Position numbers and translations under genes: made by a program. DNA of 64,000 bases from Flavobacteriales bacterium (lineage in GTDB: Bacteria; Bacteroidota; Bacteroidia; Flavobacteriales_D; Crocinitomicaceae), in NCBI GenBank assembly GCA_018883325.1, contig VEQH01000002.1, positions 62,001 through 126,000 of the forward strand. The letters run 5' to 3'. A model generated the notes under the pieces. It was given only the letters and a program-made list of their open reading frames with translations. It did no database searches and was not told the DNA's origin. This document shows positions 1-64,000 of the stretch, piece after piece; position 1 is the stretch's first letter; the number at the start of each line of letters is the position of its first letter.

Positions 1-379
1 CTGAAATTTTTTCATGACTTACGCCACAAACAATATCGTATTCCAAAGCATGACTAAAAGGCCCGTGACCGATATCGTGCAATAAAATCGCCAAATTAAC
101 AGCTCGCTCTTCTTCAATTGTGATTTCATGACCTTTGCGTCGAATCGTTGAAATAGCTTGTGTCATCAAATGCATTGCGCCCAAAACATGGTGAAAACGT
201 GTGTGAATCGCACCAGGATAAACCAAATGACTCAAGCCCAATTGCATAATCCGACGGAGACGCTGCATGAAAGGATGTTCAATGATGTCAAAAATAAATT
301 CGTCGGGAATCGAAATAAAACCATAAACTGGGTCGTTTACTATTTTCTTCTTGTTATTTTGGTTTAAACTAGGTCGCAA
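1..379 (-). CDS. HD superfamily phosphohydrolase, N-terminal part (cut by window edge)
   Basis: The minus-strand reading frame translates as an HD-domain protein of the dGTPase/SAMHD1-like group. It shows the family N-terminus NDPVYGFISIPDEFIFD, then a HPFMQRLRRIMQLGLS helix, a TRFHHVLGAMHLM segment with metal-binding His residues, and the HD pair itself in LLHDIGHGPFSHALE. Such proteins hydrolyse phosphate esters or nucleotides; the substrate cannot be told from sequence. The C-terminal part lies outside the window. There is no in-frame ATG near the 5' end. A TTG at 377-379 fits the usual short N-terminus, and a second TTG at 404-406 is possible. The gene is divergent from porX, with under 50 nt between them, so the two promoters must overlap. 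Confidence 0.85.
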   Translation of the reverse strand, partial: MRPSLNQNNKKKIVNDPVYGFISIPDEFIFDIIEHPFMQRLRRIMQLGLSHLVYPGAIHTRFHHVLGAMHLMTQAISTIRRKGHEITIEEERAVNLAILLHDIGHGPFSHALEYDIVCGVSHEKIS

Positions 380-426
380 GTGCTTAACTTTAAATTTTCT
401 ATTCAAAACTATTAAAAATAAGACAA

Positions 427-1974
427 ATGCAGGGTAAAATTCTTTGGGCGGACGATGAAATTGAGTTGTTGAAACCTCACATTCTATTTTTAGAAGCAAA
501 AGGTTACAGTGTTGACCCCGTTACAAATGGGATGGACGCAGTTGATAAAGTTCAAGAAAAATCCTACGATATTATCTTTTTGGATGAAAATATGCCAGGA
601 ATTTCTGGACTTGAAGCATTGTCTAAAATAAAGGAAATCAACCCGTTGGTTCCCGTAGTGATGATTACTAAAAGTGAAGAAGAATACATTATGGAAGAAG
701 CAATTGGCAGTAAAATTGCCGATTACTTAATCAAACCTGTGAATCCAAATCAGATTTTATTGAGCATTAAAAAGAATCTCGACCACAGCAAATTAGTTTC
801 TCAAAAAACAAATTCGAACTATCAACAAGAATTTCGTCAATTGGGAATGTTGCTAAATGGACGTTTAGATGCACAAGAATGGAGCGATTTATATGCAAAA
901 TTGTGTTTTTGGGAATTAGAATTGGATAAAATTGAAGATTCTGGAATGCGAGAAATTCTGGAAATGCAGAAAAAAGAAGCCAATCATTTGTTTGCTGATT
1001 TCATTGAAGATAATTATTTGGATTGGATGAATGGAACTGAAGAAGCGCCACAAATGATTCATTCTTTGATAAAAGATAAAATTGCACCGAAAATTGGACA
1101 AGAAAAACTGGCAGTACTTGTGATTGATAATCTACGTTATGACCAATGGAAGATGGTTGAACCAATTTTCTCCAAGTACTTTGTGAAAGAAGAAGAAGAA
1201 ATTATTTACTCTATTCTGCCAACAGCAACTCACTATGCACGAAATGCATTTTTTGCAGGTTTACTTCCTTCAGAAATCGAAAAACGTTTTCCTAATTTAT
1301 GGAAAAATGAAGAAGATGAAGGTGGGAAAAATATGCACGAAAAAGATTTCTTGGAGGCAAACTTAAAACGACTTGGTAAAAACGTAAAATGGTCGTATCA
1401 TAAAATTACGAATGTTGAAGCCGGGAAAAAATTGTCGGAAAACTTCAATACGATTAAGGAAAATGATGTGAATTTCATCGTTTATAATTTTGTGGATATG
1501 CTTTCTCACGCGCGAACAGAAATGGAAGTTATTCGGGAATTAGCAGAAAACGAAGCGGCATATCGTTCGATTACTGTTTCTTGGTTGGAGCATTCTCCGC
1601 TTCTAGAAATCATCAAAAAAATAGCTGATGCTGGAATTCGTTTGGTAATTACCACGGATCACGGAACAATTCGTGTGAAAAATCCAGTGAAAATCGTAGG
1701 AGAACGCAATACAAACACGAATCTTCGCTATAAAGCAGGTCGCGGCTTGAATTACAATACGAAAGAAGTTTTTGTAGTGAAAAATCCACAGGAAGCGTTT
1801 TTGCCAAAATTGAAAATGTCGGCGGAATTTGTTTTTGCAAGGGAGCAAGATTTCTTTGTCTATCCCAACAATTACAACCATTTCGTGAATTATTACAGCG
1901 ACACTTTCCAACACGGTGGAATTTCATTGGAAGAATTACTGATTCCTTATGTGGTTATGAAAGCAAGAAAGTAA
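427..1974 (+). CDS. porX: PorX: response regulator with PglZ (alkaline-phosphatase-fold) effector domain
   Basis: This 515-residue protein has an N-terminal receiver domain: acidic pair D9/D10, phospho-acceptor D53 in FLDENMPG, switch T81, conserved K103. A helical linker follows, then a PglZ domain of the alkaline phosphatase superfamily (about 225-515). Candidate metal-site and nucleophile residues are D234, T266/T268 in LPTATHYARN, D357 and H361 in VDMLSHAR, D411-H412 in TTDHGT and H496. PorX is a cytoplasmic regulator of the type IX secretion system that works with the sensor PorY and SigP. Published work describes its PglZ domain as a zinc-dependent phosphodiesterase acting on oligonucleotides. 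Length and domain order are normal. No other T9SS machinery gene is in the window, but a T9SS cargo protein is encoded at 9630-17054. Confidence 0.95.
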   Translation: MQGKILWADDEIELLKPHILFLEAKGYSVDPVTNGMDAVDKVQEKSYDIIFLDENMPGISGLEALSKIKEINPLVPVVMITKSEEEYIMEEAIGSKIADYLIKPVNPNQILLSIKKNLDHSKLVSQKTNSNYQQEFRQLGMLLNGRLDAQEWSDLYAKLCFWELELDKIEDSGMREILEMQKKEANHLFADFIEDNYLDWMNGTEEAPQMIHSLIKDKIAPKIGQEKLAVLVIDNLRYDQWKMVEPIFSKYFVKEEEEIIYSILPTATHYARNAFFAGLLPSEIEKRFPNLWKNEEDEGGKNMHEKDFLEANLKRLGKNVKWSYHKITNVEAGKKLSENFNTIKENDVNFIVYNFVDMLSHARTEMEVIRELAENEAAYRSITVSWLEHSPLLEIIKKIADAGIRLVITTDHGTIRVKNPVKIVGERNTNTNLRYKAGRGLNYNTKEVFVVKNPQEAFLPKLKMSAEFVFAREQDFFVYPNNYNHFVNYYSDTFQHGGISLEELLIPYVVMKARK

Positions 1975-2100
1975 TTTTATCTTGAAATTTAGAAGATTTC
2001 AAAATAAAGCAGAAACCATCATCATTTTAAACCGCTCAACTATTCTTTAAAAAAGTAGTTGTAACTTTTGCTTCTTTTGAAAGTCTTGCTGAAAAAACAT

Positions 2101-4611
2101 ATGGGTTTAAAACTACTTTTTTACTTTTCTGGGCTTTTATTTTTATTCTTGAATCAAAACATTGTTTCTGCACAGGTATTGAAAGGAACCGTAAAGGACA
2201 TAAAAGGTCAAGAAATTCCTTTTGCAAAAATAAGAATTGTCAATACTTCTTACGGTGCTGTTGCTAATGGACTTGGTGTTTATCAACTTGAGCTAAAAAG
2301 CGGAATTCATATCATTGATTTTAGTGCTCCAGGCTACAAAACGAAAAGAGACACGGTACAACTTTCTCAAAATATAAATCATTCTGTTGTCCTTGAAGAC
2401 GATATAAAAGAATTAGAGGAAGTAACAGTAGCTTATCAAACAAAACGAGAGCGCGGAAAAGAAATTATGAAACAAGTGATTGATAAACGTCCCTATTATC
2501 AAGATTTGATTTCGAGCTATAGCTGTGATACTTATTGTTACTCATCTTTAGAAAAGGGAAAGCTAGACAGTATTCAAAAAGATTCAATAATTGGAAAAGA
2601 AAAATTAAATATTTTAGAGTGGCGAGCAAAATCGTTTGTAGGTGGACAAAATCGCTTCAAAGATGAATTTTATGCATTCAACGATTTCACAGATGTTAGC
2701 CAACAAATGAATGGTGCTAGTTTTGAAGTAACTATTGAAGGAGAAGGGAATTTAGCTTCTATTGGAGAAACAGACTCAAAAAATCCCTATTTGTTCATTA
2801 ATGGAATTAAAGATGCTCATTTTTCACTTCTTGACAACACAATTGACGCACCAGGTTTAACTCAAAACCCATTGATTTCACCCCTAGCCTTCAATGGAAT
2901 GCTTTATTATTCTTATTATCTGGAACAAAGTTTAGTTGATAGCACAGGGAAACTTATTTACGAGATTCGAGTGAAACCTAAGTTTATCCAAGAAGCATTA
3001 TTTGAAGGCACACTATTCGTTCAAGACAGCACATGGCAATTGCTTTCCTATGATTTAGCAATCAATCCTGGAGTTTTACTTTACTTTAAAGACATGCACA
3101 TCTCCGCTGATTATAAAGAGATAAACCAACGAATCATTCCCGAAAGAAAAGATTTTATTTACACCATTAAAGAAGGTAAAACATTGATTTATGGAATAGC
3201 TCGTGTTCGACACAAAGACTATGATTTTCAGGAACTTAATAAACCTTCAAAGTTTTGGTTGGAAAGCAGCACATTCGCAAAAGATGCATTTGATAGAGAT
3301 TCTAGTTATTGGAACGAACATAGACCTTTTGCTTTGAATGATTTAGAACAAAAATTTATTCGAGAACAAGACAGTATTATCACTTACCACGAAAGCGACG
3401 AATACTTACGGAAAACGGATAGTACACGCAATAGAATTACATTTTTAAGTGTAGTTTTTAATGGTATTGGTCATATAAACTCTTTTAAAAAATACAGTTT
3501 CACATTCAACCCATTGATTTCTCAAGTGATTCCTTTTGGAGTGGGCGGTTACCGTCATCGCTTGCAATTTGACTTCAGAAAAGAATTTAAAGACGGAACC
3601 TATTTCACTGTTCGACCAGATATTGATTATGGATTTCTGAACAAAGACGTAAAAGGTGGATTTGGAGGAACCTATATGTTTAATCCAATGAATTTCGCAA
3701 AAATAGGCTTTGAAGTGGGTGATGTGTATGATTTTGTGACTAGTAATCAAAATATTCAAGGAACTTTTGCTCCATCAAATCGTGTCCGAAATAAGAAAAT
3801 TGAAGCGACTTATTCGCAAGAAATCACCAACGGATTGTATTTAAAATCCAAAGTTTTGTTTTCAGACCGCCAATCGCTTGATAGTTTAAAATATCCTAGT
3901 TGGATTTCGTTTTTTGGAAATTTTCAACAAGCACAAAAATTTGACCCTTATCGTATTTTACTTGGAACCATTGAATTAGAATACCATTTTCGCCAAAAAT
4001 TTTACATTCGCAGAAACCGTAAAGTGGTGCTAGGTTCGCCTTGGCCAGTACTCAATCTCGTTTACAGAAAAGGTATTCCATCTGTTTTTGGAGCACAAGC
4101 TAATTTTGATTTTCTAGAATTACAAATTCGCGATGAATTGAAATTTAACTCTTTTGGAAATTCAGAAATAAAATTCAAAGCAGGAACATTTCTTCGAAAA
4201 CAAGATTTAAGAATCATTGAACATACTTTTTTCAGACCTTCAGACCGCTATTTTTTCTCAAATCCAACCAATACTTTACAATTATTAGACACAGCATTAA
4301 ACACTTCCAATTCATACTTCCAATTGAATTACATTCATCATTTCAATGGTTTTTTCCTCAATAAAGTTTGGTTATTGAATCGCTTAAAACTAGAAGAAAC
4401 AGTAGGTGGAAGTATGTTGTATATTCCAGATGCCAACTTTGCTCAAATTGAAATGTATGCAGGAATTGAACGAAAAATTAGGATAAGAAAATCAATTTTC
4501 AAATTAGGAGTATATGCCGTAACGCAAGCAAATAGTTTAACCAATGCTTCTATCAACTTTAAATTTGGAGTTAACTTTTACAATTCATTTACTGATAAAT
4601 GGGATTATTAA
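2101..4611 (+). CDS. DUF5686 / carboxypeptidase-like regulatory domain outer-membrane protein
   Basis: The protein is 836 residues from the ATG at 2101. I prefer this ATG to a TTG 33 nt upstream because it opens directly on a clean signal peptide (MGLKLLFYFSGLLFLFLNQN, cleavage after VSAQ). Residues about 26-110 form a CarboxypepD-reg-like beta-sandwich (VLKGTVKDIKGQEIPFAKIRI). The rest matches the DUF5686 family of Bacteroidota and ends in aromatic-rich alternating strands with a terminal WDY, as in an outer-membrane beta-barrel. The family is widespread in Bacteroidota and its function is unknown. It may form a transcription unit with the TonB-dependent receptor 57 nt downstream. Confidence 0.85.
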   Translation: MGLKLLFYFSGLLFLFLNQNIVSAQVLKGTVKDIKGQEIPFAKIRIVNTSYGAVANGLGVYQLELKSGIHIIDFSAPGYKTKRDTVQLSQNINHSVVLEDDIKELEEVTVAYQTKRERGKEIMKQVIDKRPYYQDLISSYSCDTYCYSSLEKGKLDSIQKDSIIGKEKLNILEWRAKSFVGGQNRFKDEFYAFNDFTDVSQQMNGASFEVTIEGEGNLASIGETDSKNPYLFINGIKDAHFSLLDNTIDAPGLTQNPLISPLAFNGMLYYSYYLEQSLVDSTGKLIYEIRVKPKFIQEALFEGTLFVQDSTWQLLSYDLAINPGVLLYFKDMHISADYKEINQRIIPERKDFIYTIKEGKTLIYGIARVRHKDYDFQELNKPSKFWLESSTFAKDAFDRDSSYWNEHRPFALNDLEQKFIREQDSIITYHESDEYLRKTDSTRNRITFLSVVFNGIGHINSFKKYSFTFNPLISQVIPFGVGGYRHRLQFDFRKEFKDGTYFTVRPDIDYGFLNKDVKGGFGGTYMFNPMNFAKIGFEVGDVYDFVTSNQNIQGTFAPSNRVRNKKIEATYSQEITNGLYLKSKVLFSDRQSLDSLKYPSWISFFGNFQQAQKFDPYRILLGTIELEYHFRQKFYIRRNRKVVLGSPWPVLNLVYRKGIPSVFGAQANFDFLELQIRDELKFNSFGNSEIKFKAGTFLRKQDLRIIEHTFFRPSDRYFFSNPTNTLQLLDTALNTSNSYFQLNYIHHFNGFFLNKVWLLNRLKLEETVGGSMLYIPDANFAQIEMYAGIERKIRIRKSIFKLGVYAVTQANSLTNASINFKFGVNFYNSFTDKWDY

Positions 4612-4668
4612 TACTTTAGAATTCAAAGTTAAGTTGCTATTTTTGAGCAACAATCTAACTGCTCTAAC

Positions 4669-7059
4669 ATGTTTTGGAAATCAACTAGTACAAGAAATCT
4701 ATTCCATTTATTGATTTTACTAGTTTGTTTTTTGGGATTCTCTTCCTTCTTTGCACAAACTATCACGCAAACTATCAAAGGAAAAATAATTGATCAAGAT
4801 ACGAAAGCAGCGATTTTTGGTGCAAAAATCATTCTTGTTAACACATCCCCAATTATAGGAACTACAAGTGATAACGATGGTTTTTTTACGATTGAAAAAG
4901 TTCCAATTGGACGTTACGATGTGAAAATATCGTATTTGGGCTATGAGGATGTTAAATTACAACAGGTTCAATTGAATAGTGGGAAAGAATTGATTTTGAA
5001 TATTGAATTGAGTGAAAGCATTAAAAATCTTGAAACGGTAACCGTTAAAGCAAATTCAAAGAATAAACCATTAAACGAAATGGCGACTGTGAGTGTGCGT
5101 TCGTTTAATGTGGAGGAAACTCAACGTTATGCCGCTAGTTTCAATGATCCTGCGCGAATGGCTGTTTCTTTTGCCGGAGTAAACACAAGCAACGACGCAA
5201 GCAATGAAATTATCGTTCGCGGAAATTCTGCTCGTGGTATGCTTTGGCGAGTTGAAGGTATTGAAATCCCAAGTCCGAATCATTTTAGTAATGGAGAAGG
5301 TGGCTCTGGTGGTGGAATTAGTATTTTGAGCAGTCAAATTTTAGGTTCCTCCGATTTTTACACAGGAGCGTTTCCTGCAGAATATGGCAATGCACTTTCA
5401 GGAGTTTTTGACATCAAATTCAGAAAAGGAAATTACCAAAAGAGAGAATATTCCTTTCAAGTGGGAATTTTAGGAATGCAAACATCATTGGAAGGTCCGT
5501 TTAGTAAAAAATATACTGGCTCGTATTTGATAAATTATCGATATTCAACCTTGATAATGTTAAATGCAATCGGACTTCCAATCGTAGAAAATGCGCTTGT
5601 TCCTCAATTTCAAGACGTGAATTATAATTTTTTCTTTCCAACTAAAAAAGCGGGAAACTTTACTGTTTTTGGACTCGGTGGACTTTCAACCGCAGGAGAA
5701 TTAGCTGTGAAAGATTCAACGACCTGGGAAAAAAGATCAGACCGATATCAAGACAATAATTATCAGCTTATTGGTGTTAGCGGAATCACACATACTTATT
5801 TATTCAAAAACCAAAAAGCATATTTAAAAACTGTTTTAGCCTTTTCGAGTGATGATTTAAAATACAGATTGGATTCGTTGGATAATAATTATGGACTTAC
5901 AACTGCTTACAGTGAGAAATTTTCATATAAGACAATTCGTTTCAATTCGTTCTTAAATCACAAGTTTAATGCGCAAAATATCCTTCGAGTTGGAATGAAT
6001 TACAGTCAATATTTTTATTCCATTTTATCAAAGGGCTTAGAACTAACAAGTGGAGAACAAGGAACTTTTGTTGATGAAAATGGGAATACAGGTTTAGTTC
6101 AAGCTTATGCACAATGGAAATATAAAATCAGTGATAAAATGGATTTGAACACGGGTTATCACAGTAGTCATTTTGTTTTAAATCAACAAACAAAAGTGGA
6201 ACCTAGAATTGGATTTCAATGGAGATTTAAACCTAAACAAAGTTTTAGTGCTGGCGTTGGATTGCACAGTCGAATTGAACCGATTTCTGTTTATCTAGCA
6301 CGAAGTTATAATGATAGCATAAATTATACGCAACCTAACTTCAATTTAGGTTTGACCAATTCGTTTCATTCTGTTGCAGGCTATGATTGGAATTTTGGAG
6401 AAAACACACGTTTAAAAACAGAAATTTATTACCAATATTTGTTCAATGTTCCTGTTGACACAAGCTTTGGAAACAATGAAAGCATTTTAAATTTCAACGC
6501 AGGTGTGACAAGATCTTCTTTTATCAACAGTGGTATTGGAAGAAATTATGGAATGGAAATTACAATAGAAAAATTCTTTTCCAAAAACTACTTTTTTCTT
6601 TTTACAGGATCTTTATTTCAATCTGAATATAGCCTTGGGGAAGGTGTTTGGCGAAATACACGCTTCAACGGAAACTATATGTTAAACGCATTGGGAGGTT
6701 ATGAATTCAAGTTTGGAAAAAACAAGAAAAATAGCATCGGTGCAAACACAAGAATTACGTTAAGAGGAGGAAATCGCTATACGCCAATCAATGAGGTAGC
6801 ATCTAAACTTGCTGGATATGAAATACTTTACACAGATCAGGCGTTTAGTAAGCAAGCGCCAAATTATTTTCGCACCGATATTTCAGCAAACATTCGATTC
6901 AATTATGAAAAATGGGCATTTAGCATTGCAGTAGAAATTCAAAATGTTACAAACCGATTAAATATCAACCGCTACTTTTTCGACCCATACACTAAAGAAG
7001 TTCGGAGCGCTTTAATGTTCGGAATAATGCCTGTTTTTAACTTTAAGTTTGAGTTTTAA
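4669..7059 (+). CDS. TonB-dependent receptor with carboxypeptidase-like N-terminal domain
   Basis: This 796-residue protein has a signal peptide ending near residue 29 (SSFFAQ), a CarboxypepD-reg-like domain at about 36-118 (GKIIDQDTKAAIFGAKIILVN), a TonB plug with the IIVRGNSARGMLWRVEGIEI motif, and a 22-strand-type barrel that ends in Phe (FNFKFEF). It is an outer-membrane active transporter energised by TonB. It is shorter than SusC-type receptors and has no SusD neighbour, so a polysaccharide-utilisation role is not indicated; the ligand cannot be told. A Gly/Ser-rich stretch (GEGGSGGGIS) sits in the plug. The leader has a short dyad, GTTGCT/AGCAAC, at 4633-4651, around a TATTTTTG box. 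Confidence 0.9.
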   Translation: MFWKSTSTRNLFHLLILLVCFLGFSSFFAQTITQTIKGKIIDQDTKAAIFGAKIILVNTSPIIGTTSDNDGFFTIEKVPIGRYDVKISYLGYEDVKLQQVQLNSGKELILNIELSESIKNLETVTVKANSKNKPLNEMATVSVRSFNVEETQRYAASFNDPARMAVSFAGVNTSNDASNEIIVRGNSARGMLWRVEGIEIPSPNHFSNGEGGSGGGISILSSQILGSSDFYTGAFPAEYGNALSGVFDIKFRKGNYQKREYSFQVGILGMQTSLEGPFSKKYTGSYLINYRYSTLIMLNAIGLPIVENALVPQFQDVNYNFFFPTKKAGNFTVFGLGGLSTAGELAVKDSTTWEKRSDRYQDNNYQLIGVSGITHTYLFKNQKAYLKTVLAFSSDDLKYRLDSLDNNYGLTTAYSEKFSYKTIRFNSFLNHKFNAQNILRVGMNYSQYFYSILSKGLELTSGEQGTFVDENGNTGLVQAYAQWKYKISDKMDLNTGYHSSHFVLNQQTKVEPRIGFQWRFKPKQSFSAGVGLHSRIEPISVYLARSYNDSINYTQPNFNLGLTNSFHSVAGYDWNFGENTRLKTEIYYQYLFNVPVDTSFGNNESILNFNAGVTRSSFINSGIGRNYGMEITIEKFFSKNYFFLFTGSLFQSEYSLGEGVWRNTRFNGNYMLNALGGYEFKFGKNKKNSIGANTRITLRGGNRYTPINEVASKLAGYEILYTDQAFSKQAPNYFRTDISANIRFNYEKWAFSIAVEIQNVTNRLNINRYFFDPYTKEVRSALMFGIMPVFNFKFEF

Positions 7060-7164
7060 AACTGTTTTCAAAAAAAATCAAAACAAGAATTAGCGGTACA
7101 AAAATTGAGATAAGCATTTAAAAACCGTTCACAATGGAAAGATTATAAATATTTCATTGAATCC

Positions 7165-7193
7165 TTGAAGACCTTTTTGTTTACTTAACTTTG
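7165..7193 (+). promoter_or_regulatory. Bacteroidota-type promoter (-33 TTG / -7 TAnnTTTG)
   Basis: TAACTTTG at 7186-7193 is a perfect match to the -7 consensus TAnnTTTG of the Bacteroidota primary sigma factor. A TTG at 7165-7167 lies 18 nt upstream, close to the usual spacing. The start codon at 7207 follows after only about a dozen bases, giving a very short leader. The call rests on consensus match and position only. Confidence 0.5.
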
Positions 7194-7206
7194 TAATAAA
7201 AAATTA

Positions 7207-9129
7207 ATGAATTTAAAAAAAATCATATTTCTAGGTCTAATCGCCTTAGGTATAACTTCATTTTTAATTCCAATTATAAGTTCATCGGAGCACGTTGTCA
7301 TAAAATTTTCAGAGCCTAACCCCGCTCCTACCCAATGGATTAATCCAGCATTAACTCAATTAAATAAACTAGCTGCATACGAACAAGCACTTGCTATTGA
7401 AAATGAAATCGTTGTTCTTAAAAACGAGGATAATGTTTTACCACTTGGAAATTTAAATCGAAAAATCACTCATTTATCAATTGGTGGCGACTCAAAATCA
7501 TTTGAAGAAACAAGTAATCTTTTCACCGATTTTGATACTTCAATTCGAATTTCAAGCTCAGACTTTGCCACAAAGAACAACGCAATTTTAAATAATTCAG
7601 ATTTAATTATTTTATCCATTCATGCTGATAATGCTGGAAGTGATAAAAATGAAATTAAGAAAGAGTATGCGTCGATTGTGAATGAAATTACGAATTCAAA
7701 TCCAATTTCTATTTGTGTTTTTGGAAATTTGGACTTCTTAAATCATCTAAATTTAAAAAACATAAAATCTATTTCTTTTGCTCCTGAAAACCATGAAATT
7801 GCACAAAACGTTGTTGCACAGCAATTATTCGGAGCTATTGAAGCCAAAGGAAAACTGAAAAGTAATAGCGGACAAAAATTCAAAATTGGAGATGGAATAC
7901 AATTCAAAATGAACGGTCGATTAAAATTTACACAACCCGAAGAAGTTGGAATTCAAAGCGCTGATTTAGCTAAAATTGATGAAATCGCAAGTAACGGAAT
8001 GAACGTTAAAGCTTATCCTGGTTGCCAAATAGTTGTGGCAATTGAAGACAAAATCATTTACAGAAAAAGCTTCGGTACAGCGACCTATTCTGATAAAGAG
8101 GCGAAAGTAAAAAATGATGATTTATATGACATTGCTTCAGTAACCAAAATTGCTGCTTCAACCTTAATGGCTTTGCATTTACATTCAAAACAACAATTTA
8201 ATTTGAATAAAAATTTAGGAGATTACTTACCTGAATTAACCGCTAAAACGCCCTATCATTCCGTATTGATTAAAGACATGATGGCACATCAAGCAGGATT
8301 TAAACCTTGGATTGCATTTAATAAAAACACCTATTCGGCCGATCAATTAAATCCTGAAATTTATTCAACCACAAAAAAAGAAGGTTTTACAAAACAAGTC
8401 GCAGCAGGTATTTACGTTCGTGATAATTATGTTGATGTCATGTTTGAAGAAATTGTTAAAGCGCCACTTGGATCAAAGAAATACGAATATTCTGATTTGT
8501 GTTTTTATTTCGTGCAAAAAATTGTTGAAAAGCAAATTCACGAAGGTCAGAACACTTATTTAAGAAACAATATTTATCTACCAATGGGATTGAGAAATGT
8601 CAGTTATTTACCGCTCAATTTTTATCCTAAAAACAGAATCATACCAACAGTTGACGAGAAAATTTTTAGAAATCAATTACTTCAAGGATATGTTCACGAT
8701 CAAGGAGCTGCATTGCTAGGAGGCGTTGGTGGACATGCTGGGTTGTTCTCTAATGCAACAGACTTAGCGAGTATTATGCAACTTTTTCTGAACAAAGGAA
8801 AATATGCTGGTTTCAGCTTTTTCAATGCAGAATCGATTGATGAATTTACGAAACAACAATTTCAAGGAAATAAGCGCGGAGCTGGTTTTGATAGACCAAG
8901 TGCAAGTGGAGGTGGAACTTGTGCTAAATCAGCGTCTCAACAGAGTTTTGGACATTCTGGTTTTACAGGAACGCTTGCTTGGGCAGATCCAAAGGACAAG
9001 GTGATTTTTGTGTTTTTATCAAATCGTGTTCACCCAGATCCAGAAAATTGGAAGCTACGCGACATGCACATTAGAACTGATATTCAAGAAGTTGTTTATC
9101 AGGCTTTGAATAAACGAATAAAAAAGTAA
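7207..9129 (+). CDS. Class C beta-lactamase-related serine hydrolase with N-terminal GH3 C-terminal-like domain
   Basis: The protein has 640 residues and a signal anchor at about 5-25. Residues about 58-235 begin with ALAIENEIVVLKNEDNVLPL, the hallmark opening of the C-terminal (second) domain of GH3 glycosidases. The GH3 catalytic TIM barrel that should precede it is absent. Residues about 250-635 form a beta-lactamase/transpeptidase-like domain with S311-V-T-K314 (nucleophile and general base), Y428-S-D430, and H583-S-G585 in HSGFTGT. In many Bacteroidota a full GH3 N-acetylglucosaminidase is fused to such a domain and acts on peptidoglycan or muropeptides; this looks like a shortened version. 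A periplasmic or outer-membrane location is inferred. It is monocistronic, with its own promoter just upstream. Confidence 0.85.
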   Translation: MNLKKIIFLGLIALGITSFLIPIISSSEHVVIKFSEPNPAPTQWINPALTQLNKLAAYEQALAIENEIVVLKNEDNVLPLGNLNRKITHLSIGGDSKSFEETSNLFTDFDTSIRISSSDFATKNNAILNNSDLIILSIHADNAGSDKNEIKKEYASIVNEITNSNPISICVFGNLDFLNHLNLKNIKSISFAPENHEIAQNVVAQQLFGAIEAKGKLKSNSGQKFKIGDGIQFKMNGRLKFTQPEEVGIQSADLAKIDEIASNGMNVKAYPGCQIVVAIEDKIIYRKSFGTATYSDKEAKVKNDDLYDIASVTKIAASTLMALHLHSKQQFNLNKNLGDYLPELTAKTPYHSVLIKDMMAHQAGFKPWIAFNKNTYSADQLNPEIYSTTKKEGFTKQVAAGIYVRDNYVDVMFEEIVKAPLGSKKYEYSDLCFYFVQKIVEKQIHEGQNTYLRNNIYLPMGLRNVSYLPLNFYPKNRIIPTVDEKIFRNQLLQGYVHDQGAALLGGVGGHAGLFSNATDLASIMQLFLNKGKYAGFSFFNAESIDEFTKQQFQGNKRGAGFDRPSASGGGTCAKSASQQSFGHSGFTGTLAWADPKDKVIFVFLSNRVHPDPENWKLRDMHIRTDIQEVVYQALNKRIKK

Positions 9130-9139
9130 GAATAATATT

Positions 9140-9428
9140 AACCTGAGTTCAATTATTAAAATTGGATTCAGACCGCTCAGAAACAATGAGTTACGAGCAA
9201 TGCTTTTGAAGGTTTACCTTCGGTGCTACTCCGTGGTATCGGGATAAATCGATAAAGTGTTTTGAAGTAAATTGTTGTTTATCAGCGGAATACTTTATCG
9301 CTTTACATAAAAACCAGTTATACTGCGTTGTTTCCTCTCAATTTAGCCCGCTAAATCTTCGAGAAAACGCCTTGTCTAACAGATTTTTATGTTAATCTGA
9401 ATTTCAATTTTACAATCGAACTCAGGTT
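9140..9428. repeat. 289-bp inverted-repeat element (MITE-like), outer pair
   Basis: The left arm 9140-9171 begins AACCTGAGTTC and the right arm 9397-9428 ends GAACTCAGGTT. The outer 11 bases pair perfectly, and most of the 32-base arms pair if one small gap per arm is allowed. Inside lie two more dyads: CGATAAAGT (9250-9258) with ACTTTATCG (9292-9300), and a hairpin centred on AATTTAGCCCGCTAAAT near 9340-9356, flanked by GCGTT and AACGC. No ORF of note is inside. The possible 3-bp flank ATT on both sides is weak in such AT-rich DNA. It lies between convergent genes, consistent with a non-autonomous mobile element or a structured RNA/terminator region. Confidence 0.6.
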
Positions 9429-9430
9429 AT

Positions 9431-9552
9431 TAAGACCGTTACAAAACTCGCTACTTGTCGTTACTCTAAAAATTTAAAATCCTCATTTACAAGAGTAAAC
9501 TCCGGGTTTAAATTTTTAGAAAGCCTAATTTTCGACTTTTGAAACAGTCTTA
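9431..9552. repeat. 122-bp inverted-repeat element next to the first
   Basis: The left arm 9431-9450 (TAAGACCGTTACAAAACTCG) pairs with 9533-9552 at 17 of 20 positions. A perfect inner 13-bp pair, CTAAAAATTTAAA at 9466-9478 and TTTAAATTTTTAG at 9507-9519, lies within it. The whole block can fold as one long interrupted hairpin. It starts only two bases after the larger element ends and precedes the 3' end of the giant adhesin gene, so it could also end transcription from either side. Confidence 0.55.
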
Positions 9553-9629
9553 TTGATTTATAAAAATACTTCTGCTATTTCATTTAACTAGTAAAAATTT
9601 AAGCCTTCAACTTTAGAATTAAATTGAGA

Positions 9630-12600
9630 TTAAATCTTGGATAATCTAATCAATTTTGTTGTTGAACCATCTTCAATTTTAAGTAAATAAATTCCTCTAC
9701 TTAAATTTGAAAAATCAACATTAAAGTCAAAAATACCTGATTCAATAACTTGATCTTTAATTACATACTGTACAATTTCACCATTCATACTGTAAAGCGA
9801 AACATTCAATTTTGAAGGTTCACTTGCAGATGGAATAAGTAAACTCACATTCGTGATTCCTTCTGTAGGATTTGGTGCAACAGAAATCAAAGCCAAGGAC
9901 TCATTTTCAGTATTTCGACAAACTTTATTGTTTGCTAGTAGCACATCAACATTACCTGAATTATCAGAAGCAAATCCTTCAACGCAAATGAAATTTGTTA
10001 AATCATCTTGTGTTGAATTGTAAGAAGATAATTTAGCATTAAACATATAAATCAAGTCTTGGCTTGGCTTAAGATTTCCTGTCCAAGTTTCTTGAATTGG
10101 GATTGAGTTTAATGTAGAAAGCTGAAAATCAATCTTATTTATTTCAATTGTCCCGATGTTTTCAAATTCAACACCAATTGTATTATATCCGTTTATTTCT
10201 TGAACAAAAATGGATTTCACCTCTAAATCAAAGGCTGGACGTTGAATTCCAAAAGATTTGGTGATTGTGTCTTTACATCCATTTTGATTCTCTACAAATA
10301 AGCTTACATCAATTATTGAATCTACCCATTCTACTGGATAAGTTTTAGCAAATTGATTCAATGGCGGATTATAAGTAACCAATTCTTCTCCAATTCCTAA
10401 ATCCCAAGTTGAGCTACTAGAGCCGATACTATTCTCATTGAATATAACAGGAACACCACCAACTATTACATTCGGAGAATAATTAAAATCTGCATTCAAT
10501 TCTGGGTAAACATCGATTAAAATTAAAGTGTCTGATGTACAATTTCTATCACTTGTTGAAGTCAAATTCAAATATTGAACGCCCGTTGTAGCAAATCGAT
10601 AAGAAGCAACCTTCGATGTAAATGGATATTGAAGATTTACTAACCAATCCGTTGATACAAGTGAACCTTCAGGAATTGTCGATAAATCCTCAAAAACTGT
10701 CAACGTATTTTTACAGCTAGGAGAAATGCTCCAATTTAAAACTGGGTTTGGATAAATTGTTATTGTATTAGTGGTTGTATCTGAACAACCATTATCACCA
10801 ACAACAACAAGTCCGACTGAGTAATCTCCATAATTTGCGTATCCTTTACCAGTTGTTGGATTCGTTGCACTCGTATTGTCTCCATACGTCCAAATATTAG
10901 ATACAATGGAATATCCACTTGGAATCGAACTCGTGTTCGTGAATTCAACAAAGGTATTTTCACACGTATTTTGTACACTGAAACTTGAAGTTGGTGCAGG
11001 TTGAACTAATACATTTTGAATTAAAGTATCCTTACATCCGTATTCATCCACTACTTTTAAATTAACTGAATATGTACCTGCCAAACCATACAAATGACTA
11101 GGATTCGCTAATTGACTTGTGTTTGAACTCGAGCTAGCCTGACCAAAATTCCAATTGTAGCTTTGTAGTTCTGATGTCGCAAGATTGATTGGTAAGAATT
11201 CAATATTTTGATACGGACAGTAATTTACAGTCGAAAAGTTAACGATTGGTTTTGGATGAATCGTAACATTAAAATTAGTAATTGAACGACAATTTGATGC
11301 TGCGATAACTTCTAGCGACACAGGAACAATCTGAGCTTGATTAAAAGAAATCTGACTGCTTGATCCAAGTAAAGGCGGATTATTACCAATTGTCCAATAG
11401 CTTGCAGCAATCGTACTTCCAACAACAGTGCTTGATTCTGAAAACTGAATTTCATCAAACTGGCAATTACTTGCAGGGAAATTGTAATTAATAACAGGCG
11501 CATTTCCTATGATTGTAACAAAAATTGAATCCTTATTGAAACAATTATTATTGTTTTGGACTTGCAAGATATAAAGTCCCGATGTATCCAATACTTGACT
11601 TGAATTAGTGTTTCCTGTGTTCCACAAATAATTGGTTATTGAATTACTAGTCTGCTGTAATTGAATAGAATTCCCTACACATAAATTTAGGTCATCACCC
11701 AATGAAACAGCAAATAAAGAACTATCAATTGCAATAGTTGCCAAATTTGAAATACGTTGACAGTTTCTATTATCAACAACTGAATAAGCCAAATTTTGAT
11801 TTTGATTTAACAGTCGTGTTGGATTTGTATTACCATCGCTCCAGCTAACAAAAGAATAACCTGTTGGCACAAAAGCGGTTTCAGAAATTAAATTATTAAA
11901 ACAAACAACTCGATTTTGAAGTTGAATACTATCATAAACGGGACGAATAACATTAATTGTATCACTAGAAATTCGACCAAAAATATCAGTTGTTCGAACC
12001 CAATAAGATCCAGGAGAATTTACTGCAATAGTTGGTGTTGTTGCACCAGTACTCCAAAAGTAATTAGTAAAATATCCTTTAGGTACAAGAGTTGTATCGC
12101 AGAAGCCATAATTGGACGCTATATCAGCACCTAATGAAACTGGTGGAGCGTATTTATCCATGAGGTATTTTTCAACTTGCTGTTGTTCAGTAGAACTTAA
12201 TACACGATTGAAATAAATAAATTCAGCAATATCTCCCAATAGAAAATTAGTTCCTCCTGTGATCCTTCTGCCTAGTTGTAATCCAGATACTCCTACCGTA
12301 CCTCCATTGCCTGTTACTCTTTGAATTCCATTCTCAAAAATTCTTGAATTTACTCCATTTAGAACTATAGAATTCAACATGATCGAATAAGGCTGAGTTT
12401 TTGAATAACTAAATGAGGCATTAGAACCAAAAAATAACTGCCCTGAACCCCAAACAAAAACATTACTATTTGTAGAAACAATTCCATCGAAAATCCCTGA
12501 AGAAACACTCGAATTTCTCCTATTATTGTGCAAGATAAAATAGGTGTTTTCCGCAGACAATGTCTGTGAAAAATCTGTTGCTAAAAAATCATTTGAACCA

Positions 12601-15600
12601 TCAAATCTTACCAAATTTTGATTATTCAAACTCACACCTCCATTTACTACTGAAGGTCTTGAAGATGTGGATGCTTGTGTTAAATGAAATCCATTCCCAC
12701 TTTGGTCATTCCATTGACTTACTGCTCCTGAAGTTTGAATTACACCACTGCCTGCATTAACCCATAGTTTTGCATCATTTTGAATACTAATTACATTGAA
12801 CTTTCCTATTGAACTATAAACTCCTTGTAAACAAGCATTATTCGTTTTTACACGCCAATAAGATGTACCTATTGTTAATGGTGTGTAGCTAACATTTGGT
12901 GTAGTTGTTGTAGCTGTAAAATCAATTGTTGAAAAATTTTGATCGGTAGAAACTTCTATTGTATAAAAGTAATTGTTTGCTACCGGATTCCAATCGAAAC
13001 TAATTGGTTGACTCACTAAAGTAGTGAAATCATTAGAAGGAGAAATCAAGGAACTAATTGAAGGAACCGTAAAAGAAGATTCAGTATTTACTTGTTGAAT
13101 CGAAGTGTCTCTGCATCCAAATTGATTTTCTACTATTAAGGCCACATCATATGAGCCTGAATTAAGAAATGTATTGGTTAGATTATTGGCGGTTGATACT
13201 TGTATGTTATCAATATTCCAAAACTGAGAACTTATTATACCTCCATTTAACGCAATTGTACTTGTATTAGTAAATGTTGCTGGTGTATTACTACATATAA
13301 GTGGAACAGTAAAACTTGCAATCGGTAAAGATTTTACTGAAACTGGGAAACTAACACTTGATGAACATCCATTATCACTTTGAACTAAAAGTGAACCAGT
13401 ATATTCACCAACTTGATTATAGGTAAATAATCCAGAATTTTGAGTTGATGTTTGACTATTACCAAAATTCCATAATATATTCGAAATGTTTGCTCCCGAA
13501 ACAGTACTTGATTCTGAATAACTTAATACACTTCCTAAACAAACTGTTGATGGAACTGTAAAAGCTATTATTGGTGAATTTCCTAAAATTGAAATGTTAA
13601 CAGTATCACGTTTTAAGCATCCATTTGTATTTGAAACTGTCAATATATAAGCACCAGATGTATCAACAACTTGAGTAGGATTCGTTAAGCCAGTATTCCA
13701 TGAATAAGAAGTAATAGCTGGACTTGATATGGCAAGTTGAATTGTATTTCCAATGCACAAACTCGTGTCATTTCCTAAACGAACTGACTGTAATGAATTA
13801 TCAATTGTAATTATTGCAGTATTTGAGGTTTTTATACAATTTTGGTTATCCTTAACTGTGTAAAAAATGGATTGTGCTTGTCCTTGTAATCTCGATGGAG
13901 TTAAAATACCATCACTCCATTGTACAAATTGATAATCTCCAACTGGAATTGTAGCTTGAATTGTCTGTGGATTATTATAACAAATCAATTGATTATTCAA
14001 TTCAACTTGAGAATAATGCGGACGCGTCAAAACTAAAGTATCTCTTGAAATTCGTCCAAAAATATCTGTTGCTTGAACCCAATATGTTCCTGGCTCATTG
14101 ATGGAAATACTTGATGTGGTTGCACTATTACTCCAAAGATAGCTTTCGAAATAAGCATTTGATGCTAACGTAATATCACAAAAACCATAAGTTGATGTTA
14201 TGTCTGGACCTAAATTAACAGGCTTCGTATATTTGTCCATTAAATACTTTTCAATTCCTGCTTGTTCAGTAGGTGAAAGACTTTTAGTGAAGACCATCAC
14301 TTCAGCAATATCTCCATTCAAAAAGTTAGCACCACTTCCTGCACCAAGCTGGTAATTGGCATTTGTAAAACCATTTATCGCAGTTGCAGTTGTTGTTGAA
14401 ATTTCAGAAATGCCATTAACTTTCAATAATGCCGAGGTTCCAAAAATCTTATTGTAGCCGAACAATCTAAAGTTATATCCTGTCGTTGGAAGTGTTGTGG
14501 TAGATCCTAATAATAAATTATTATTGTTTACTGCTCCTATTCTAGAAACACTTGCTCTTCGTGTCAACCACCATCCAGTTGTTCCTGAGCCACTTGATAG
14601 TAAGACTGCATTCGTTGAAGATTGATTGCCACCGCTTGAAATTGCAAAAATGGATAATGAATTTGAATTTAATCTTGGAATTATTCCACCATTTAATAAA
14701 TCATTCGTTCCATCGAATCGAACACTTGAAAGTCCATTTAAATTAGGATTTGAGGAAACAAATGTTGGTTGATTCGCTGCTGTTGATTGAGTCGCATGAA
14801 GATTATTTGAACTTTGATCTAACCATGAACTAACTGTTGATCCATTTAAGGTAATGCCTCTATCTGCTCTTAACCACAATCTTAAACTATCAGCAATAGT
14901 TATAGATTCTAATGTAAATACTTGACTAGTACCTCCTAGTAAGCATGGATTATTGGCTTTAACTCGCCAATAAATCGTTCCTGAATTATTTAAAGCTGTG
15001 GTTAAATTTGTTTGTGAGGTTGTCTGAGAAGATAAAATTGGTGTAAATGAATTACTAGAAGAAATTTGCAACTCATAAAAATAATTATCTGCTACGCTTG
15101 ACCAACTAAATGGAATTTGCTCTGTTGAAAGAACTGTTTTTGAATTGAACGGGTCGATTAAACTCGGTGCGCTTGGAATTGGATACGTGTTTATAACATT
15201 TTGCGTTTGTGTAATTGTGTCTCTACAGCCAAAACCATTTGTCACCACTAATTTCAAGTCATAAGTTCCTGTAGTTGGATGAGCATAAGTTAAGTTAGTA
15301 GTGTTGTTTGTTAAAACATCATTTACAAACCATTGATTACTTGAAATGGAACTTGACGGAGCTGTACTAGTATTTGTAAACAACCCATTTACATTGTCAC
15401 ATAATAAAGGTGAAGTATAACTTGCAATTGGTTTAGGGCTGATTGAATAGCTAAATGCTTGTGAACTTTGACAACCTCCAACTGAGATTACTGTTAATGT
15501 TCCATTGTAATTTCCAACAATATTATTGGAGAAAGTTCCAGAAGCAAGGTTTGAATTAGTGTTGTTGCCAAAACTCCAAATTCTAGTCCCTATCTCTTCA

Positions 15601-17054
15601 CCACTTTGAACAAAACTTGTTTCTGAAAAACTAGCACTTTCATTCTGGCAAATTTCTGAGGGAAAATTAAATTGAATTGTTGGTGATTGACCTTGAATGA
15701 CCACATTAATTGTATCCCGTTTTGAACATCCATTTGCATTTGTTACCAATAAATTATATTGGCCTGTTGTTATAATTGGAATGCTACTCGTGGTTGCGCT
15801 TGTACTCCATAAATAACTTACAATTGCTGGTGACGATTGAACAAGCTGAATACTATTACCTTGACATAAAGTGGTATCATTTCCTAATCTTACGTTTTGT
15901 AATGCATTATCAAAAGTAAAAGTTGCAATATTTGAGGTTCTTGAAAAATTAGCATTATCTTTTATAGTGTAACTTAATGAAACTGTTTGGTTAATATTTC
16001 TTGTTTGGGTTGTGATTCCATCACTCCATTGAACAAAAGTGTAATCTCCAGCTGGGATTGGTGCAGTTATTGAAGTATTTCCATTGTAGCAAATTGTTTG
16101 ATTCGAAAGTTGAACAGTTGCATAATCTGGTCTTGAAACATTAACAGTATCTCTAGAAACTCTTCCAAAAATATCGGTAGCTGAAAGAATATATTGACCT
16201 GGATTATTTACGTTTATTGTTGCTGTAGTTGCTCCAGTACTCCATGAATAAGCCGTGTAGTACCCTGGTGTTGACAAGGTAAGATCTTCAAAACCATAAA
16301 CATCATTTATATCAGCACCCAAATTAACTGGTGGTGCATATTTATCCATGAGGTATTTTTCGACTTGAGCTTGTTCAAACGTTGTAAGAGCTCTGTTATA
16401 AAAAATAACTTCAGCAACATCACCTTGTAAAAAATTTGTACCTCCACTTGTTCTTCGACCAATTTGAAAACCACTTATTGAACCAGTTCCTCCATTACCA
16501 GAAATTTTAAGAATTCCATTCTCAAAAATTGAAGAATTAGTACTATTGAAAACCAAAGTATTTGTAACAAAAGTAAATGGCTGAGTTTTAATATAACTTA
16601 TTGAAGATGAGGAAGATAAAAACAATCTACCTGAGCCATATAAAAAAGTATTCCTTTGAGGGTCAATAATTCCGTCAAATATTCCAGATGATGTTGTTCC
16701 TGTTCGATTGTTATTATACACTATAAAATAAGTGCTTGGTTGAGAAAATGATTGCGTAAAATCAACTTGCATAAAATCATTAACGCCATCGAAACGAACT
16801 ACAGGCTGATTATTCAATATTGAATTACTCGCAATCAAGTTAGGTCTATTTGCTACTGTTGTTTGTGTCAAATGAAAACCATTACCACTTTGATCATTCC
16901 ATTGACTTACTGCTCCACTTGTAACCTGCACACCAATACTTGCGTCAAGCCTTAGTTTCAGTCCGTCAGTTGGTATTTGAGCATTTAATTGTGAAAACAC
17001 AAAAAAAATAAATACAAAAAAAATAATCAACTTCAATCTGTTTAGAATAAGCAT
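9630..17054 (-). CDS. Giant T9SS-exported multidomain protein (LamG-like, PKD/Ig-like repeats, type-A sorting domain)
   Basis: The protein has 2474 residues and a signal peptide (FFVFIFFVFSQLNAQ). Three tandem units of about 700 residues start near residues 28, 718 and 1426. Each opens with a concanavalin/LamG-like jellyroll (WNDQSGNGFHLTQ ... EVIFYNRAL ... VEKYLMDKY). Ig-like segments with a recurrent ATDIFGRVSRDT motif and PKD-like domains with paired Cys (NGCSKRD) follow; the first two units end in a fibronectin-like segment (FYELQISS ... YWRVKAN). Further PKD domains follow the third unit. The last ~85 residues (VAPNPTEGITNVSLLI ... GIYLLKIEDG) are a T9SS type-A sorting domain, so it should cross the outer membrane by T9SS and be anchored or released. 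An adhesin or glycan-binding role is inferred. The next gene upstream (17219) lies 164 nt away on the same strand. Confidence 0.9.
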   Translation of the reverse strand: MLILNRLKLIIFFVFIFFVFSQLNAQIPTDGLKLRLDASIGVQVTSGAVSQWNDQSGNGFHLTQTTVANRPNLIASNSILNNQPVVRFDGVNDFMQVDFTQSFSQPSTYFIVYNNNRTGTTSSGIFDGIIDPQRNTFLYGSGRLFLSSSSSISYIKTQPFTFVTNTLVFNSTNSSIFENGILKISGNGGTGSISGFQIGRRTSGGTNFLQGDVAEVIFYNRALTTFEQAQVEKYLMDKYAPPVNLGADINDVYGFEDLTLSTPGYYTAYSWSTGATTATINVNNPGQYILSATDIFGRVSRDTVNVSRPDYATVQLSNQTICYNGNTSITAPIPAGDYTFVQWSDGITTQTRNINQTVSLSYTIKDNANFSRTSNIATFTFDNALQNVRLGNDTTLCQGNSIQLVQSSPAIVSYLWSTSATTSSIPIITTGQYNLLVTNANGCSKRDTINVVIQGQSPTIQFNFPSEICQNESASFSETSFVQSGEEIGTRIWSFGNNTNSNLASGTFSNNIVGNYNGTLTVISVGGCQSSQAFSYSISPKPIASYTSPLLCDNVNGLFTNTSTAPSSSISSNQWFVNDVLTNNTTNLTYAHPTTGTYDLKLVVTNGFGCRDTITQTQNVINTYPIPSAPSLIDPFNSKTVLSTEQIPFSWSSVADNYFYELQISSSNSFTPILSSQTTSQTNLTTALNNSGTIYWRVKANNPCLLGGTSQVFTLESITIADSLRLWLRADRGITLNGSTVSSWLDQSSNNLHATQSTAANQPTFVSSNPNLNGLSSVRFDGTNDLLNGGIIPRLNSNSLSIFAISSGGNQSSTNAVLLSSGSGTTGWWLTRRASVSRIGAVNNNNLLLGSTTTLPTTGYNFRLFGYNKIFGTSALLKVNGISEISTTTATAINGFTNANYQLGAGSGANFLNGDIAEVMVFTKSLSPTEQAGIEKYLMDKYTKPVNLGPDITSTYGFCDITLASNAYFESYLWSNSATTSSISINEPGTYWVQATDIFGRISRDTLVLTRPHYSQVELNNQLICYNNPQTIQATIPVGDYQFVQWSDGILTPSRLQGQAQSIFYTVKDNQNCIKTSNTAIITIDNSLQSVRLGNDTSLCIGNTIQLAISSPAITSYSWNTGLTNPTQVVDTSGAYILTVSNTNGCLKRDTVNISILGNSPIIAFTVPSTVCLGSVLSYSESSTVSGANISNILWNFGNSQTSTQNSGLFTYNQVGEYTGSLLVQSDNGCSSSVSFPVSVKSLPIASFTVPLICSNTPATFTNTSTIALNGGIISSQFWNIDNIQVSTANNLTNTFLNSGSYDVALIVENQFGCRDTSIQQVNTESSFTVPSISSLISPSNDFTTLVSQPISFDWNPVANNYFYTIEVSTDQNFSTIDFTATTTTPNVSYTPLTIGTSYWRVKTNNACLQGVYSSIGKFNVISIQNDAKLWVNAGSGVIQTSGAVSQWNDQSGNGFHLTQASTSSRPSVVNGGVSLNNQNLVRFDGSNDFLATDFSQTLSAENTYFILHNNRRNSSVSSGIFDGIVSTNSNVFVWGSGQLFFGSNASFSYSKTQPYSIMLNSIVLNGVNSRIFENGIQRVTGNGGTVGVSGLQLGRRITGGTNFLLGDIAEFIYFNRVLSSTEQQQVEKYLMDKYAPPVSLGADIASNYGFCDTTLVPKGYFTNYFWSTGATTPTIAVNSPGSYWVRTTDIFGRISSDTINVIRPVYDSIQLQNRVVCFNNLISETAFVPTGYSFVSWSDGNTNPTRLLNQNQNLAYSVVDNRNCQRISNLATIAIDSSLFAVSLGDDLNLCVGNSIQLQQTSNSITNYLWNTGNTNSSQVLDTSGLYILQVQNNNNCFNKDSIFVTIIGNAPVINYNFPASNCQFDEIQFSESSTVVGSTIAASYWTIGNNPPLLGSSSQISFNQAQIVPVSLEVIAASNCRSITNFNVTIHPKPIVNFSTVNYCPYQNIEFLPINLATSELQSYNWNFGQASSSSNTSQLANPSHLYGLAGTYSVNLKVVDEYGCKDTLIQNVLVQPAPTSSFSVQNTCENTFVEFTNTSSIPSGYSIVSNIWTYGDNTSATNPTTGKGYANYGDYSVGLVVVGDNGCSDTTTNTITIYPNPVLNWSISPSCKNTLTVFEDLSTIPEGSLVSTDWLVNLQYPFTSKVASYRFATTGVQYLNLTSTSDRNCTSDTLILIDVYPELNADFNYSPNVIVGGVPVIFNENSIGSSSSTWDLGIGEELVTYNPPLNQFAKTYPVEWVDSIIDVSLFVENQNGCKDTITKSFGIQRPAFDLEVKSIFVQEINGYNTIGVEFENIGTIEINKIDFQLSTLNSIPIQETWTGNLKPSQDLIYMFNAKLSSYNSTQDDLTNFICVEGFASDNSGNVDVLLANNKVCRNTENESLALISVAPNPTEGITNVSLLIPSASEPSKLNVSLYSMNGEIVQYVIKDQVIESGIFDFNVDFSNLSRGIYLLKIEDGSTTKLIRLSKI

Positions 17055-17078
17055 TTATTATATATTTCTAATAGTTTT

Positions 17079-17114
17079 GGTTAAGTTAAGGCAGATTAGG
17101 TTAAGTTAGGTTAA
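17079..17114. repeat. Direct repeats GGTTAAGTTA (period 20) upstream of the giant adhesin
   Basis: GGTTAAGTTA occurs at 17079-17088 and again at 17099-17108, followed by a partial GGTTAA. The 20-base period (two helical turns) puts both copies on one face of the DNA. They lie 25-60 nt upstream of the minus-strand start at 17054, a typical position for an operator. No protein-binding evidence is available. Confidence 0.4.
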
Positions 17115-17218
17115 TATTCGAAACTTAAAAAATTAATCTAATTTATTTATATTCTTTTAATAAAAGTATGGAAGTTCTGCAATTTTTAAATTAAATATTT
17201 ATCTTTTTACAATGGCTT

Positions 17219-18271
17219 TTACAATTTTAAATGCTTTATGTCCTCTTTAGCTTTATTGTAATCTTCATGTTTTCCAATATCAAGCCAATAACCATTTATT
17301 GGATATGTCACTAATCTTAACTTCTTTTCAATAACTATATTCATGAGGTCAGTGATATCAAAAAAACTATTGATAGGAATCAAATTTAATAATTCTGATT
17401 TCACTAAATAAATTCCTGCATTGGAATAATAGGTATATCTCGGTTTTTCTTTTAATGATTTTACAACATTATTTTTGTCAACTTCCATTACAGCATAAGG
17501 AATGTCTACGTGATATGAAGTTGCTGCAACAGCCATATCAGCGTCTGATTCTCTAAACATGCTATAAAAATCTTTAAAATCTATATTTGTAAGTAAATCG
17601 CTATTCATTATGAGAATTTCTCTATTCTTAAATTCTTTAACTAATAAAATAGATCCAATTGTACCTAAAGGTTTATCTTCCTTTAGGTATTCAATTTCAA
17701 TTCCTTTTTCGTGGCCATCACTAAAATAATTTTCAATTTGATCTGATAGATAATTAACGCTTATTTTAAAATTAGTTATTCCAACCTTTGTAAGTCTATC
17801 AATGTTATGTTCAATAATTGGTTTATTACCAACCTTTAACATTGGTTTTGGTGTGTTATCAGTTAATGGCTTTAATCTTATTCCCCTTCCTCCTGCCATT
17901 ATAACTGCATCAACTGGTAAAATTGTTGAAGTTTCACGAAAAACTACAATGTCAACAATTTTATTTTCTTTATTTAAAACTGGAATTATTTTGAGTTTTT
18001 TTTCTTTAAAACTTTCTAATTTTTCCAAATTATTTTCATTTTCATAAATGAAAGCTGGATTATTCTGTGTGAATTCAAGAATGGAATTTTCAAACGTATT
18101 TCCTTTAATAAATCCCCTTCTTAAATCTCCATCAGTTAAAGAACCTATTAATGTTTTATTTTCATCTACCACGAATAAAATAGCATCAGAAGCTAGATAA
18201 TTTAATTTTATTAATGCTTCTTTAATTGTTGCATCTTTTGAGATTAAATGTTTATTTACTTTCTCAATCAT
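17219..18271 (-). CDS. Sugar-1-phosphate nucleotidyltransferase with N-terminal CBS domain pair (PtmE/LegX-like)
   Basis: This 350-residue protein has a CBS pair at about 1-115 (LIGSLTDGDLRRGF is typical) and an NTP_transferase domain from about 122. The signature VIMAGGRGIRLKPLT ... PKPMLKVGNKPIIEH supplies the nucleotide- and metal-binding loop. This architecture matches the glucosamine-1-phosphate guanylyltransferase of legionaminic-acid pathways (PtmE/LegX) and related mannose-1-phosphate guanylyltransferase-like enzymes; sequence alone does not fix the sugar. It is the last gene of the polysaccharide locus and is separated from the next by ~400 nt holding a gene remnant. No other legionaminic gene was found in the window. 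Confidence 0.85.
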   Translation of the reverse strand: MIEKVNKHLISKDATIKEALIKLNYLASDAILFVVDENKTLIGSLTDGDLRRGFIKGNTFENSILEFTQNNPAFIYENENNLEKLESFKEKKLKIIPVLNKENKIVDIVVFRETSTILPVDAVIMAGGRGIRLKPLTDNTPKPMLKVGNKPIIEHNIDRLTKVGITNFKISVNYLSDQIENYFSDGHEKGIEIEYLKEDKPLGTIGSILLVKEFKNREILIMNSDLLTNIDFKDFYSMFRESDADMAVAATSYHVDIPYAVMEVDKNNVVKSLKEKPRYTYYSNAGIYLVKSELLNLIPINSFFDITDLMNIVIEKKLRLVTYPINGYWLDIGKHEDYNKAKEDIKHLKL

Positions 18272-18675
18272 TTGTTAAAACGTTTTTAATAAAGATTTTA
18301 GATTCTTCTTTGTTTTTTTCCTTTTTAATAAAATTAATGTAAAAGTTTCACCTTTCATTTTTTTTATAATTTGAAATTTAATATTAATTATTATCAATTT
18401 TTATTTCAAAATATTGATTAAATTTCAGTCAAATCCAATATATAATAAAGTTTCAATTCTACTTTATTGCTTTTTCGATGTCATAAAACGTCCTTATATT
18501 GGGGTCAATTAAAATAACTTCTTGGTTTGTTCCAAGAAATGAATCACACCTTCTTTAACAAAAAAATTGATAAGAAAATATCCAATACCCAATTTTCAAA
18601 CTTAATAATGAGATTTGTGAAAAATACATTTTAATTTTCAAATAGTTTAATAAAGTTCGTAGAAACAAAATTCTT
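18272..18675. other. Intergenic stretch with a gene remnant
   Basis: These 404 bases are very AT-rich. Apart from the short C-terminal-looking frame described separately, I see no intact gene, RNA or clear terminator. A second minus-strand frame directly upstream of the remnant (about 18555-18670) reads as a hydrophobic peptide (KMYFSQISLLSLKIGYWIFS) that stops where the other frame begins. That pattern fits a frameshifted, decaying gene. Confidence 0.4.
18459..18554 (-). pseudogene. C-terminal remnant of an unidentified protein
   Basis: The frame encodes 31 residues without a start codon: after a stop it reads RRCDSFLGTNQEVILIDPNI, then RTFYDIEKAIK and a TAG. The ordered, charged composition looks like the tail of a globular protein and not random AT-rich translation. 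I do not recognise the family. It lies between the nucleotidyltransferase and a glycosyltransferase-like gene in the polysaccharide locus, where gene decay is common. Confidence 0.4.
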
Positions 18676-19599
18676 TTAAATAATTTGTACAGATTCAACC
18701 TTTTTGAGTTGAGAAATTAGATTTATCTTATTAGTTTCATCTTTCCAAATCACTTTATTTATGAAACTTTTTTTATGACATACTAAATCTTCGTCAAATA
18801 AGATTGTAGAAGTAATTCCTATTAAAGTTAATTCATTAGTTACAATTAACTCTAAAGGAATACTTTTATCAAGTTGTAGAAATTCATTTAAACGATTATT
18901 TGAAATACTAAAGTTTGGGTGCTGTTTTACAAAAACTTTTTTGTTCATTGATTTTAGTTCTTCAATAATACTATCAGGAACTTCAAAAATACTATTTCCC
19001 TGATCTACAAAAATTATAGAATTTGAATCTAAATCAACTTTACTTAGAATCTTGTTTTGATTATTTTTAAAAATCTCATTTTTAATAACTGAGATGTAAT
19101 TATGCTTACTTGATTTGAATCTTGATTCTAATTTCTTTGGAGAAATACCAAAAAAAACCTGCTTATCATTTAATTTAAAAAGTGTTAGAGGTAATTTTGT
19201 TAAACTTTTGAGTAAAACTAAATCTTTTAAATATTTTAGATTATTCAGAACTCTCCATTTTCCAAGTTCTTCGTAAATGAAATCTTTATTATAAAAGTAT
19301 ATTTTGTTTTTTTTATCCAATAAATAAATCAAATAAAGTCCAAAAATGTCCCGGCTATAAAAACAAAACAATACTTCTTCATTTTTATATTTTTTTGCAA
19401 TTAATTTGACATTATCTAATTGCTTGATATAATCTTTTCTAGTTTCAGCCACAAATCGATCAAAGTAATCACATTTGATTTCATATTTTTCACAAAAATT
19501 TTTTATTGACACATTTGATGTTAAAACAAGAAGTTCTTCCGAATTAACTATTTTTAAAGCATGTACCAAACCTGCATAAGATGGAGCGTAAACTATCAT
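18676..19599 (-). CDS. Probable GT-B type glycosyltransferase (polysialyltransferase/GT52-like), tentative
   Basis: The protein has 307 residues. The start MIVYAPSYAGLVHALKIV and the C-terminal half with IIFVDQGNSIFE, a KKVFVKQHPN motif and a later ELTLIGITSTILFD segment are reminiscent of GT52 / polysialyltransferase-type GT-B enzymes. In those, a K-x-HP motif binds the nucleotide-sugar phosphate and a late G-x-x-S/T motif lies in the donor site. No membrane segment is seen. Its start overlaps the stop of the flippase gene by 4 nt, so it is co-translated within the locus. The assignment is by motif only and the sugar is unknown. Confidence 0.55.
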   Translation of the reverse strand: MIVYAPSYAGLVHALKIVNSEELLVLTSNVSIKNFCEKYEIKCDYFDRFVAETRKDYIKQLDNVKLIAKKYKNEEVLFCFYSRDIFGLYLIYLLDKKNKIYFYNKDFIYEELGKWRVLNNLKYLKDLVLLKSLTKLPLTLFKLNDKQVFFGISPKKLESRFKSSKHNYISVIKNEIFKNNQNKILSKVDLDSNSIIFVDQGNSIFEVPDSIIEELKSMNKKVFVKQHPNFSISNNRLNEFLQLDKSIPLELIVTNELTLIGITSTILFDEDLVCHKKSFINKVIWKDETNKINLISQLKKVESVQII

Positions 19600-21047
19600 T
19601 TCTTTTTTAATTTTTTAAGCGGTAACAACTCTAAAAAATTATTAAAAGTTTCATTCATCAAGAGATAAGCAAAAATTATATAAACTGATGAAGCTATTAA
19701 AGTTTTAATAATTAACTGAAAAAAATGATTGTTGATTAAATTAAATTGTTTTACTAAAATGTATACAAATAAAAAAAACGAACTGACTAATAATGGCTTC
19801 CACATTTCGCTTAAGTAATCTAACCATTTAGTATCTAACTTATTAATTGTAAAATGAATATCTAAAATCAAACCAACATACTGAGAGATAACAAAAACCC
19901 ATACAAATTGCTCAAGGTTTAGAAAAAAACCAAGTGGTAATAAGGACAATGTCATTGTTCGTTTTAACATATTTAATTTCATAGTTACTTTTGAATCTCC
20001 AAAACTCATTAGACTTTGAGAAAAAAATGCACTAAGCATATTAGGTAGGATTCCTAATGAAATAACCTGAAGAAGTGGGATTGAAAACTTCCATTTTTCT
20101 CCATATAGTAAAATAACTAAATCATCACTTATCATGTTAAAATAAAAAGTAAATGGGATAAAAAAAAATACAGATAGTCTAAAAAAATATAAGTGTTTAT
20201 TTCTCAGTTCATTTGGATTATCATTAAGTTTTGATAGAATTGAAAATGTAGTGGTTGATAAAACACTTGAAAAAATATTTTCAGGAATAGCTCTAGTACT
20301 TTTTGCTCTAACAAACAAACCTAATGTTGCAGGGGCAAAAACTTTACCAATTATAATGTTATCTAAATTATTAGCAATTGCATTAAAAACGCCTGTAAAA
20401 AGTACATAAGAGCCAAATTTCCAAAGTTTTCTTAAAGAACTTAAATTTATAAACCCAGTTGGTCTCCAATTGGAAGTTAACCAAAGTAAAATTGTAATAG
20501 ATGCAGATTGACTTAATGTTTGACCAACAATTGCATAAACCCCAAATCCTTTGTAAGCCATATAAATCCCAATAACAACAGATACAAATAATCCAGTAAA
20601 ACTTATTAATGTTTGTTTCTTAAAATTTAATTCTTTTATAAGTAAAGTATTTTGGATTAGTCCAAAAGAACTTAAAACAAAAACTAAAGTAATTATTCTG
20701 GTTAATAAAGTTAATTCTGGTTGATTGTAAAATAAACTTATATAAGGAGCAAGAATGAAAAGAAGTAGATAAAAACTCAGACTTACTAAAATATTGAAGT
20801 AAAAAACTGTTGAATAATCAGAGGGAGAGGACTCCTTATATCTTATTAGTGAAGAAGAAAGTCCACTATTTATTAAGATATTTGCAATTGATATAAAGAT
20901 AGATAACATTGCCGTTAATCCAAATTCTTCAGGAGAAATTAACCTAGATAAAATTATAGATAAAACGAATGAAATAGAATAATTCGCAAGTTGATATAAA
21001 AAGGTCCAACGAACTGTTTCAATAGATTTTTGCTTAAGGCTAGTCAT
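19596..21047 (-). CDS. Wzx-type polysaccharide flippase (MOP superfamily)
   Basis: This 483-residue protein is almost entirely membrane segments, about 14 helices. Its N-terminal signature TVRWTFLYQLANYSISFVLS followed by ILSRLISPEEFGLTAM is characteristic of WzxC-like lipopolysaccharide/exopolysaccharide translocases. It should flip undecaprenyl-diphosphate-linked repeat units across the inner membrane. Its presence implies a Wzx/Wzy-type assembly route, but no Wzy polymerase is seen in the window. It lies in a tight run with the glycosyltransferase-like gene downstream (4-nt overlap) and 63 nt after the acyltransferase. Confidence 0.9.
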   Translation of the reverse strand: MTSLKQKSIETVRWTFLYQLANYSISFVLSIILSRLISPEEFGLTAMLSIFISIANILINSGLSSSLIRYKESSPSDYSTVFYFNILVSLSFYLLLFILAPYISLFYNQPELTLLTRIITLVFVLSSFGLIQNTLLIKELNFKKQTLISFTGLFVSVVIGIYMAYKGFGVYAIVGQTLSQSASITILLWLTSNWRPTGFINLSSLRKLWKFGSYVLFTGVFNAIANNLDNIIIGKVFAPATLGLFVRAKSTRAIPENIFSSVLSTTTFSILSKLNDNPNELRNKHLYFFRLSVFFFIPFTFYFNMISDDLVILLYGEKWKFSIPLLQVISLGILPNMLSAFFSQSLMSFGDSKVTMKLNMLKRTMTLSLLPLGFFLNLEQFVWVFVISQYVGLILDIHFTINKLDTKWLDYLSEMWKPLLVSSFFLFVYILVKQFNLINNHFFQLIIKTLIASSVYIIFAYLLMNETFNNFLELLPLKKLKKK

Positions 21048-21110
21048 TTATTTTTTTTTATTTTCCTCTATAAATTTCAATTGGAATAGTTGCGCAAGAA
21101 TACTAAAGGA

Positions 21111-22211
21111 TTAGATATTTCTTTTAAATTTCCCTCTTAAATAATCGTTGATAGGTTCTTCTATTGTCTTAAAAAGTATAATTGAAATTATTTGAAGAAT
21201 AACAAATAAGTACAAATAAGACCAAATTCCATCATCTTTGAGAACAAAAATATTTCTAAAAAAACCAATATGAATTAAATAAAAAACGTAAGAACTCTTA
21301 CCAAGTAAAACAAGAAGTTTTGAACCAAAAAAGGAGGAAAAAATAGTTTTTTCATGAATCAATCCATAGAAAAAAGGAGCAATTCCAAAAAGTGGTAAAA
21401 CAAGGGTATTTATTAAAATTCCGAATGGATGATGAACTCCATATAATCCATTTTCTGAAAACAAAGAAATAAAAAATACACAGACAAAAATAATAAAGAA
21501 ACCAATTAAAGTAAAATACTTAAAATTGAAATTCAACATTTCTTTTTTAACTATCAAAGAGAGTCCTATACCAATAAAAAACTCCAAACATCTCCCAAAA
21601 AAAGTGTAGTTAAACATAAATTCATAGGAACTAAAAAATCCATAAAAATTGAAGTTACTAAATACTGAAACTAAAAGTAAGCCAAAACAGATTAGTGTTA
21701 TTGGAATTAGAAAAAAATAGATTTGTTTTCTTTTAATTAATAAAAAAAACAAGGGTGATAGAACATAAAACACTTCTTCAACAGTTAATGACCAACTCTG
21801 TGAAACTAAAGTAAACTTCAACATGTCAAAAAAACCTTTGAGGAAAGTTATATTAAAAACATACATCAAAAGATTATTTAACTCAAATACATTTTCATTA
21901 TATATCAATGGAATTAAAAAGGTGATTGTCGATAAAATAAAGAACATTGGGTAAATTCTTGCAAATCGAAACAACATATATTTTTTAAAACTAAAGTTTT
22001 TCATTTCAGAATAACGATATCCTATAAGAAAACCGCTTAGAACAAAAAATAATGTGACACCAATATGAAATTCTTGAACAAGCTTATAAATAGTTTCTCC
22101 AAAAATATTTTTATCAATTGGGTTATAATGATGAAGATAAACTAACAAAACTGCTAATGCTCTAACTCCAGTTAATTCTGGGAAGTAGCTGTTGTTGTTT
22201 GTTGCATTCAT
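21111..22211 (-). CDS. Acyltransferase family 3 (OatA/WecH-like) membrane protein
   Basis: The 366-residue protein has about 10 membrane helices and the family start YFPELTGVRALAVLLVYLHH, with the conserved active-site His and Arg, then FHIGVTLFFVLSGFLIGYRY. Acyltransferase-3 proteins move acyl groups, usually acetyl, onto sugars across the inner membrane. No C-terminal SGNH domain is present. The ATG overlaps the upstream gene's TGA by 4 nt. Likely role: O-acetylation of the polymer or its repeat unit. Confidence 0.9.
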   Translation of the reverse strand: MNATNNNSYFPELTGVRALAVLLVYLHHYNPIDKNIFGETIYKLVQEFHIGVTLFFVLSGFLIGYRYSEMKNFSFKKYMLFRFARIYPMFFILSTITFLIPLIYNENVFELNNLLMYVFNITFLKGFFDMLKFTLVSQSWSLTVEEVFYVLSPLFFLLIKRKQIYFFLIPITLICFGLLLVSVFSNFNFYGFFSSYEFMFNYTFFGRCLEFFIGIGLSLIVKKEMLNFNFKYFTLIGFFIIFVCVFFISLFSENGLYGVHHPFGILINTLVLPLFGIAPFFYGLIHEKTIFSSFFGSKLLVLLGKSSYVFYLIHIGFFRNIFVLKDDGIWSYLYLFVILQIISIILFKTIEEPINDYLRGKFKRNI

Positions 22212-23125
22212 ATATTTTTATTAGCTTTATTAGTAGATGAAAAAATCAAATTGATAAAAATAGACTCTAATTTTAATGTAAATCTTTTAAAAAATCCACC
22301 ATTATTCCTTTGAAAATTAATTTGTTTAATTTTTAGTTTTGATCTAAAATAAATACTTTTTGAAATAATATTTTTTGAATAAGCAAAATCTAAGTCAGAA
22401 TTATATTGATTGATGATTTCAATAACTTTCATTTTTTTTAAACCTTCAGCAGAACTTAAGTTTGTACTATGAACCCTATAATTTACAAATTTATCCTTTA
22501 AAATGGCAACTTTACCATACAAAAACGCACGCAATAACATTGTTGTATCCTCTGTTGGACAATTTTCATTCAATGGTGGAAATGCTAGAATCATTTCTTT
22601 TTTCATCATCCTACTTGGTCCATTTATATGTTTATATTCGTCGGATAAATAGTAGTTAATATCATAAATTACATCGTTTTTTAAATCAACTTTTTGATTT
22701 GAATGTAAATTGGAATCAGAATCAATCACAATTAAATTCGTACTCAGAGCAACGACATCTTCATTTTTGTTAAAAAATTCAATACATTTTGTGATACGGT
22801 TGGGAATTGAAATATCATCTCCAGCAGCCCAAGCGATAAAATCTCCATTAAAAAAATCACTTAACACTTTATTAACATGCCGAACTAATCCAATATTTAC
22901 TTCATTTTTATTGATAATTATTTTATGCTTCCCGTTATAATTTTTTACTTTTTCAGTAATTATTGACCAAGTAGAATCGGTAGAACAGTCATCAGATACA
23001 ACTATTTCTAAATTGTCATAATCTTGACTGAAAGCACCATCTAAAGCTTCAGAGATATATTTTTCTTGATTATAACTAAGTACAATTAAAGAAACCCTAG
23101 GGTTATCTTTTATATTCGTTGTCAT
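22208..23125 (-). CDS. Family 2 glycosyltransferase
   Basis: This 305-residue protein is a GT-A fold enzyme. RVSLIVLSYNQEKYISEAL and EIVVSDDCSTDST form the nucleotide-binding start, and AWAAGDDISIPNRI supplies the metal-binding acidic motif. It is cytoplasmic, with no membrane helices, and should add one sugar to a lipid-linked intermediate. It has 4-nt overlaps with both neighbours, indicating tight coupling with the aminotransferase upstream and the acyltransferase downstream. Donor and acceptor are not predictable. Confidence 0.9.
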   Translation of the reverse strand: MTTNIKDNPRVSLIVLSYNQEKYISEALDGAFSQDYDNLEIVVSDDCSTDSTWSIITEKVKNYNGKHKIIINKNEVNIGLVRHVNKVLSDFFNGDFIAWAAGDDISIPNRITKCIEFFNKNEDVVALSTNLIVIDSDSNLHSNQKVDLKNDVIYDINYYLSDEYKHINGPSRMMKKEMILAFPPLNENCPTEDTTMLLRAFLYGKVAILKDKFVNYRVHSTNLSSAEGLKKMKVIEIINQYNSDLDFAYSKNIISKSIYFRSKLKIKQINFQRNNGGFFKRFTLKLESIFINLIFSSTNKANKNI

Positions 23126-24225
23126 TTGTAAAATGATTTAATTTTTTCAATTACAAAATTTAGTTCATCTAAACTCATTTCTTGATGTAATGGTAAAGAC
23201 AAGCAAGTTTCTGCTATCTCTTCAGCTATTGGGAAATCTCCTTTTGTATAATTTAATTCTTTATAAGCTTCTTGTAAATGTGGCGGTATTGGATAATGGA
23301 TTACAGTTCCAACACCATGTTCAGCTAGATAATTCATTAATTCATCACGTCTCTTTGTTCTAATTAAGTAAATATGATAAACAGATGTTGCATGAGAAGC
23401 TATTTTGGGGAGTACTAAATCACCTACATTTTTAAGACCTAAATTATAAATTTTAGCTAATTCAATACGAATATTACTTATTCTTTCTAAATCAGGTAAT
23501 TTTTTCCTTAAGAATGCTGCTTGTAGTTCGTCCAATCTTGAATTAATACCTTTAATTTCATTAAAGTACTTTACTTGAGAGCCATAATTTCTAAAAACTT
23601 TACAGAAATTATATAAATCAATATTTGAAGTTGTGATTGCTCCACCATCACCAATTGCTCCTAGATTTTTTCCTGGATAAAAACTTGTTCCATTAATATC
23701 TCCCCAGCTCCCAGTTATTTGATTTTTATATGATGCACCTTGAGATTGAGCATTATCCTCAATAACATATAAATTGTTATTCTTAGCAATAATACATATT
23801 TCTTCTAGCTCAGCTGCTTGCCCATATAAATTAACAACCATTATTGCTTTAGTTTTGGTTGTGATTTTTGATTGTATCAATTCAGGATTTAAATTATAAG
23901 TATCAATTCTTGGTTCTACAGGTATTGGAGTTGCTCCAACATAAGAAATTGCCAACCAAGATGCGATATAGGTATTTGAAGGAACAATTACTTCATCTCC
24001 TTTTCCAACGTTTAATGCCTTTAAAGATATAATTAAAGCATCCAACCCATTCGCAACACCGATACTATGTTTAGTAGATGAAAAGTTAGCATATTCCTTT
24101 TCAAATTCTGTAACATTATTACCAATAATATACCAACCAGAATCCATTGTCTGGTGAAAAGCACTTTCTAATTCTTTAATGTAAGTGTTGTTTATTTTTT
24201 TTAAATCTAAATAGGGAACTTTCAT
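23122..24225 (-). CDS. DegT/DnrJ/EryC1/StrS sugar aminotransferase (FdtB/QdtB-like)
   Basis: This 367-residue PLP enzyme has the Schiff-base lysine at K186 in SFYPGKNLGAIGDGGA, so it is a true aminotransferase, unlike the ColD homolog at 36854. Other family landmarks are DEVIVPSNTYIASW, the VNLYGQ loop and VIEDNAQSQGA. Two ketoisomerase cupins lie 2-3 kb upstream, which places it as the 3-aminotransferase of a dTDP-3-amino-3,6-dideoxyhexose pathway (FdtB/QdtB). The sugar configuration is not known. RmlA and RmlB, which make the precursor, are not in the window. Confidence 0.88.
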   Translation of the reverse strand: MKVPYLDLKKINNTYIKELESAFHQTMDSGWYIIGNNVTEFEKEYANFSSTKHSIGVANGLDALIISLKALNVGKGDEVIVPSNTYIASWLAISYVGATPIPVEPRIDTYNLNPELIQSKITTKTKAIMVVNLYGQAAELEEICIIAKNNNLYVIEDNAQSQGASYKNQITGSWGDINGTSFYPGKNLGAIGDGGAITTSNIDLYNFCKVFRNYGSQVKYFNEIKGINSRLDELQAAFLRKKLPDLERISNIRIELAKIYNLGLKNVGDLVLPKIASHATSVYHIYLIRTKRRDELMNYLAEHGVGTVIHYPIPPHLQEAYKELNYTKGDFPIAEEIAETCLSLPLHQEMSLDELNFVIEKIKSFYK

Positions 24226-24259
24226 GTTATAGGTTTATTTAAAATAAGATTGAAAAATA

Positions 24260-25198
24260 TTAGTTTATCCTAAGTTCGTAAAAATCATGAGCTACTGCTC
24301 TTGCTCCAAAACCTTCTTTTTGTGCAATTAAACCAGTATTTAGGACCATTCCTTGTTGCTCATTTGATATACCAAAATCAAAATATTTCTTTTCCGAATA
24401 AACTTCATTAACTAACTTATCAATAACAAAATCTAATGCACCTACTTCTCTACCCTCCTCAGAATTTGCTAAATATTGGGTATGAACAATGCTATCATTT
24501 TCAAAAACTAACGTACCTCCCAAAATTTTATCATTTAATTCAGCTATAAAAAGCTTAATATTGTTTGGGAATTTTTCTTTTAAAGATATTATTTCTTCAA
24601 AACTATGAACTGCTTGTGTATTGTGTTGTTTTTTAAGTGTTTCGTTTAATATTTCCCAATAATCAAAGTATTTTTCAGATTTAGAAAATACTAAATTGTT
24701 CTTTTGCGCTTTTTTTACTGCTCTCCTTCTTTGTTCTTGATATGGTAGTTTATTATCCATAAAAATGGTAGTTGAGATATCTCTTCTGAGTAATCTTGAG
24801 TTATTTCTAAAAAGTGCATACTTATCTTCGTCAGAACCATTTGTACAGTAAATAAAAGGAATACATTTATATATCACTTTTTGAAATCCATTTTCACTAC
24901 AATAAAATATAAGAGAATCAAAAACTTCTAGCATTGTTGCTGCTTTCATTTTATCGTCAACTAAAAAACCACCGAAAGTTAATCCTTGGTGAGAATATAA
25001 AGTGCCATCTTCTTGATTAGCTGGAAATAAAGCTATTAATTTATTTTGGTCATCATAAACCATTAATGAATTATCATTAAAGATATGAGAATGATAATCC
25101 ATGTAATCACGCAAGAAAAAGAAATGTTTATTTTTTGCTCCATTAACGAATGAATCCCAATGATTTTTTTTTTCAGTTGAGTACTTTAATATATTCAT
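24260..25198 (-). CDS. FemAB/GNAT-like (Acetyltransf_6) acyltransferase
   Basis: This 312-residue protein starts with SFVNGAKNKHFFFLRDYMDYH, typical of the GNAT/FemAB-like family found in 3-amino-sugar clusters of Bacteroidota. A Lys/Arg-rich helix (QRRRAVKKAQKNN) lies in the middle and an EGREVGALDFVIDKLV segment near the C-terminus. The likely role is N-acylation of an amino sugar or attachment of an aminoacyl group. It overlaps the formyltransferase gene upstream by 4 nt and lies 34 nt from the aminotransferase. With both genes present, either a formyl or an acetyl group, or both, could be added. Confidence 0.7.
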   Translation of the reverse strand: MNILKYSTEKKNHWDSFVNGAKNKHFFFLRDYMDYHSHIFNDNSLMVYDDQNKLIALFPANQEDGTLYSHQGLTFGGFLVDDKMKAATMLEVFDSLIFYCSENGFQKVIYKCIPFIYCTNGSDEDKYALFRNNSRLLRRDISTTIFMDNKLPYQEQRRRAVKKAQKNNLVFSKSEKYFDYWEILNETLKKQHNTQAVHSFEEIISLKEKFPNNIKLFIAELNDKILGGTLVFENDSIVHTQYLANSEEGREVGALDFVIDKLVNEVYSEKKYFDFGISNEQQGMVLNTGLIAQKEGFGARAVAHDFYELRIN

Positions 25199-26052
25199 AA
25201 TCTTTGACCAATTTTTAATATTTCGTTTGCTTTAAAAATTTCTTTTGAATTATAATCTCTAATATTTTTAATAACAAGTATTCCCTCTGCTGTTTTTATA
25301 TATGCTGATTCAATTTCAATATTGACAACTCTTCCAACATGCATTTCATAATCAACATCAATAAATTCATGGTCTAGAACTTCGTATAATATATTTTTTA
25401 CTTTTATTATTGGAAGAGGATAAGGAAAAACTAATACTTTAAATAAGGCTTTTAAATATCTATTTGATTTATTAAAATCAATTATACAATCACTTAAGTT
25501 TCTTTTACAAACCCAAGTAGCATGAAAACGATTCTGCTTAACTGGAATTATCTCTTTGTTAATAAATTTATAAACTACATTACCTAAATTATTCTCTATG
25601 TAGGAATCAAATAAATCCATAATTTCAGAGGAAGTTTGATTTTCATATTTAACTTTAAATTGTTCCAAGATGTCACCATCGTCAATTTTATCATTCATTA
25701 AGTGTATGGTAAAACCTAACTCTTCCTCGAAATTTAACATTGCCCAAGCTAATGAGTGTAATCCTCTATATTTTGGTAAAAGTGAAGGATGGGTGTTAAT
25801 TATAACTTTTTGATTTAATATATCTTCTTCAATTATTTTATGATAACCTGCACAAACAACGATTTCAGCATCACTTTCGTTAAAACTCGAAATTAACTTG
25901 TCATTTACTCGAAGTAACTTCTTAATCTCTAAATCATTAGTTAACACATGTATAAAATCAAAACAAGAAATTAATGATTTAAATGCCACAATTCCACCGT
26001 GTCCTTCTCCTGCAAAAATCAGAGTATTGTTAAAAATAAAATTTGACTTCAA
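25195..26052 (-). CDS. Sugar N-formyltransferase (methionyl-tRNA formyltransferase-like)
   Basis: This 285-residue protein has a formyltransferase fold: an N-terminal Rossmann part (NTLIFAGEGHGGIVAF), then the folate-site signature VIINTHPSLLPKYRGLHSLA with the catalytic Asn-His, and the catalytic Asp in IDDGDILEQ. Enzymes of this type (VioF/QdtF/FdtF-like) use N10-formyl-tetrahydrofolate to formylate amino groups of nucleotide-linked amino sugars. The only usable start is a TTG at 26050-26052; no in-frame ATG exists between it and the upstream gene. The neighbours suggest a 3-amino-3,6-dideoxyhexose as substrate. Confidence 0.85.
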   Translation of the reverse strand: MKSNFIFNNTLIFAGEGHGGIVAFKSLISCFDFIHVLTNDLEIKKLLRVNDKLISSFNESDAEIVVCAGYHKIIEEDILNQKVIINTHPSLLPKYRGLHSLAWAMLNFEEELGFTIHLMNDKIDDGDILEQFKVKYENQTSSEIMDLFDSYIENNLGNVVYKFINKEIIPVKQNRFHATWVCKRNLSDCIIDFNKSNRYLKALFKVLVFPYPLPIIKVKNILYEVLDHEFIDVDYEMHVGRVVNIEIESAYIKTAEGILVIKNIRDYNSKEIFKANEILKIGQRL

Positions 26053-26078
26053 TTTATATATTTGTTTGATTAGGTTTA

Positions 26079-26495
26079 TTAAATTGTTTCTAAAAACTCG
26101 CTATAATCTCTAATGTAATCAGACTCCTCATATTCATGAGAAGTTAAAACTAAACAAATTGAAGCAGAACTAAAATTTTGTTCAGATGCCCAAATCCCTG
26201 GTGGAATATGTAAACCAAGGAATGGTTGATTTATAGAAACTGTTCTTTTGTTTTTGCCATCATCTAACAAGACCTCAAATGCACCTGTAAGCGCTATTAA
26301 CAACTGATGGCACTCTTTGTGTGCATGTGCTCCTCTTGATTCTCCCGCTGGAATATCGTATAAATAAAAAACTCGCTTAACTTGAAATGGTAAACTATTG
26401 TCACTGTTATCTACAACAGTTATAGAACCTGATGAAACATCAATTTTTGACAAATGTATCAAACTACAATCGTAAACACTTATTTTCTTACTCAT
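26079..26495 (-). CDS. Sugar 3,4-ketoisomerase (FdtA/QdtA, WxcM-like cupin), canonical copy
   Basis: This 138-residue single-domain cupin has GESRGAHAHKECHQLLIA with the paired catalytic histidines H57 and H59 of the FdtA/QdtA family. The family isomerises dTDP-4-keto-6-deoxyglucose to the 3-keto sugar. It also carries LHIPPGIWASEQNFS and the C-terminal EYEESDYIRDY. It overlaps the preceding paralog by 4 nt. The product would feed the aminotransferase at 23122. Whether it yields the galacto (Fuc3N) or gluco (Qui3N) series cannot be decided here. Confidence 0.88.
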   Translation of the reverse strand: MSKKISVYDCSLIHLSKIDVSSGSITVVDNSDNSLPFQVKRVFYLYDIPAGESRGAHAHKECHQLLIALTGAFEVLLDDGKNKRTVSINQPFLGLHIPPGIWASEQNFSSASICLVLTSHEYEESDYIRDYSEFLETI

Positions 26496-26884
26496 TTTAT
26501 AAAAGAGTTAAAATCTCGAACATAATCATCTTTATCAAAAGCAGAATCGCTGAAATGAATTGAAACTGCATTGGTTGAAAAATTTTCAAGTTGTCTCCAA
26601 ACACCTGCCGGAACAAAGACTGCTTTGTCAGGTCGATTTAAAGTAATTTTTTGTTTTTCGCCATTGTTGAAAACAAATAAAATATCCGCACTTCCAGAAA
26701 CTACACTTATAACTTCATTTTGTTTTTTATACGCATGCCCTCCTCTAACCTCACCTGCCGCTACATCATAAGTCCAAAAGACTCTTTTAATTTCAAAAGG
26801 AATTCCAACATTACTTTGTAGAAAGGTAAGGTTTCCTCTCTTATCTATTATTTTGGGAAGATCGATTAGTTTAATAATGTTCAT
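26492..26884 (-). CDS. WxcM-like cupin, diverged 3,4-ketoisomerase paralog
   Basis: This 130-residue cupin is clearly related to the next gene: GEVRGGHAYKKQNEVISV aligns with its GESRGAHAHKECHQLLIA. H50 is kept, but the second catalytic His is replaced by Y52. The IDKRGNLTFLQSN start and DKDDYVRDFNSF end are family features. It may be an isomerase with altered stereochemistry, or a partner subunit, since this family is dimeric. Upstream lies a 275-nt non-coding gap, so this is probably the first gene of the 26884-17219 transcription unit. Confidence 0.82.
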   Translation of the reverse strand: MNIIKLIDLPKIIDKRGNLTFLQSNVGIPFEIKRVFWTYDVAAGEVRGGHAYKKQNEVISVVSGSADILFVFNNGEKQKITLNRPDKAVFVPAGVWRQLENFSTNAVSIHFSDSAFDKDDYVRDFNSFIK

Positions 26885-27159
26885 GTATTAATTTTTTACT
26901 TTAGGAAAACAAACTAAGTTTAATGTAATAATTTGTTTTAAAACCGAATATTTTTCTCTTTTTTGAAAAGTTAATGAATTGATATTTTAAATGCGTATAA
27001 TGTTCAATTTTTTCATCTTAAAAAGTTCATTAAATTTCATCATTCGAGTTTATTTAATAATTATTCGAATAGCACACTTTTTTCGAAAGCCTCAATATTT
27101 GATATTTATGCAATAGAAAAATAATAAAAATGAAAAATCTAATTTTTAATTATTAAATG

Positions 27160-28275
27160 TTAATTGAAAATCATCCTATAAGTTTTGTGTACGAAATCAA
27201 TTATTTTCTTTTGATTTGGGAAATCTTTGTACGTCTTTGGAGGTTCACTTAAAATTTTATTTAATTCCTCAACAGAAATACCAAATTTTTTAGCAATAAA
27301 CGATTTGTCTTGTTCTACTTTCTCTAAATCAAAAGATTTTTCTTTTAACATTAACAAAGCCTCTTCTCTTGTGATTTGTTTGTTTACAATTTGTGAAGCA
27401 TAGGTTGCTCTTCTGTAATCCATATTATATTTAGAAGGCATAACATATCCTTGCCAAAATCCAGTAATTTTTGATTCATGGTGTTTTCCACCATAATCTT
27501 TCCATCCAAACTCTTCTGCTAAAAATTCCCTTGCTTTGTTTTTATCATATTCCACTAAGTTTAAAGGATAAAATGTTTTTATCCTTTTAATGAATTTGAA
27601 ATAAAACTCTTGCCAAAGACCAATATATGGAACTTTTTTATTTCTTACCTTTCCATATTTGCGAACAATATGTTTATAGAGTTTAATGTCTTTCTTAACA
27701 TGGTATCCCCATGTTAAAGGTAAAATACCTTCACTAGAATAATTTCCGCCAGAAATAATACTTGCAACATCATTTTTAGAAGCTGTTATGAAACAAGTCG
27801 CAGGAATTGCCAAATCCGTTGGCATTTCTAAGTCAACAATTGAAGATTTCAAAAAAGCTAATTGAATTTCACGAAATTCATTCCAGTCAAGTACATAACT
27901 TACATAATCAATTTTTAATTTGTTTACAAGATTTTTAATATTTTGAACTGCTATCTCTGAATTCCATCCATTATCCATATGCATTACCAAAGGCCTCAAC
28001 CCCCAAGAATGAGCGAGGTAAACAGCATAACAACTATCCACACCACCACTAATTCCCATTACGCAATCATATTTTCTTCCTTTTCCTCGCTCTTTAATTT
28101 GAGCAATCATAACCTTTAAATTTTCCGCGGCATTTTTTTTATCAAACCTTGGTATTTTTAAAACTTCTTCAAAGTCTTTGCAATGATTGCAAATACCTTT
28201 TTCGTCAAAAATGATATCTTCGTCCGATGTATCCATCACACATCTATTACAAATTTGATATGGTCTTTTATTCAT
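27160..28275 (-). CDS. N-acetyl sugar amidotransferase (WbpG/PseA family)
   Basis: This 371-residue protein has an N-terminal Cys cluster (CNRCVMDTS ... GICNHC), probably a zinc site, and a PP-loop ATP pyrophosphatase motif S76GGVDS81. It is the synthetase subunit that uses ammonia from a HisH/HisF pair to turn an N-acetyl group of a sugar into an acetamidino group, or to make an amide, as WbpG does in Pseudomonas O-antigens and PseA in flagellin glycans. The hisF-like gene overlaps its start by 8 nt and hisH lies just upstream, so the three-part system is complete. The target sugar is not identified. Confidence 0.9.
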   Translation of the reverse strand: MNKRPYQICNRCVMDTSDEDIIFDEKGICNHCKDFEEVLKIPRFDKKNAAENLKVMIAQIKERGKGRKYDCVMGISGGVDSCYAVYLAHSWGLRPLVMHMDNGWNSEIAVQNIKNLVNKLKIDYVSYVLDWNEFREIQLAFLKSSIVDLEMPTDLAIPATCFITASKNDVASIISGGNYSSEGILPLTWGYHVKKDIKLYKHIVRKYGKVRNKKVPYIGLWQEFYFKFIKRIKTFYPLNLVEYDKNKAREFLAEEFGWKDYGGKHHESKITGFWQGYVMPSKYNMDYRRATYASQIVNKQITREEALLMLKEKSFDLEKVEQDKSFIAKKFGISVEELNKILSEPPKTYKDFPNQKKIIDFVHKTYRMIFN

Positions 28276-29029
28276 ATATAGTCTTCTTTTCTTCCTTTGA
28301 AAAATAATTAATTAAAACTCCCCTTTGTTTTCCCTGAAAAACAAACATACTTCCCGCTGCAATCCCATTAGGTTCACAGTGTTCATACAGACTTTTCATA
28401 TCTAATAAACTTCCTGCCCCACCTAAACAAACAACTGGAATTGTAACATTCTCAATTATTTGTTTTGATATTTTTTGGTTAAAGCCTTTCATAGTACCAT
28501 CTGCATCTAGAGATTGTATAATGATTTCACCAACTCCTATTTCATTTAACTTTTTAGCATAGTCAACGGGATTAATATCATGTGTTTTCTTACCATTTAA
28601 ACTACAGACTTTCTCATTCCCCCATAAGTTTTGCTTAACATCTATGCATACTGTAATTGTTGAGGAACCAAAAGTTTCGCAGGCTTCTTTTATAAAAATT
28701 AAATCTTGTGTTGCAGCATGACCAATAATCACTTTTTCAGCTCCTGCAGCAATTACTTTTCTGATATCGTCTATTGACTTAATTCCCCCTCCAACGCCAA
28801 ATGGCATATTTGCTTCTTCTCCTACTTCTCTTACAAAATCTAAATTAATTAGCCTATTTTCTTTGGTGGCTGAAATATCTAAAAAAACTAATTCATCGAC
28901 TTCTAAATCATTATAAATTTTAACAGCATTTATTGGATCTCCAATATATTCATATTTAGAAAACTTAATTGATTTTACTAAATGATCGTTGTTGAGTAGT
29001 AAAGTAGGAATTATTCTTGGGCGGTACAT
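28268..29029 (-). CDS. hisF: HisF-like cyclase subunit of the sugar amidotransferase system
   Basis: This 253-residue TIM barrel of the HisF/HisA family shows RIIPTLLLNNDHLVKS, a phosphate-binding GVGGGIKSIDDI loop and a second phosphate loop, VCLGGAGSL. The canonical D11 of true HisF lies in a D-x-L segment that reads LLLNNDHLV here. Its place between hisH and the WbpG-like gene shows that it belongs to polysaccharide amidination (HisF2 type) and not to histidine biosynthesis. It should channel ammonia from HisH to the synthetase. It overlaps the synthetase gene by 8 nt. Confidence 0.88.
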   Translation of the reverse strand: MYRPRIIPTLLLNNDHLVKSIKFSKYEYIGDPINAVKIYNDLEVDELVFLDISATKENRLINLDFVREVGEEANMPFGVGGGIKSIDDIRKVIAAGAEKVIIGHAATQDLIFIKEACETFGSSTITVCIDVKQNLWGNEKVCSLNGKKTHDINPVDYAKKLNEIGVGEIIIQSLDADGTMKGFNQKISKQIIENVTIPVVCLGGAGSLLDMKSLYEHCEPNGIAAGSMFVFQGKQRGVLINYFSKEEKKTIYE

Positions 29030-29032
29030 AAG

Positions 29033-29665
29033 TTAAATTTCTGTAAAGTTACGGATTAACTTTTTTCCAATTTCGTGACTTTTTTCCGGGTGATATTGTA
29101 CTCCAAAAATGTTTTCTTTTTGTATGGCACTTACCAAATTTGATTCATAAATCGTTGTATTTAAAACGTCACTTAAGTCATTACATTTTACGTGATAAGC
29201 ATGAACAAAATAAAATTCGCTCTCATCAGGTATTCCATTCATTAAAAAAGAATTCTTCTCATTTTTTATAGAATTCCAACCAATATGTGGTATTTTATAT
29301 TTTATTGGGTCAGTAACTTTAATTTTTACAACTTCGGCATCAAACCATCCTAAGCCTTGAATATTTCCTTCTTCACTACTTTTCGCCATTAATTGCATAC
29401 CTAAACAAATTCCTAATACTGGAATCTTTTTATTCAAAACGACCTCATTTAAAGGTTCAATTAATTTTAATTCTTTCAAATTCTCAATTGCCTTTCCAAA
29501 ATGCCCAACTCCAGGTAAAATAATTTTTTTTGCATTAAGAATTTCTTGTGGAGTAGAAATTATTTCGTACTCAACACCTAATTGATTTACTTTTTTGGCA
29601 ACAGAAAAAAGATTCCCCATACCATAATTAATTATGGAAATTTTTACTGGATTATTTGCATTCAT
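29033..29665 (-). CDS. hisH: HisH-like glutaminase subunit of the sugar amidotransferase system
   Basis: This 210-residue class I glutamine amidotransferase has GVGHFGKAIENL, the nucleophile Cys in VLGICLGMQLM and the His-Glu pair in GVQYHPEKSHE. It should release ammonia from glutamine for the partner synthetase at 27160 via the HisF-like barrel. The gap to hisF is 3 nt. Between this gene and the pyruvyltransferase upstream are 105 AT-rich bases without a clear terminator. Confidence 0.9.
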   Translation of the reverse strand: MNANNPVKISIINYGMGNLFSVAKKVNQLGVEYEIISTPQEILNAKKIILPGVGHFGKAIENLKELKLIEPLNEVVLNKKIPVLGICLGMQLMAKSSEEGNIQGLGWFDAEVVKIKVTDPIKYKIPHIGWNSIKNEKNSFLMNGIPDESEFYFVHAYHVKCNDLSDVLNTTIYESNLVSAIQKENIFGVQYHPEKSHEIGKKLIRNFTEI

Positions 29666-29770
29666 TAAACGTGATTTTTGTCATTATGAACCTACTTTTG
29701 ATGAATTGAGTTTTACTAATTATTAGTTTTTAATGTTTTAAAACTTTAGTGCCAATTTAGAATCTAAAAC

Positions 29771-30685
29771 TTAATTAATCATATTTTGATATTCAGATTT
29801 TAATTCAAAAGGTGCTACTTTTAACAATCCTTTTTGAATATCCAATATATCTATATTAGTTTTAGATATTGTATTATTTGATTCGAACAAATAAACTATT
29901 TCTTCTACATTGAAATCAGAATGACCAGGAATTTCATATGGCTTATATTCATTTATATCAACTGATGAAAAGTAATCTAAAAATTTTATATCATCTCCTC
30001 CCAAAGATTTATTCTTGATAAAAAACCATAGAGAAGGAATATTATAAGCATGAGAAACAATTAAGCCATGAAGAGAAGTAGATATTGTTAACTCACAACT
30101 CTTTATATCATCAATAACCTTTTCTATATCATCTAATAAATTTATAACTAATACATTTTCAATTTTACCATACAATTTAAAATACTCATTATGAGTAAAA
30201 TGAGGAATAATTCCAATTTTATATCTTTTAATTTTCGTTGGATTATAAACTAAGGGGACTAAAAGAGCTGGGTCACCAATTACTTTTGGAGGAACCATAC
30301 CAAGTTCTTTGATTCTATTTTGAGAGTATTTTCCTCGAACTGCTCTAAAATCTGATTGTTGGATTTCATCATTTCTACGGATTATTCCTGAACCCCAAAC
30401 AATTGCGTTTTTTGAAGTGCACCAACCTAAGATACTTCCAGCACCTAGAATGTAATTTTTCGCTAGCATTGATGGAAGAATACCTATAAACTCTTTAAAA
30501 GAAATATCTCCATTTCTTAGTGATCTAAAACCTCTTACAAACATTCTTGAAGGGGTCGATGGAATTAAAACTTGGTAAACTTTAGAATTAGTTATTCTTT
30601 CTATAATGTAAGGTGTTATTTCATCACCAAAATTTAAACCATCTTTTTTACTTCTAAACCAGTGTAAATATATGTTTTTCGCCAT
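29771..30685 (-). CDS. Polysaccharide pyruvyl transferase family protein
   Basis: The protein has 304 residues. The start NIYLHWFRSKKDGLNFGDEI has the family N-terminal FGDE motif. Later landmarks are GAGSILGWCTSKNAIVWGSG, KIGIIPHFTHNEYF and a C-terminal STSLHGLIVSHAYNIP segment with the conserved S-x-H. Members move pyruvate from phosphoenolpyruvate to make a ketal on a sugar, while some relatives act as glycosyltransferases. It lies 3 nt from the GT-D gene upstream, so the two are likely co-translated. The acceptor sugar is unknown. Confidence 0.85.
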   Translation of the reverse strand: MAKNIYLHWFRSKKDGLNFGDEITPYIIERITNSKVYQVLIPSTPSRMFVRGFRSLRNGDISFKEFIGILPSMLAKNYILGAGSILGWCTSKNAIVWGSGIIRRNDEIQQSDFRAVRGKYSQNRIKELGMVPPKVIGDPALLVPLVYNPTKIKRYKIGIIPHFTHNEYFKLYGKIENVLVINLLDDIEKVIDDIKSCELTISTSLHGLIVSHAYNIPSLWFFIKNKSLGGDDIKFLDYFSSVDINEYKPYEIPGHSDFNVEEIVYLFESNNTISKTNIDILDIQKGLLKVAPFELKSEYQNMIN

Positions 30686-30688
30686 TCT

Positions 30689-31528
30689 TTATTTAATTTC
30701 AAGACTCAAATCTTCAGGTTTTGCAGCATTTTCAAAAACCCTATCATAACAATTCGTGATGTGACCTAAGTCTAAACACTGAATCCCAATACTTGATAAA
30801 TCATATGCCATAACTGTAGCAGTTGGGCCAATTGAACAAATAACTAAAGGATCATCTATTTTTTTTGATTCACTTATTACTTCATTTAAAACTTTTTGAT
30901 ATTCACTCCATGCATTAACTGGTAAGGTCCAAATAGAAACTTTGGCTTTTACTCCATCAAAAATCTTATGATTTACATCAAATCTTGAATTTTTACCGCT
31001 TACAAATATAACATTTCTATTTAGCCATGCATTCTGTAATTTAACAACACTTTCTTTAGTCATTTCTCTTGATATTCTTGCACTATAGTATTTCTTATTT
31101 GTAAACATCCTCAATATATGAATATTGTTTTCATATAAATACCTCAATGAATACTGTCCCAAAGGACCTTGATTAAGAACTGGCACAATTATGCCTACAA
31201 GACAATTAGGATTGCTTTTTTCTTTAAGAATTTCAAACATCCTAAATGCTAAACTTAAACTTTTAGTTTGAAAACTTATGTTTCTATAGAGAACTAAACT
31301 ATATTCCCCATCTCCAAATCTTGATATGGATTTCCTATTATTAACAATTTCTTCAATCGTATCTTCAATTGATTCCATTTTAGGATAAAGTTTTGCGTAA
31401 TAATGTAATGAATCCATTACCTTTTCATCAGATGGATAATTAAAAATCCATCTAATCTTAAAAAAAAATCTTTCAAGAGAATAAAAAATTAAATTCACAA
31501 TAAACAAATAATACAGCTTAAGTTTCAT
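30689..31528 (-). CDS. GT-D fold glycosyltransferase (DUF1792 family)
   Basis: The protein is 279 residues from the ATG at 31526-31528; a GTG 24 nt upstream would overlap the previous gene. The SISRFGDGEYSLVLY segment carries the DGE (DxE) metal motif, and the C-terminal CSIGPTATVMAYDLS and LDLGHI match the DUF1792 family, whose founding members add glucose to serine-rich repeat adhesins in streptococci with a distinct GT-D fold. An N-terminal hydrophobic stretch (LYYLFIVNLIFYSL) suggests membrane association. Position in the locus implies a role in repeat-unit assembly. Confidence 0.8.
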   Translation of the reverse strand: MKLKLYYLFIVNLIFYSLERFFFKIRWIFNYPSDEKVMDSLHYYAKLYPKMESIEDTIEEIVNNRKSISRFGDGEYSLVLYRNISFQTKSLSLAFRMFEILKEKSNPNCLVGIIVPVLNQGPLGQYSLRYLYENNIHILRMFTNKKYYSARISREMTKESVVKLQNAWLNRNVIFVSGKNSRFDVNHKIFDGVKAKVSIWTLPVNAWSEYQKVLNEVISESKKIDDPLVICSIGPTATVMAYDLSSIGIQCLDLGHITNCYDRVFENAAKPEDLSLEIK

Positions 31529-31529
31529 A

Positions 31530-32801
31530 TTAAAGTTTAAATAAAAAATCACCTAAAAGTTCTGTCTGATAGGCTCTACTATATTTTTCTCCAGCCTTGC
31601 TGTTTGATTGAATTTCAATTGTGTTACCACTAAGCTTCTGCTCCAACATTTTTTTGATTAAATCAATGCCTTCATTCAATGAATTAGCAATGAAACCAGA
31701 CTGAGTTTCAATTATGAATTCCTCCATTACATCATTATCTGAGGGGAACATCAAAATAGGTTTTTTAGTTGCAAAATATTCAAATAATTTAACGGGATAC
31801 CAACCTTTAACATTTTCAAAACCTGTTAATAATAAAACATCAGCTTTCTCCATGTGAACATTTAATTCAGCTTTTGAAAGTCGTCCGTAAAAATGAAAAA
31901 GAGACTTATGTTTTTTTGTTAAATTAACTAAATGCTGATGAGCACCTATAAGGGTCTCTGTTCCAATAAACTCAACTATTAATTTATCTTTGAATTGTTC
32001 CATTTGATCAATTTTAACACATGCATCAACGAATAATTCAATTTTTTGAGATGCATAAAATGTACCAGCATAAACGATAACAAATTTGTTACTTATTGTT
32101 TTATTTAAAATTGGATTATAACTATTAAAACCATTTTTAATAACTATTCCAGGTCTTTGAATTAAACTAGCTATCGAATTTTTCCAATGTTCAGAAACAG
32201 TGATGAAAAAGTCAGCATTTGACAACCACTTTACCTCTGCTTTTTTTTGAATGTTACCTACTATTTTAGTAATAAGGCTTCTTTCGCCTTCACAATCTGG
32301 ATTTGTATTCCATTCATCTCGATAATCTGCAATCCACTTTATTTGAAATTCATTTTTAAGTTTATAACCAAATAAGAATTGATGATATGGACTTCCGCTT
32401 ATTATAACAATTTTAATATCATTGTTTTCTTTAATTAATTTTCTAGAGAAAAAATATAAGTTATTGTATGAAATTGCTTTTAGAAAAAAATTTGAAAAAA
32501 TCATTTCCAATAAGCTAAATATTCTTCTGAGTGGGCTTAAAAAAGAAAAATCTGCACATTTATCTCTTAAAGAACGATTAAAAGGTAGTCGATGAACTTC
32601 ATAATTTTCATAACTTTCAAAAACATATTTGTTTTCTAATACTTTATCCACAATATCTTTTTGTCCATCGTTCCATTGTCTTGTTACGATAATCGGATAA
32701 ATTCCTTGTTTATATAAGTTTTTTGCCCACCAATCAATTCTCTCTGAACCAACAAAATTGGAAGGGGGAAAAAAATAGGAAATTATTAGGACTTTTTTCA
32801 A
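31530..32801 (-). CDS. Family 4 glycosyltransferase
   Basis: This 423-residue GT-B enzyme has KKVLIISYFFPPSNFVGSER at the N-terminus (acceptor side), a central KFVIVYAGTFYASQKIELF, and the donor-site E-x7-E-like motif in ENVKGWYPVKLFEYFATKKP. It starts at a TTG (32799-32801); no ATG or GTG nearby gives a better start. Its stop lies 1 nt from the ATG of the GT-D gene. A 338-nt gap upstream suggests that it opens a transcription unit running to the amidotransferase. The sugar is unknown. Confidence 0.88.
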   Translation of the reverse strand: MKKVLIISYFFPPSNFVGSERIDWWAKNLYKQGIYPIIVTRQWNDGQKDIVDKVLENKYVFESYENYEVHRLPFNRSLRDKCADFSFLSPLRRIFSLLEMIFSNFFLKAISYNNLYFFSRKLIKENNDIKIVIISGSPYHQFLFGYKLKNEFQIKWIADYRDEWNTNPDCEGERSLITKIVGNIQKKAEVKWLSNADFFITVSEHWKNSIASLIQRPGIVIKNGFNSYNPILNKTISNKFVIVYAGTFYASQKIELFVDACVKIDQMEQFKDKLIVEFIGTETLIGAHQHLVNLTKKHKSLFHFYGRLSKAELNVHMEKADVLLLTGFENVKGWYPVKLFEYFATKKPILMFPSDNDVMEEFIIETQSGFIANSLNEGIDLIKKMLEQKLSGNTIEIQSNSKAGEKYSRAYQTELLGDFLFKL

Positions 32802-33139
32802 TTTTCTTTTTGTATTAATTTATTCTGTGGTCATTTAACTAAACCGGTCTATTTCTAGTCATACATTTTAAGTTAATGCACCAATGATATTTTAAAGCTA
32901 TTTTAAAATTTAAGCTTTATAGTATTTAAAACATTCTTCAAACTTGAATGGTAATTTCCAAACCTAACTACTCAAAATCAAAAATGTTTTATTTATGAAA
33001 ATCAAAAGTTACTTAACATTTCTCTTTAGGTAGATTTGTGTTGGTATTCAATTTTTTATCTAAAACAAATTAAATTTCATTTGTTTATTTTTTAAATTAT
33101 CATTTTTTATATTCAAAAGTACTTTTGTGATTGAAATTA
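32802..33139. other. AT-rich intergenic gap in the polysaccharide locus
   Basis: No gene or RNA was recognised in these 338 bases. The only structure seen is a weak 7-bp dyad, AACAAAT at 33064-33070 with ATTTGTT at 33079-33085, just past the 3' end of the gene at 33140. It could be a poor terminator for that gene but has no strong T-run on the minus strand. Confidence 0.3.
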
Positions 33140-34312
33140 TTACAAATTTTTTATCATGTTCATTGAATCAACAAACTCTGTTTTCCAATTGTACTTCGCT
33201 TGAATAGCATTAAAACCATTATTTCCTTTTGATTTATCAAAATTCGAAAAAACATTATTTATACCTGATGCAATTTTAATCGAACTACTATCATCAATTA
33301 TATAACCACATTTTTCTTCGTTTACAATTTTAGAACCTTCAATTAATTTATTGGTTATGAAAGGAATCGAAGCGACCATGTATTCAAAAACCTTGTTAGG
33401 TAGAGTTAACGCTTTAGAGATATTTATTGGTTCTATAAGTAATATTCCAACATCGGCAGATGCCGTATAATTTAATAATTCAAGAAATGGTACTCTACCT
33501 AAAAAATGAGTGTTTTTTAAAGACAACTTTTTTGCTAAATTTCTCAAATACAATTCTTGAGGACCACCACCAATAATAACAAAATGAATATTTTCATTAA
33601 ACATAGAGGCAGAATTCAATATGTTTTCAACTCCTCTTCCTGGGTTTAAAACACCTTGATAAAGAAGGATTTTATCATCTGATGTAAGTTTCAATTGTTT
33701 TCTTAATTTGTCAGTATTTGGTATCTCACCTAAAATATCTGGACAATTTTTTAAAACAACACCATTTTTAATGTCGTATTTATTCTTAAAATAATCTAAA
33801 AAAGAATCACATACTGTGATGAAACCATCAACATAACTAATATTCTTTAATTCAATTTTACTATGAAAAAACCTATTGATTAGAGTTAATGCTTTTCCAT
33901 ATAAAATACCCTTAAATCCCTTTTGAGGAAAAAACTGATTTATAGTTGATATATAAATTTCATGAGAATCATAAACTAATTTTGCGCCAATTTGTAACTT
34001 TAACCTTACAGCTGTATGTAAAAGGGGATAATCATTTGAGTAAATAATATCATATTTAACATTTCCTTGAATCACTTTTTCAAATAAATCAGGAAACTTT
34101 TTATGCATTTTAAAATTATTTATGAACCAACTTTCTTTAAGCTTATACGGGATTAATTTAATGTTTTGAGAATCAAATAAATCATCATCTTTTGGTGTTG
34201 GATCACAATAAAAAAGATCTATTTTGAAGTAATTTGACAATGATTTAACTGTTCTTTGAACCCTACCGTCGCTTGCAATACTACCGTCTAATAAGACTGC
34301 AATTTTTTTCAT
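33140..34312 (-). CDS. Family 4 glycosyltransferase
   Basis: This 390-residue GT-B protein has KKIAVLLDGSIASDGRVQRT at the start, KLVYDSHEIYIST (the DSHE acceptor-side motif common in GT4), KILLYQGVLNPGRGVENIL opening the donor domain, and TLPNKVFEYMVASIPFI with the conserved donor-binding Glu. It sits alone between two gaps of over 300 nt, so it may have its own promoter. The donor sugar cannot be told. Confidence 0.9.
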   Translation of the reverse strand: MKKIAVLLDGSIASDGRVQRTVKSLSNYFKIDLFYCDPTPKDDDLFDSQNIKLIPYKLKESWFINNFKMHKKFPDLFEKVIQGNVKYDIIYSNDYPLLHTAVRLKLQIGAKLVYDSHEIYISTINQFFPQKGFKGILYGKALTLINRFFHSKIELKNISYVDGFITVCDSFLDYFKNKYDIKNGVVLKNCPDILGEIPNTDKLRKQLKLTSDDKILLYQGVLNPGRGVENILNSASMFNENIHFVIIGGGPQELYLRNLAKKLSLKNTHFLGRVPFLELLNYTASADVGILLIEPINISKALTLPNKVFEYMVASIPFITNKLIEGSKIVNEEKCGYIIDDSSSIKIASGINNVFSNFDKSKGNNGFNAIQAKYNWKTEFVDSMNMIKNL

Positions 34313-34644
34313 ATAAATTAAGTTAAAAAATAGTTTAATTGTTTATGACACTAATATAGAATTAAAACTCTAAACAACGTAGAATCGTAAACTTTTCTAA
34401 AATATATCAAAAACTATTTTATAGAAATATTAATGGTTTTATAGAAATAACTTGGTTTTAAAAATGTTTTTAGAATTATTATTTTCAAAAAAACAAAATT
34501 AATTTATTCAATTCTCATAGAGTAAAAGGATTAAATTTTAAATACTTTTAAATTTTTGAAATAAACAAATAAGATTCTAAAATTATGGTTTGAAAACTAT
34601 GAATTCTAAAATAGAATTAAAAAATTAAAATAGTAAAAAATAAT
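34313..34644. other. AT-rich intergenic gap with a 20-bp-period direct repeat
   Basis: These 332 bases contain no recognised gene. The 13-base sequence TTTTATAGAAATA occurs at 34417-34429 and again at 34437-34449, exactly 20 bases apart. They lie about 105-137 nt upstream of the minus-strand start at 34312. They could be tandem sites for a regulator, or chance in an AT-rich tract. Confidence 0.35.
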
Positions 34645-35742
34645 TCAAGCAAAACCACAATCACCATCACCAAAATTCACGATAACATTATCAAAGTTAC
34701 TTACACCAAAAGATTTAGATATAATTGATCTTCTTTGAACATCTGTCTTGTATGTGTAAAAAGACAATTTATTTAATTGATTATTTATTCCGATATCATA
34801 GCAAACTATTTCCCTAGTATCTTGATTAATACTATTTAGTATAATAACTTTAGATACTAAATCAACACAATTTTCATTGTAATATGCAAACAAAACCTTT
34901 ACTTTGGAATTTCTTTTTTGTAATACTAAGATTCCGACTATTTCATTTTTCTTAATTATTTTAATAAAACTTATGTCAAAATCATAATCATACATTGAAA
35001 AGGCGTACTTTGACTTGTTTGTCTTTTCCAACAAAGGTGCCTTCAAAACCCAATAATAACCCAATAACCAATTATAAAATTCTTTAGATTTTTTTGAAAT
35101 ATGATTTGCATTATGTTTGTTGATGAACTCAAATGAATCACTATCAATAGTTTTTAAATATTCTACTGTAAATTCTAAGTTCTTATTTGAATTCAAAAAT
35201 TTATTAATCTTAATTGATGAATAAATACTTAATACAGAATTAATTAAATTAGGAATGAAATGTACTTTGTCAAGTAATTTAAACTTTGAAATTAACAATT
35301 CTTGAATATTACTTCTAAGTGCAAAACTATAACCGTTGGTATTAACGATGTCTATATAATTTCCAGATTTTTCAAACACTCTACCGGAATTAGAATTAAA
35401 TTGTGAAACTGCAATTAATCCTTTATTAGCATCAAACATTTCGTTCATCAAATCCTTTCCAATTCCAGTTCCTTTATATTTAACCCACCAAGTTGTTATC
35501 CATCCCATCTTTTGAGTAACTCCATTTAAAGTTATATAGTCAACAAACAATCCCATGTAACCAATTATTGTCTCCTCTTCCATGGCTAAAATCAATACAA
35601 TATCATCATCTTCAGCGTTTGGATTATTTTGGAGTGCAATCAGTCTTTGTTTACTTATAATTAAAAAAGAGTTATTCCAGAAACTAACATCTTCCAATAC
35701 ATTCTGAACATCTTTTTTAAGTACTTTTCTAAAACTTCTCAT
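34645..35742 (-). CDS. GNAT family acetyltransferase
   Basis: In this 365-residue protein, residues about 1-150 form a GNAT domain with the acetyl-CoA loop in GWITTWWVKYKGTGIGKDLM (Q/R-x-x-G-x-G type). The remaining ~200 residues look like a second, diverged GNAT-like half (VGILVLQKRNSKVKVLFAYY). It overlaps the upstream polysaccharide deacetylase gene by 14 nt. A natural inference is that one enzyme frees an amino group and the other re-acylates it, or that it acts on a nucleotide sugar. The substrate is unknown. Confidence 0.75.
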   Translation of the reverse strand: MRSFRKVLKKDVQNVLEDVSFWNNSFLIISKQRLIALQNNPNAEDDDIVLILAMEEETIIGYMGLFVDYITLNGVTQKMGWITTWWVKYKGTGIGKDLMNEMFDANKGLIAVSQFNSNSGRVFEKSGNYIDIVNTNGYSFALRSNIQELLISKFKLLDKVHFIPNLINSVLSIYSSIKINKFLNSNKNLEFTVEYLKTIDSDSFEFINKHNANHISKKSKEFYNWLLGYYWVLKAPLLEKTNKSKYAFSMYDYDFDISFIKIIKKNEIVGILVLQKRNSKVKVLFAYYNENCVDLVSKVIILNSINQDTREIVCYDIGINNQLNKLSFYTYKTDVQRRSIISKSFGVSNFDNVIVNFGDGDCGFA

Positions 35743-36703
35743 TTCTTTTTATTGTATTGCGACTTCTAATTTTTTCAACTAAAGCTCTTATGTTTTCTAA
35801 AACAACTTGTTTGTTGATTATTTTTTTTGGATTTTCCATTGAAAATCGTTGAATAATTCTTGAGTCTATATCGTTTTTCAATCCTGAATTACCAAAAATT
35901 CTTAAGTCAGGATTTAATTTAAATAATTCAATAAACAATTCTTTTGACATCAATGAATCAGTAAATGGAAATGCAAAGAATGAATAATTCAAATTAAACT
36001 CATTTTTAACCCACTCAACAGAATTATGTATCTCTTCTAATTGCTCATTCAAATTAAGCTTAATCAGAGGAGGATGAGACATTGTATGACCTCCAAAAAA
36101 TTGACCATCAAGAATCATTTCATTTATTTGACTTGAATTTAAATAAATTTTATTTGCCTCTAAATAATTGGAAGTGCTAAAATTCAAAACTTCATAAACC
36201 ATTTGAAGTTTGTTCCTTTCCTCAAATTTTAAGTTTAAAAATGAAGAAATAAAATCTTCATTATTTTTAAAAGTAAATCTTAAAATTTCTGCTATTTTAG
36301 ATTTTTTAGATCTAGGAAAACCTTCTTTCTTTAAATCACTAATAATAACACTCATAAAGTGTCTGTACATAGCATCTTTATTGTTGACAAAATTGGGATT
36401 TAAAAAAAAGATACACTTTAAATTTCTCTTTTTCAAAATTGGAAATATTTCTGTATAAGTTTCTAGAAGTCCATCATCGAAAGTAAGCAAAAATGAATTT
36501 TTAGGAATTTTAGTCTCAAATAATTGACTTGGATTTAAGGGTTTGTAATGCTTCATTAAAAAATCTAAATCTTCCTCAAATTGTTCAACATTCCTATAAT
36601 TGTAAAGATTTTGGATATGTGGTAAATTGAAATTTGAAATTAAGTGATAATAAGGGTAAATTGATCTTCTTTTAAAAAGAAAAATCAATTCATTAAATGC
36701 CAT
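35729..36703 (-). CDS. NodB-type polysaccharide deacetylase
   Basis: The protein is 324 residues from the ATG at 36701-36703, which I prefer to a TTG 27 nt upstream because MAFNELIFLFKRRSIYPYYH is the usual start of this subgroup. It shows the NodB motifs SFLLTFDDGLLETY (motif 1, with catalytic and metal-binding Asp) and GGHTMSHPPLIKL (H-x-x-x-H metal motif). There is no signal peptide, so it probably acts in the cytoplasm on a lipid-linked or nucleotide intermediate. It overlaps the GNAT gene by 14 nt. Confidence 0.85.
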   Translation of the reverse strand: MAFNELIFLFKRRSIYPYYHLISNFNLPHIQNLYNYRNVEQFEEDLDFLMKHYKPLNPSQLFETKIPKNSFLLTFDDGLLETYTEIFPILKKRNLKCIFFLNPNFVNNKDAMYRHFMSVIISDLKKEGFPRSKKSKIAEILRFTFKNNEDFISSFLNLKFEERNKLQMVYEVLNFSTSNYLEANKIYLNSSQINEMILDGQFFGGHTMSHPPLIKLNLNEQLEEIHNSVEWVKNEFNLNYSFFAFPFTDSLMSKELFIELFKLNPDLRIFGNSGLKNDIDSRIIQRFSMENPKKIINKQVVLENIRALVEKIRSRNTIKRNEKF

Positions 36704-36853
36704 TTTTTCTAAAATATTATCTAAATTCAAAAGAAAAATAATTTAATAGTGAATTGTAATCAATAAAAGAATCTATAACATTTAAGAATGAAAAAATAAT
36801 TTTGTTTGAAAAAAAAATCTTAAATATTTAGTTCAACTATTTTAAAATCGAAG

Positions 36854-38023
36854 TTAAGTTAATTTAGAAATTAACTCGCTTGTAAAGCTTAGTTCTGAAC
36901 TTATGTCATAATGATGATTACCAATAAAAAGTCCATTTTCATCTAAATGTTCAGCATTTGTAGTAGTTCCATGAACATCATAATCATAATACTTTAAAAC
37001 ATCGTTTTTCAAGAAGTTACCTGTAACAATTGGGCGAAATTCAATTTGATTTTTTTCAAATAACTTAATTAATTCAGTTCTTTTAAATGGACAGTTTTTG
37101 TTTAATATTATTGAAAAACCAAACCATGAACTTTCACCAATTTCATGTTGAATTGTTAAAAAATCGAATTTTGAAAAAAGCGATTTAAATGTAGCAGCAT
37201 TTTTTCTACGTTCTTCTATTATCACATCTAATTTCTTCAATTGCTCAATTCCAATAGCACCATGTAATTCACCAGGACGAAGATTAAACCCTGGAAGCAC
37301 AAACTTAAATGATTCTTCAAAAGCATCATCAGATTTAGTTCCCGTAACCAAATTATTTTTTGGTAAATGTCTTGTCCAACCATGTGATCTTAATGATAAC
37401 ATAATATGGTATAATTCCTCTTCATCCGTAGTTACCAAACCACCTTCCATAGTTGAAATATGATGACTAAAAAAAGTACTATATGAACCCATTATTCCAA
37501 AAGTTCCAGCTTTTTTATTCATAAATTGAGCTCCTAATGATTCACAGTTGTCCTCAAATAAATAAATATTTTTATTATTTATTATTTGATTGATGGCATT
37601 AAAATCATTTGGATTACCTAAAAGGTTTACAGCAACAACTAATTTAGTATTTGGACAAATAGCAGATTCTAAACTATTTAAATCATAATTTAATGTATTT
37701 GGATCTATATCAACAAATCTACATTTTAGACCATATTGTTGAAGTGGATGATAAGTAGTTGACCATGAAACAGTTGGGACAATGACTACGTCTCCTCTTT
37801 TAAGTGGGTTTTCTTTTTTATAGAATAAAGCAGCGATTGCAACTAGATTTGCAGATGAACCAGAATTTACCATTATCGAGTATTTAGCTCCCATCTTTGA
37901 AGCAAAGTCAGTTTCAAACTGTTTAACATTCTCACCCATTGTAAAATTACCAGTTGAAATAACTGACTGCATTGCTGAATATTCAGCTTCATCCCAAGTT
38001 GTATTTGCTAAATGATATTTCAT
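36854..38023 (-). CDS. colD: GDP-4-keto-6-deoxy-D-mannose 3-dehydratase (ColD)
   Basis: This 389-residue protein has the DegT aminotransferase fold, but the Schiff-base lysine is replaced by histidine: FFSHHISTMEGG with H187-H188. His188 is the catalytic base described for Escherichia coli ColD, and the numbering agrees. Much of the sequence (VSWSTTYHPLQQYGL, RSHGWTRHLPKN, ESFKFVLPGFNLRP, RPIVTGNFLKN) reads like ColD. The enzyme uses PLP/PMP with glutamate to remove the 3-hydroxyl. With gmd and a ColC/Fcl-type gene in the same run it completes a GDP-L-colitose pathway. It overlaps the upstream gene by 4 nt. Confidence 0.93.
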   Translation of the reverse strand: MKYHLANTTWDEAEYSAMQSVISTGNFTMGENVKQFETDFASKMGAKYSIMVNSGSSANLVAIAALFYKKENPLKRGDVVIVPTVSWSTTYHPLQQYGLKCRFVDIDPNTLNYDLNSLESAICPNTKLVVAVNLLGNPNDFNAINQIINNKNIYLFEDNCESLGAQFMNKKAGTFGIMGSYSTFFSHHISTMEGGLVTTDEEELYHIMLSLRSHGWTRHLPKNNLVTGTKSDDAFEESFKFVLPGFNLRPGELHGAIGIEQLKKLDVIIEERRKNAATFKSLFSKFDFLTIQHEIGESSWFGFSIILNKNCPFKRTELIKLFEKNQIEFRPIVTGNFLKNDVLKYYDYDVHGTTTNAEHLDENGLFIGNHHYDISSELSFTSELISKLT

Positions 38024-38958
38024 TTGAGTATGTTTTCTAAATAATAATTAAATGTTTTTTCTATGCCATCTTTTAAAGAATGAGTTGCTTTAAATCCAAA
38101 CTTATCTTGTAATTCAATTGAAACAACCTTTCTCTTCATTCCTATTGGTTTAGTTAAATCGTATTGAAATGTTCCTTTAAAACCTACAATTTCAGAAATT
38201 ACTTCATAGTACTCTTGAATGCTTTGATCATATCCTAACCCTAGGTTCATAGTATTTGGAATTTGCTCAATTTTTGGTATAATTTCCCAAATCATATTTG
38301 CAAGATCTTCTGTATACATGAATTCTCTTCTAGCTTTTCCGTCTCCCCAAATAGTAATGACATTTTCGTTCTTTTTTACTGTTTCATGAATTCTAGCAAT
38401 TACAGCAGGAATCATGTGAGAATTTAACTGGTCAAATTTATCATACTTACCATATAAGTTACATGGTATTACTGTTTTGTAACAAAAGAAAGTAGATTCG
38501 TTCGATAAATATTGAATCATTCTTTGAGCTACAATTTTAGCTAATGCATATCCCTCATTGGTTGGTTCTAATTCACCTTTTAGTAAATATTCTTCTTTCA
38601 AAGGGTTTTCTGCATCTCGAGGATACATACATGATGAACCCAAATTCAATAAATACTTAATTGAATTTTTTTTTGCACCTAAAATGATATTTTGGTTGAT
38701 AATTAAATTTTCAGTAAAAAATAAATACGGAGAAGACATATTTGCAGTTATACCTCCAACTTTTCCTGCACAATTTATAATTAAATCAGGTTTTACTTGT
38801 GCAATATAATTATCAACAGCTAATTTGTTTAACAAATCTAATTCATTTCTGTTAGGAAGAAAAAGTTTTGCATCTAGTGGATAAGTATCAACTAAATTCT
38901 TACCCACCATTCCTGATGCACCAAAAATTAGTATACGATCAAAAACAGTTTTAGTCAT
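38020..38958 (-). CDS. colC: ColC/Fcl-type GDP-4-keto sugar epimerase-reductase
   Basis: This 312-residue short-chain dehydrogenase has the nucleotide loop ILIFGASGMVGKNLV, AGKVGGITANMSSPY, LGSSCMYPR with the catalytic Ser, and EGYALAKI with Tyr and Lys. This is the pattern of GDP-L-fucose synthase (Fcl) and the closely related GDP-L-colitose synthase ColC, which epimerise C5 and reduce C4 with NADPH. Sequence cannot fully separate the two. The 4-nt overlap with colD favours ColC; fucose synthesis is the alternative, or both products from a promiscuous enzyme. Confidence 0.85.
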   Translation of the reverse strand: MTKTVFDRILIFGASGMVGKNLVDTYPLDAKLFLPNRNELDLLNKLAVDNYIAQVKPDLIINCAGKVGGITANMSSPYLFFTENLIINQNIILGAKKNSIKYLLNLGSSCMYPRDAENPLKEEYLLKGELEPTNEGYALAKIVAQRMIQYLSNESTFFCYKTVIPCNLYGKYDKFDQLNSHMIPAVIARIHETVKKNENVITIWGDGKARREFMYTEDLANMIWEIIPKIEQIPNTMNLGLGYDQSIQEYYEVISEIVGFKGTFQYDLTKPIGMKRKVVSIELQDKFGFKATHSLKDGIEKTFNYYLENILK

Positions 38959-40794
38959 TTACTTAGTGTTTTTTTTTACAAGATAATTTCCAATAGCTAA
39001 TACGTCAACTGTTCCTTGTAAAAGAGATCTAATTGCATGAATTGGTGTCATAACTATTGGCTCTTCATGTGAATTAAAGCTGGTGTTGATCACACCTGGA
39101 ATTCCACTTAGTTCATAATAATGAGCAAGGATTTTGTGAAATTCTGGATTATTTGTTGCAGTTACAACTTGTGGTCTAGCTGTTCCGTCCACATGAACTG
39201 CTGCTTGCAAAACATCCACCCATTTATCTACTACGTCATAAGTAACAGTCATAAACTCACTTGCATATTTTGTTGAAGATTCATTATAGTTTATTAAAAC
39301 GCTAGCAGCTTGTTGATCGTAAATAGCTGGTGCAAAAGGCATAAATTCAGTTCGATTTAATCGTTTATTAAGCCAATCATTAATAGTTTTATCTGTTGTT
39401 TTAGCAAGAATACTTCTATTTCCAAGTGATCTTGGACCATATTCCATTCTTCCATAAAATCTACCAACGATAACATTTTCATGAATTAGTTTTGCAACAT
39501 TTATTTCAATATTTTCAGATTTCTCCCAAACTATACCTTCTGTTTTTTCTAATTCTTCAAGAATCTCTTTGTCTGTATAAGAAGGTCCATAATAAACGTC
39601 GTTAGGTAATTCAGGTATTTTACCTCTATTCAAAATTGACCAGCTTTCTAAAGCTGCTCCTGTTGCACACCCTCCATCACCCATATTTTGATGAATGTAA
39701 ACATATTCAACTCCATCAATCTCTCCAACTTTTTGATTAACTTTAACATTAGCAAATACTCCACCTGCTAAAACTATATTTTTGTTAGGGAACTTTTTAA
39801 GAAAATGTTTAACTAAATCAACAGTGACATCCTCTGTTATTTTTTGAACTGCAGCTGACAAATCATTACCATCTATTTTAGCATCAAAATTTTCCTTTAG
39901 GTAAGTATTCATAAAATTCATATGAGGGTTACCGTAACTTTCATCTACTAAAATTCTCTTTACTGTTTTAATTTTTCTTACAAATCGAGAATCAACTGGC
40001 TCATCCCACTCAAAATTTTCTGTTTCTGGGTTGAATCTAATGAATTTCGTTAGATGATTATACAACCTATCTGCATTACCATAAGCAGCTAAACCTGTAA
40101 TTTTCCCTTCATGACGATTTCTTTTAAAACCCAAAAATCTTGTAATTTCTGAATAAACTCTTCCTAAAGAACAATCAGACGATATGGACGCAATTCTTTC
40201 AATTTCTCCATTTTTACCAATAGATATAGATGCACAAAGCCCATCTCCAGACCCATCAAGTGTCAAAATTAATGCATTTTCAACACCTGAATGAAAAAAT
40301 GCTCCCGTAGCATGAGTTTGGTGGTGTTCAACTATATCTAATTTAAAATCTTTAAACCCAATTTCTATTAACTTTGATTCAATAAGTTTTCTCGAAAAAT
40401 TCTCAACTTCTTTATTTGATAAAACTTGTGAACTAGTAAATTTAGATTTTATTGGTTTCATCAAATTTTCAAAAACAGATGAATCATTTTTTTTAGGATT
40501 TGAAATATCATACTTTGCTTTGTATTCAAGATCTTCACTCATCATATACTCATTATACCACAAAGAAGTAGGGTAGAATATTCTTTTTGATGATGAACTA
40601 ATATGAGTTATATCGCTCATTTCAACTCCACCAATTCTTAAAACTTCTTTTATAGATAAATATGGAAATCCAGCATGATATTTCAATCTTGATATACGCT
40701 CTTCTGCAACTCCTGCAATTACTTTACCGAAAGAGTCCATTAAAACTGCTGTTGCATCGTGTCCACAATGGATGCCTAAAATGTAATTTTTCAT
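38959..40794 (-). CDS. NodU/TobZ-type O-carbamoyltransferase
   Basis: In this 611-residue protein, the N-terminal Kae1-like domain carries GIHCGHDATAVLMD, VAEERISRLKYHAGFPY and HHQTHATGAFFHSG (metal-binding His residues), plus LTLDGSGDGLCASIS. The C-terminal YrdC-like-partner domain carries GPRSLGNRSILA and PGVINTSFNSHEEP. This is the full-length carbamoyltransferase architecture, which uses carbamoyl phosphate and ATP to carbamoylate a hydroxyl of a sugar or antibiotic. Its stop is directly next to the colC start (no gap), so it likely decorates a sugar of this polymer. Confidence 0.9.
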   Translation of the reverse strand: MKNYILGIHCGHDATAVLMDSFGKVIAGVAEERISRLKYHAGFPYLSIKEVLRIGGVEMSDITHISSSSKRIFYPTSLWYNEYMMSEDLEYKAKYDISNPKKNDSSVFENLMKPIKSKFTSSQVLSNKEVENFSRKLIESKLIEIGFKDFKLDIVEHHQTHATGAFFHSGVENALILTLDGSGDGLCASISIGKNGEIERIASISSDCSLGRVYSEITRFLGFKRNRHEGKITGLAAYGNADRLYNHLTKFIRFNPETENFEWDEPVDSRFVRKIKTVKRILVDESYGNPHMNFMNTYLKENFDAKIDGNDLSAAVQKITEDVTVDLVKHFLKKFPNKNIVLAGGVFANVKVNQKVGEIDGVEYVYIHQNMGDGGCATGAALESWSILNRGKIPELPNDVYYGPSYTDKEILEELEKTEGIVWEKSENIEINVAKLIHENVIVGRFYGRMEYGPRSLGNRSILAKTTDKTINDWLNKRLNRTEFMPFAPAIYDQQAASVLINYNESSTKYASEFMTVTYDVVDKWVDVLQAAVHVDGTARPQVVTATNNPEFHKILAHYYELSGIPGVINTSFNSHEEPIVMTPIHAIRSLLQGTVDVLAIGNYLVKKNTK

Positions 40795-40816
40795 TTGTTA
40801 TTTATTTGAATTTGAT

Positions 40817-41971
40817 TTAGTTAGTTAGAAAGTTAATTAATGGGGTAATTAATTTCTTTTTTTTATGATTATTGTTATATGCTTCAAATACCTTATCTCC
40901 ATAATTTAATGATTCAGGAAATTCATCTATTACTTTTTGTAAAATTAATCCCCATTCATCTTTGTTTGTTATAAAGGCATTTATACCATTTTCGATAACA
41001 TCAGAATGAACCCAAGGTGAAGTTAAGATAATTTGACCACAAGCCATAAACTCTATGCACTTCTTCGATATTTTGGCTTTTACTCTGTCACTTTCTCCAA
41101 AAAAAGGAACGATTCCTATGTCAATTGAACTAATCCAATCGTAATAATTAAAATTTTTGTTATCAAAAGTACAATGCTCAGAATTACTTAAATCTAAGTT
41201 TGGTTTTGAACGACAAACAAAAGAAAACTCTACATTATTATTTTCTTTTTCAATTAATTTCAGATCACTTTCTATTGTTTTCAAATGTATTGCGTTGTCG
41301 GGACTTCCCATCCAACCAATTCTGATTTTGTTATCATTTCGATTTTTTCGTTTTATATACTTTTGGTCATCAATACAGTACCTAAGAAAAAAAACTTTTT
41401 TATTAAACTTCAAATGAAAATTCTCTAGATATTTACTTGCAACGGTTACTTTACTTGCATTTTTAACAGTTTCAATTACAAGATTATAATTACTCGTATA
41501 ATCTGCATCATAATAATCATAGATGATATTTGAGTGATACTTAGATAATAGCTTTTCATAATAAGCATGCTTAAAAGGAAAAATAGGAATTAAATTTCTT
41601 TGAACCCAAATAACATCATTTTCTAAAATAGTTTTAAATACACTTACTCTCCGATACAATAAAACAAGATAAAATCTGTATAACTCAAAAGAATCTGAGT
41701 TTGATTTGAGCTTTAAATAATTTTCCATTTCAGAACAAGACCAAGCATCGAAAATAGAAACTTGGTATCCATTTTCTTTAAAATCATTGGCCCAATAACA
41801 TAATCTATCTCCACCTGGCCATTCCTCTGGGTAGTGAGGTAAAATAGCTACTGAATTTTTGACGCTTTTTTTAGATTTACCTCTTTTATATCTAAATACC
41901 AATTGAATTCTCAAGGATAAAAATAAAATCCAATGAATAGTTATAAATAAATAATGGTAAACTTTGTTCAT
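40817..41971 (-). CDS. Glycosyltransferase, GT4-like
   Basis: This 384-residue protein has an N-terminal hydrophobic helix (YLFITIHWILFLSLRIQLVF) that may tether it to the membrane. ILPHYPEEWPGGDRLCYWA resembles the acceptor side. KIRIGWMGSPDNAIHLKTI opens the donor domain, and VKAKISKKCIEFMACGQIIL has the conserved Lys and Glu of GT4 donors. It sits 8 nt after gmd, so it may be the transferase that uses GDP-colitose or another GDP sugar; this is inference from position only. Confidence 0.8.
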   Translation of the reverse strand: MNKVYHYLFITIHWILFLSLRIQLVFRYKRGKSKKSVKNSVAILPHYPEEWPGGDRLCYWANDFKENGYQVSIFDAWSCSEMENYLKLKSNSDSFELYRFYLVLLYRRVSVFKTILENDVIWVQRNLIPIFPFKHAYYEKLLSKYHSNIIYDYYDADYTSNYNLVIETVKNASKVTVASKYLENFHLKFNKKVFFLRYCIDDQKYIKRKNRNDNKIRIGWMGSPDNAIHLKTIESDLKLIEKENNNVEFSFVCRSKPNLDLSNSEHCTFDNKNFNYYDWISSIDIGIVPFFGESDRVKAKISKKCIEFMACGQIILTSPWVHSDVIENGINAFITNKDEWGLILQKVIDEFPESLNYGDKVFEAYNNNHKKKKLITPLINFLTN

Positions 41972-41979
41972 TTTAAAAA

Positions 41980-43017
41980 CTATTCAGCTATCACTTTTAA
42001 ATCTGATTCAACCATTTCTTTAACCAACATATCAAATGTGTAAGTTGGAGACCAGCCTAATAATTCTTTAGCCTTTGTTGCATCACCTAAAAGTAATTCC
42101 ACTTCAGTTGGACGATAATAATAAGGATCAATTTCAATTAACACTTTCCCAGTTTTTCTATCAATTCCTTTCTCATCTTCAGCTTTTCCTTCCCAATAAA
42201 TATCGTAACCCAACAAGCCAAAAGTTTTCTCAACAAACTCTCTTACAGAATGTAATTCACCTGTTGCCAACACAAAATCTTCTGGAGTATCATGTTGTAA
42301 TATCCTCCACATTCCTTCTACATAATCTTTAGCATGACCCCAATCACGTTGTGCATCGATATTACCTAAAAACAATTTTTCTTGTTTTCCAAGTTTAATA
42401 GAAGCAGCGGCTCTTGTAATTTTTCTTGAAACAAATGTTTCTCCTCTTAAAGGACTTTCGTGGTTGAATAAAATCCCATTTACTGCATACATATTGTATG
42501 CTTCTCGGTAATTCTTAGTTATCCAAAATGCGTATAATTTGGCAACACCATATGGACTTCGAGGGTAAAAAGGAGTTGTTTCTTTTTGAGGTGTTTCTTG
42601 AACTTTACCATATAATTCTGAAGTAGATGCTTGGTAAATTCTTGTTTTCTGAGTTAAACCTAATATTCTAACTGCTTCTAATAATCTCAATGTTCCTAAA
42701 CCATCTGCATTTGCAGTATATTCAGGAGTTTCAAAAGACACTTTTACGTGTGATTGAGCCGCTAAATTATAAATCTCATCTGGTTGAACTTCTTGAACAA
42801 TTCTTATCAAATTAGTAGCATCTGTTAAATCTCCATAATGTAAATGAAATTTATTTTTATTCTCGTGAAAGTCATGTATTAAATGATCGATTCTTCCTGT
42901 ATTAAATAAAGAGCTTCTTCTTTTAATTCCATGAACCTCATATCCTTTGGATAATAATAATTCAGCAAGGTATGCTCCGTCTTGACCGGTGATTCCTGTT
43001 ATAATGGCTTTTTTCAT
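41980..43017 (-). CDS. gmd: GDP-mannose 4,6-dehydratase (Gmd)
   Basis: This 345-residue SDR enzyme has [20 protein letters not shown] (NADP site), [32 protein letters not shown] with the catalytic Thr/Ser-Glu, and [14 protein letters not shown] with the Tyr-x3-Lys. Length and motifs are those of true Gmd. It makes GDP-4-keto-6-deoxy-D-mannose, the substrate of ColD. It opens the run gmd, GT, carbamoyltransferase, colC, colD. GDP-mannose supply genes (ManB/ManC) are not in the window. Confidence 0.96.
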
Positions 43018-43497
43018 TTTTATATTTGTTGTAATAATTCTTAAAAATTAATTAACGATTTTAAAACTTTTCTTGAAATTGTTTTTGAATTTTAAAACCC
43101 AATCGATTGCATTATTTATTCAAAGATAATTTTGAATAAGTTAAGTTTTATATATTTAATAGTAGATTTTATACTTACTTTAAATTTTTAAAAATTGTAA
43201 CATACACAGCTTTTTATCTAATTTATTTAAGTTAAAAACTGAACAACTAAAAACTCTTTAAATGAGAGTCTATACCTTTATTAAATTAACTAAATAATTT
43301 AATATTCACTTTATCTCTAATTAGTAGTATTTGAATTCAAAATGAATCAATACTATTTGTATGATTAACTAAAAAGGCTCTCCTAACAAAAGCTATGAGA
43401 TTGTAAACATCTTCAATTACGATGTCAATTTTAGTGAATATAAACATGATACTGTTAATTTCGAACAATAGGGATGAATTTCATATGTACTAATTAC
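43018..43497. other. 480-bp intergenic region upstream of gmd, with possible promoter box
   Basis: The region is AT-rich, with no gene or RNA recognised. A minus-strand TATCTTTG (TAnnTTTG -7 box) occurs as CAAAGATA at 43121-43128, about 105 nt before the gmd start. No convincing -33 TTG is at the right distance. This is the longest plain gap in the locus and marks a break between the MBOAT/SGNH pair and the gmd run. Confidence 0.4.
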
Positions 43498-44412
43498 TTA
43501 GGGATAATTTGACCTCAAAAGTAAAATCTGTTTTGCAATCTCATGGGACACTAAATTAGCTGAACTTTTATACAAGTGATTTCCGTCGTGATACTTATAC
43601 TTTTTATTATTTGAAGTTAAATCAATATAACCATCAGCCAATTCTAATGAACTTTTAATTCTAATCTCAAAATTAGGCATATATTTTTTTTCGATTTCCA
43701 TTATTTCTTGGTTTATCGGTAATCTTACCAAATATACTTTTCCATGCTTTTTAAAAAGTCTAATTATTTTATTAAGGTATTCTAACCTTACACTTGAAAA
43801 CTTATACCTTCTTGCAGAACCATTGTATTCAACTTTTTTTAATTTTATTTTTTCTTCTACTACTTTTTCAGACATATCAATTGAAATCTCTTGCCAACCA
43901 TTTTTATGTACTTTCGAAGGGAAACTAATTCTACGAAATAATATTCTGTAGTAGTTTCCTTTAAAATACTTAAATAAGTAAGAAAGGTTTGGACTTGATG
44001 TAACATTTTCTGTTGTCCCAACGCATCTTTTTTTTTCTGAAAAACCACTTACATCATTTATTCTTTTCTCATCAGAAGAGATACACCATGGATCAACACT
44101 GACTATAAATACTTCATTTTTTCCAGAACGATCAAGTTTTTTCAAAATACTTTTGTAATAAACCGGCCCATAGGGACTTTCTCCTAAACTGATAGCGTAA
44201 TTATATAGATTGCATTTTAAAAGTTTATTAATAGGAGTTGGATTTATTCCTTGATTAGCTCTTGAAGTTCCAACAATTAATCCTTTTTGTTTTGGACTTG
44301 TGAACTTTGCATAGACTGCATCTGTACTTCCATCTGCTAATAACAATACAGAAACAAAGCCTAAAGAAACTAAAATTCCGTAAACTAATGATTTAACAAT
44401 AAAATCTTTCAT
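43498..44412 (-). CDS. SGNH-hydrolase-like partner of an MBOAT acyltransferase
   Basis: The protein is 304 residues from the ATG at 44410-44412; the TTG 6 nt upstream overlaps the MBOAT stop. An N-terminal membrane helix (YGILVSLGFVSVLLLA) leads to a periplasmic domain. GLIVGTSRANQGINP supplies a candidate nucleophile S50, and YHDGNHLYKSSANLVSHE supplies the Asp-x-x-His pair (D276, H279). This order fits the SGNH/DltD-like proteins encoded beside MBOAT enzymes, which finish transfer of an acyl group to a polysaccharide outside the membrane. Family identity is by these motifs and context. Confidence 0.7.
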   Translation of the reverse strand: MKDFIVKSLVYGILVSLGFVSVLLLADGSTDAVYAKFTSPKQKGLIVGTSRANQGINPTPINKLLKCNLYNYAISLGESPYGPVYYKSILKKLDRSGKNEVFIVSVDPWCISSDEKRINDVSGFSEKKRCVGTTENVTSSPNLSYLFKYFKGNYYRILFRRISFPSKVHKNGWQEISIDMSEKVVEEKIKLKKVEYNGSARRYKFSSVRLEYLNKIIRLFKKHGKVYLVRLPINQEIMEIEKKYMPNFEIRIKSSLELADGYIDLTSNNKKYKYHDGNHLYKSSANLVSHEIAKQILLLRSNYP

Positions 44413-44414
44413 AA

Positions 44415-45866
44415 TCAAAATTGGAAATATATGAAGTCTGGTTTTTGACCACTAAAAAGAAGAACAATCAGTCCTAGTAAAAAGTATACAAATCTCCTGA
44501 TTATTTTATTTCTCGAGATCAATAAATTTTCAATCGCATAATTTGATTCTCTTCCAGACCATTCAATTATAACAAAAATTATAGTCAAAACAACAACATG
44601 AAGACTAGTTGAAAGACTTTCTTTTATTGATGGTACAGTAAATAATGTTTTTGAAAAAATCTCTAACACTATCTCTATTGCTTGTGAAATATCCTTTGCT
44701 CTAAAAAAGATCCAAGCAAAAACCGTCAATAGGAAAGTAAATGAAATTTGTAATAATTCTTTAATCGTTGGAAAATACCTTCCTTTTGCTACAATTTCAA
44801 GATTGTTTCGGTTCGTACCAAATATAATTGATGGCATTATAAACAAAGCATTTAAAAAGCCCCAAATAATAAATGTCCAATTTGCTCCATGCCAAAAACC
44901 ACTCACAATAAAAATTATAAAAGTATTCCTAATTCTCATCCACGTTCCACCCTTGCTTCCTCCGAGCGGTATATACAAATAATCACGGAACCAAGTTGAT
45001 AAAGAAATGTGCCATCTCCTCCAAAATTCAGCAATGTCCCTTGAAAAATAGGGAAAAGAGAAATTCTGCAATAGTTCAATTCCAAAGAGTCTAGCTGTAC
45101 CTAATGCAATATCGGAATAACCAGAGAAATCACCATATATTTGAAAAGTAAAGAAAATTGCTCCAATTAATAATGTACTTCCACTATAATCTGTGTAATC
45201 ATTGAATATTAAATTAGCATACTCAGCACATTGATCTGCAATTACAATTTTTTTAAATAATCCCCATAGAATTTGTCTTAATCCATCTACTGATTTTGAA
45301 TAATCAAACTTACGTTCTCTCTGAATTTGAGGCAATAAATGTGTTGCTCTCTCAATAGGACCAGCAACTAAAAGTGGGAAAAAACTAACAAAAACAGAAT
45401 AATCAACAAAATTCTTTTCTGCTTTTATTCTATCTTTATAGATGTCAATTACATAGGATAAACCATGAAAAGTATAAAAGGAAATACCAACTGGTAAAAC
45501 GACACTTAATACCCATGGATCGGCATGGAATCCAAAAACTGAAATTGCATCAGCAAACGATTCTGCAAAGAAATTATAATATTTGAATACTCCTAAAAAA
45601 CCAAGATTAATCGAAATACTTAACCAGAACCAAAATTTCTTTGAATTTTGATTTGTGGAATCAGACATTTTAATTCCAGTATAATAATCTAAAACGGTTG
45701 AAAACATCAAGAGAAAAAGAAATCTCCAATCCCAACATGCATAGAAATAATAACTTGAAACTAATAAAAGTATATTTTGTAATCTTAGCGATTTTGACGT
45801 TACGAACCAATACAAAAAGTAAACAATGGGAAGAAAAATCGCAAAAGATAAAGAGTTAAATAACAT
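44415..45866 (-). CDS. MBOAT family O-acyltransferase (AlgI/DltB-like)
   Basis: This 483-residue multi-helix membrane protein has the hallmark motifs AEFWRRWHISLSTWFRDYLY and SGFWHGANWTFIIWG, the latter with the catalytic His. An earlier FFPLLVAGPIERATHLLPQ is also typical. It should pass an acyl group, usually acetyl, through the inner membrane for modification of a polysaccharide, working with the SGNH-like protein at 43498. The start lies 116 nt downstream of the winged-helix regulator gene and it is the first structural gene of the locus. Confidence 0.93.
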   Translation of the reverse strand: MLFNSLSFAIFLPIVYFLYWFVTSKSLRLQNILLLVSSYYFYACWDWRFLFLLMFSTVLDYYTGIKMSDSTNQNSKKFWFWLSISINLGFLGVFKYYNFFAESFADAISVFGFHADPWVLSVVLPVGISFYTFHGLSYVIDIYKDRIKAEKNFVDYSVFVSFFPLLVAGPIERATHLLPQIQRERKFDYSKSVDGLRQILWGLFKKIVIADQCAEYANLIFNDYTDYSGSTLLIGAIFFTFQIYGDFSGYSDIALGTARLFGIELLQNFSFPYFSRDIAEFWRRWHISLSTWFRDYLYIPLGGSKGGTWMRIRNTFIIFIVSGFWHGANWTFIIWGFLNALFIMPSIIFGTNRNNLEIVAKGRYFPTIKELLQISFTFLLTVFAWIFFRAKDISQAIEIVLEIFSKTLFTVPSIKESLSTSLHVVVLTIIFVIIEWSGRESNYAIENLLISRNKIIRRFVYFLLGLIVLLFSGQKPDFIYFQF

Positions 45867-45982
45867 TTAATATCTGATTAGTTATTTGAAGTTGATATTA
45901 TATTTAAAAAAATCACAGCTTCGCCTCCCTCACTCACAGAGAACCATGAATAAGTTTAGCATTTTCTATTATTTTTATATTT

Positions 45983-46513
45983 CTACTTACTCCAAAGTAT
46001 AATTATCGGAGCAGTGATGTTTTTTGCAAAATCTTCTATTTCTTGCTGATTAAAAATAGAATACTCAATCTTTCTACTTATTAAATCTTCAGCTTTTTTA
46101 ACTAAATCTTTTAATAGTGCCTCATCCACTTTATCCCCAACCAAAATAATTTCAATTGTGCCAGAATCAATCCCTTTGGCATAATCTCCAAGTAAAAATG
46201 CTTTTTCAACAGAACCTAAACGATGAATTACATCTTCAAGTATTGTATCAACACCAGTGATTTTTGAAATAATACTTTTAATTTCTGGAAATAAAGGATA
46301 AGCTGTATTTGCCTGATACATAATTGTATTGCCTTCTGAATAACTTTCTAAAATTCCAGCTTCCGATAAACGATTTAATTCAACACGCACCGAATTAGTA
46401 CTTTCTCCAAATTCATCAGCCAGTTGACGCAAATATGCTTTCATTGTTGGGTTCAAAAAGAACTTCACCAACAAACGAACACGCGTTTTAGATGTAATAA
46501 GAGTAGATAGCAT
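45983..46513 (-). CDS. Winged-helix regulator with degenerate nucleotidyltransferase-like domain
   Basis: In this 176-residue protein, residues about 5-75 form a winged helix (AYLRQLADEFGESTNSVRVE as the recognition-helix region, then LESYSEGNTIMYQ as the wing). Residues about 98-160 resemble a minimal nucleotidyltransferase, but the G-S-x(9)-D-x-D signature reads LGDYAKGIDSGTIEIILVG: the Ser is Asp110 and the first acidic residue is Thr119 (TIE), so catalysis is unlikely. It is the most upstream gene on the minus strand before the polysaccharide locus and divergent from the RND operon. It could regulate either; the co-directional locus is the better guess. Confidence 0.75.
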   Translation of the reverse strand: MLSTLITSKTRVRLLVKFFLNPTMKAYLRQLADEFGESTNSVRVELNRLSEAGILESYSEGNTIMYQANTAYPLFPEIKSIISKITGVDTILEDVIHRLGSVEKAFLLGDYAKGIDSGTIEIILVGDKVDEALLKDLVKKAEDLISRKIEYSIFNQQEIEDFAKNITAPIIILWSK

Positions 46514-46678
46514 TGAGTTACAAATTTACTCATTAATTTTAAAAATGCAAATTTTTGTTAACAAAATACCTTGATAACCAGATTAAACAACGGAAACTAC
46601 TCCATTAAAATTTAATTAAAATAAACCGCTTATGTTTTTGCAAAAAAGTATCTTTAGCGTCCCAAAATTCAAAACGGA

Positions 46679-47800
46679 ATGAAAAAGAATCAAATTATCC
46701 TTTTAAGTATTTTTCTTTTAATCACAGCCTTGATTTATTGGAAAGTGGCATCCAACAAGAAAAACACGCCAAAAGAAGGTAAAGAAGCGCAAACAACCCA
46801 ATACGTTCCTTTCTCGATTGTAAAAAATCAAAACCGAACATTAAAGCTTTCATCTTATGGGCAAATTACTCCTTATACAGAATTGGAGGTTTCCTTTGAA
46901 GTACAAGGTCGTTTAGAGAAAGGTGAAGGAAGCCTAAAACCTGGTGCAAAGTTTGGTTTTAACCAATTGCTTTATAAAGTTAATTCTGAAGAAGCATTCT
47001 TTACTTTGAGTTCGAGAAAAGCTCAACTTTCTAACCTTATTATTACAATTCTTCCGGATATTGAATTGGATTTTTCAAGCGAAAAAACTAAGTGGAATAA
47101 CTTTTTAAATGATATTTCACCAAGTAAAACGCTTCCTGATTTCCCGAAATTCAGTTCAAACAAAGAGAAAATGTTTATCACTGCTAAAGGAATTTTATCA
47201 GATTATATGAGTATTAAAAGTCTTGAAGCACGAATGTCAAAATATATTTTCCTTGCGCCATTTGACGGAACAGTTATCGAAGTTTATGCCGAGCCAGGTG
47301 CAACAGTTAATCCTGGTGTACGCATCGCGAAAATTGCAAAAACTGGAGATATGGAAGTAAAAGTTCCAATCGCGTTATCTCAATTGCGAGATTTCAAAAA
47401 ATTAGGAAAAGCAAGTTTTATCGATGCACAAGGGATTGAAATTGGGACCGGCAACATTGTTAGAGTTTCTGAAATCATCAATCAAAAAACACAGTCCGTC
47501 GATGTTTACTATTCAATTAATTCGGTTAACGGCGAACAACTTTTCAGTGGACAATTTGTAACAGTTGAAATTGACCAATCAAATGTGCAATCGAGTTTTA
47601 CAATTCCTAGAATGGCGGTTAATGACAATGCTGTATCCGTTTTAGTTGGCACTAAACTTGAAAAAAGATTCATCACTGTTGTTGGCAGCAAACCAGATTC
47701 ACTTTTTGTAAGTGGTTTGAAAAATGGTGAAAAAGTAGTGCTTGAAACGGTTGAAATTTCTAAGCAAATCAAAAAATATTTAGGCGTTAAAAGAGATTAA
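46679..47800 (+). CDS. RND efflux periplasmic adaptor (HlyD/AcrA family)
   Basis: In this 373-residue protein, an N-terminal membrane anchor (IILLSIFLLITALIYW) is followed by the lipoyl/barrel segment LSSYGQITPYTELEVSFEVQG, a hairpin region, the return half-motif FLAPFDGTVIEVYAEPGATV, and C-terminal beta-barrel and membrane-proximal domains (GEQLFSGQFVTVEI). It bridges the inner-membrane pump and the outer-membrane channel. It lies 4 nt upstream of the pump gene and starts a three-gene operon. Substrates are unknown. It diverges from the winged-helix regulator (165 nt between). Confidence 0.92.
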   Translation: MKKNQIILLSIFLLITALIYWKVASNKKNTPKEGKEAQTTQYVPFSIVKNQNRTLKLSSYGQITPYTELEVSFEVQGRLEKGEGSLKPGAKFGFNQLLYKVNSEEAFFTLSSRKAQLSNLIITILPDIELDFSSEKTKWNNFLNDISPSKTLPDFPKFSSNKEKMFITAKGILSDYMSIKSLEARMSKYIFLAPFDGTVIEVYAEPGATVNPGVRIAKIAKTGDMEVKVPIALSQLRDFKKLGKASFIDAQGIEIGTGNIVRVSEIINQKTQSVDVYYSINSVNGEQLFSGQFVTVEIDQSNVQSSFTIPRMAVNDNAVSVLVGTKLEKRFITVVGSKPDSLFVSGLKNGEKVVLETVEISKQIKKYLGVKRD

Positions 47801-47804
47801 TCAA

Positions 47805-50800
47805 ATGAAGAATTTTATCACATTTTTCGTCAAACGACCGATTTGGGGAAATGCATTTATAGCCTTGATTGTCATTTTTGGCTTGTTTGCTATCTTCAAT
47901 ATGAAGCGTTCGTTTTTCCCAGAATTAGATCCTAATACTATTGTTATTTCTGTTTTTTATCCGGGAGCTTCCCCGAAAGAAATGGAAGAAGGTGTAACAA
48001 TTAAAATTGAACAAGCCATAAAAGGTTTTTCTGAAATTGAAGAAATCAACTCAACATCTTCTGAGAATTTTGCAAATGTAACCTTGAAAGCTTATCAAGA
48101 TACTGAAATGGATCAGTTGCTTAGCGATGTTGAAAACGCCATAAATTCAATCAACTCTTTTCCGCAAGGTGCAGAAAAACCAACGGTAACGCGCATTAAA
48201 TCTGGTGGAATGGGAAGCGTAGTTGCTTTCGTTGGAATCTCCTCCAAAAAGAAAAACACGAAGCAAATTGATTTGGTCGATTTAGCAACGAAAGTAGAGC
48301 AAGAATTGTTGAATACAAAGGAGATAACTGAAATCGAAAAAACAGGTTTTCCAACTAAAGAAATTGCTATCAATGTTCGTGAACAAGATTTGTTGCGATA
48401 TGGAATTTCATTTCAAGAGGTATCAAATGCAATAAGCTCCAAAAACTTAGATTTAACAACGGGTTTAATTCGAGGAAATTCTCAAGAAATGAGTTTGCGT
48501 TCCAATGACAGAGGAATTACGGAGGAGGAAATCCAAGAAATTGTCGTTCGAACAAGTCAAAAAGGAGAAATTATTAAGGTTAAGGATGTCGCTGATGTTG
48601 TGCTTGGATACTCTGAAGATTCGCAAGAAACAAAATTCAATAGCTTTCCTGCTGTTTCCTTTCGAATTGAAAAAACCTTACAACAAGATATTGCAAAAAT
48701 TTCTGACGCGCTAAAAGTTTACCAAGAGAAATTCAATAGAGAGCATCCTGATTACAGCTTTGACATCTACTATGAGTTTAACAATATGCTGAACGGGCGA
48801 ATTCAATTATTGACATCAAACGGAATTTCAGGGTTGATTTTGGTACTTGTTTTCCTTGGTTTATTCCTTAATGTTAAACTTTCGGGCTGGGTAGCATTCG
48901 GAATTCCTTTTGCATTCTTCGGAATGTTTATTATTGGTACGTTTTACGGAATGACAATCAATATGATATCCTTGTTCGGAATGATCTTGGTGGTTGGTAT
49001 TTTGGTGGACGATGGAATTGTGATTGCCGAAAATATCTACTCTCATTTTGAACGAGGAAAAAGTGCTCAAAAAGCAGCAATTGACGGAACAATGGAAGTT
49101 TTACCTTCTGTTATGTCATCAATATTAACGACCGTTGTTGCCTTCTCCCTTTTATTTTTCGTAGAGGGATTGGAAATGATGCGCGAAATGGCATTCGTTG
49201 CAATTACTTGTTTGATTTTCTCTTTTTTAGAGGTTATAATCACACTTCCATCACATCTAGCACATAAAAACACTTTAAAAGAAGTTGAAAAACCTCCTTT
49301 TTCTTTTCTTAAAGGATTTTTATTTATTGGAGCTGGAATTGCGGTAATTTTCATTGGTGGAATTTTTATGCCTACGGAATATTCTTTAGGTGTATTGTTG
49401 TTTCCTTTATTAATTTATGCAGTTGGTTTTGTTCTTTGCTTCAAAGGTTTTTCTAATTCGCCTATTGAAATTACTGTGCGTGGTTTGGCAGACAAAGGAA
49501 TTAAATACGTTCGTGATATTTGGTACAAGGAAACGATAAATATGGTTGTTGGCACAAAGCGCAATTGGTACCGTTTTAGTTTCTTCATTCCAATGATTTT
49601 TACGGTTGTAGTATTTACGATGCTTTTCAAAGGAACAATTTCGTCAACCTTCTTTCCAAATATTCAACCTGATTTTTTCAGTATTGATGTAGCTTATAAG
49701 CCAGGCGACAACAAGGCGCAAACGAAGCGATTCATTGAAAAAGCAACTCAAATATTACTGGAAGAAAATAATCGAATCATTAAAGAAAATGGTGATTCCA
49801 TAATGACTTATTTTACAAGTAATATTGGTTTTTCTCAAAGTTTAGGTCAAGGAGGAAATCACACGGGCGCTTTGAATGTATTCGTCAGTTTGGAAAATTC
49901 GAAAACACCTCTCGACACATTAATGAATCGCATTAACCGTAGATTAAGAGCAATGCCAGAAGGATTGTTAGCCACGGATATTTATGTTGGTGGATTTAAC
50001 CGTTTCGGGAAAGAAATCGAGTTTGGCTTGACCTCATCTGATGAAAATTCATTGCAAAGTGCTCGAGCCGAGATGAAAAAACAACTCGGACAAATGGACG
50101 GTGTTATTAACATAAAGGACAATATGCCTCCGGGGAAAAACGAAGTTAATATCCGTTTGAAACCAATGGCGGAAATGTACGGAATTTCGAAAGGTGAAAT
50201 TCTAAATCAAATTCGTCAAGGATTTTTCGGACAAGAAGCACAACGTGTTATCATTGGTACAGATGAAGTGAAAATCTGGGTACGCTATCCTTTAGCTGAT
50301 AGAAATAGTTTGTATGACCTTGAAAATTTGCGAATCAAAAATGCCCAAGGTGCAGCCATTCCTTTGAAGGAAATTTGCGACTTTGAAATTGGTCGTGCTC
50401 CAGAAAGCTTGAAAAGAAGAAATGGTCAACGTATTGTAAAAATCGATGCAGAATCAACTGATAGAGATAAAGTTGCCAAAATAAACACAGCTATTTTTGA
50501 TTCTTTGGTGCCGAAAATTTCCAAGCTCTACCCTACTGTTTCGGCTCTAAAACTCGGACAATTTGAACGCAGTCAAAAAACTGGAAACTCTATGCAATAT
50601 GTGATTTTGGTTTGCTTATTTATGATTTTTATGATTCTAACCCTACATTTTAATAATTTATCGCAAGCGTTTTTGATTATGTTGGTGATTCCTGCTGGAA
50701 TTGGTGGAGCTATTCTCGGTCACGGCATAGTTGGAATTCCTGTATCCTTGCTTTCAATATTTGGTATTATCGCCTTACTCGGTGTTTTGGTGAATGATGC

Positions 50801-51176
50801 AATCGTATTTTTAGATCGTTATAATGATGTTTTAATTGAAGGATATTCAACTAAAGACGGTGTTATTGAAGCGGCAATTTCAAGGTTCCGTCCCATTTTA
50901 TTAACTTCATTAACGACAGTAGCTGGATTGTTTCCATTAATCGCTGAAAAAAGTATGCAAGCCCAATTCCTTATTCCAATGGCTACTTCTATTGCATTTG
51001 GAATATTGTTTGGAACCATTTTCATTCTTTTCTTTTACCCTGCCGCAATCTTGTTCTGGAACGATCGCGCACGTTTAGGGAAATGGATTTGGACGGGTAA
51101 CAAACCGACAGCATTAGAGGCTGAACCAATTTTAAGATTACAAAAAAACCACGAAGACGACGACCATGAAATTTAA
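47805..51176 (+). CDS. RND efflux transporter permease (AcrB/HAE1-like)
   Basis: This 1123-residue protein has two sets of six helices with large periplasmic loops. The start KRPIWGNAFIALIVIFGLFA is typical. The proton-relay aspartates D402 and D403 lie in MILVVGILVDDGIVIAENIY of helix 4. Extra hydrophobic segments (about 505-545) lie between the two halves, making it slightly longer than AcrB. It is the inner-membrane pump of a tripartite drug, metabolite or lipid exporter. It overlaps the TolC-like gene by 11 nt. Confidence 0.95.
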   Translation: MKNFITFFVKRPIWGNAFIALIVIFGLFAIFNMKRSFFPELDPNTIVISVFYPGASPKEMEEGVTIKIEQAIKGFSEIEEINSTSSENFANVTLKAYQDTEMDQLLSDVENAINSINSFPQGAEKPTVTRIKSGGMGSVVAFVGISSKKKNTKQIDLVDLATKVEQELLNTKEITEIEKTGFPTKEIAINVREQDLLRYGISFQEVSNAISSKNLDLTTGLIRGNSQEMSLRSNDRGITEEEIQEIVVRTSQKGEIIKVKDVADVVLGYSEDSQETKFNSFPAVSFRIEKTLQQDIAKISDALKVYQEKFNREHPDYSFDIYYEFNNMLNGRIQLLTSNGISGLILVLVFLGLFLNVKLSGWVAFGIPFAFFGMFIIGTFYGMTINMISLFGMILVVGILVDDGIVIAENIYSHFERGKSAQKAAIDGTMEVLPSVMSSILTTVVAFSLLFFVEGLEMMREMAFVAITCLIFSFLEVIITLPSHLAHKNTLKEVEKPPFSFLKGFLFIGAGIAVIFIGGIFMPTEYSLGVLLFPLLIYAVGFVLCFKGFSNSPIEITVRGLADKGIKYVRDIWYKETINMVVGTKRNWYRFSFFIPMIFTVVVFTMLFKGTISSTFFPNIQPDFFSIDVAYKPGDNKAQTKRFIEKATQILLEENNRIIKENGDSIMTYFTSNIGFSQSLGQGGNHTGALNVFVSLENSKTPLDTLMNRINRRLRAMPEGLLATDIYVGGFNRFGKEIEFGLTSSDENSLQSARAEMKKQLGQMDGVINIKDNMPPGKNEVNIRLKPMAEMYGISKGEILNQIRQGFFGQEAQRVIIGTDEVKIWVRYPLADRNSLYDLENLRIKNAQGAAIPLKEICDFEIGRAPESLKRRNGQRIVKIDAESTDRDKVAKINTAIFDSLVPKISKLYPTVSALKLGQFERSQKTGNSMQYVILVCLFMIFMILTLHFNNLSQAFLIMLVIPAGIGGAILGHGIVGIPVSLLSIFGIIALLGVLVNDAIVFLDRYNDVLIEGYSTKDGVIEAAISRFRPILLTSLTTVAGLFPLIAEKSMQAQFLIPMATSIAFGILFGTIFILFFYPAAILFWNDRARLGKWIWTGNKPTALEAEPILRLQKNHEDDDHEI

Positions 51177-52509
51177 TATCCTGTTTTCCTTTTTTGTTCT
51201 TTCCGTTCAGTTTGTATTTGGGCAAACGGTTCAACGAACAATTTCAGCAAAGGACGCTGTGTTTATGGCTTTAGATAAAAACTATAAAGTTCAAGTTGCT
51301 AAAAAGCAAGAAGAAATTGCTGTAAAAAATAATACATGGTCTGAGGCTGGTGCATATCCTACGGTGACTTTAAATGTTGGATTCAATAATAACATTCAAG
51401 ACAACACAAACAACCCGTTCACGTTTACTCCGGGAGTTATTTTGTCAACGTCATTTGCTCCGAATTTGAGTTTAAACTACAATATTTTCAGTGGTTTCGC
51501 TGTGAAAATGTCAAAAGAAAGATTAGAACAGCTTGAAGTTCAAAGTAATGGAAATGCTCTTGTAATTATTGAATCAACCATTCAAGATGTGCTAAAAGCT
51601 TATTATACAGCAAAATTACAAGAAGAAAAGCTGAAATTATTGAAGGAAATAAAATCGAATTCTTCTAAACGTTTGAAGTATTACGAAGTAAAAGATAAAT
51701 ATGCTAAAAGTAGTTCGCTAGAATTGTTACAATTTAAAAATCAACACCTTACAGACAGTACAAATTACTTATTACAAGAAATAGCTTATCGCAATTCATT
51801 AAGGAATTTATTATTATTAATGAATAATTCAGAAGATCCATCTGAAGAAGAATTTCTAGCTTTAGGTGATTCATTAAATATTGTTTATCCAGAATTAGAT
51901 TTGACGCAAGCTAAATCTGAATTAAAAAGTAATAATCAACAACTGAAAAACCAATACATTGCACTTGAATTGCAAAAAACAGTTACAGAATATCAACGTT
52001 CATTTTTATACCCAACTTTGAGTTTTCAAGGGGGAATCTCACCAACTGAAAGCTGGTTGAGAAATTTAAACAACTCCGAGCAAAAATTCAATACGCAAGT
52101 CATTAACTACAGTGGAAACTTGAATCTTCGTTATTCACTTTTCAATAATTGGAAAAACAAAAGAGCCGTTGAAGTTTCTAAAATTCAAGAGGAAATCGCG
52201 TTATTAAATTCTGAAAGTTTATACAAATCCTTAGCTGTTACGTTAACAAACCTTTCTGACTTGTTTCAAATTAGAAAGGAGTTAGTAAATGTATCAGAAC
52301 AAAATTTTATCTACGCCACAAAAGCTTGGGAACTTGCACAAAAGCGCTTTGAAAATGGAACTTTGAGCTCTGTTGAACTATTAAGTTTTCAAAATGCTTA
52401 TCAAAACACACTTATTCAACATTTTGATAACCAATTCAATAAACTTGATACATTTTTAGAAATCTACAAAATGACAGGTAAGTTGGCTTTGGATTATAAA
52501 AAGAATTGA
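51166..52509 (+). CDS. TolC family outer-membrane efflux protein
   Basis: This 447-residue protein has a signal peptide ending near FVFGQ, then two repeats of long helices with TolC/OEP features (AYPTVTLNVGFNNNIQD, SLNYNIFSGFAVKMSKERLE, NLRYSLFNNWKNKRAVEVSK, WELAQKRFENGTLSSVELL). It forms the outer-membrane channel for the RND pump encoded just upstream (11-nt overlap). The 3' end is 35 nt from the convergent WD40 gene. Confidence 0.92.
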   Translation: MKFNILFSFFVLSVQFVFGQTVQRTISAKDAVFMALDKNYKVQVAKKQEEIAVKNNTWSEAGAYPTVTLNVGFNNNIQDNTNNPFTFTPGVILSTSFAPNLSLNYNIFSGFAVKMSKERLEQLEVQSNGNALVIIESTIQDVLKAYYTAKLQEEKLKLLKEIKSNSSKRLKYYEVKDKYAKSSSLELLQFKNQHLTDSTNYLLQEIAYRNSLRNLLLLMNNSEDPSEEEFLALGDSLNIVYPELDLTQAKSELKSNNQQLKNQYIALELQKTVTEYQRSFLYPTLSFQGGISPTESWLRNLNNSEQKFNTQVINYSGNLNLRYSLFNNWKNKRAVEVSKIQEEIALLNSESLYKSLAVTLTNLSDLFQIRKELVNVSEQNFIYATKAWELAQKRFENGTLSSVELLSFQNAYQNTLIQHFDNQFNKLDTFLEIYKMTGKLALDYKKN

Positions 52510-52544
52510 AAATTTAGAATGTAATATGGATTTAGAGATTATAA

Positions 52545-53471
52545 TCAACAATTGCTATTACTTCTCTTCCAAAGGATGATTTTTTTATCATCGCTGCATG
52601 TGGCAAAAGTTTCAGAATCTATTCTTTGAATTTTATTGACAGAATGAATGTGACCACCGTTTTTAAATTCTATTTTTTGCGTCACACTCAATTTATCATA
52701 ATTCCAAACCTTAATGCTTTTATCACGACTAACCGTCACAAATTCTGTCGGACTTAAAAACTGAATATCGTAAATCACGAAATTATGTGCTGGAATTGCT
52801 TTGATTTGTTGAATGGTTTCAAGATTCCAAATCCTAAGTAGTGCATCTTTTCCGCCTGTAATAAGTTGGTTTTTATCAGAATGAAAAGCTAAGCTCGTCA
52901 CGCCATTTTCGTGTGCATAAAACTCACCAATTTGATTAAAATATTCAGTTTCCAGTATTCGAATGTAGCCGTCTTGGCAAGCTAAAAATAGTTTTGAACC
53001 CGTTTCATCCAAACACATTCTTCTGATTTTTCCGCAATCAAAAGGAAGAAAAAGTTGTAATTCGAAATTTTCAGTATTCCAAACGGCAAAATTTCCATCA
53101 GCATCTGTTGAATATAGATGTCGTTTTGTAGTATTCTCAAGCAAGCTAAAAATACCTGTTTTATGCTGAATGTAGAACTTCAATTCTTTACGTTCCTTTA
53201 AATCAAAAAAATGTAAGTTGCCGTTATCTAAACCAACAGCCAACTTCGAATTATTCGAAAACAAACAACAAGAATATGGTGAATTTGAAAATTTAATTGC
53301 AAACTTATCTTGTGTGCCAAGTTCTATATTCCAACGTGTTACATATTTGTCTGCCGATGCTGAGTAGATAAATTCATTATCAAAAGCTAATGAATAAATT
53401 GCACCAGCGTGACCACTTAGAGCTTGCTTTTTTAAGAAAGACATACTTTTGTCTTCTACTTTAAATGTCAT
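52545..53471 (-). CDS. WD40 repeat protein
   Basis: This 308-residue protein has about seven WD repeats, e.g. LSGHAGAIYSLAFDNEFIYSA, VTSLAFHSDKNQLITGGKD with ALLRIWNLE, and VTVSRDKSIKVWNYD, enough for one seven-blade propeller. No signal peptide or other domain is present, so it should be a cytoplasmic scaffold. WD40 proteins of this size are common in Bacteroidota and their roles are generally unknown. It stands alone between the RND operon and a 398-bp non-coding region. Confidence 0.88.
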   Translation of the reverse strand: MTFKVEDKSMSFLKKQALSGHAGAIYSLAFDNEFIYSASADKYVTRWNIELGTQDKFAIKFSNSPYSCCLFSNNSKLAVGLDNGNLHFFDLKERKELKFYIQHKTGIFSLLENTTKRHLYSTDADGNFAVWNTENFELQLFLPFDCGKIRRMCLDETGSKLFLACQDGYIRILETEYFNQIGEFYAHENGVTSLAFHSDKNQLITGGKDALLRIWNLETIQQIKAIPAHNFVIYDIQFLSPTEFVTVSRDKSIKVWNYDKLSVTQKIEFKNGGHIHSVNKIQRIDSETFATCSDDKKIILWKRSNSNC

Positions 53472-53869
53472 TTTTAAATGAATTTGATATTATTCTAAAT
53501 TGTGACTGATTCAACTTATTTCACAATCGTACAAAATCTCAACTTCGAGTTTTTTTTATTCTTTCTTTTTTTCTTGACAAAAAAAGAAACACCACGGAGT
53601 AGCAGCGAAGTTGAAAAAGTCAAGGCTCTGAATTTCTTTTTGTTCGCGATTATTTGTTTTTCAATTATTTTCAACTCGTTGCGAACAATTTTAACTCCTT
53701 TCTGAAACTGAAATTTTTATAAAATGTTCTTACAGAAATTTTAAAAATTAACAGTTTCAGTTCAGTAGTTAAAACCGAGAAATTCAAGGCCAATTGGTGT
53801 TCGCTAATGTCTTCTAAATAGTTCGCACTTCGATTACATTAATACTAAACCTTCAAATAACAAAAAAAA
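53472..53869. other. Intergenic region with several inverted repeats
   Basis: I saw four dyads. CAACTTCG at 53540-53547 pairs with CGAAGTTG at 53606-53613. Inside it, TTTCTTTTTTT at 53562-53572 pairs with AAAAAAAGAAA at 53579-53589. TTGTTCGC at 53640-53647 pairs with GCGAACAA at 53681-53688. CTGAAACTG at 53702-53710 pairs with CAGTTTCAG at 53752-53760. A 20-mer at 53591-53610 matches the complement of 9218-9237 at 19 of 20 bases. A 67-codon plus-strand ORF here is low-complexity and spans the repeats, so it is not called. Confidence 0.5.
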
Positions 53870-54682
53870 CTATTCTTCAGATTCGTTTTCGTCGTTCACT
53901 TGTTTCAAACGATCTGCATAATCCGCTGGTAAAAACTCGAAAAAAGTATCTCCTCTTAGTCCCAATCTTAATGTTTCAAGTGGAATAACATCATTTGGTG
54001 CAATATTCCCAAGGTTTACCTCAGCGCCAAAAAGTTTAATGAACCAAACTTGCTGATTTTTTTGAGGTGCTTCCCATAAAATATCTTCAGGTTTAACTTT
54101 AGCAATAATTCGGTTGATCAAAAGCGTATGAGCTGTTCCGTTAGATCTAAATACACCCACATTTCCAGCCTCGCGACCTTCTGCGATTACTTTCCAACTT
54201 CCTGCATCTAATTCAGCTTTCATCAAACGCACCCATTTTGCTGGTGAAATTATGATTCCAGAATCTTTAGAACCAACTTCCGACATTACTCTTCTGTCCT
54301 TGGCAATACGCGCAATTAATTTACACTTTTCGTCATGAGGAATAATAATCGAACCATCCGAAACTTCGGCTAAATCTAAATCGTATTTGTCCAAAACACG
54401 CAAGTAATCTTCAAATTTTCCGCGTGCATAAAAAGCTTCGAATAGCGTTCCTCCAAGATATGGACGAATGCCTGCTTCTTTGTATAATTTAATTTTTTCT
54501 GCAAAATTCGGTGTTACGTAAGACGTTCCAAATCCAAATTTAACGACGTCTGTTAAGTGTCCAGATGCTTCAATAAAGTGCTCAGTTTCTTTCAAACCAA
54601 GACCTTTGTCCATCATCATCGTCACTCCTTTATTACGAGGTTTTACACTTCGTTCTGGTATAAATGGTAAAGTAAAATTCAT
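53870..54682 (-). CDS. Phosphosulfolactate synthase-like protein (ComA family)
   Basis: This 270-residue TIM barrel has family features KPRNKGVTMMMDKGLGLKET, VVKFGFGTSYVTPN, IRPYLGGTLFEAFYARGK, ISDGSI-like AEVSDGSIIIPHDEK and VGSKDSG. ComA joins sulfite to phosphoenolpyruvate in coenzyme M synthesis of methanogens. Bacteroidota do not make coenzyme M but carry homologs; a link to sulfonate or sulfonolipid metabolism is plausible but not shown. It lies 7 nt after the TPR gene, so the two form an operon. Confidence 0.85.
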   Translation of the reverse strand: MNFTLPFIPERSVKPRNKGVTMMMDKGLGLKETEHFIEASGHLTDVVKFGFGTSYVTPNFAEKIKLYKEAGIRPYLGGTLFEAFYARGKFEDYLRVLDKYDLDLAEVSDGSIIIPHDEKCKLIARIAKDRRVMSEVGSKDSGIIISPAKWVRLMKAELDAGSWKVIAEGREAGNVGVFRSNGTAHTLLINRIIAKVKPEDILWEAPQKNQQVWFIKLFGAEVNLGNIAPNDVIPLETLRLGLRGDTFFEFLPADYADRLKQVNDENESEE

Positions 54683-54689
54683 GTTTTAA

Positions 54690-56090
54690 TTATTCGGCTA
54701 AATTAACAAAATCAGGAATATCCAATAAACTTGGATTGATTTCAAAAATGCTTTTTGCTTTTAGTTGATTTTCTTCAACACAACTTGCGAACAAACGGAT
54801 TGCGTTATCTTTATTTCCTAGAAGCCAATTCAAATTCACTTCTAAAACACGTGCAATTTTATTTTGTTCCTCCGCTTCATTCATAAATTGGTTTAAGCGG
54901 TCAAAAGCAGCCAATGGTGATTTTTCGGTTAATAATTCGATGTAATCAGTTAAACAATCTTCATCCGTTGGATCCAAAAGCAAGGATTCTTCGTAATGTT
55001 CGATTGCGATTTCAATTTCTTCAATTTTTTCATAAGCACCAGCTAAAACATGGTGAATTCCAGCATTTTCAGGGTCATACTCCAAAGCTTTGTGAATCAT
55101 AACGATCCCTTCGCGCGTGTTTCCCATCAAATCTTCTACAATCCCCAACCCGAGCCAACCTTCTGGAAGTAAAGGCGCTAAGTGTAAACTTCGCTTATAA
55201 AAATGTTTCGCTAAATCCAGTTCGTTTAGTTGCTCATGCGCTTCGCCAATGTAACATAAAGCCATTGCATCTTCACCGTCTAAACGGATACACTCATGAA
55301 AATGCTCCAAAGCCTTGTGGTATTTTTCCATCGTCAAATAAGCGTTTCCGATGTTAAAATGCGTTGGACCAAAATCCGGATTAATCAAAATCGAATACTC
55401 ATACGCCCAAACTGAGCGCTCAAAATTTTCTGATTTACTGTAAGCATTTCCTAAATTGTACCACGCTGTAAATGAATACGGATTTTCATCAATAAATGAA
55501 GTGTAACAATTAATTGCTTGTTGATAATCTCCTAAACGGTCGTAGCAATAAGCGATTTCATACAAAGCTCCTTCATTGCTTGGATTGATGCGAATTGCTT
55601 CTTTCAAAACTTCGATAGCTTCTTTGAACTGATTCAAGTTTTGAAATTCCATTGCGATATCAAGAAAAATCTCATCGCGGTCTTCTGGTTCGCACAAATT
55701 CATCGCCAAACGAAAGTAGCGAATGGCATTTTTTGAATCGCGCAATTGACTAAAAAGTGCAGCTTTCGTTAAGTAAACTTCAGGGTTATCGAAATTCGTT
55801 TTTTCAATTTGATTCATCAACTCCAAGGCATCGTTCAAAAGCCCCATTCCACTCATTGCCTGAGCTTTACGAAGCGTAAATAATGGATTGTATTGAAAAT
55901 GATATACGCCGTGATCGGCAGCTGATTTTGCTTTTGAATATTGACCATTGATGATGTAATGATCGATAATTGCTTCTAGTCTGTCACTGTCTAAAAAACC
56001 GATTGATTTCCCCTTTAAATGTGCTTCAAATTGCTCGAGATCCTCATTTAAATTGCAATCGGAAAAGTCATCTTCGTCGTCGTCGAACAT
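54690..56090 (-). CDS. Tetratricopeptide repeat protein
   Basis: This 466-residue cytoplasmic protein has an acidic start (MFDDDEDDFSDCNLNEDLEQ) followed by about ten TPR motifs from residue ~45, e.g. GALYEIAYCYDRLGDYQQAI, AWYNLGNAYSKSENFERSVW and GPTHFNIGNAYLTMEKYHKA. No enzyme domain is present; it should be a protein-protein scaffold. It is conserved in architecture with TPR proteins found beside ComA homologs in Bacteroidota (family knowledge). A possible promoter is TACCTTTA on the minus strand (56110-56117), 20 nt upstream of the ATG. Confidence 0.88.
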   Translation of the reverse strand: MFDDDEDDFSDCNLNEDLEQFEAHLKGKSIGFLDSDRLEAIIDHYIINGQYSKAKSAADHGVYHFQYNPLFTLRKAQAMSGMGLLNDALELMNQIEKTNFDNPEVYLTKAALFSQLRDSKNAIRYFRLAMNLCEPEDRDEIFLDIAMEFQNLNQFKEAIEVLKEAIRINPSNEGALYEIAYCYDRLGDYQQAINCYTSFIDENPYSFTAWYNLGNAYSKSENFERSVWAYEYSILINPDFGPTHFNIGNAYLTMEKYHKALEHFHECIRLDGEDAMALCYIGEAHEQLNELDLAKHFYKRSLHLAPLLPEGWLGLGIVEDLMGNTREGIVMIHKALEYDPENAGIHHVLAGAYEKIEEIEIAIEHYEESLLLDPTDEDCLTDYIELLTEKSPLAAFDRLNQFMNEAEEQNKIARVLEVNLNWLLGNKDNAIRLFASCVEENQLKAKSIFEINPSLLDIPDFVNLAE

Positions 56091-56306
56091 ATTTGAAATT
56101 TTGTGAGAATAAAGGTAAGTACTTTCAATCTACCAACGAAATTTAGTTTGGCTTATTTTCTAACAATTGGGAAAATTGGGGATCACAAAGTACTTCGAGG
56201 CATTAAAAAAAGATTTTTACCTTTAAGGACAGATTAAAGATGATTTCCTAAATTTTCGAAATCGGAAGAGATTATAATGGTTTTTTAATACAACAAAAAC
56301 TTAGTT

Positions 56307-56459
56307 ATGAGAGCAGAACAAAATAAATTAACTAAACAAAATTCTTTAGTTGTAATTGATGAAAGTCTGAATCAACTTAGCAATAAAATTTTGTTTGCTA
56401 AAAAACTAGAGAAAGCAAATAAAATGCTTAAAACTGCAAAACTTCCAACAAAAAAGTAA
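56307..56459 (+). CDS. Small 50-residue hypothetical protein
   Basis: An intact ATG-to-TAA frame encodes MRAEQNKLTKQNSLVVIDES, continuing with NQLSNKILFAKKLEKANKML to a Lys-rich end. Composition is charged and helix-prone, with no signal peptide or membrane helix. It sits between the divergent TPR gene and the frameshifted hydrolase. I do not recognise the family. Coding status rests on a clean start and sensible composition only. Confidence 0.4.
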   Translation: MRAEQNKLTKQNSLVVIDESLNQLSNKILFAKKLEKANKMLKTAKLPTKK

Positions 56460-56508
56460 TTCCCACCAAAACTAAAGAATCATAATTTAAGAATATAAGC
56501 CCAAATAC

Positions 56509-57155
56509 TTGCAACATATCTATCTTTTCAGTGGTCTAGGCACAGATGAACGTGTTTTTCAAAATCTTGATTTTTCGAAATATGCTATAACTTTTGTGAA
56601 ATGGATTGAGCCAACTAAAAATGAAACGATAGAATCTTATGCCAAAAATCTAGCAAAACAAATTATTCATTCCAATCCTATTTTGATTGGTCTTTCTTTT
56701 GGAGGAATAATGGCAGTGGAAGTTGCAAAACAAATTTCCACAAAAAAAGTAATTTTAATTGCTTCTGCTAAAAACAAAAAAGAAATTCCCATTTATTTTA
56801 GATTTCTTGGTTGGATAAGTATTGACGCTGTAGTTCCTACTTCACTACTAAAAAAATCAAACTTTTTATCGTATTGGTTTTTGGTGTAGAAACAGAAGCT
56901 GATAAATTAATGCTAAAAGAAATTCTTTTGGATACTAATCCAATTTTCTTGAAATGGGCTATTTCTAAAATCATCCGTTGGAAAAATATAACTTCAGTTG
57001 AAAACCTAATTCATATTCACGGAACAAATGATAGACTACTTCCAATTTATTACGTTAAATGTGATGAAAAAATAATTGGAGGTGGACACTTTATGACAAT
57101 GAATAAATCAGATGAAATAAATAAATTACTAGCCAATTATCTTGAAAATGAATAA
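56509..57155 (+). pseudogene. Alpha/beta hydrolase, split by a single-base frameshift
   Basis: The first frame starts at a TTG (56509) and reads MQHIYLFSGLGTDERVF, typical of small alpha/beta hydrolases, with the nucleophile elbow GLSFGG (S63). It stops at 56889. The second frame continues from about 56874 with VFGVETEADKLMLKE, HGTNDRLLP (acid Asp) and GGGHFMTMN (catalytic His). At 56878-56882 there is a run of five Ts; six would restore YWFFGVETEADK and one ORF of about 215 residues with a full Ser-Asp-His triad. It is either a recent pseudogene, a phase-variable tract or a sequencing error. Confidence 0.8.
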
Positions 57156-57207
57156 CTTGAAAAAGTACTTTTCTAGATTTAAATAAAAAACAACTTTATA
57201 TTTCTCA

Positions 57208-57239
57208 TTTACTAATTGAGAATTAAACTGTTAAATTTG
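57208..57239 (+). promoter_or_regulatory. Possible promoter for the lipoprotein gene
   Basis: TAAATTTG at 57232-57239 fits the TAnnTTTG -7 consensus, with TTTA at 57208-57211, 20 nt upstream, as a weak -33 element. The ATG at 57246 is so close that the transcript would be nearly leaderless. Confidence 0.35.
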
Positions 57240-57245
57240 GTAATT

Positions 57246-58112
57246 ATGTGTAAATCATTAATTCTTTTATTTGTGCTAACATTAGTTGGATGTGAATTTA
57301 GTAAGTCATCTGACTGTGAAAACTTTAGCCAAAAAGATAGTACATTGATTATCAATAATATTTTAGATTCAATGCGATCTGAAATGAATCGACAATGGTT
57401 TATGAAACCTGCTCCAAATTTCTATGATGAAAATAAACAGAATTATAGCACTTGCTTATCATTACCAAATTTCATGGAAAATAATAAACCACCTTACTTT
57501 AGACAAGAAATGTTCTTCGAAATTGATAGCAATAATTCTGTGAAACTAAATGGTGTGAAAACGAATAAAAATATTGAGGATAAAGTTGTTTATTTCTTCT
57601 CAAAAAACAGAATTTCAAATCAAGTTGATTATGATTTTGCACTTTACACAACACTTACAAGAAATGATATTAATGGACTTATAGAAAATGTTAAAGGAAA
57701 GATTAAAGAGGCAACAGAGTGTTCCAACTATGAAATTAAGCAATATTTTGAATCATGTTTACAACAAAATTATTCAAAATTAAGTGTGTTAAATACATTG
57801 TCCTCAGATACACTTTATGAGCCAAATTTACAAACTTGTGTAAAATTATTATACAAAAAAAATTGCAAAATCAACGAAAAAATACAAAATAGAATTTTAA
57901 TGGGATTTTATAGACTTCGTGAGAAAGATGCTAAAACCTACTTTGAGGAATCTTATGCTAAAATTTTCTGGAAAGCAACCAAATTTGATGACACATTAGC
58001 AAAAAGAAAATTGGAAGCACTAAGCATTTTACATCCAATTTATTTATTGGACTATGGTAAAACTAAGTTTAAACCTAAACTTAGATACATCCCTCCTCCC
58101 CCAAAAATTTAA
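57246..58112 (+). CDS. Hypothetical lipoprotein
   Basis: The protein is 288 residues from the ATG at 57246, chosen over a TTG 30 nt upstream because it opens directly on a lipoprotein signal: CKSLILLFVLTLVGCEFSKS with lipobox LVGC. The mature part is polar, rich in Asn, Lys and Glu, with scattered Cys (ECSNYEIKQYFESC, KLLYKKNCK), and ends in a Pro-rich tail (YIPPPPKI). No known domain was recognised. Outer- or inner-membrane anchoring by lipid is inferred. It converges on the metal-acquisition operon across a terminator. Confidence 0.7.
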   Translation: MCKSLILLFVLTLVGCEFSKSSDCENFSQKDSTLIINNILDSMRSEMNRQWFMKPAPNFYDENKQNYSTCLSLPNFMENNKPPYFRQEMFFEIDSNNSVKLNGVKTNKNIEDKVVYFFSKNRISNQVDYDFALYTTLTRNDINGLIENVKGKIKEATECSNYEIKQYFESCLQQNYSKLSVLNTLSSDTLYEPNLQTCVKLLYKKNCKINEKIQNRILMGFYRLREKDAKTYFEESYAKIFWKATKFDDTLAKRKLEALSILHPIYLLDYGKTKFKPKLRYIPPPPKI

Positions 58113-58129
58113 TACACTTTTCTCAAAAA

Positions 58130-58167
58130 ATACTGCTAGCAAAATGCTCATTATTCGCTAGCAGTAT
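58130..58167 (-). terminator. Rho-independent terminator of the metal-receptor operon
   Basis: A perfect 11-bp stem is formed by ATACTGCTAGC (58130-58140) and GCTAGCAGTAT (58157-58167), with a 16-nt loop. On the minus strand it is followed directly by TTTTTTGAGAAAA, the expected U-run. It lies 16 nt past the stop of the small lipoprotein gene. On the plus strand there is no T-run, so termination of the 57246 gene is less certain. Confidence 0.85.
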
Positions 58168-58182
58168 ATTAACAGATAAAAA

Positions 58183-58398
58183 TCAATGCTCGTGGCAATG
58201 AACGGTGTAGGTTCCTGTTGAATCGGTGTAAGTGCCTAAAGCTTCCAAATCTTCTAAGGCTTGTCCACAAAATTCTCCCATTTCGATTTCAGCACCGGCT
58301 TTGTCATAATGACATTCGTGACATTTGTTTTTGTTGCAAGAACTTGTTGCAAATACAGTTACTAGAGCGATTGCGCTCACTAAAACTACTTTTTTCAT
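58183..58398 (-). CDS. Small Cys/His-rich lipoprotein
   Basis: The protein has 71 residues. Signal peptide KKVVLVSAIALVTVFATSS ends at the lipid-modified C21. The mature part starts CNKNKCHECHYD, with C26, H27, C29 and H30, and also has C44 and a C-terminal HCHEH (H67, C68, H69, H71). This density of Cys and His in 50 residues suggests a metal-binding site, e.g. zinc or copper. It starts 1 nt after the stop of the TonB-dependent receptor gene, so it is translated together with it. The family is unknown to me. Confidence 0.75.
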   Translation of the reverse strand: MKKVVLVSAIALVTVFATSSCNKNKCHECHYDKAGAEIEMGEFCGQALEDLEALGTYTDSTGTYTVHCHEH

Positions 58399-58399
58399 A

Positions 58400-60643
58400 C
58401 TACTTTGTTTTTAGATTTTGATTAATATTAAATTGGATGCTTAAATAAAAATTTCTGCCAGGACTAGGCATTTGAATATTTTTTAAACGCGATAAATGAT
58501 CTATGAAATTCGCATTCAATAGGTTTTTACATCCGATATTGAAAGCGATTGGAGATTTTAAATTCCAAAGAAATTGTAGGGACGCGTTGACTAAATGATA
58601 AGAGGGTGTTGGTGTTTCAATAAATGCTACACGATTCTGAGCTGCCATAAACGTATGTTGAACCAATACATCTTTTAATTGAAATTTTTTACCCCAATCA
58701 AAGGTGTATCTCAAACTCGTCGCTAAACGTGAAGGTGGCAACAAAGAAATACTGCTATCAGAATCTGTTTGCGTTTGAACGAAAGAAAAGGTCGATTCTA
58801 AATGTAAATTATGTGCAAAATGTGGATGATAATGAAAGCCTAAATCAGTCCCATAAAAAAGAACATTAGTTAACTGTCTGTATTCAAAAACGGGTAAACC
58901 ATTTGCAATTGAATCTTTAGGTTGAATGTAAATAAAATTAGAAATTGAATTCACATAAGGGTTGATAATTAATACAAGGTGTTCATTTTTCAGCTCAAAT
59001 GTCAGATCTAATTGAATTGCCTTTTCAGGTTTCAGATTTTCGTCGCCAATTTCAAAACGCAAAGCTCCGTGATGAAAACCATTTGCCAAGAGTTCGCTTG
59101 AGTGAGGAGCTCGGTAGCCTGTCGATAAGTTGGATCTAAAAGTGAAATTTGACTTAGAATATACGGCTCCAATTGCTGCATTTGGACTTCCAAACGTTCT
59201 GGAAATTTCTCCTTTACCTTTAAATTCCTCTAATGTTTTCAATAAACGTAAATCGTAACGAAGTCCTGCTTGAAAATTCCAATTAGTCAAACTATACACC
59301 CAATTTGAAAAAAATCCATTATCCAAAGTTAGTGCATCTGGTATAAGTGTTTCTGTACCTTTTGAAGTGTTTAAGGTGTTTTGAAACATCCCTTGAAAGC
59401 CATTAATTACTTTGAAGTTATTGCTGAAGCTATGACTCCATTTTAAATTATAAACGGTATTCCACAAATTCATTTGGATTCCAGGAATCGTTACTTTTTC
59501 ATCGTATTCCGTCAATTGATTTAAGGTTTGCCCGATTAATAAACTCCATTCATTTTTAGCTTTAAACCATTTATTTTCAAAGGATAAATAGTGATTATCA
59601 AAAAATTGAGCAGGAATCGTTTGTTTACGCAATTGATTTAGCACTTGAAAATCAAGCGGATTAATGATTGTGTCGTGTGTGTGTCCTGGAATTCCGCTTA
59701 CCAAATGATTAAATGAATACCTAAGATGATGCACACTGTTTTTACCATTCCAACCTAAAGCTGCTTTCACAACCGACTCTGTAAAACGAGAATTTTGAGC
59801 AAACTTCTGATTTGGGAGCTGAAAATCGGCGTGATTCGTATAGCTTCCTCCTAGCATCCATCTGACTTTTTTATTGGATTCTTTGTACATAAATCGAAGT
59901 GCTCCTCCCATTGTATTGGTTTGAGTGAAAGATTGTAGCTGCAATGAACGAGAATTGGTAGGTGCATACGCTTCGTCTGAATAATATAAAACACCACCTA
60001 GCGCATCTGCTCCATACAAAAGTGAAGCTGGACCTTTTATGACTTCTACCGCTCCAATGCCAACTTCTGAAATTCCCATTCCATGATCACCGCCCCATTG
60101 TTGTCCTTCCATTCTTAGACCATTTAACAAACTAACTACACGCATACCTTGAAGTCCTCGAATTACAGGTTTTGAAATGCCATTTCCCAAACTCGATTGG
60201 TACACTCCAGGTATTTTTGCTAATGCTTCTCCAATATTTACACTTGCAATCCCATTTAGATCAGCTAATTTTCGAGTTTCAATATGAAATGGATTCTTGT
60301 TTTGTTGAACTACTATCCCTGTGGAAACTGTAATTTCCTCCAAATCTAAGTGTCGTTCATTTAAGAAAACTTCCAATTTTGGATTACTTATCGTCAAATA
60401 ATTTAAGGTTTGTGATTCGTACCCATTTGCTGTAAAACGAAGTTGAATCAGTTCTGGGAAATTACCCAAAAACTCAAACTTTCCTAGTTCGTTTGTAATC
60501 GTACTCTCGCCCGTTTCAATGATTTGAACAACCACTTTTGATAAGGGTGAATTTGTTTCTTTATTTTTTACAACTCCAGAGAATTGTTTTTGTGAAACTG
60601 CTGAAAAAGCAAGTAACACCATTAGTAATGTATAAAATTTCAT
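58400..60643 (-). CDS. TonB-dependent receptor, ZnuD-like, probable metal uptake
   Basis: This 747-residue protein has a signal peptide ending near VSQ, CarboxypepD-like domain at about 20-95, a plug with IRGLQGMRVVSLLNGLRMEG and VEVIKGPASLLYGADALGGV, and a barrel ending LSIQFNINQNL(KTK). A loop reads SGIPGHTHDTI (P319-G-H-T-H-D), like the His-containing extracellular loop of the ZnuD zinc receptor family, and GTDLGFHYHPHFAHNLHLES is also His-rich. Flanking genes are Cys/His-rich. Together this points to zinc or another transition metal. It could instead be a siderophore receptor; the His loops make that less likely. Confidence 0.82.
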   Translation of the reverse strand: MKFYTLLMVLLAFSAVSQKQFSGVVKNKETNSPLSKVVVQIIETGESTITNELGKFEFLGNFPELIQLRFTANGYESQTLNYLTISNPKLEVFLNERHLDLEEITVSTGIVVQQNKNPFHIETRKLADLNGIASVNIGEALAKIPGVYQSSLGNGISKPVIRGLQGMRVVSLLNGLRMEGQQWGGDHGMGISEVGIGAVEVIKGPASLLYGADALGGVLYYSDEAYAPTNSRSLQLQSFTQTNTMGGALRFMYKESNKKVRWMLGGSYTNHADFQLPNQKFAQNSRFTESVVKAALGWNGKNSVHHLRYSFNHLVSGIPGHTHDTIINPLDFQVLNQLRKQTIPAQFFDNHYLSFENKWFKAKNEWSLLIGQTLNQLTEYDEKVTIPGIQMNLWNTVYNLKWSHSFSNNFKVINGFQGMFQNTLNTSKGTETLIPDALTLDNGFFSNWVYSLTNWNFQAGLRYDLRLLKTLEEFKGKGEISRTFGSPNAAIGAVYSKSNFTFRSNLSTGYRAPHSSELLANGFHHGALRFEIGDENLKPEKAIQLDLTFELKNEHLVLIINPYVNSISNFIYIQPKDSIANGLPVFEYRQLTNVLFYGTDLGFHYHPHFAHNLHLESTFSFVQTQTDSDSSISLLPPSRLATSLRYTFDWGKKFQLKDVLVQHTFMAAQNRVAFIETPTPSYHLVNASLQFLWNLKSPIAFNIGCKNLLNANFIDHLSRLKNIQMPSPGRNFYLSIQFNINQNLKTK

Positions 60644-60929
60644 TTTAAAATGAATTATTCTTTAGTGAAGAATTTAAAATGTAAAATGTAAAATTTAGAA
60701 TGTAGAATTTAGAATGTATCCGCCACGGATGAAGAGTTAAAATAAATTAAATACGTAAAGGCAAACTAATTTTAGTTCAACATCTTCAACTAATTGATTT
60801 TTAATAAATAATTAGCATTTAAAAAACATTCTACGACTACAGAAAGTACCTTGAATATGAAATAATGACTGATTGCTACAAAGATGTAAGCATCTAAGAG
60901 CAATAAAAAATCAAATTTTAGTCAAACTA
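60644..60929. repeat. Non-coding region with short tandem repeats upstream of the metal receptor
   Basis: At 60671-60718 an AT-rich unit repeats: AATTTAAAATGTAA (60671-60684), AATTTAGAATGTAG (60692-60705) and AATTTAGAATGTA (60706-60718). The same 13-mer occurs at 52511-52523 between tolC and the WD40 gene. At 60874-60892 an imperfect dyad TGCTACA...TGTAAGCA could be an operator, about 230 nt upstream of the receptor start. No gene was seen. Confidence 0.4.
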
Positions 60930-61232
60930 CTAAAGTGAATTGGGTGGGCCCCGAAGTAAAAAAGCTTGTATTTCCTCTTTTTCGTTTTTTGCTGTTGAAA
61001 CAGTTTGAAATTGAGGATAATTGACCTTTAAAGCTCTATAAAAAGGTACTTTATGAATTGTGAAGAATCCTAAGTCAAAATCACAAAAATGGCATGAACC
61101 ATCGTCAAAATGAGTGTCAGAATGAGAAAATTGAAACTCTTCGTGATGATCACAATGATGCCACCAATCGCGTGGCGTTAGCAACACAAAGAAATTAACT
61201 AACAGTAAAACGGAAAGAATCCGAATTTTCAT
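60930..61232 (-). CDS. Small secreted His/Cys-rich protein, probable metal binding
   Basis: The protein has 100 residues, with an N-terminal signal/membrane segment (ILSVLLLVNFFVLLTP) and then DWWHHCDHHEEFQFSHSDTH and GSCHFCDFDL: seven His (25, 26, 29, 30, 37, 41, 48) and three Cys (27, 47, 50) within 26 residues, including CHFC. The C-terminus FLLRGPPNSL resembles the R-x-PP ending of DUF2946-like small metal proteins. It lies between the MoxR gene (9 nt upstream) and the receptor (286 nt downstream), all on the same strand. A role as a periplasmic metal chaperone or buffer for the receptor is inferred. Confidence 0.75.
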   Translation of the reverse strand: MKIRILSVLLLVNFFVLLTPRDWWHHCDHHEEFQFSHSDTHFDDGSCHFCDFDLGFFTIHKVPFYRALKVNYPQFQTVSTAKNEKEEIQAFLLRGPPNSL

Positions 61233-61241
61233 TTTATAAAT

Positions 61242-62195
61242 TTACAATAATTCTTCAATAATTCTGTCCATTGAATAGCCTTCTGCTTCTGCGCGGTAAT
61301 TTCTAACCAAACGGTGACGTAAGATTGCTTTTGCAACAGCTTTTACATCTTCAATGTCAGGCGAATATTTACCATGTAAAGCAGCATGACATTTTGCTCC
61401 AACAACTAAATATTGAGAAGCTCTTGGACCTGCACCCCAAGTAATAAAATCTTTAGTTATTTGTGGAACTCCTGGGTTATTAACTCGTGTTTTACCAACT
61501 AATTTCACAGCATATTCCAAGACATTGTCTGCTACAGGAATGCGACGAATTAATTCTTGGTAATTGATTATTTCTTCACCTGAAAGTATTTTTCGCAAAT
61601 TAATTTTTGTGTCTGCTGTTGTTGCTTTAACGATTGCTAATTCTTCAACATAACTTGGATAATCGACCCAAATATTAAACATAAAACGGTCTAACTGCGC
61701 TTCTGGTAAAGGATAGGTTCCCTCCTGTTCGATTGGGTTTTGGGTTGCCAATACAAAAAATGGAGCTGGTAAAGTATAAGTTGTACCTGCAGCTGTTACA
61801 CGTCTTTCTTGCATCGCTTCCAAAAGTGCCGATTGTGTTTTTGGTGGAGTACGGTTAATCTCATCTGCCAATAAAACGTTAGCAAACAATGGTCCTTTGA
61901 TGAATTTAAAGTTTTTCGTTTCATCCAAAATTTCTGAACCAACGATATCTGAAGGCATTAAATCTGGAGTGAACTGAATACGATTAAAACTCAAACCTAA
62001 AGTCTCTGCGATTGTATTCACGAGTAAAGTTTTAGCTAAACCAGGGACACCAACCAACAAACAATGAGCACGCGAGAAAATAGAAATCAATACTTGATCT
62101 ACGACTTCATCTTGACCAATAATAATTTTATGAATCTCTTCTTTAAGTTCTTTGTAATGAACTACTAATCTGTCTATTGCTTCTTTATCTGACAT
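61242..62195 (-). CDS. MoxR family AAA+ ATPase
   Basis: This 317-residue protein has a Walker A G49VPGLAKT, Walker B in VLLADEINRTPPKTQSALLE (about 108-125), sensor 1 in FFVLATQNPIEQEGTYPLPE and the arginine-finger region PEAQLDRFMF. This is the typical MoxR signature. In Bacteroidota such ATPases usually head a batABDE-type operon (aerotolerance) with VWA proteins and act as chaperones. Here the next gene is instead the small His-rich protein, and the VWA partners are not in the window. It lies 9 nt after the PPIase gene. Confidence 0.93.
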   Translation of the reverse strand: MSDKEAIDRLVVHYKELKEEIHKIIIGQDEVVDQVLISIFSRAHCLLVGVPGLAKTLLVNTIAETLGLSFNRIQFTPDLMPSDIVGSEILDETKNFKFIKGPLFANVLLADEINRTPPKTQSALLEAMQERRVTAAGTTYTLPAPFFVLATQNPIEQEGTYPLPEAQLDRFMFNIWVDYPSYVEELAIVKATTADTKINLRKILSGEEIINYQELIRRIPVADNVLEYAVKLVGKTRVNNPGVPQITKDFITWGAGPRASQYLVVGAKCHAALHGKYSPDIEDVKAVAKAILRHRLVRNYRAEAEGYSMDRIIEELL

Positions 62196-62204
62196 AATTT
62201 TATT

Positions 62205-63563
62205 TTAGTCTACTGTGGTTACCCATTTACTTTTAAACTCACAATCTGCAAATTGTTTATCGATTCGAATGTAAGCATTTCCGATTTTGGAATTTGTCCA
62301 TTCTGTGATAATGCGTTGTTTTTTATCATTTTCAGCTGCACCTTTAATCAACGAATAATCATCTTTTAAGTTCGCAACATGTGGCTGATAACGTTCCATT
62401 AAACGTACAATTCGTATTCCTTGTTTACGTTCGTAAATGTCAACGTATAAATTAGGTGAAGTATAATCACCTTTTTCCATCGCGTCTGTCAATAAATAAA
62501 TTTGTTGATCGACTTGGTTCAAATCTTCCATATCCCAAGTTTGGTCACCTGTGATTGGATTGGTAATAATTCCTCTGTTTTGTTTAGTTAAATCGTCATT
62601 TGAAAATCGAATCACTGCGTCGTCCCAAGTAATTTTATTTTCTTTCAATAAACGATAGCAACTGTCCATTTTAATTGCTGATTGATTTATCGCATCTGGA
62701 CTAAATTCAGGCATTTTTAGAATGTGTTGAACCACGTAATCATCTCCTTTTCGAGAAACCAATTTTATGATGTGGTATCCGTAAGTTGTTTCAATAATTT
62801 CTGAAATTTCACCCACTTTAAGTTTAAAAACTGTTGCTTCAAACTGAGGAACCATCATTCCGCGGCTTGCTTCGATTTTCCCACCAAGTGGCGCACTTCC
62901 CGGGTCATCTGAATTAATTCTCGCTTGAGTTTCAAAACTTTTACCACCAACAACTATCGATTCTCTAATGTCTTTTAATTCGTTGAATGCTCTTAATTTA
63001 TCTGCTTTGGTGATACTTGGATAATTCACAATTTGCTGAAAACTCAATTTCATATTGATGAAAGGAACACTATCTTTTGGTAAAGATTTGAAAAACTCAG
63101 CAACTTCTTTTGGAGTAACAGTTACGTCAGCAACAATTTTACGCTCCATCTCTTGTGCTAAGATTTTATCCTTAATCTGCTCGCGAAACTCTTCTTTGAT
63201 TTGAGTAATTGTTTTTCCATAAAACTCTTCTAACTTCTGACGGCTACCGATTTTACTTTCGATAATTCGTAAGCGGTTTTCCATTTCGGCATCCACTTGC
63301 TCATCAGACACAACCAAACTGTCTAATTTCGCTTGATTAACTAATAATTCTCCCATCATCAAGTCTTCCAAAATGGAACACTCCATACTTCTTGTTGTTT
63401 CTACACCCGCCTGAACTGCTTGTAGTTTTTGGTTCTCGATATCTGAAAGTAATATAATGTTGTCGCCAACTTGTGCAACAACTTTATTAACAACTCTTCC
63501 GTTTGGTTGAGCGAAGCATGCAATTGCAAGTAGGCAAAAGGAAATTGATAGGATTTTATTCAT
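62205..63563 (-). CDS. Periplasmic peptidyl-prolyl isomerase (SurA/PpiC type)
   Basis: In this 452-residue protein, a signal peptide ending near CFAQ is followed by a SurA-like N-terminal helical domain (VVAQVGDNIILLSDIENQKL) and a parvulin/rotamase domain with GSAPLGGKIEASRGMMVPQF and KVGEISEIIETTYGYHIIKL. A second, weaker rotamase-like part may follow (HILKMPEF onward). It helps outer-membrane proteins fold in the periplasm. It lies directly downstream (3 nt) of another isomerase gene, a common pair in Bacteroidota. Confidence 0.9.
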   Translation of the reverse strand: MNKILSISFCLLAIACFAQPNGRVVNKVVAQVGDNIILLSDIENQKLQAVQAGVETTRSMECSILEDLMMGELLVNQAKLDSLVVSDEQVDAEMENRLRIIESKIGSRQKLEEFYGKTITQIKEEFREQIKDKILAQEMERKIVADVTVTPKEVAEFFKSLPKDSVPFINMKLSFQQIVNYPSITKADKLRAFNELKDIRESIVVGGKSFETQARINSDDPGSAPLGGKIEASRGMMVPQFEATVFKLKVGEISEIIETTYGYHIIKLVSRKGDDYVVQHILKMPEFSPDAINQSAIKMDSCYRLLKENKITWDDAVIRFSNDDLTKQNRGIITNPITGDQTWDMEDLNQVDQQIYLLTDAMEKGDYTSPNLYVDIYERKQGIRIVRLMERYQPHVANLKDDYSLIKGAAENDKKQRIITEWTNSKIGNAYIRIDKQFADCEFKSKWVTTVD

Positions 63564-63566
63564 GAA

Positions 63567-64000
63567 TTATTTATTGCCTAGGTTGTAAAGCACCTCGTTA
63601 TTTATTTTAATTGGATATTTAGCTTTCAACTCATCCAACCAAGTATTTTCTAAATAGGTTTGATAATCTGAAGTTACAACGCCTTTAGCCTCGTTAAATT
63701 CTTTCGGCATTGGACTTAAAACTTCCGTCACTTTAACAACGTATATCTTTCCTTCAAACTCAAACGCAGGATTTACACCTTTATTGAATGTTCTATCTTT
63801 TAAGAAATTTGTTTGTTCAATATCGAATTTGTTCATTCTCACTTTCAAATTCAATTCAGAATCTTTGTTTACTACGTCCAACACATGCTTTGAATTGATG
63901 GTGTCGTTTTTCAACATCCCAGTTACTTTGGTTGCAATTTCTTTATTCAAACATTCGTAAACTGTTGCGTCCAATCGTTTTGGCCACATGTATTTAGTTC
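63567..64000 (-). CDS. Peptidyl-prolyl isomerase-type protein, C-terminal part (cut by window edge)
   Basis: The minus-strand frame is open to the window end, and the ATG at 63989 is internal: upstream codons read T-K-Y before MWPKRLDATVYECLN. EFEGKIYVVKVTEVLSPMPK and the C-terminal VTSDYQTYLENTWLDELKAK match the end of large Bacteroidota peptidyl-prolyl isomerases. The catalytic domains must lie outside. It is followed after 3 nt by the SurA-like gene, so the two should form an operon for outer-membrane protein folding. Confidence 0.75.
   Translation of the reverse strand, partial: TKYMWPKRLDATVYECLNKEIATKVTGMLKNDTINSKHVLDVVNKDSELNLKVRMNKFDIEQTNFLKDRTFNKGVNPAFEFEGKIYVVKVTEVLSPMPKEFNEAKGVVTSDYQTYLENTWLDELKAKYPIKINNEVLYNLGNK

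Follow-up and report, generated by a model that had tools for sequence, protein, structure and literature searches.

A candidate metal-responsive leader peptide upstream of a ZnuD-like receptor and a Cys/His lipoprotein in Crocinitomicaceae

Described leader peptides

In Bordetella pertussis, the DUF2946 leader CruR is encoded in one operon with a TonB transporter and a PepSY_TM protein (CruR-BfrG/CrtA-BP2921). According to the available text of two reports (PMC9426467, PMC12914433), this operon consists of three genes including the TonB-dependent transporter (TBDT), with an intergenic region of 162 bp; the CXXC motif of CruR perceives Cu and its RAPP motif is required for expression, while the spacing between the two motifs (45 residues) varies by no more than one or two residues. 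In vitro, both CruR and RGPP variants have been demonstrated to cause arrest (PMC12992588). Both characterised leaders compared here, CruR and CutF, answer, as far as the available reports describe them, to copper rather than zinc. A literature search on arrest peptides or upstream ORFs with TonB or zinc retrieved no zinc leader by title and abstract, and a search on Flavobacteri zinc TonB-dependent receptors with Zur and a lipoprotein found no paper.

Gene content and conservation of the locus

Three genes and a terminator are arranged in the window (the whole 64,000-nt stretch of DNA that was analysed) in the order leader ORF of 100 aa (60930..61232), TonB-dependent receptor of 747 aa (58400..60643), lipoprotein of 71 aa (58183..58398), and intrinsic hairpin followed by a U-run (58130..58167); these and all other features given below are on the (-) strand. 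The initial annotation had reported a 100-residue protein with ten His/Cys in 26 residues, a receptor with P-G-H-T-H-D, a 71-residue lipoprotein with C-H-x-C-H and H-C-H-E-H, a shared strand, a receptor–lipoprotein gap of 1 nt, and a strong terminator after the lipoprotein gene. All of these features are present: the ten His/Cys lie in residues 25–50 of the leader, the receptor motif reads I-P-G-H-T-H-D, the lipoprotein motifs read KCHECHY and VHCHEH, the coordinates confirm the strand and the 1-nt gap, and the terminator (RNA fold z −5.2; equalled by 0/200 shuffles) has a 14-bp hairpin that begins 15 nt past the lipoprotein stop. A consensus terminator scan called no terminator at the locus, the probable reason being a loop of 10 nt, longer than the 8 nt that the scan allows. 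The 286-nt gap between leader and receptor (60644..60929) makes a single operon less obvious than the annotation had stated.

In relatives, both small proteins are again encoded next to homologous receptors, so that the refuting case named in the initial annotation, a lack of such conservation, does not apply. The complete trio was found at 28 of the 75 receptor loci compared, nearly all in Crocinitomicaceae; the leader ORF lies upstream of the receptor on the same strand at 35 of these 75 non-redundant loci, and the lipoprotein gene adjoins 56/71 receptors, leaving 15/71 without it. The 75-locus counts leave out loci with a receptor of <35% identity (L002, L003, L069, L070, L096, L097, L098, L100, L102, and L103), near-identical duplicate loci, and L047 (<600 nt upstream). 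Small proteins were counted by profile searches, which superseded a first ORF list sorted by His/Cys content; in that first listing a receptor match was absent for L004–L008. Related leaders were also matched in 65 of the 247 genomes sampled from the class; in the next-gene parse of class-level loci, 6/21 were left unparsed.

ZnuD is the best PDB match of the receptor by both sequence and fold (Foldseek top matches 4rdr and 4rdt, E 1e-38), and the best NCBIfam match is the ZnuD model NF038289 (130.1 bits, E 1e-37, below the curated cut-off of 950 bits); OprC, among the next PDB matches, and haem receptors share this fold. Residues D186-H187 of the plug (60083..60088) align with the ZnuD zinc ligands Asp99-His100, and H524 (59072..59074) aligns with His499; D186 is conserved in ≥90% of 38 receptors, and H187 and H524 in 38/38. 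Three of the four ZnuD zinc ligands (Asp99, His100, and His499) are therefore conserved, and the fourth, Glu340, falls outside the aligned blocks. The PGHTHD loop (59672..59689) aligns with PAHSHE of ZnuD, described as the start of cluster 1 of extracellular loop 3, with two Cd sites (PMC4557270). Sequence and fold matches thus give good support to the earlier view that a ZnuD-like receptor is the centre of a metal-acquisition locus.

The lipoprotein contains, beyond its lipobox Cys, four Cys together with conserved His; C21, C26, C29, C44, C68, H67, and H71 are invariant in 47/47 aligned proteins, and pN/pS is 0.09–0.16 (three groups). It has no weighty match in Pfam or NCBIfam, and as far as these collections go, this small partner of ZnuD-like receptors is undescribed. 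AlphaFold models it with modest confidence (mean pLDDT 74.6), and the best match of its fold in the PDB has an E of 0.34, with no common theme among the matches.

The leader is CruR/CutF (DUF2946)-like, with an N-terminal hydrophobic segment, a WHHCDHH...CHFC stretch, and a C-terminal LRGPPNSL. Its CxxC motif (C47-C50; 61083..61094) lies 43 residues before an RGPP arrest-type motif (residues 94–97; 60942..60953), which ends three residues before the stop. H25, C50, P96, and P97 are invariant in 31/31 aligned proteins and, like the invariant lipoprotein residues, place the His/Cys motifs beyond chance. A motif of the form R/K-[GA]-PP occurs within 2–8 residues of the C-terminus in 38/38 family leaders, and CxxC in 37/38 (L046 is without the first Cys); the spacing between the two is 43 in 34 of these 37 (42, 42, and 45 in the others), while the WH-to-CxxC distance is variable (23 to 45). 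The pN/pS of the leader is 0.26–0.36 (three groups). The C-terminal RGPP, which goes unmentioned in the initial annotation, carries the meaning of this protein. Pfam DUF2946 was matched by 6/31 leader relatives (best E 1.9e-4), and the window leader has no Pfam match at an E of 10 or less; its classification as a Pfam-scored DUF2946 member was dropped, and we therefore propose that it works like CruR and do not file it under Pfam DUF2946.

A putative sigma-A −7 element, TAAATTTA (61237..61244), was identified at −12 to −5 from the leader start codon, which is where the −7 box is reported to lie with respect to the transcription start (PMC9723704); it differs from the consensus TAnnTTTG in the last base and overlaps the stop codon of the MoxR gene that lies upstream. 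TAnnTTT[GA] is found at −11 to −13 from the start codon in 27/38 family leader genes, and strict matches are most frequent at −12, with 16 against 5 at the next offset. The same element was found at 0/61 lipoprotein starts, a weak control because these are internal genes; a consensus sigma-70 scan yielded 16 sites against 13.1 expected and was set aside. Since the leader start codon lies where transcription should begin, the mRNA is probably leaderless, with the leader as first cistron; leaderless mRNAs account for just 5.5% in a flavobacterium (PMC9723704), and as the MoxR gene lies on the same strand 9 nt upstream, another cistron may precede the leader in the transcript.

Leader ORF and Zur-like repressor at receptor loci

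The palindromic operator TGCAAyNNNrTTGCA precedes the receptor at 0/35 loci with a leader and at 35/40 loci without one. A leader, repressor, or operator is present at 74 of the 75 non-redundant loci, and a leader and a repressor occur together at only three. The cultured relative Taishania pollutisoli (L068) combines a leader with a repressor. A Zur-like regulator was searched for in 26 chosen genomes (16 with a leader and 10 others) and was matched in all 10 of the others and in 3/16 leader genomes, plus one weak match of 59 residues; five of the 21 leader genomes were left out of this search, and two of these (G048 and G007) have a repressor beside the receptor, so that at least 5/21 leader genomes have a repressor. 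The leader changes about three times on the receptor tree, and the independent-pairs test of the swap (p 0.5–1) has no power because there are only three changes.

The regulators of the sister lineages appear Zur-like. Five of them score 27–38 bits against the NCBIfam Zur model, below its cut-off of 167 bits, and in the NCBIfam ranking Zur comes first for three while the PerR model stands above Zur for two; for the one regulator tested against the PDB (L094), the best match is E. coli Zur (4mtd, E 1e-6), followed by PerR (3e-5). CobW/COG0523, MerC, and LolD/FtsX ABC genes have the operator in front of them as well. In the window genome, no match to the operator and none to the Zur-like regulator L011 was found, and the only Fur-family match resembles ferric Fur; Fur-type control of the window operon was rejected on these three grounds. 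It is a serious possibility, although one that we lean slightly against, that this lineage has swapped the zinc repressor Zur for a zinc-sensing nascent peptide, zinc import being governed by arrested ribosomes on a leaderless first cistron instead of a DNA-binding protein, while relatives in the same genus still place this receptor and lipoprotein under the repressor.

A candidate metal-responsive switch and its nearest relatives

We consider it reasonably probable, judging from the sequence comparisons, that these genes form a metal-responsive importer operon in which the leader acts mainly as a nascent chain, through stalling at RGPP that is relieved by metal. With the leader as first cistron of a probably leaderless mRNA, scarcity of the metal (most likely zinc) would stall the ribosome at RGPP, and the receptor and lipoprotein would be expressed; metal bound by the His/Cys-rich part of the chain as it emerges would relieve the stall and let the ribosome finish, upon which downstream expression would stop, as in Bordetella CruR. 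Given its distance from RGPP, the CxxC would be placed approximately where the chain exits the ribosome tunnel. The receptor would move zinc across the outer membrane, where the lipoprotein, with its conserved His and four-Cys fold, probably helps to capture or hand over the metal; in sister lineages, the adjacent Zur-like repressor would control the same receptor and lipoprotein instead. That the metal is zinc is suggested by ZnuD as top match, by the conserved ligands, and by the Zur-like repressor and regulon of the sister lineages.

The same leader mechanism could respond to copper (CruR/OprC/CrtA-type) or to a further metal, nickel or cobalt for example, given that CruR and CutF are reported to sense copper through Cys pairs, that OprC is among the receptor's next PDB matches, and that CutF-like proteins with only His-rich motifs have been linked to Ni/Co genes. 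We regard this as rather unlikely, since ZnuD ranks ahead of OprC, three ZnuD ligands are conserved in the receptor, and the repressor and regulon of sister lineages look Zur-like; in addition, available accounts of upstream ORFs describe copper-related ones as an exception in Bacteroidota and TonB-related ones as occurring throughout Gram-negatives (PMC12992588/PMC10987492). A handling of haem is hardly credible, even though CHECH fits the CxxCH attachment site of haem c and haem receptors are among the receptor's matches: the His that would serve as haem ligand is missing from the lipoproteins of L012 and L019, which read CETCD, weak relatives keep the four Cys without that His, and ZnuD itself is reported to have been misannotated formerly as a haem receptor (PMC4557270). 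A c-type haem protein was accordingly rejected, the two CETCD orthologues having no CxxCH.

The initial annotation described both small proteins as chaperones or scavengers, a reading with support for the lipoprotein at most. For the 100-aa protein, a stable periplasmic or membrane-anchored carrier passing metal to or from the receptor is unlikely: the His/Cys-rich stretch does follow immediately on the hydrophobic segment and the protein is conserved beside the receptor, but the C-terminal Pro-Pro and its distance from the CxxC are among its most constrained features, its absence where the repressor operator exists is unexpected for a chaperone, and CutF, in the available account, could be detected as a protein in E. 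coli only after deletion of its signal sequence (PMC9973294). With a layout of the CruR/CutF type, it is probably a metal-responsive regulatory upstream ORF rather than a metal carrier. Nor do we expect the leader to matter only as an mRNA element (an attenuator or spacer structure) with a peptide that senses no metal, which we judge very unlikely. The 286-nt spacer folds better than its own shuffles (z −2.7), as do the 35 spacers on average (mean z −1.5), and an alignment of the spacers of ten relatives, the window's excluded, is structured and conserved (pairing in 94% of cells; double changes at 6 pairs versus 3.3 in shuffles); however, six spacers are only 33–38 nt long and have z values from −0.4 to 1.0, purifying selection acts on the peptide, and the conserved parts of the peptide are its His, CxxC, and Pro-Pro.

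Regulation by the nascent leader, if true, would add zinc to copper among the metals sensed by arrest peptides, open the question of which metals DUF2946-type leaders recognise to direct tests, and recast an apparent metal chaperone as a testable gene switch. The same receptor–lipoprotein pair placed under either a leader peptide or a repressor with a palindromic operator, even in one genus, offers a natural experiment, and the related leaders matched across the class suggest that many "hypothetical" or "metal-binding" proteins may be such switches. The term "undescribed" used in the initial annotation applies to the lipoprotein and only partly to the leader, as earlier publications already describe upstream ORFs with RAPP/RGPP ahead of TonB receptors.

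Compared with neisserial ZnuD as described in PMC4557270, the receptor has the same fold, three of four zinc ligands, and a His-containing extracellular loop, with 18–20% identity in structural alignments; unlike ZnuD, it has an N-terminal CarboxypepD_reg domain, and its locus adds the leader and lipoprotein. The sister-lineage regulator and regulon resemble those of Zur (Fur family, operator before COG0523 and metal-transport genes), while the operator is unlike the GTTA-5N-TAAC of many proteobacteria (PMC4176598, the Caulobacter Zur paper, in its available text). Like the RAPP/RGPP arrest peptides (PMC12992588, PMC10987492), the leader is a small secretory protein with RGPP near its C-terminus, upstream of a TonB-dependent receptor; a zinc leader, a ZnuD-like receptor, and a repressor swap are not among the cases described in the available parts of these two papers, and the Bacteroidota clusters named in PMC10987492 precede secA/secDF and have a single Pro at their end, unlike the window leader. 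With CutF-CutO-CutG of Rhodobacter capsulatus (PMC9973294), the leader would share a nascent, exported metal sensor of the DUF2946 family type with a Cys pair and proline-rich C-terminus that controls the next gene; in CutF, however, copper is reported to turn a detoxification enzyme ON, whereas at the window locus metal should turn an importer OFF. The CruR operon is similar in its three genes, with a small exported ORF first, a long spacer, and a TonB receptor second, and in a near-equal spacing from CxxC to RAPP/RGPP (45 in CruR, 43 in the window leader). The window locus differs from it in its ZnuD-like receptor, in a small Cys/His lipoprotein as third gene, and in its occurrence in Bacteroidota, and the window leader differs from CruR in its His-rich stretch, in zinc as the predicted metal, and in its probably leaderless mRNA.

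Organization and conservation of the locus

The locus comprises, on the minus strand and in this order, an ORF for a 100-aa His/Cys-rich protein (60930–61232; the leader), a ZnuD-like TonB-dependent receptor gene (58400–60643) 286 nt further on, and, after a gap of 1 nt, a gene for a 71-aa Cys/His lipoprotein (58183–58398); it is closed by a strong hairpin with a U-run (58130–58167, minus strand; RNA fold z −5.2). All motifs cited by the initial annotation, which proposed both small proteins as metal chaperones or scavengers, were found in the three ORFs. Leader and lipoprotein profiles were searched against every ORF of 105 receptor-bearing loci. With duplicates and receptors of <35% identity left out, 71 loci extended 330 nt or more downstream of the receptor, and 56 of these had the lipoprotein there in the receptor's orientation; the leader preceded the receptor in 35 of 75 loci with at least 600 nt upstream, and both were present at 28 of the 75. 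The receptor was matched in 59 of 120 family genomes (E 1e-80 or better); a scan of the collection gave 33 receptor loci, two of them only 25% identical. Because pN/pS among close relatives was low in three groups for both the leader (0.26–0.36) and the lipoprotein (0.09–0.16), each is under selection as a protein. The nearest named relatives of the window genome (4.06 Mb in 139 contigs) are, by record title, for the most part Crocinitomicaceae or Flavobacteriales assemblies; a few labelled Chitinophaga, Chryseobacterium, or Polynucleobacter were taken for misnamed bins.

A MoxR-like AAA ATPase gene (61242–62195, minus strand) lies upstream of the leader in the window and likewise in several relatives (L022–L024, L026, L038–L040), and a different gene precedes the leader in others. 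Tandem copies include two leaders in locus L012, three lipoproteins in L064, and two lipoproteins each in L056 and L067. On the plus strand of the window, two overlapping frames (56509–56889 and 56874–57155) together make up one alpha/beta-hydrolase-like gene (56509–57155; by eye), a split resembling a frameshift.

In a class-wide sample of 247 genomes, the lipoprotein profile matched 20; one match, in a genome with another family code (L191), comes after the end of a GIPGHTHD-bearing receptor, and 15 weaker matches had no receptor among the displayed neighbours (by eye). Since the weaker lipoproteins displayed keep the CxxC...C...C pattern and lack the histidines of CxxCH and VHCxxH, the metal-binding feature added in the trio-specific lipoprotein looks to be its His, more than its Cys.

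The leader as a candidate arrest peptide with a putative promoter of its own

The window leader ends in LRGPPNSL, and H25, C50, and both prolines are kept in 31 of 31 relatives. Of the 37 non-redundant leaders that carry both CxxC and R[GA]PP, 34 show a spacing of 43 between the two motifs; the other three have 42, 42, and 45. As these leaders are homologues, fixed spacing alone could reflect plain descent; however, the segment ahead of CxxC can be anywhere between 23 and 45 residues long, and a constant distance behind a front part of variable length argues for a ruler. Pfam DUF2946, the family of CruR and CutF, was matched by six of 31 leader family members (best E 1.9e-4), the window leader giving no match in this search.

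The leader profile matched 65 of the 247 genomes. In all 21 class-level loci read, R/K-[AGS]-PP lies 2–11 residues from the end; CxxC occurs at a spacing of 43–45 in 16, and the second Cys is lost in five. The following gene, displayed for 15, began with a TonB-receptor N-terminus in every case (by eye; three Pfam-checked). Leader-like proteins at L170, L173, L178, L179, and L180 keep RGPP and have many His, the second Cys of CxxC being gone (CQLLNF, CQLADF, CEILNI, CEMLNF, and CEILNF, respectively); these may be leaders that serve another metal. In Neomarinimicrobiota, the gene ahead of distant ZnuD-like receptors encodes a protein of another kind (L069, 3334–3894; L070, ending 92 nt before the receptor gene), which has CEHL close to its front and is rich in His/Asp at its end (EEHDH, NEDHDH).

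In Flavobacterium psychrophilum, with 5.5% of mRNAs leaderless, the sigma-A −7 box TAnnTTTG occupies positions −12 to −5 relative to the transcription start (PMC9723704). In 27 of 38 family and nine of 21 class leaders, TAnnTTT[GA] was found at −11 to −13 relative to a possible leader start codon, a per-gene rate somewhat inflated by allowing several candidate starts per ORF; it was found at 0 of 61 lipoprotein starts, a weak control given that these genes are internal to the operon. The better control is the offset peak: over −40 to −6, strict TAnnTTTG peaked at −12 with 16 matches, the next offset having five. The putative window element, TAAATTTA (61237–61244, minus strand), overlaps the MoxR stop codon. 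Because this element is positioned before the start codon as a sigma-A −7 box would be, the leader probably heads a transcript of its own, and a leaderless one.

Apparent exchange of leader and Zur-like repressor, and the likely metal

Where the leader is missing, there is usually a Fur-family gene next to the receptor, in divergent orientation, together with the palindrome TGCAAyNNNrTTGCA in the promoter region. Among the 75 non-redundant loci, this operator was present in 0 of 35 with a leader versus 35 of 40 without, and a regulator was nearby in three of 35 versus 34 of 40; 74 had at least one of leader, regulator, and operator. The exact operator core TGCAACANTGTTGCA occurred in eight of 20 genomes scanned (reversed control, 0 of 20). 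Genome-wide, a regulator like that of L011 was matched in three of 16 leader genomes searched (of 21 in the set) versus 10 of 10 others searched; in a fourth leader genome (G065), the only match was weak, covering 59 residues within a larger frame. Two of the other five leader genomes (G048 and G007) have a regulator beside the receptor. The window genome had no match to the operator or to this regulator, and its one Fur-family gene is of the ferric type. Both states occur within the window's own genus (regulator unmatched in six of seven leader genomes searched, matched in three of three without a leader). As the leader state changes only three times on the receptor tree (paired tests, p 0.5–1), the association, however clean, rests on a few events.

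The best PDB match of the receptor is ZnuD by both sequence (E 1.4e-19; profile E 7e-39) and fold (Foldseek E 1e-38; model mean pLDDT 87); next come receptors for haem and OprC, a copper receptor. The zinc ligands of ZnuD are Asp99, His100, Glu340, and His499 (PMC4557270). In an alignment with numbering anchored on HSHEYDDCHAD, D99-H100 correspond to receptor D186-H187 and H499 to H524, Glu340 falls beyond the aligned blocks of the profile alignment, and the PGHTHD loop aligns with the start of the ZnuD extracellular cluster. The one regulator examined against PDB, from a sister lineage (L094), best matched E. coli Zur, with an aligned Cys and His, residues that serve as regulatory ligands in Zur. 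NCBIfam models did not separate Zur from PerR for five regulators (Zur first for three, PerR for two; none near cut-off). Among genomes examined, the palindrome marks a small gene set (L112, L152–L161), preceding CobW/COG0523 GTPase genes (two genomes; Pfam) and genes for MerC, a LolD/FtsX-type ABC transporter, further TonB receptors, an MntR-like protein, and a thioredoxin-reductase-like protein; Zur commonly targets COG0523 proteins and ABC systems of this type. Taken singly, zinc is the reading of the metal that fits best, copper being a possible alternative. In another Bacteroidota genome (L143; 29–1219 and 1492–1824, minus strand), a COG0523-like GTPase gene (by eye) has a DUF2946-like RAPP leader 272 nt upstream on the same strand, again pointing to zinc-type homeostasis.

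Proposed mechanism and known arrest peptides

The 35 leader-receptor spacers folded (33 to 286 nt) were on average more stable than dinucleotide shuffles (mean z −1.5; window spacer, −2.7), the six of 33–38 nt folding no better than shuffles. In ten relatives, which exclude the window spacer, a stem starts at the sixth nt past the leader stop; 93.7% of cells were paired versus 32–44% when slid, and six pairs were doubly changed versus 3.3 in shuffles, part of this support being expected from scoring the alignment that gave the structure. Under low metal, ribosomes would stall at RGPP and the receptor and lipoprotein would be expressed; metal binding to the emerging His/Cys region would relieve the stall and turn downstream expression off, through either Rho-type termination as in CruR or the spacer structure. 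Lineages may differ in this downstream step. The metal-off direction is proposed by analogy with CruR, since an importer would be expected to be switched off by the metal it takes up; the response of CutF runs opposite.

According to PMC12992588, CruR arrests in vitro with its two Pro codons in the P and A sites, the most stable arrest comes from RGPP, and upstream ORFs with RAPP/RGPP that precede TonB-related genes are found throughout Gram-negatives, those of copper-related genes being an exception in Bacteroidota. Leader-peptide arrest is a known mechanism class. Within a literature search that covered few subscription papers, what appears new is a leader of this kind ahead of a zinc-type receptor, together with the conserved Cys/His lipoprotein, the likely leaderless transcript of the leader, and the exchange of leader and Zur-like repressor.
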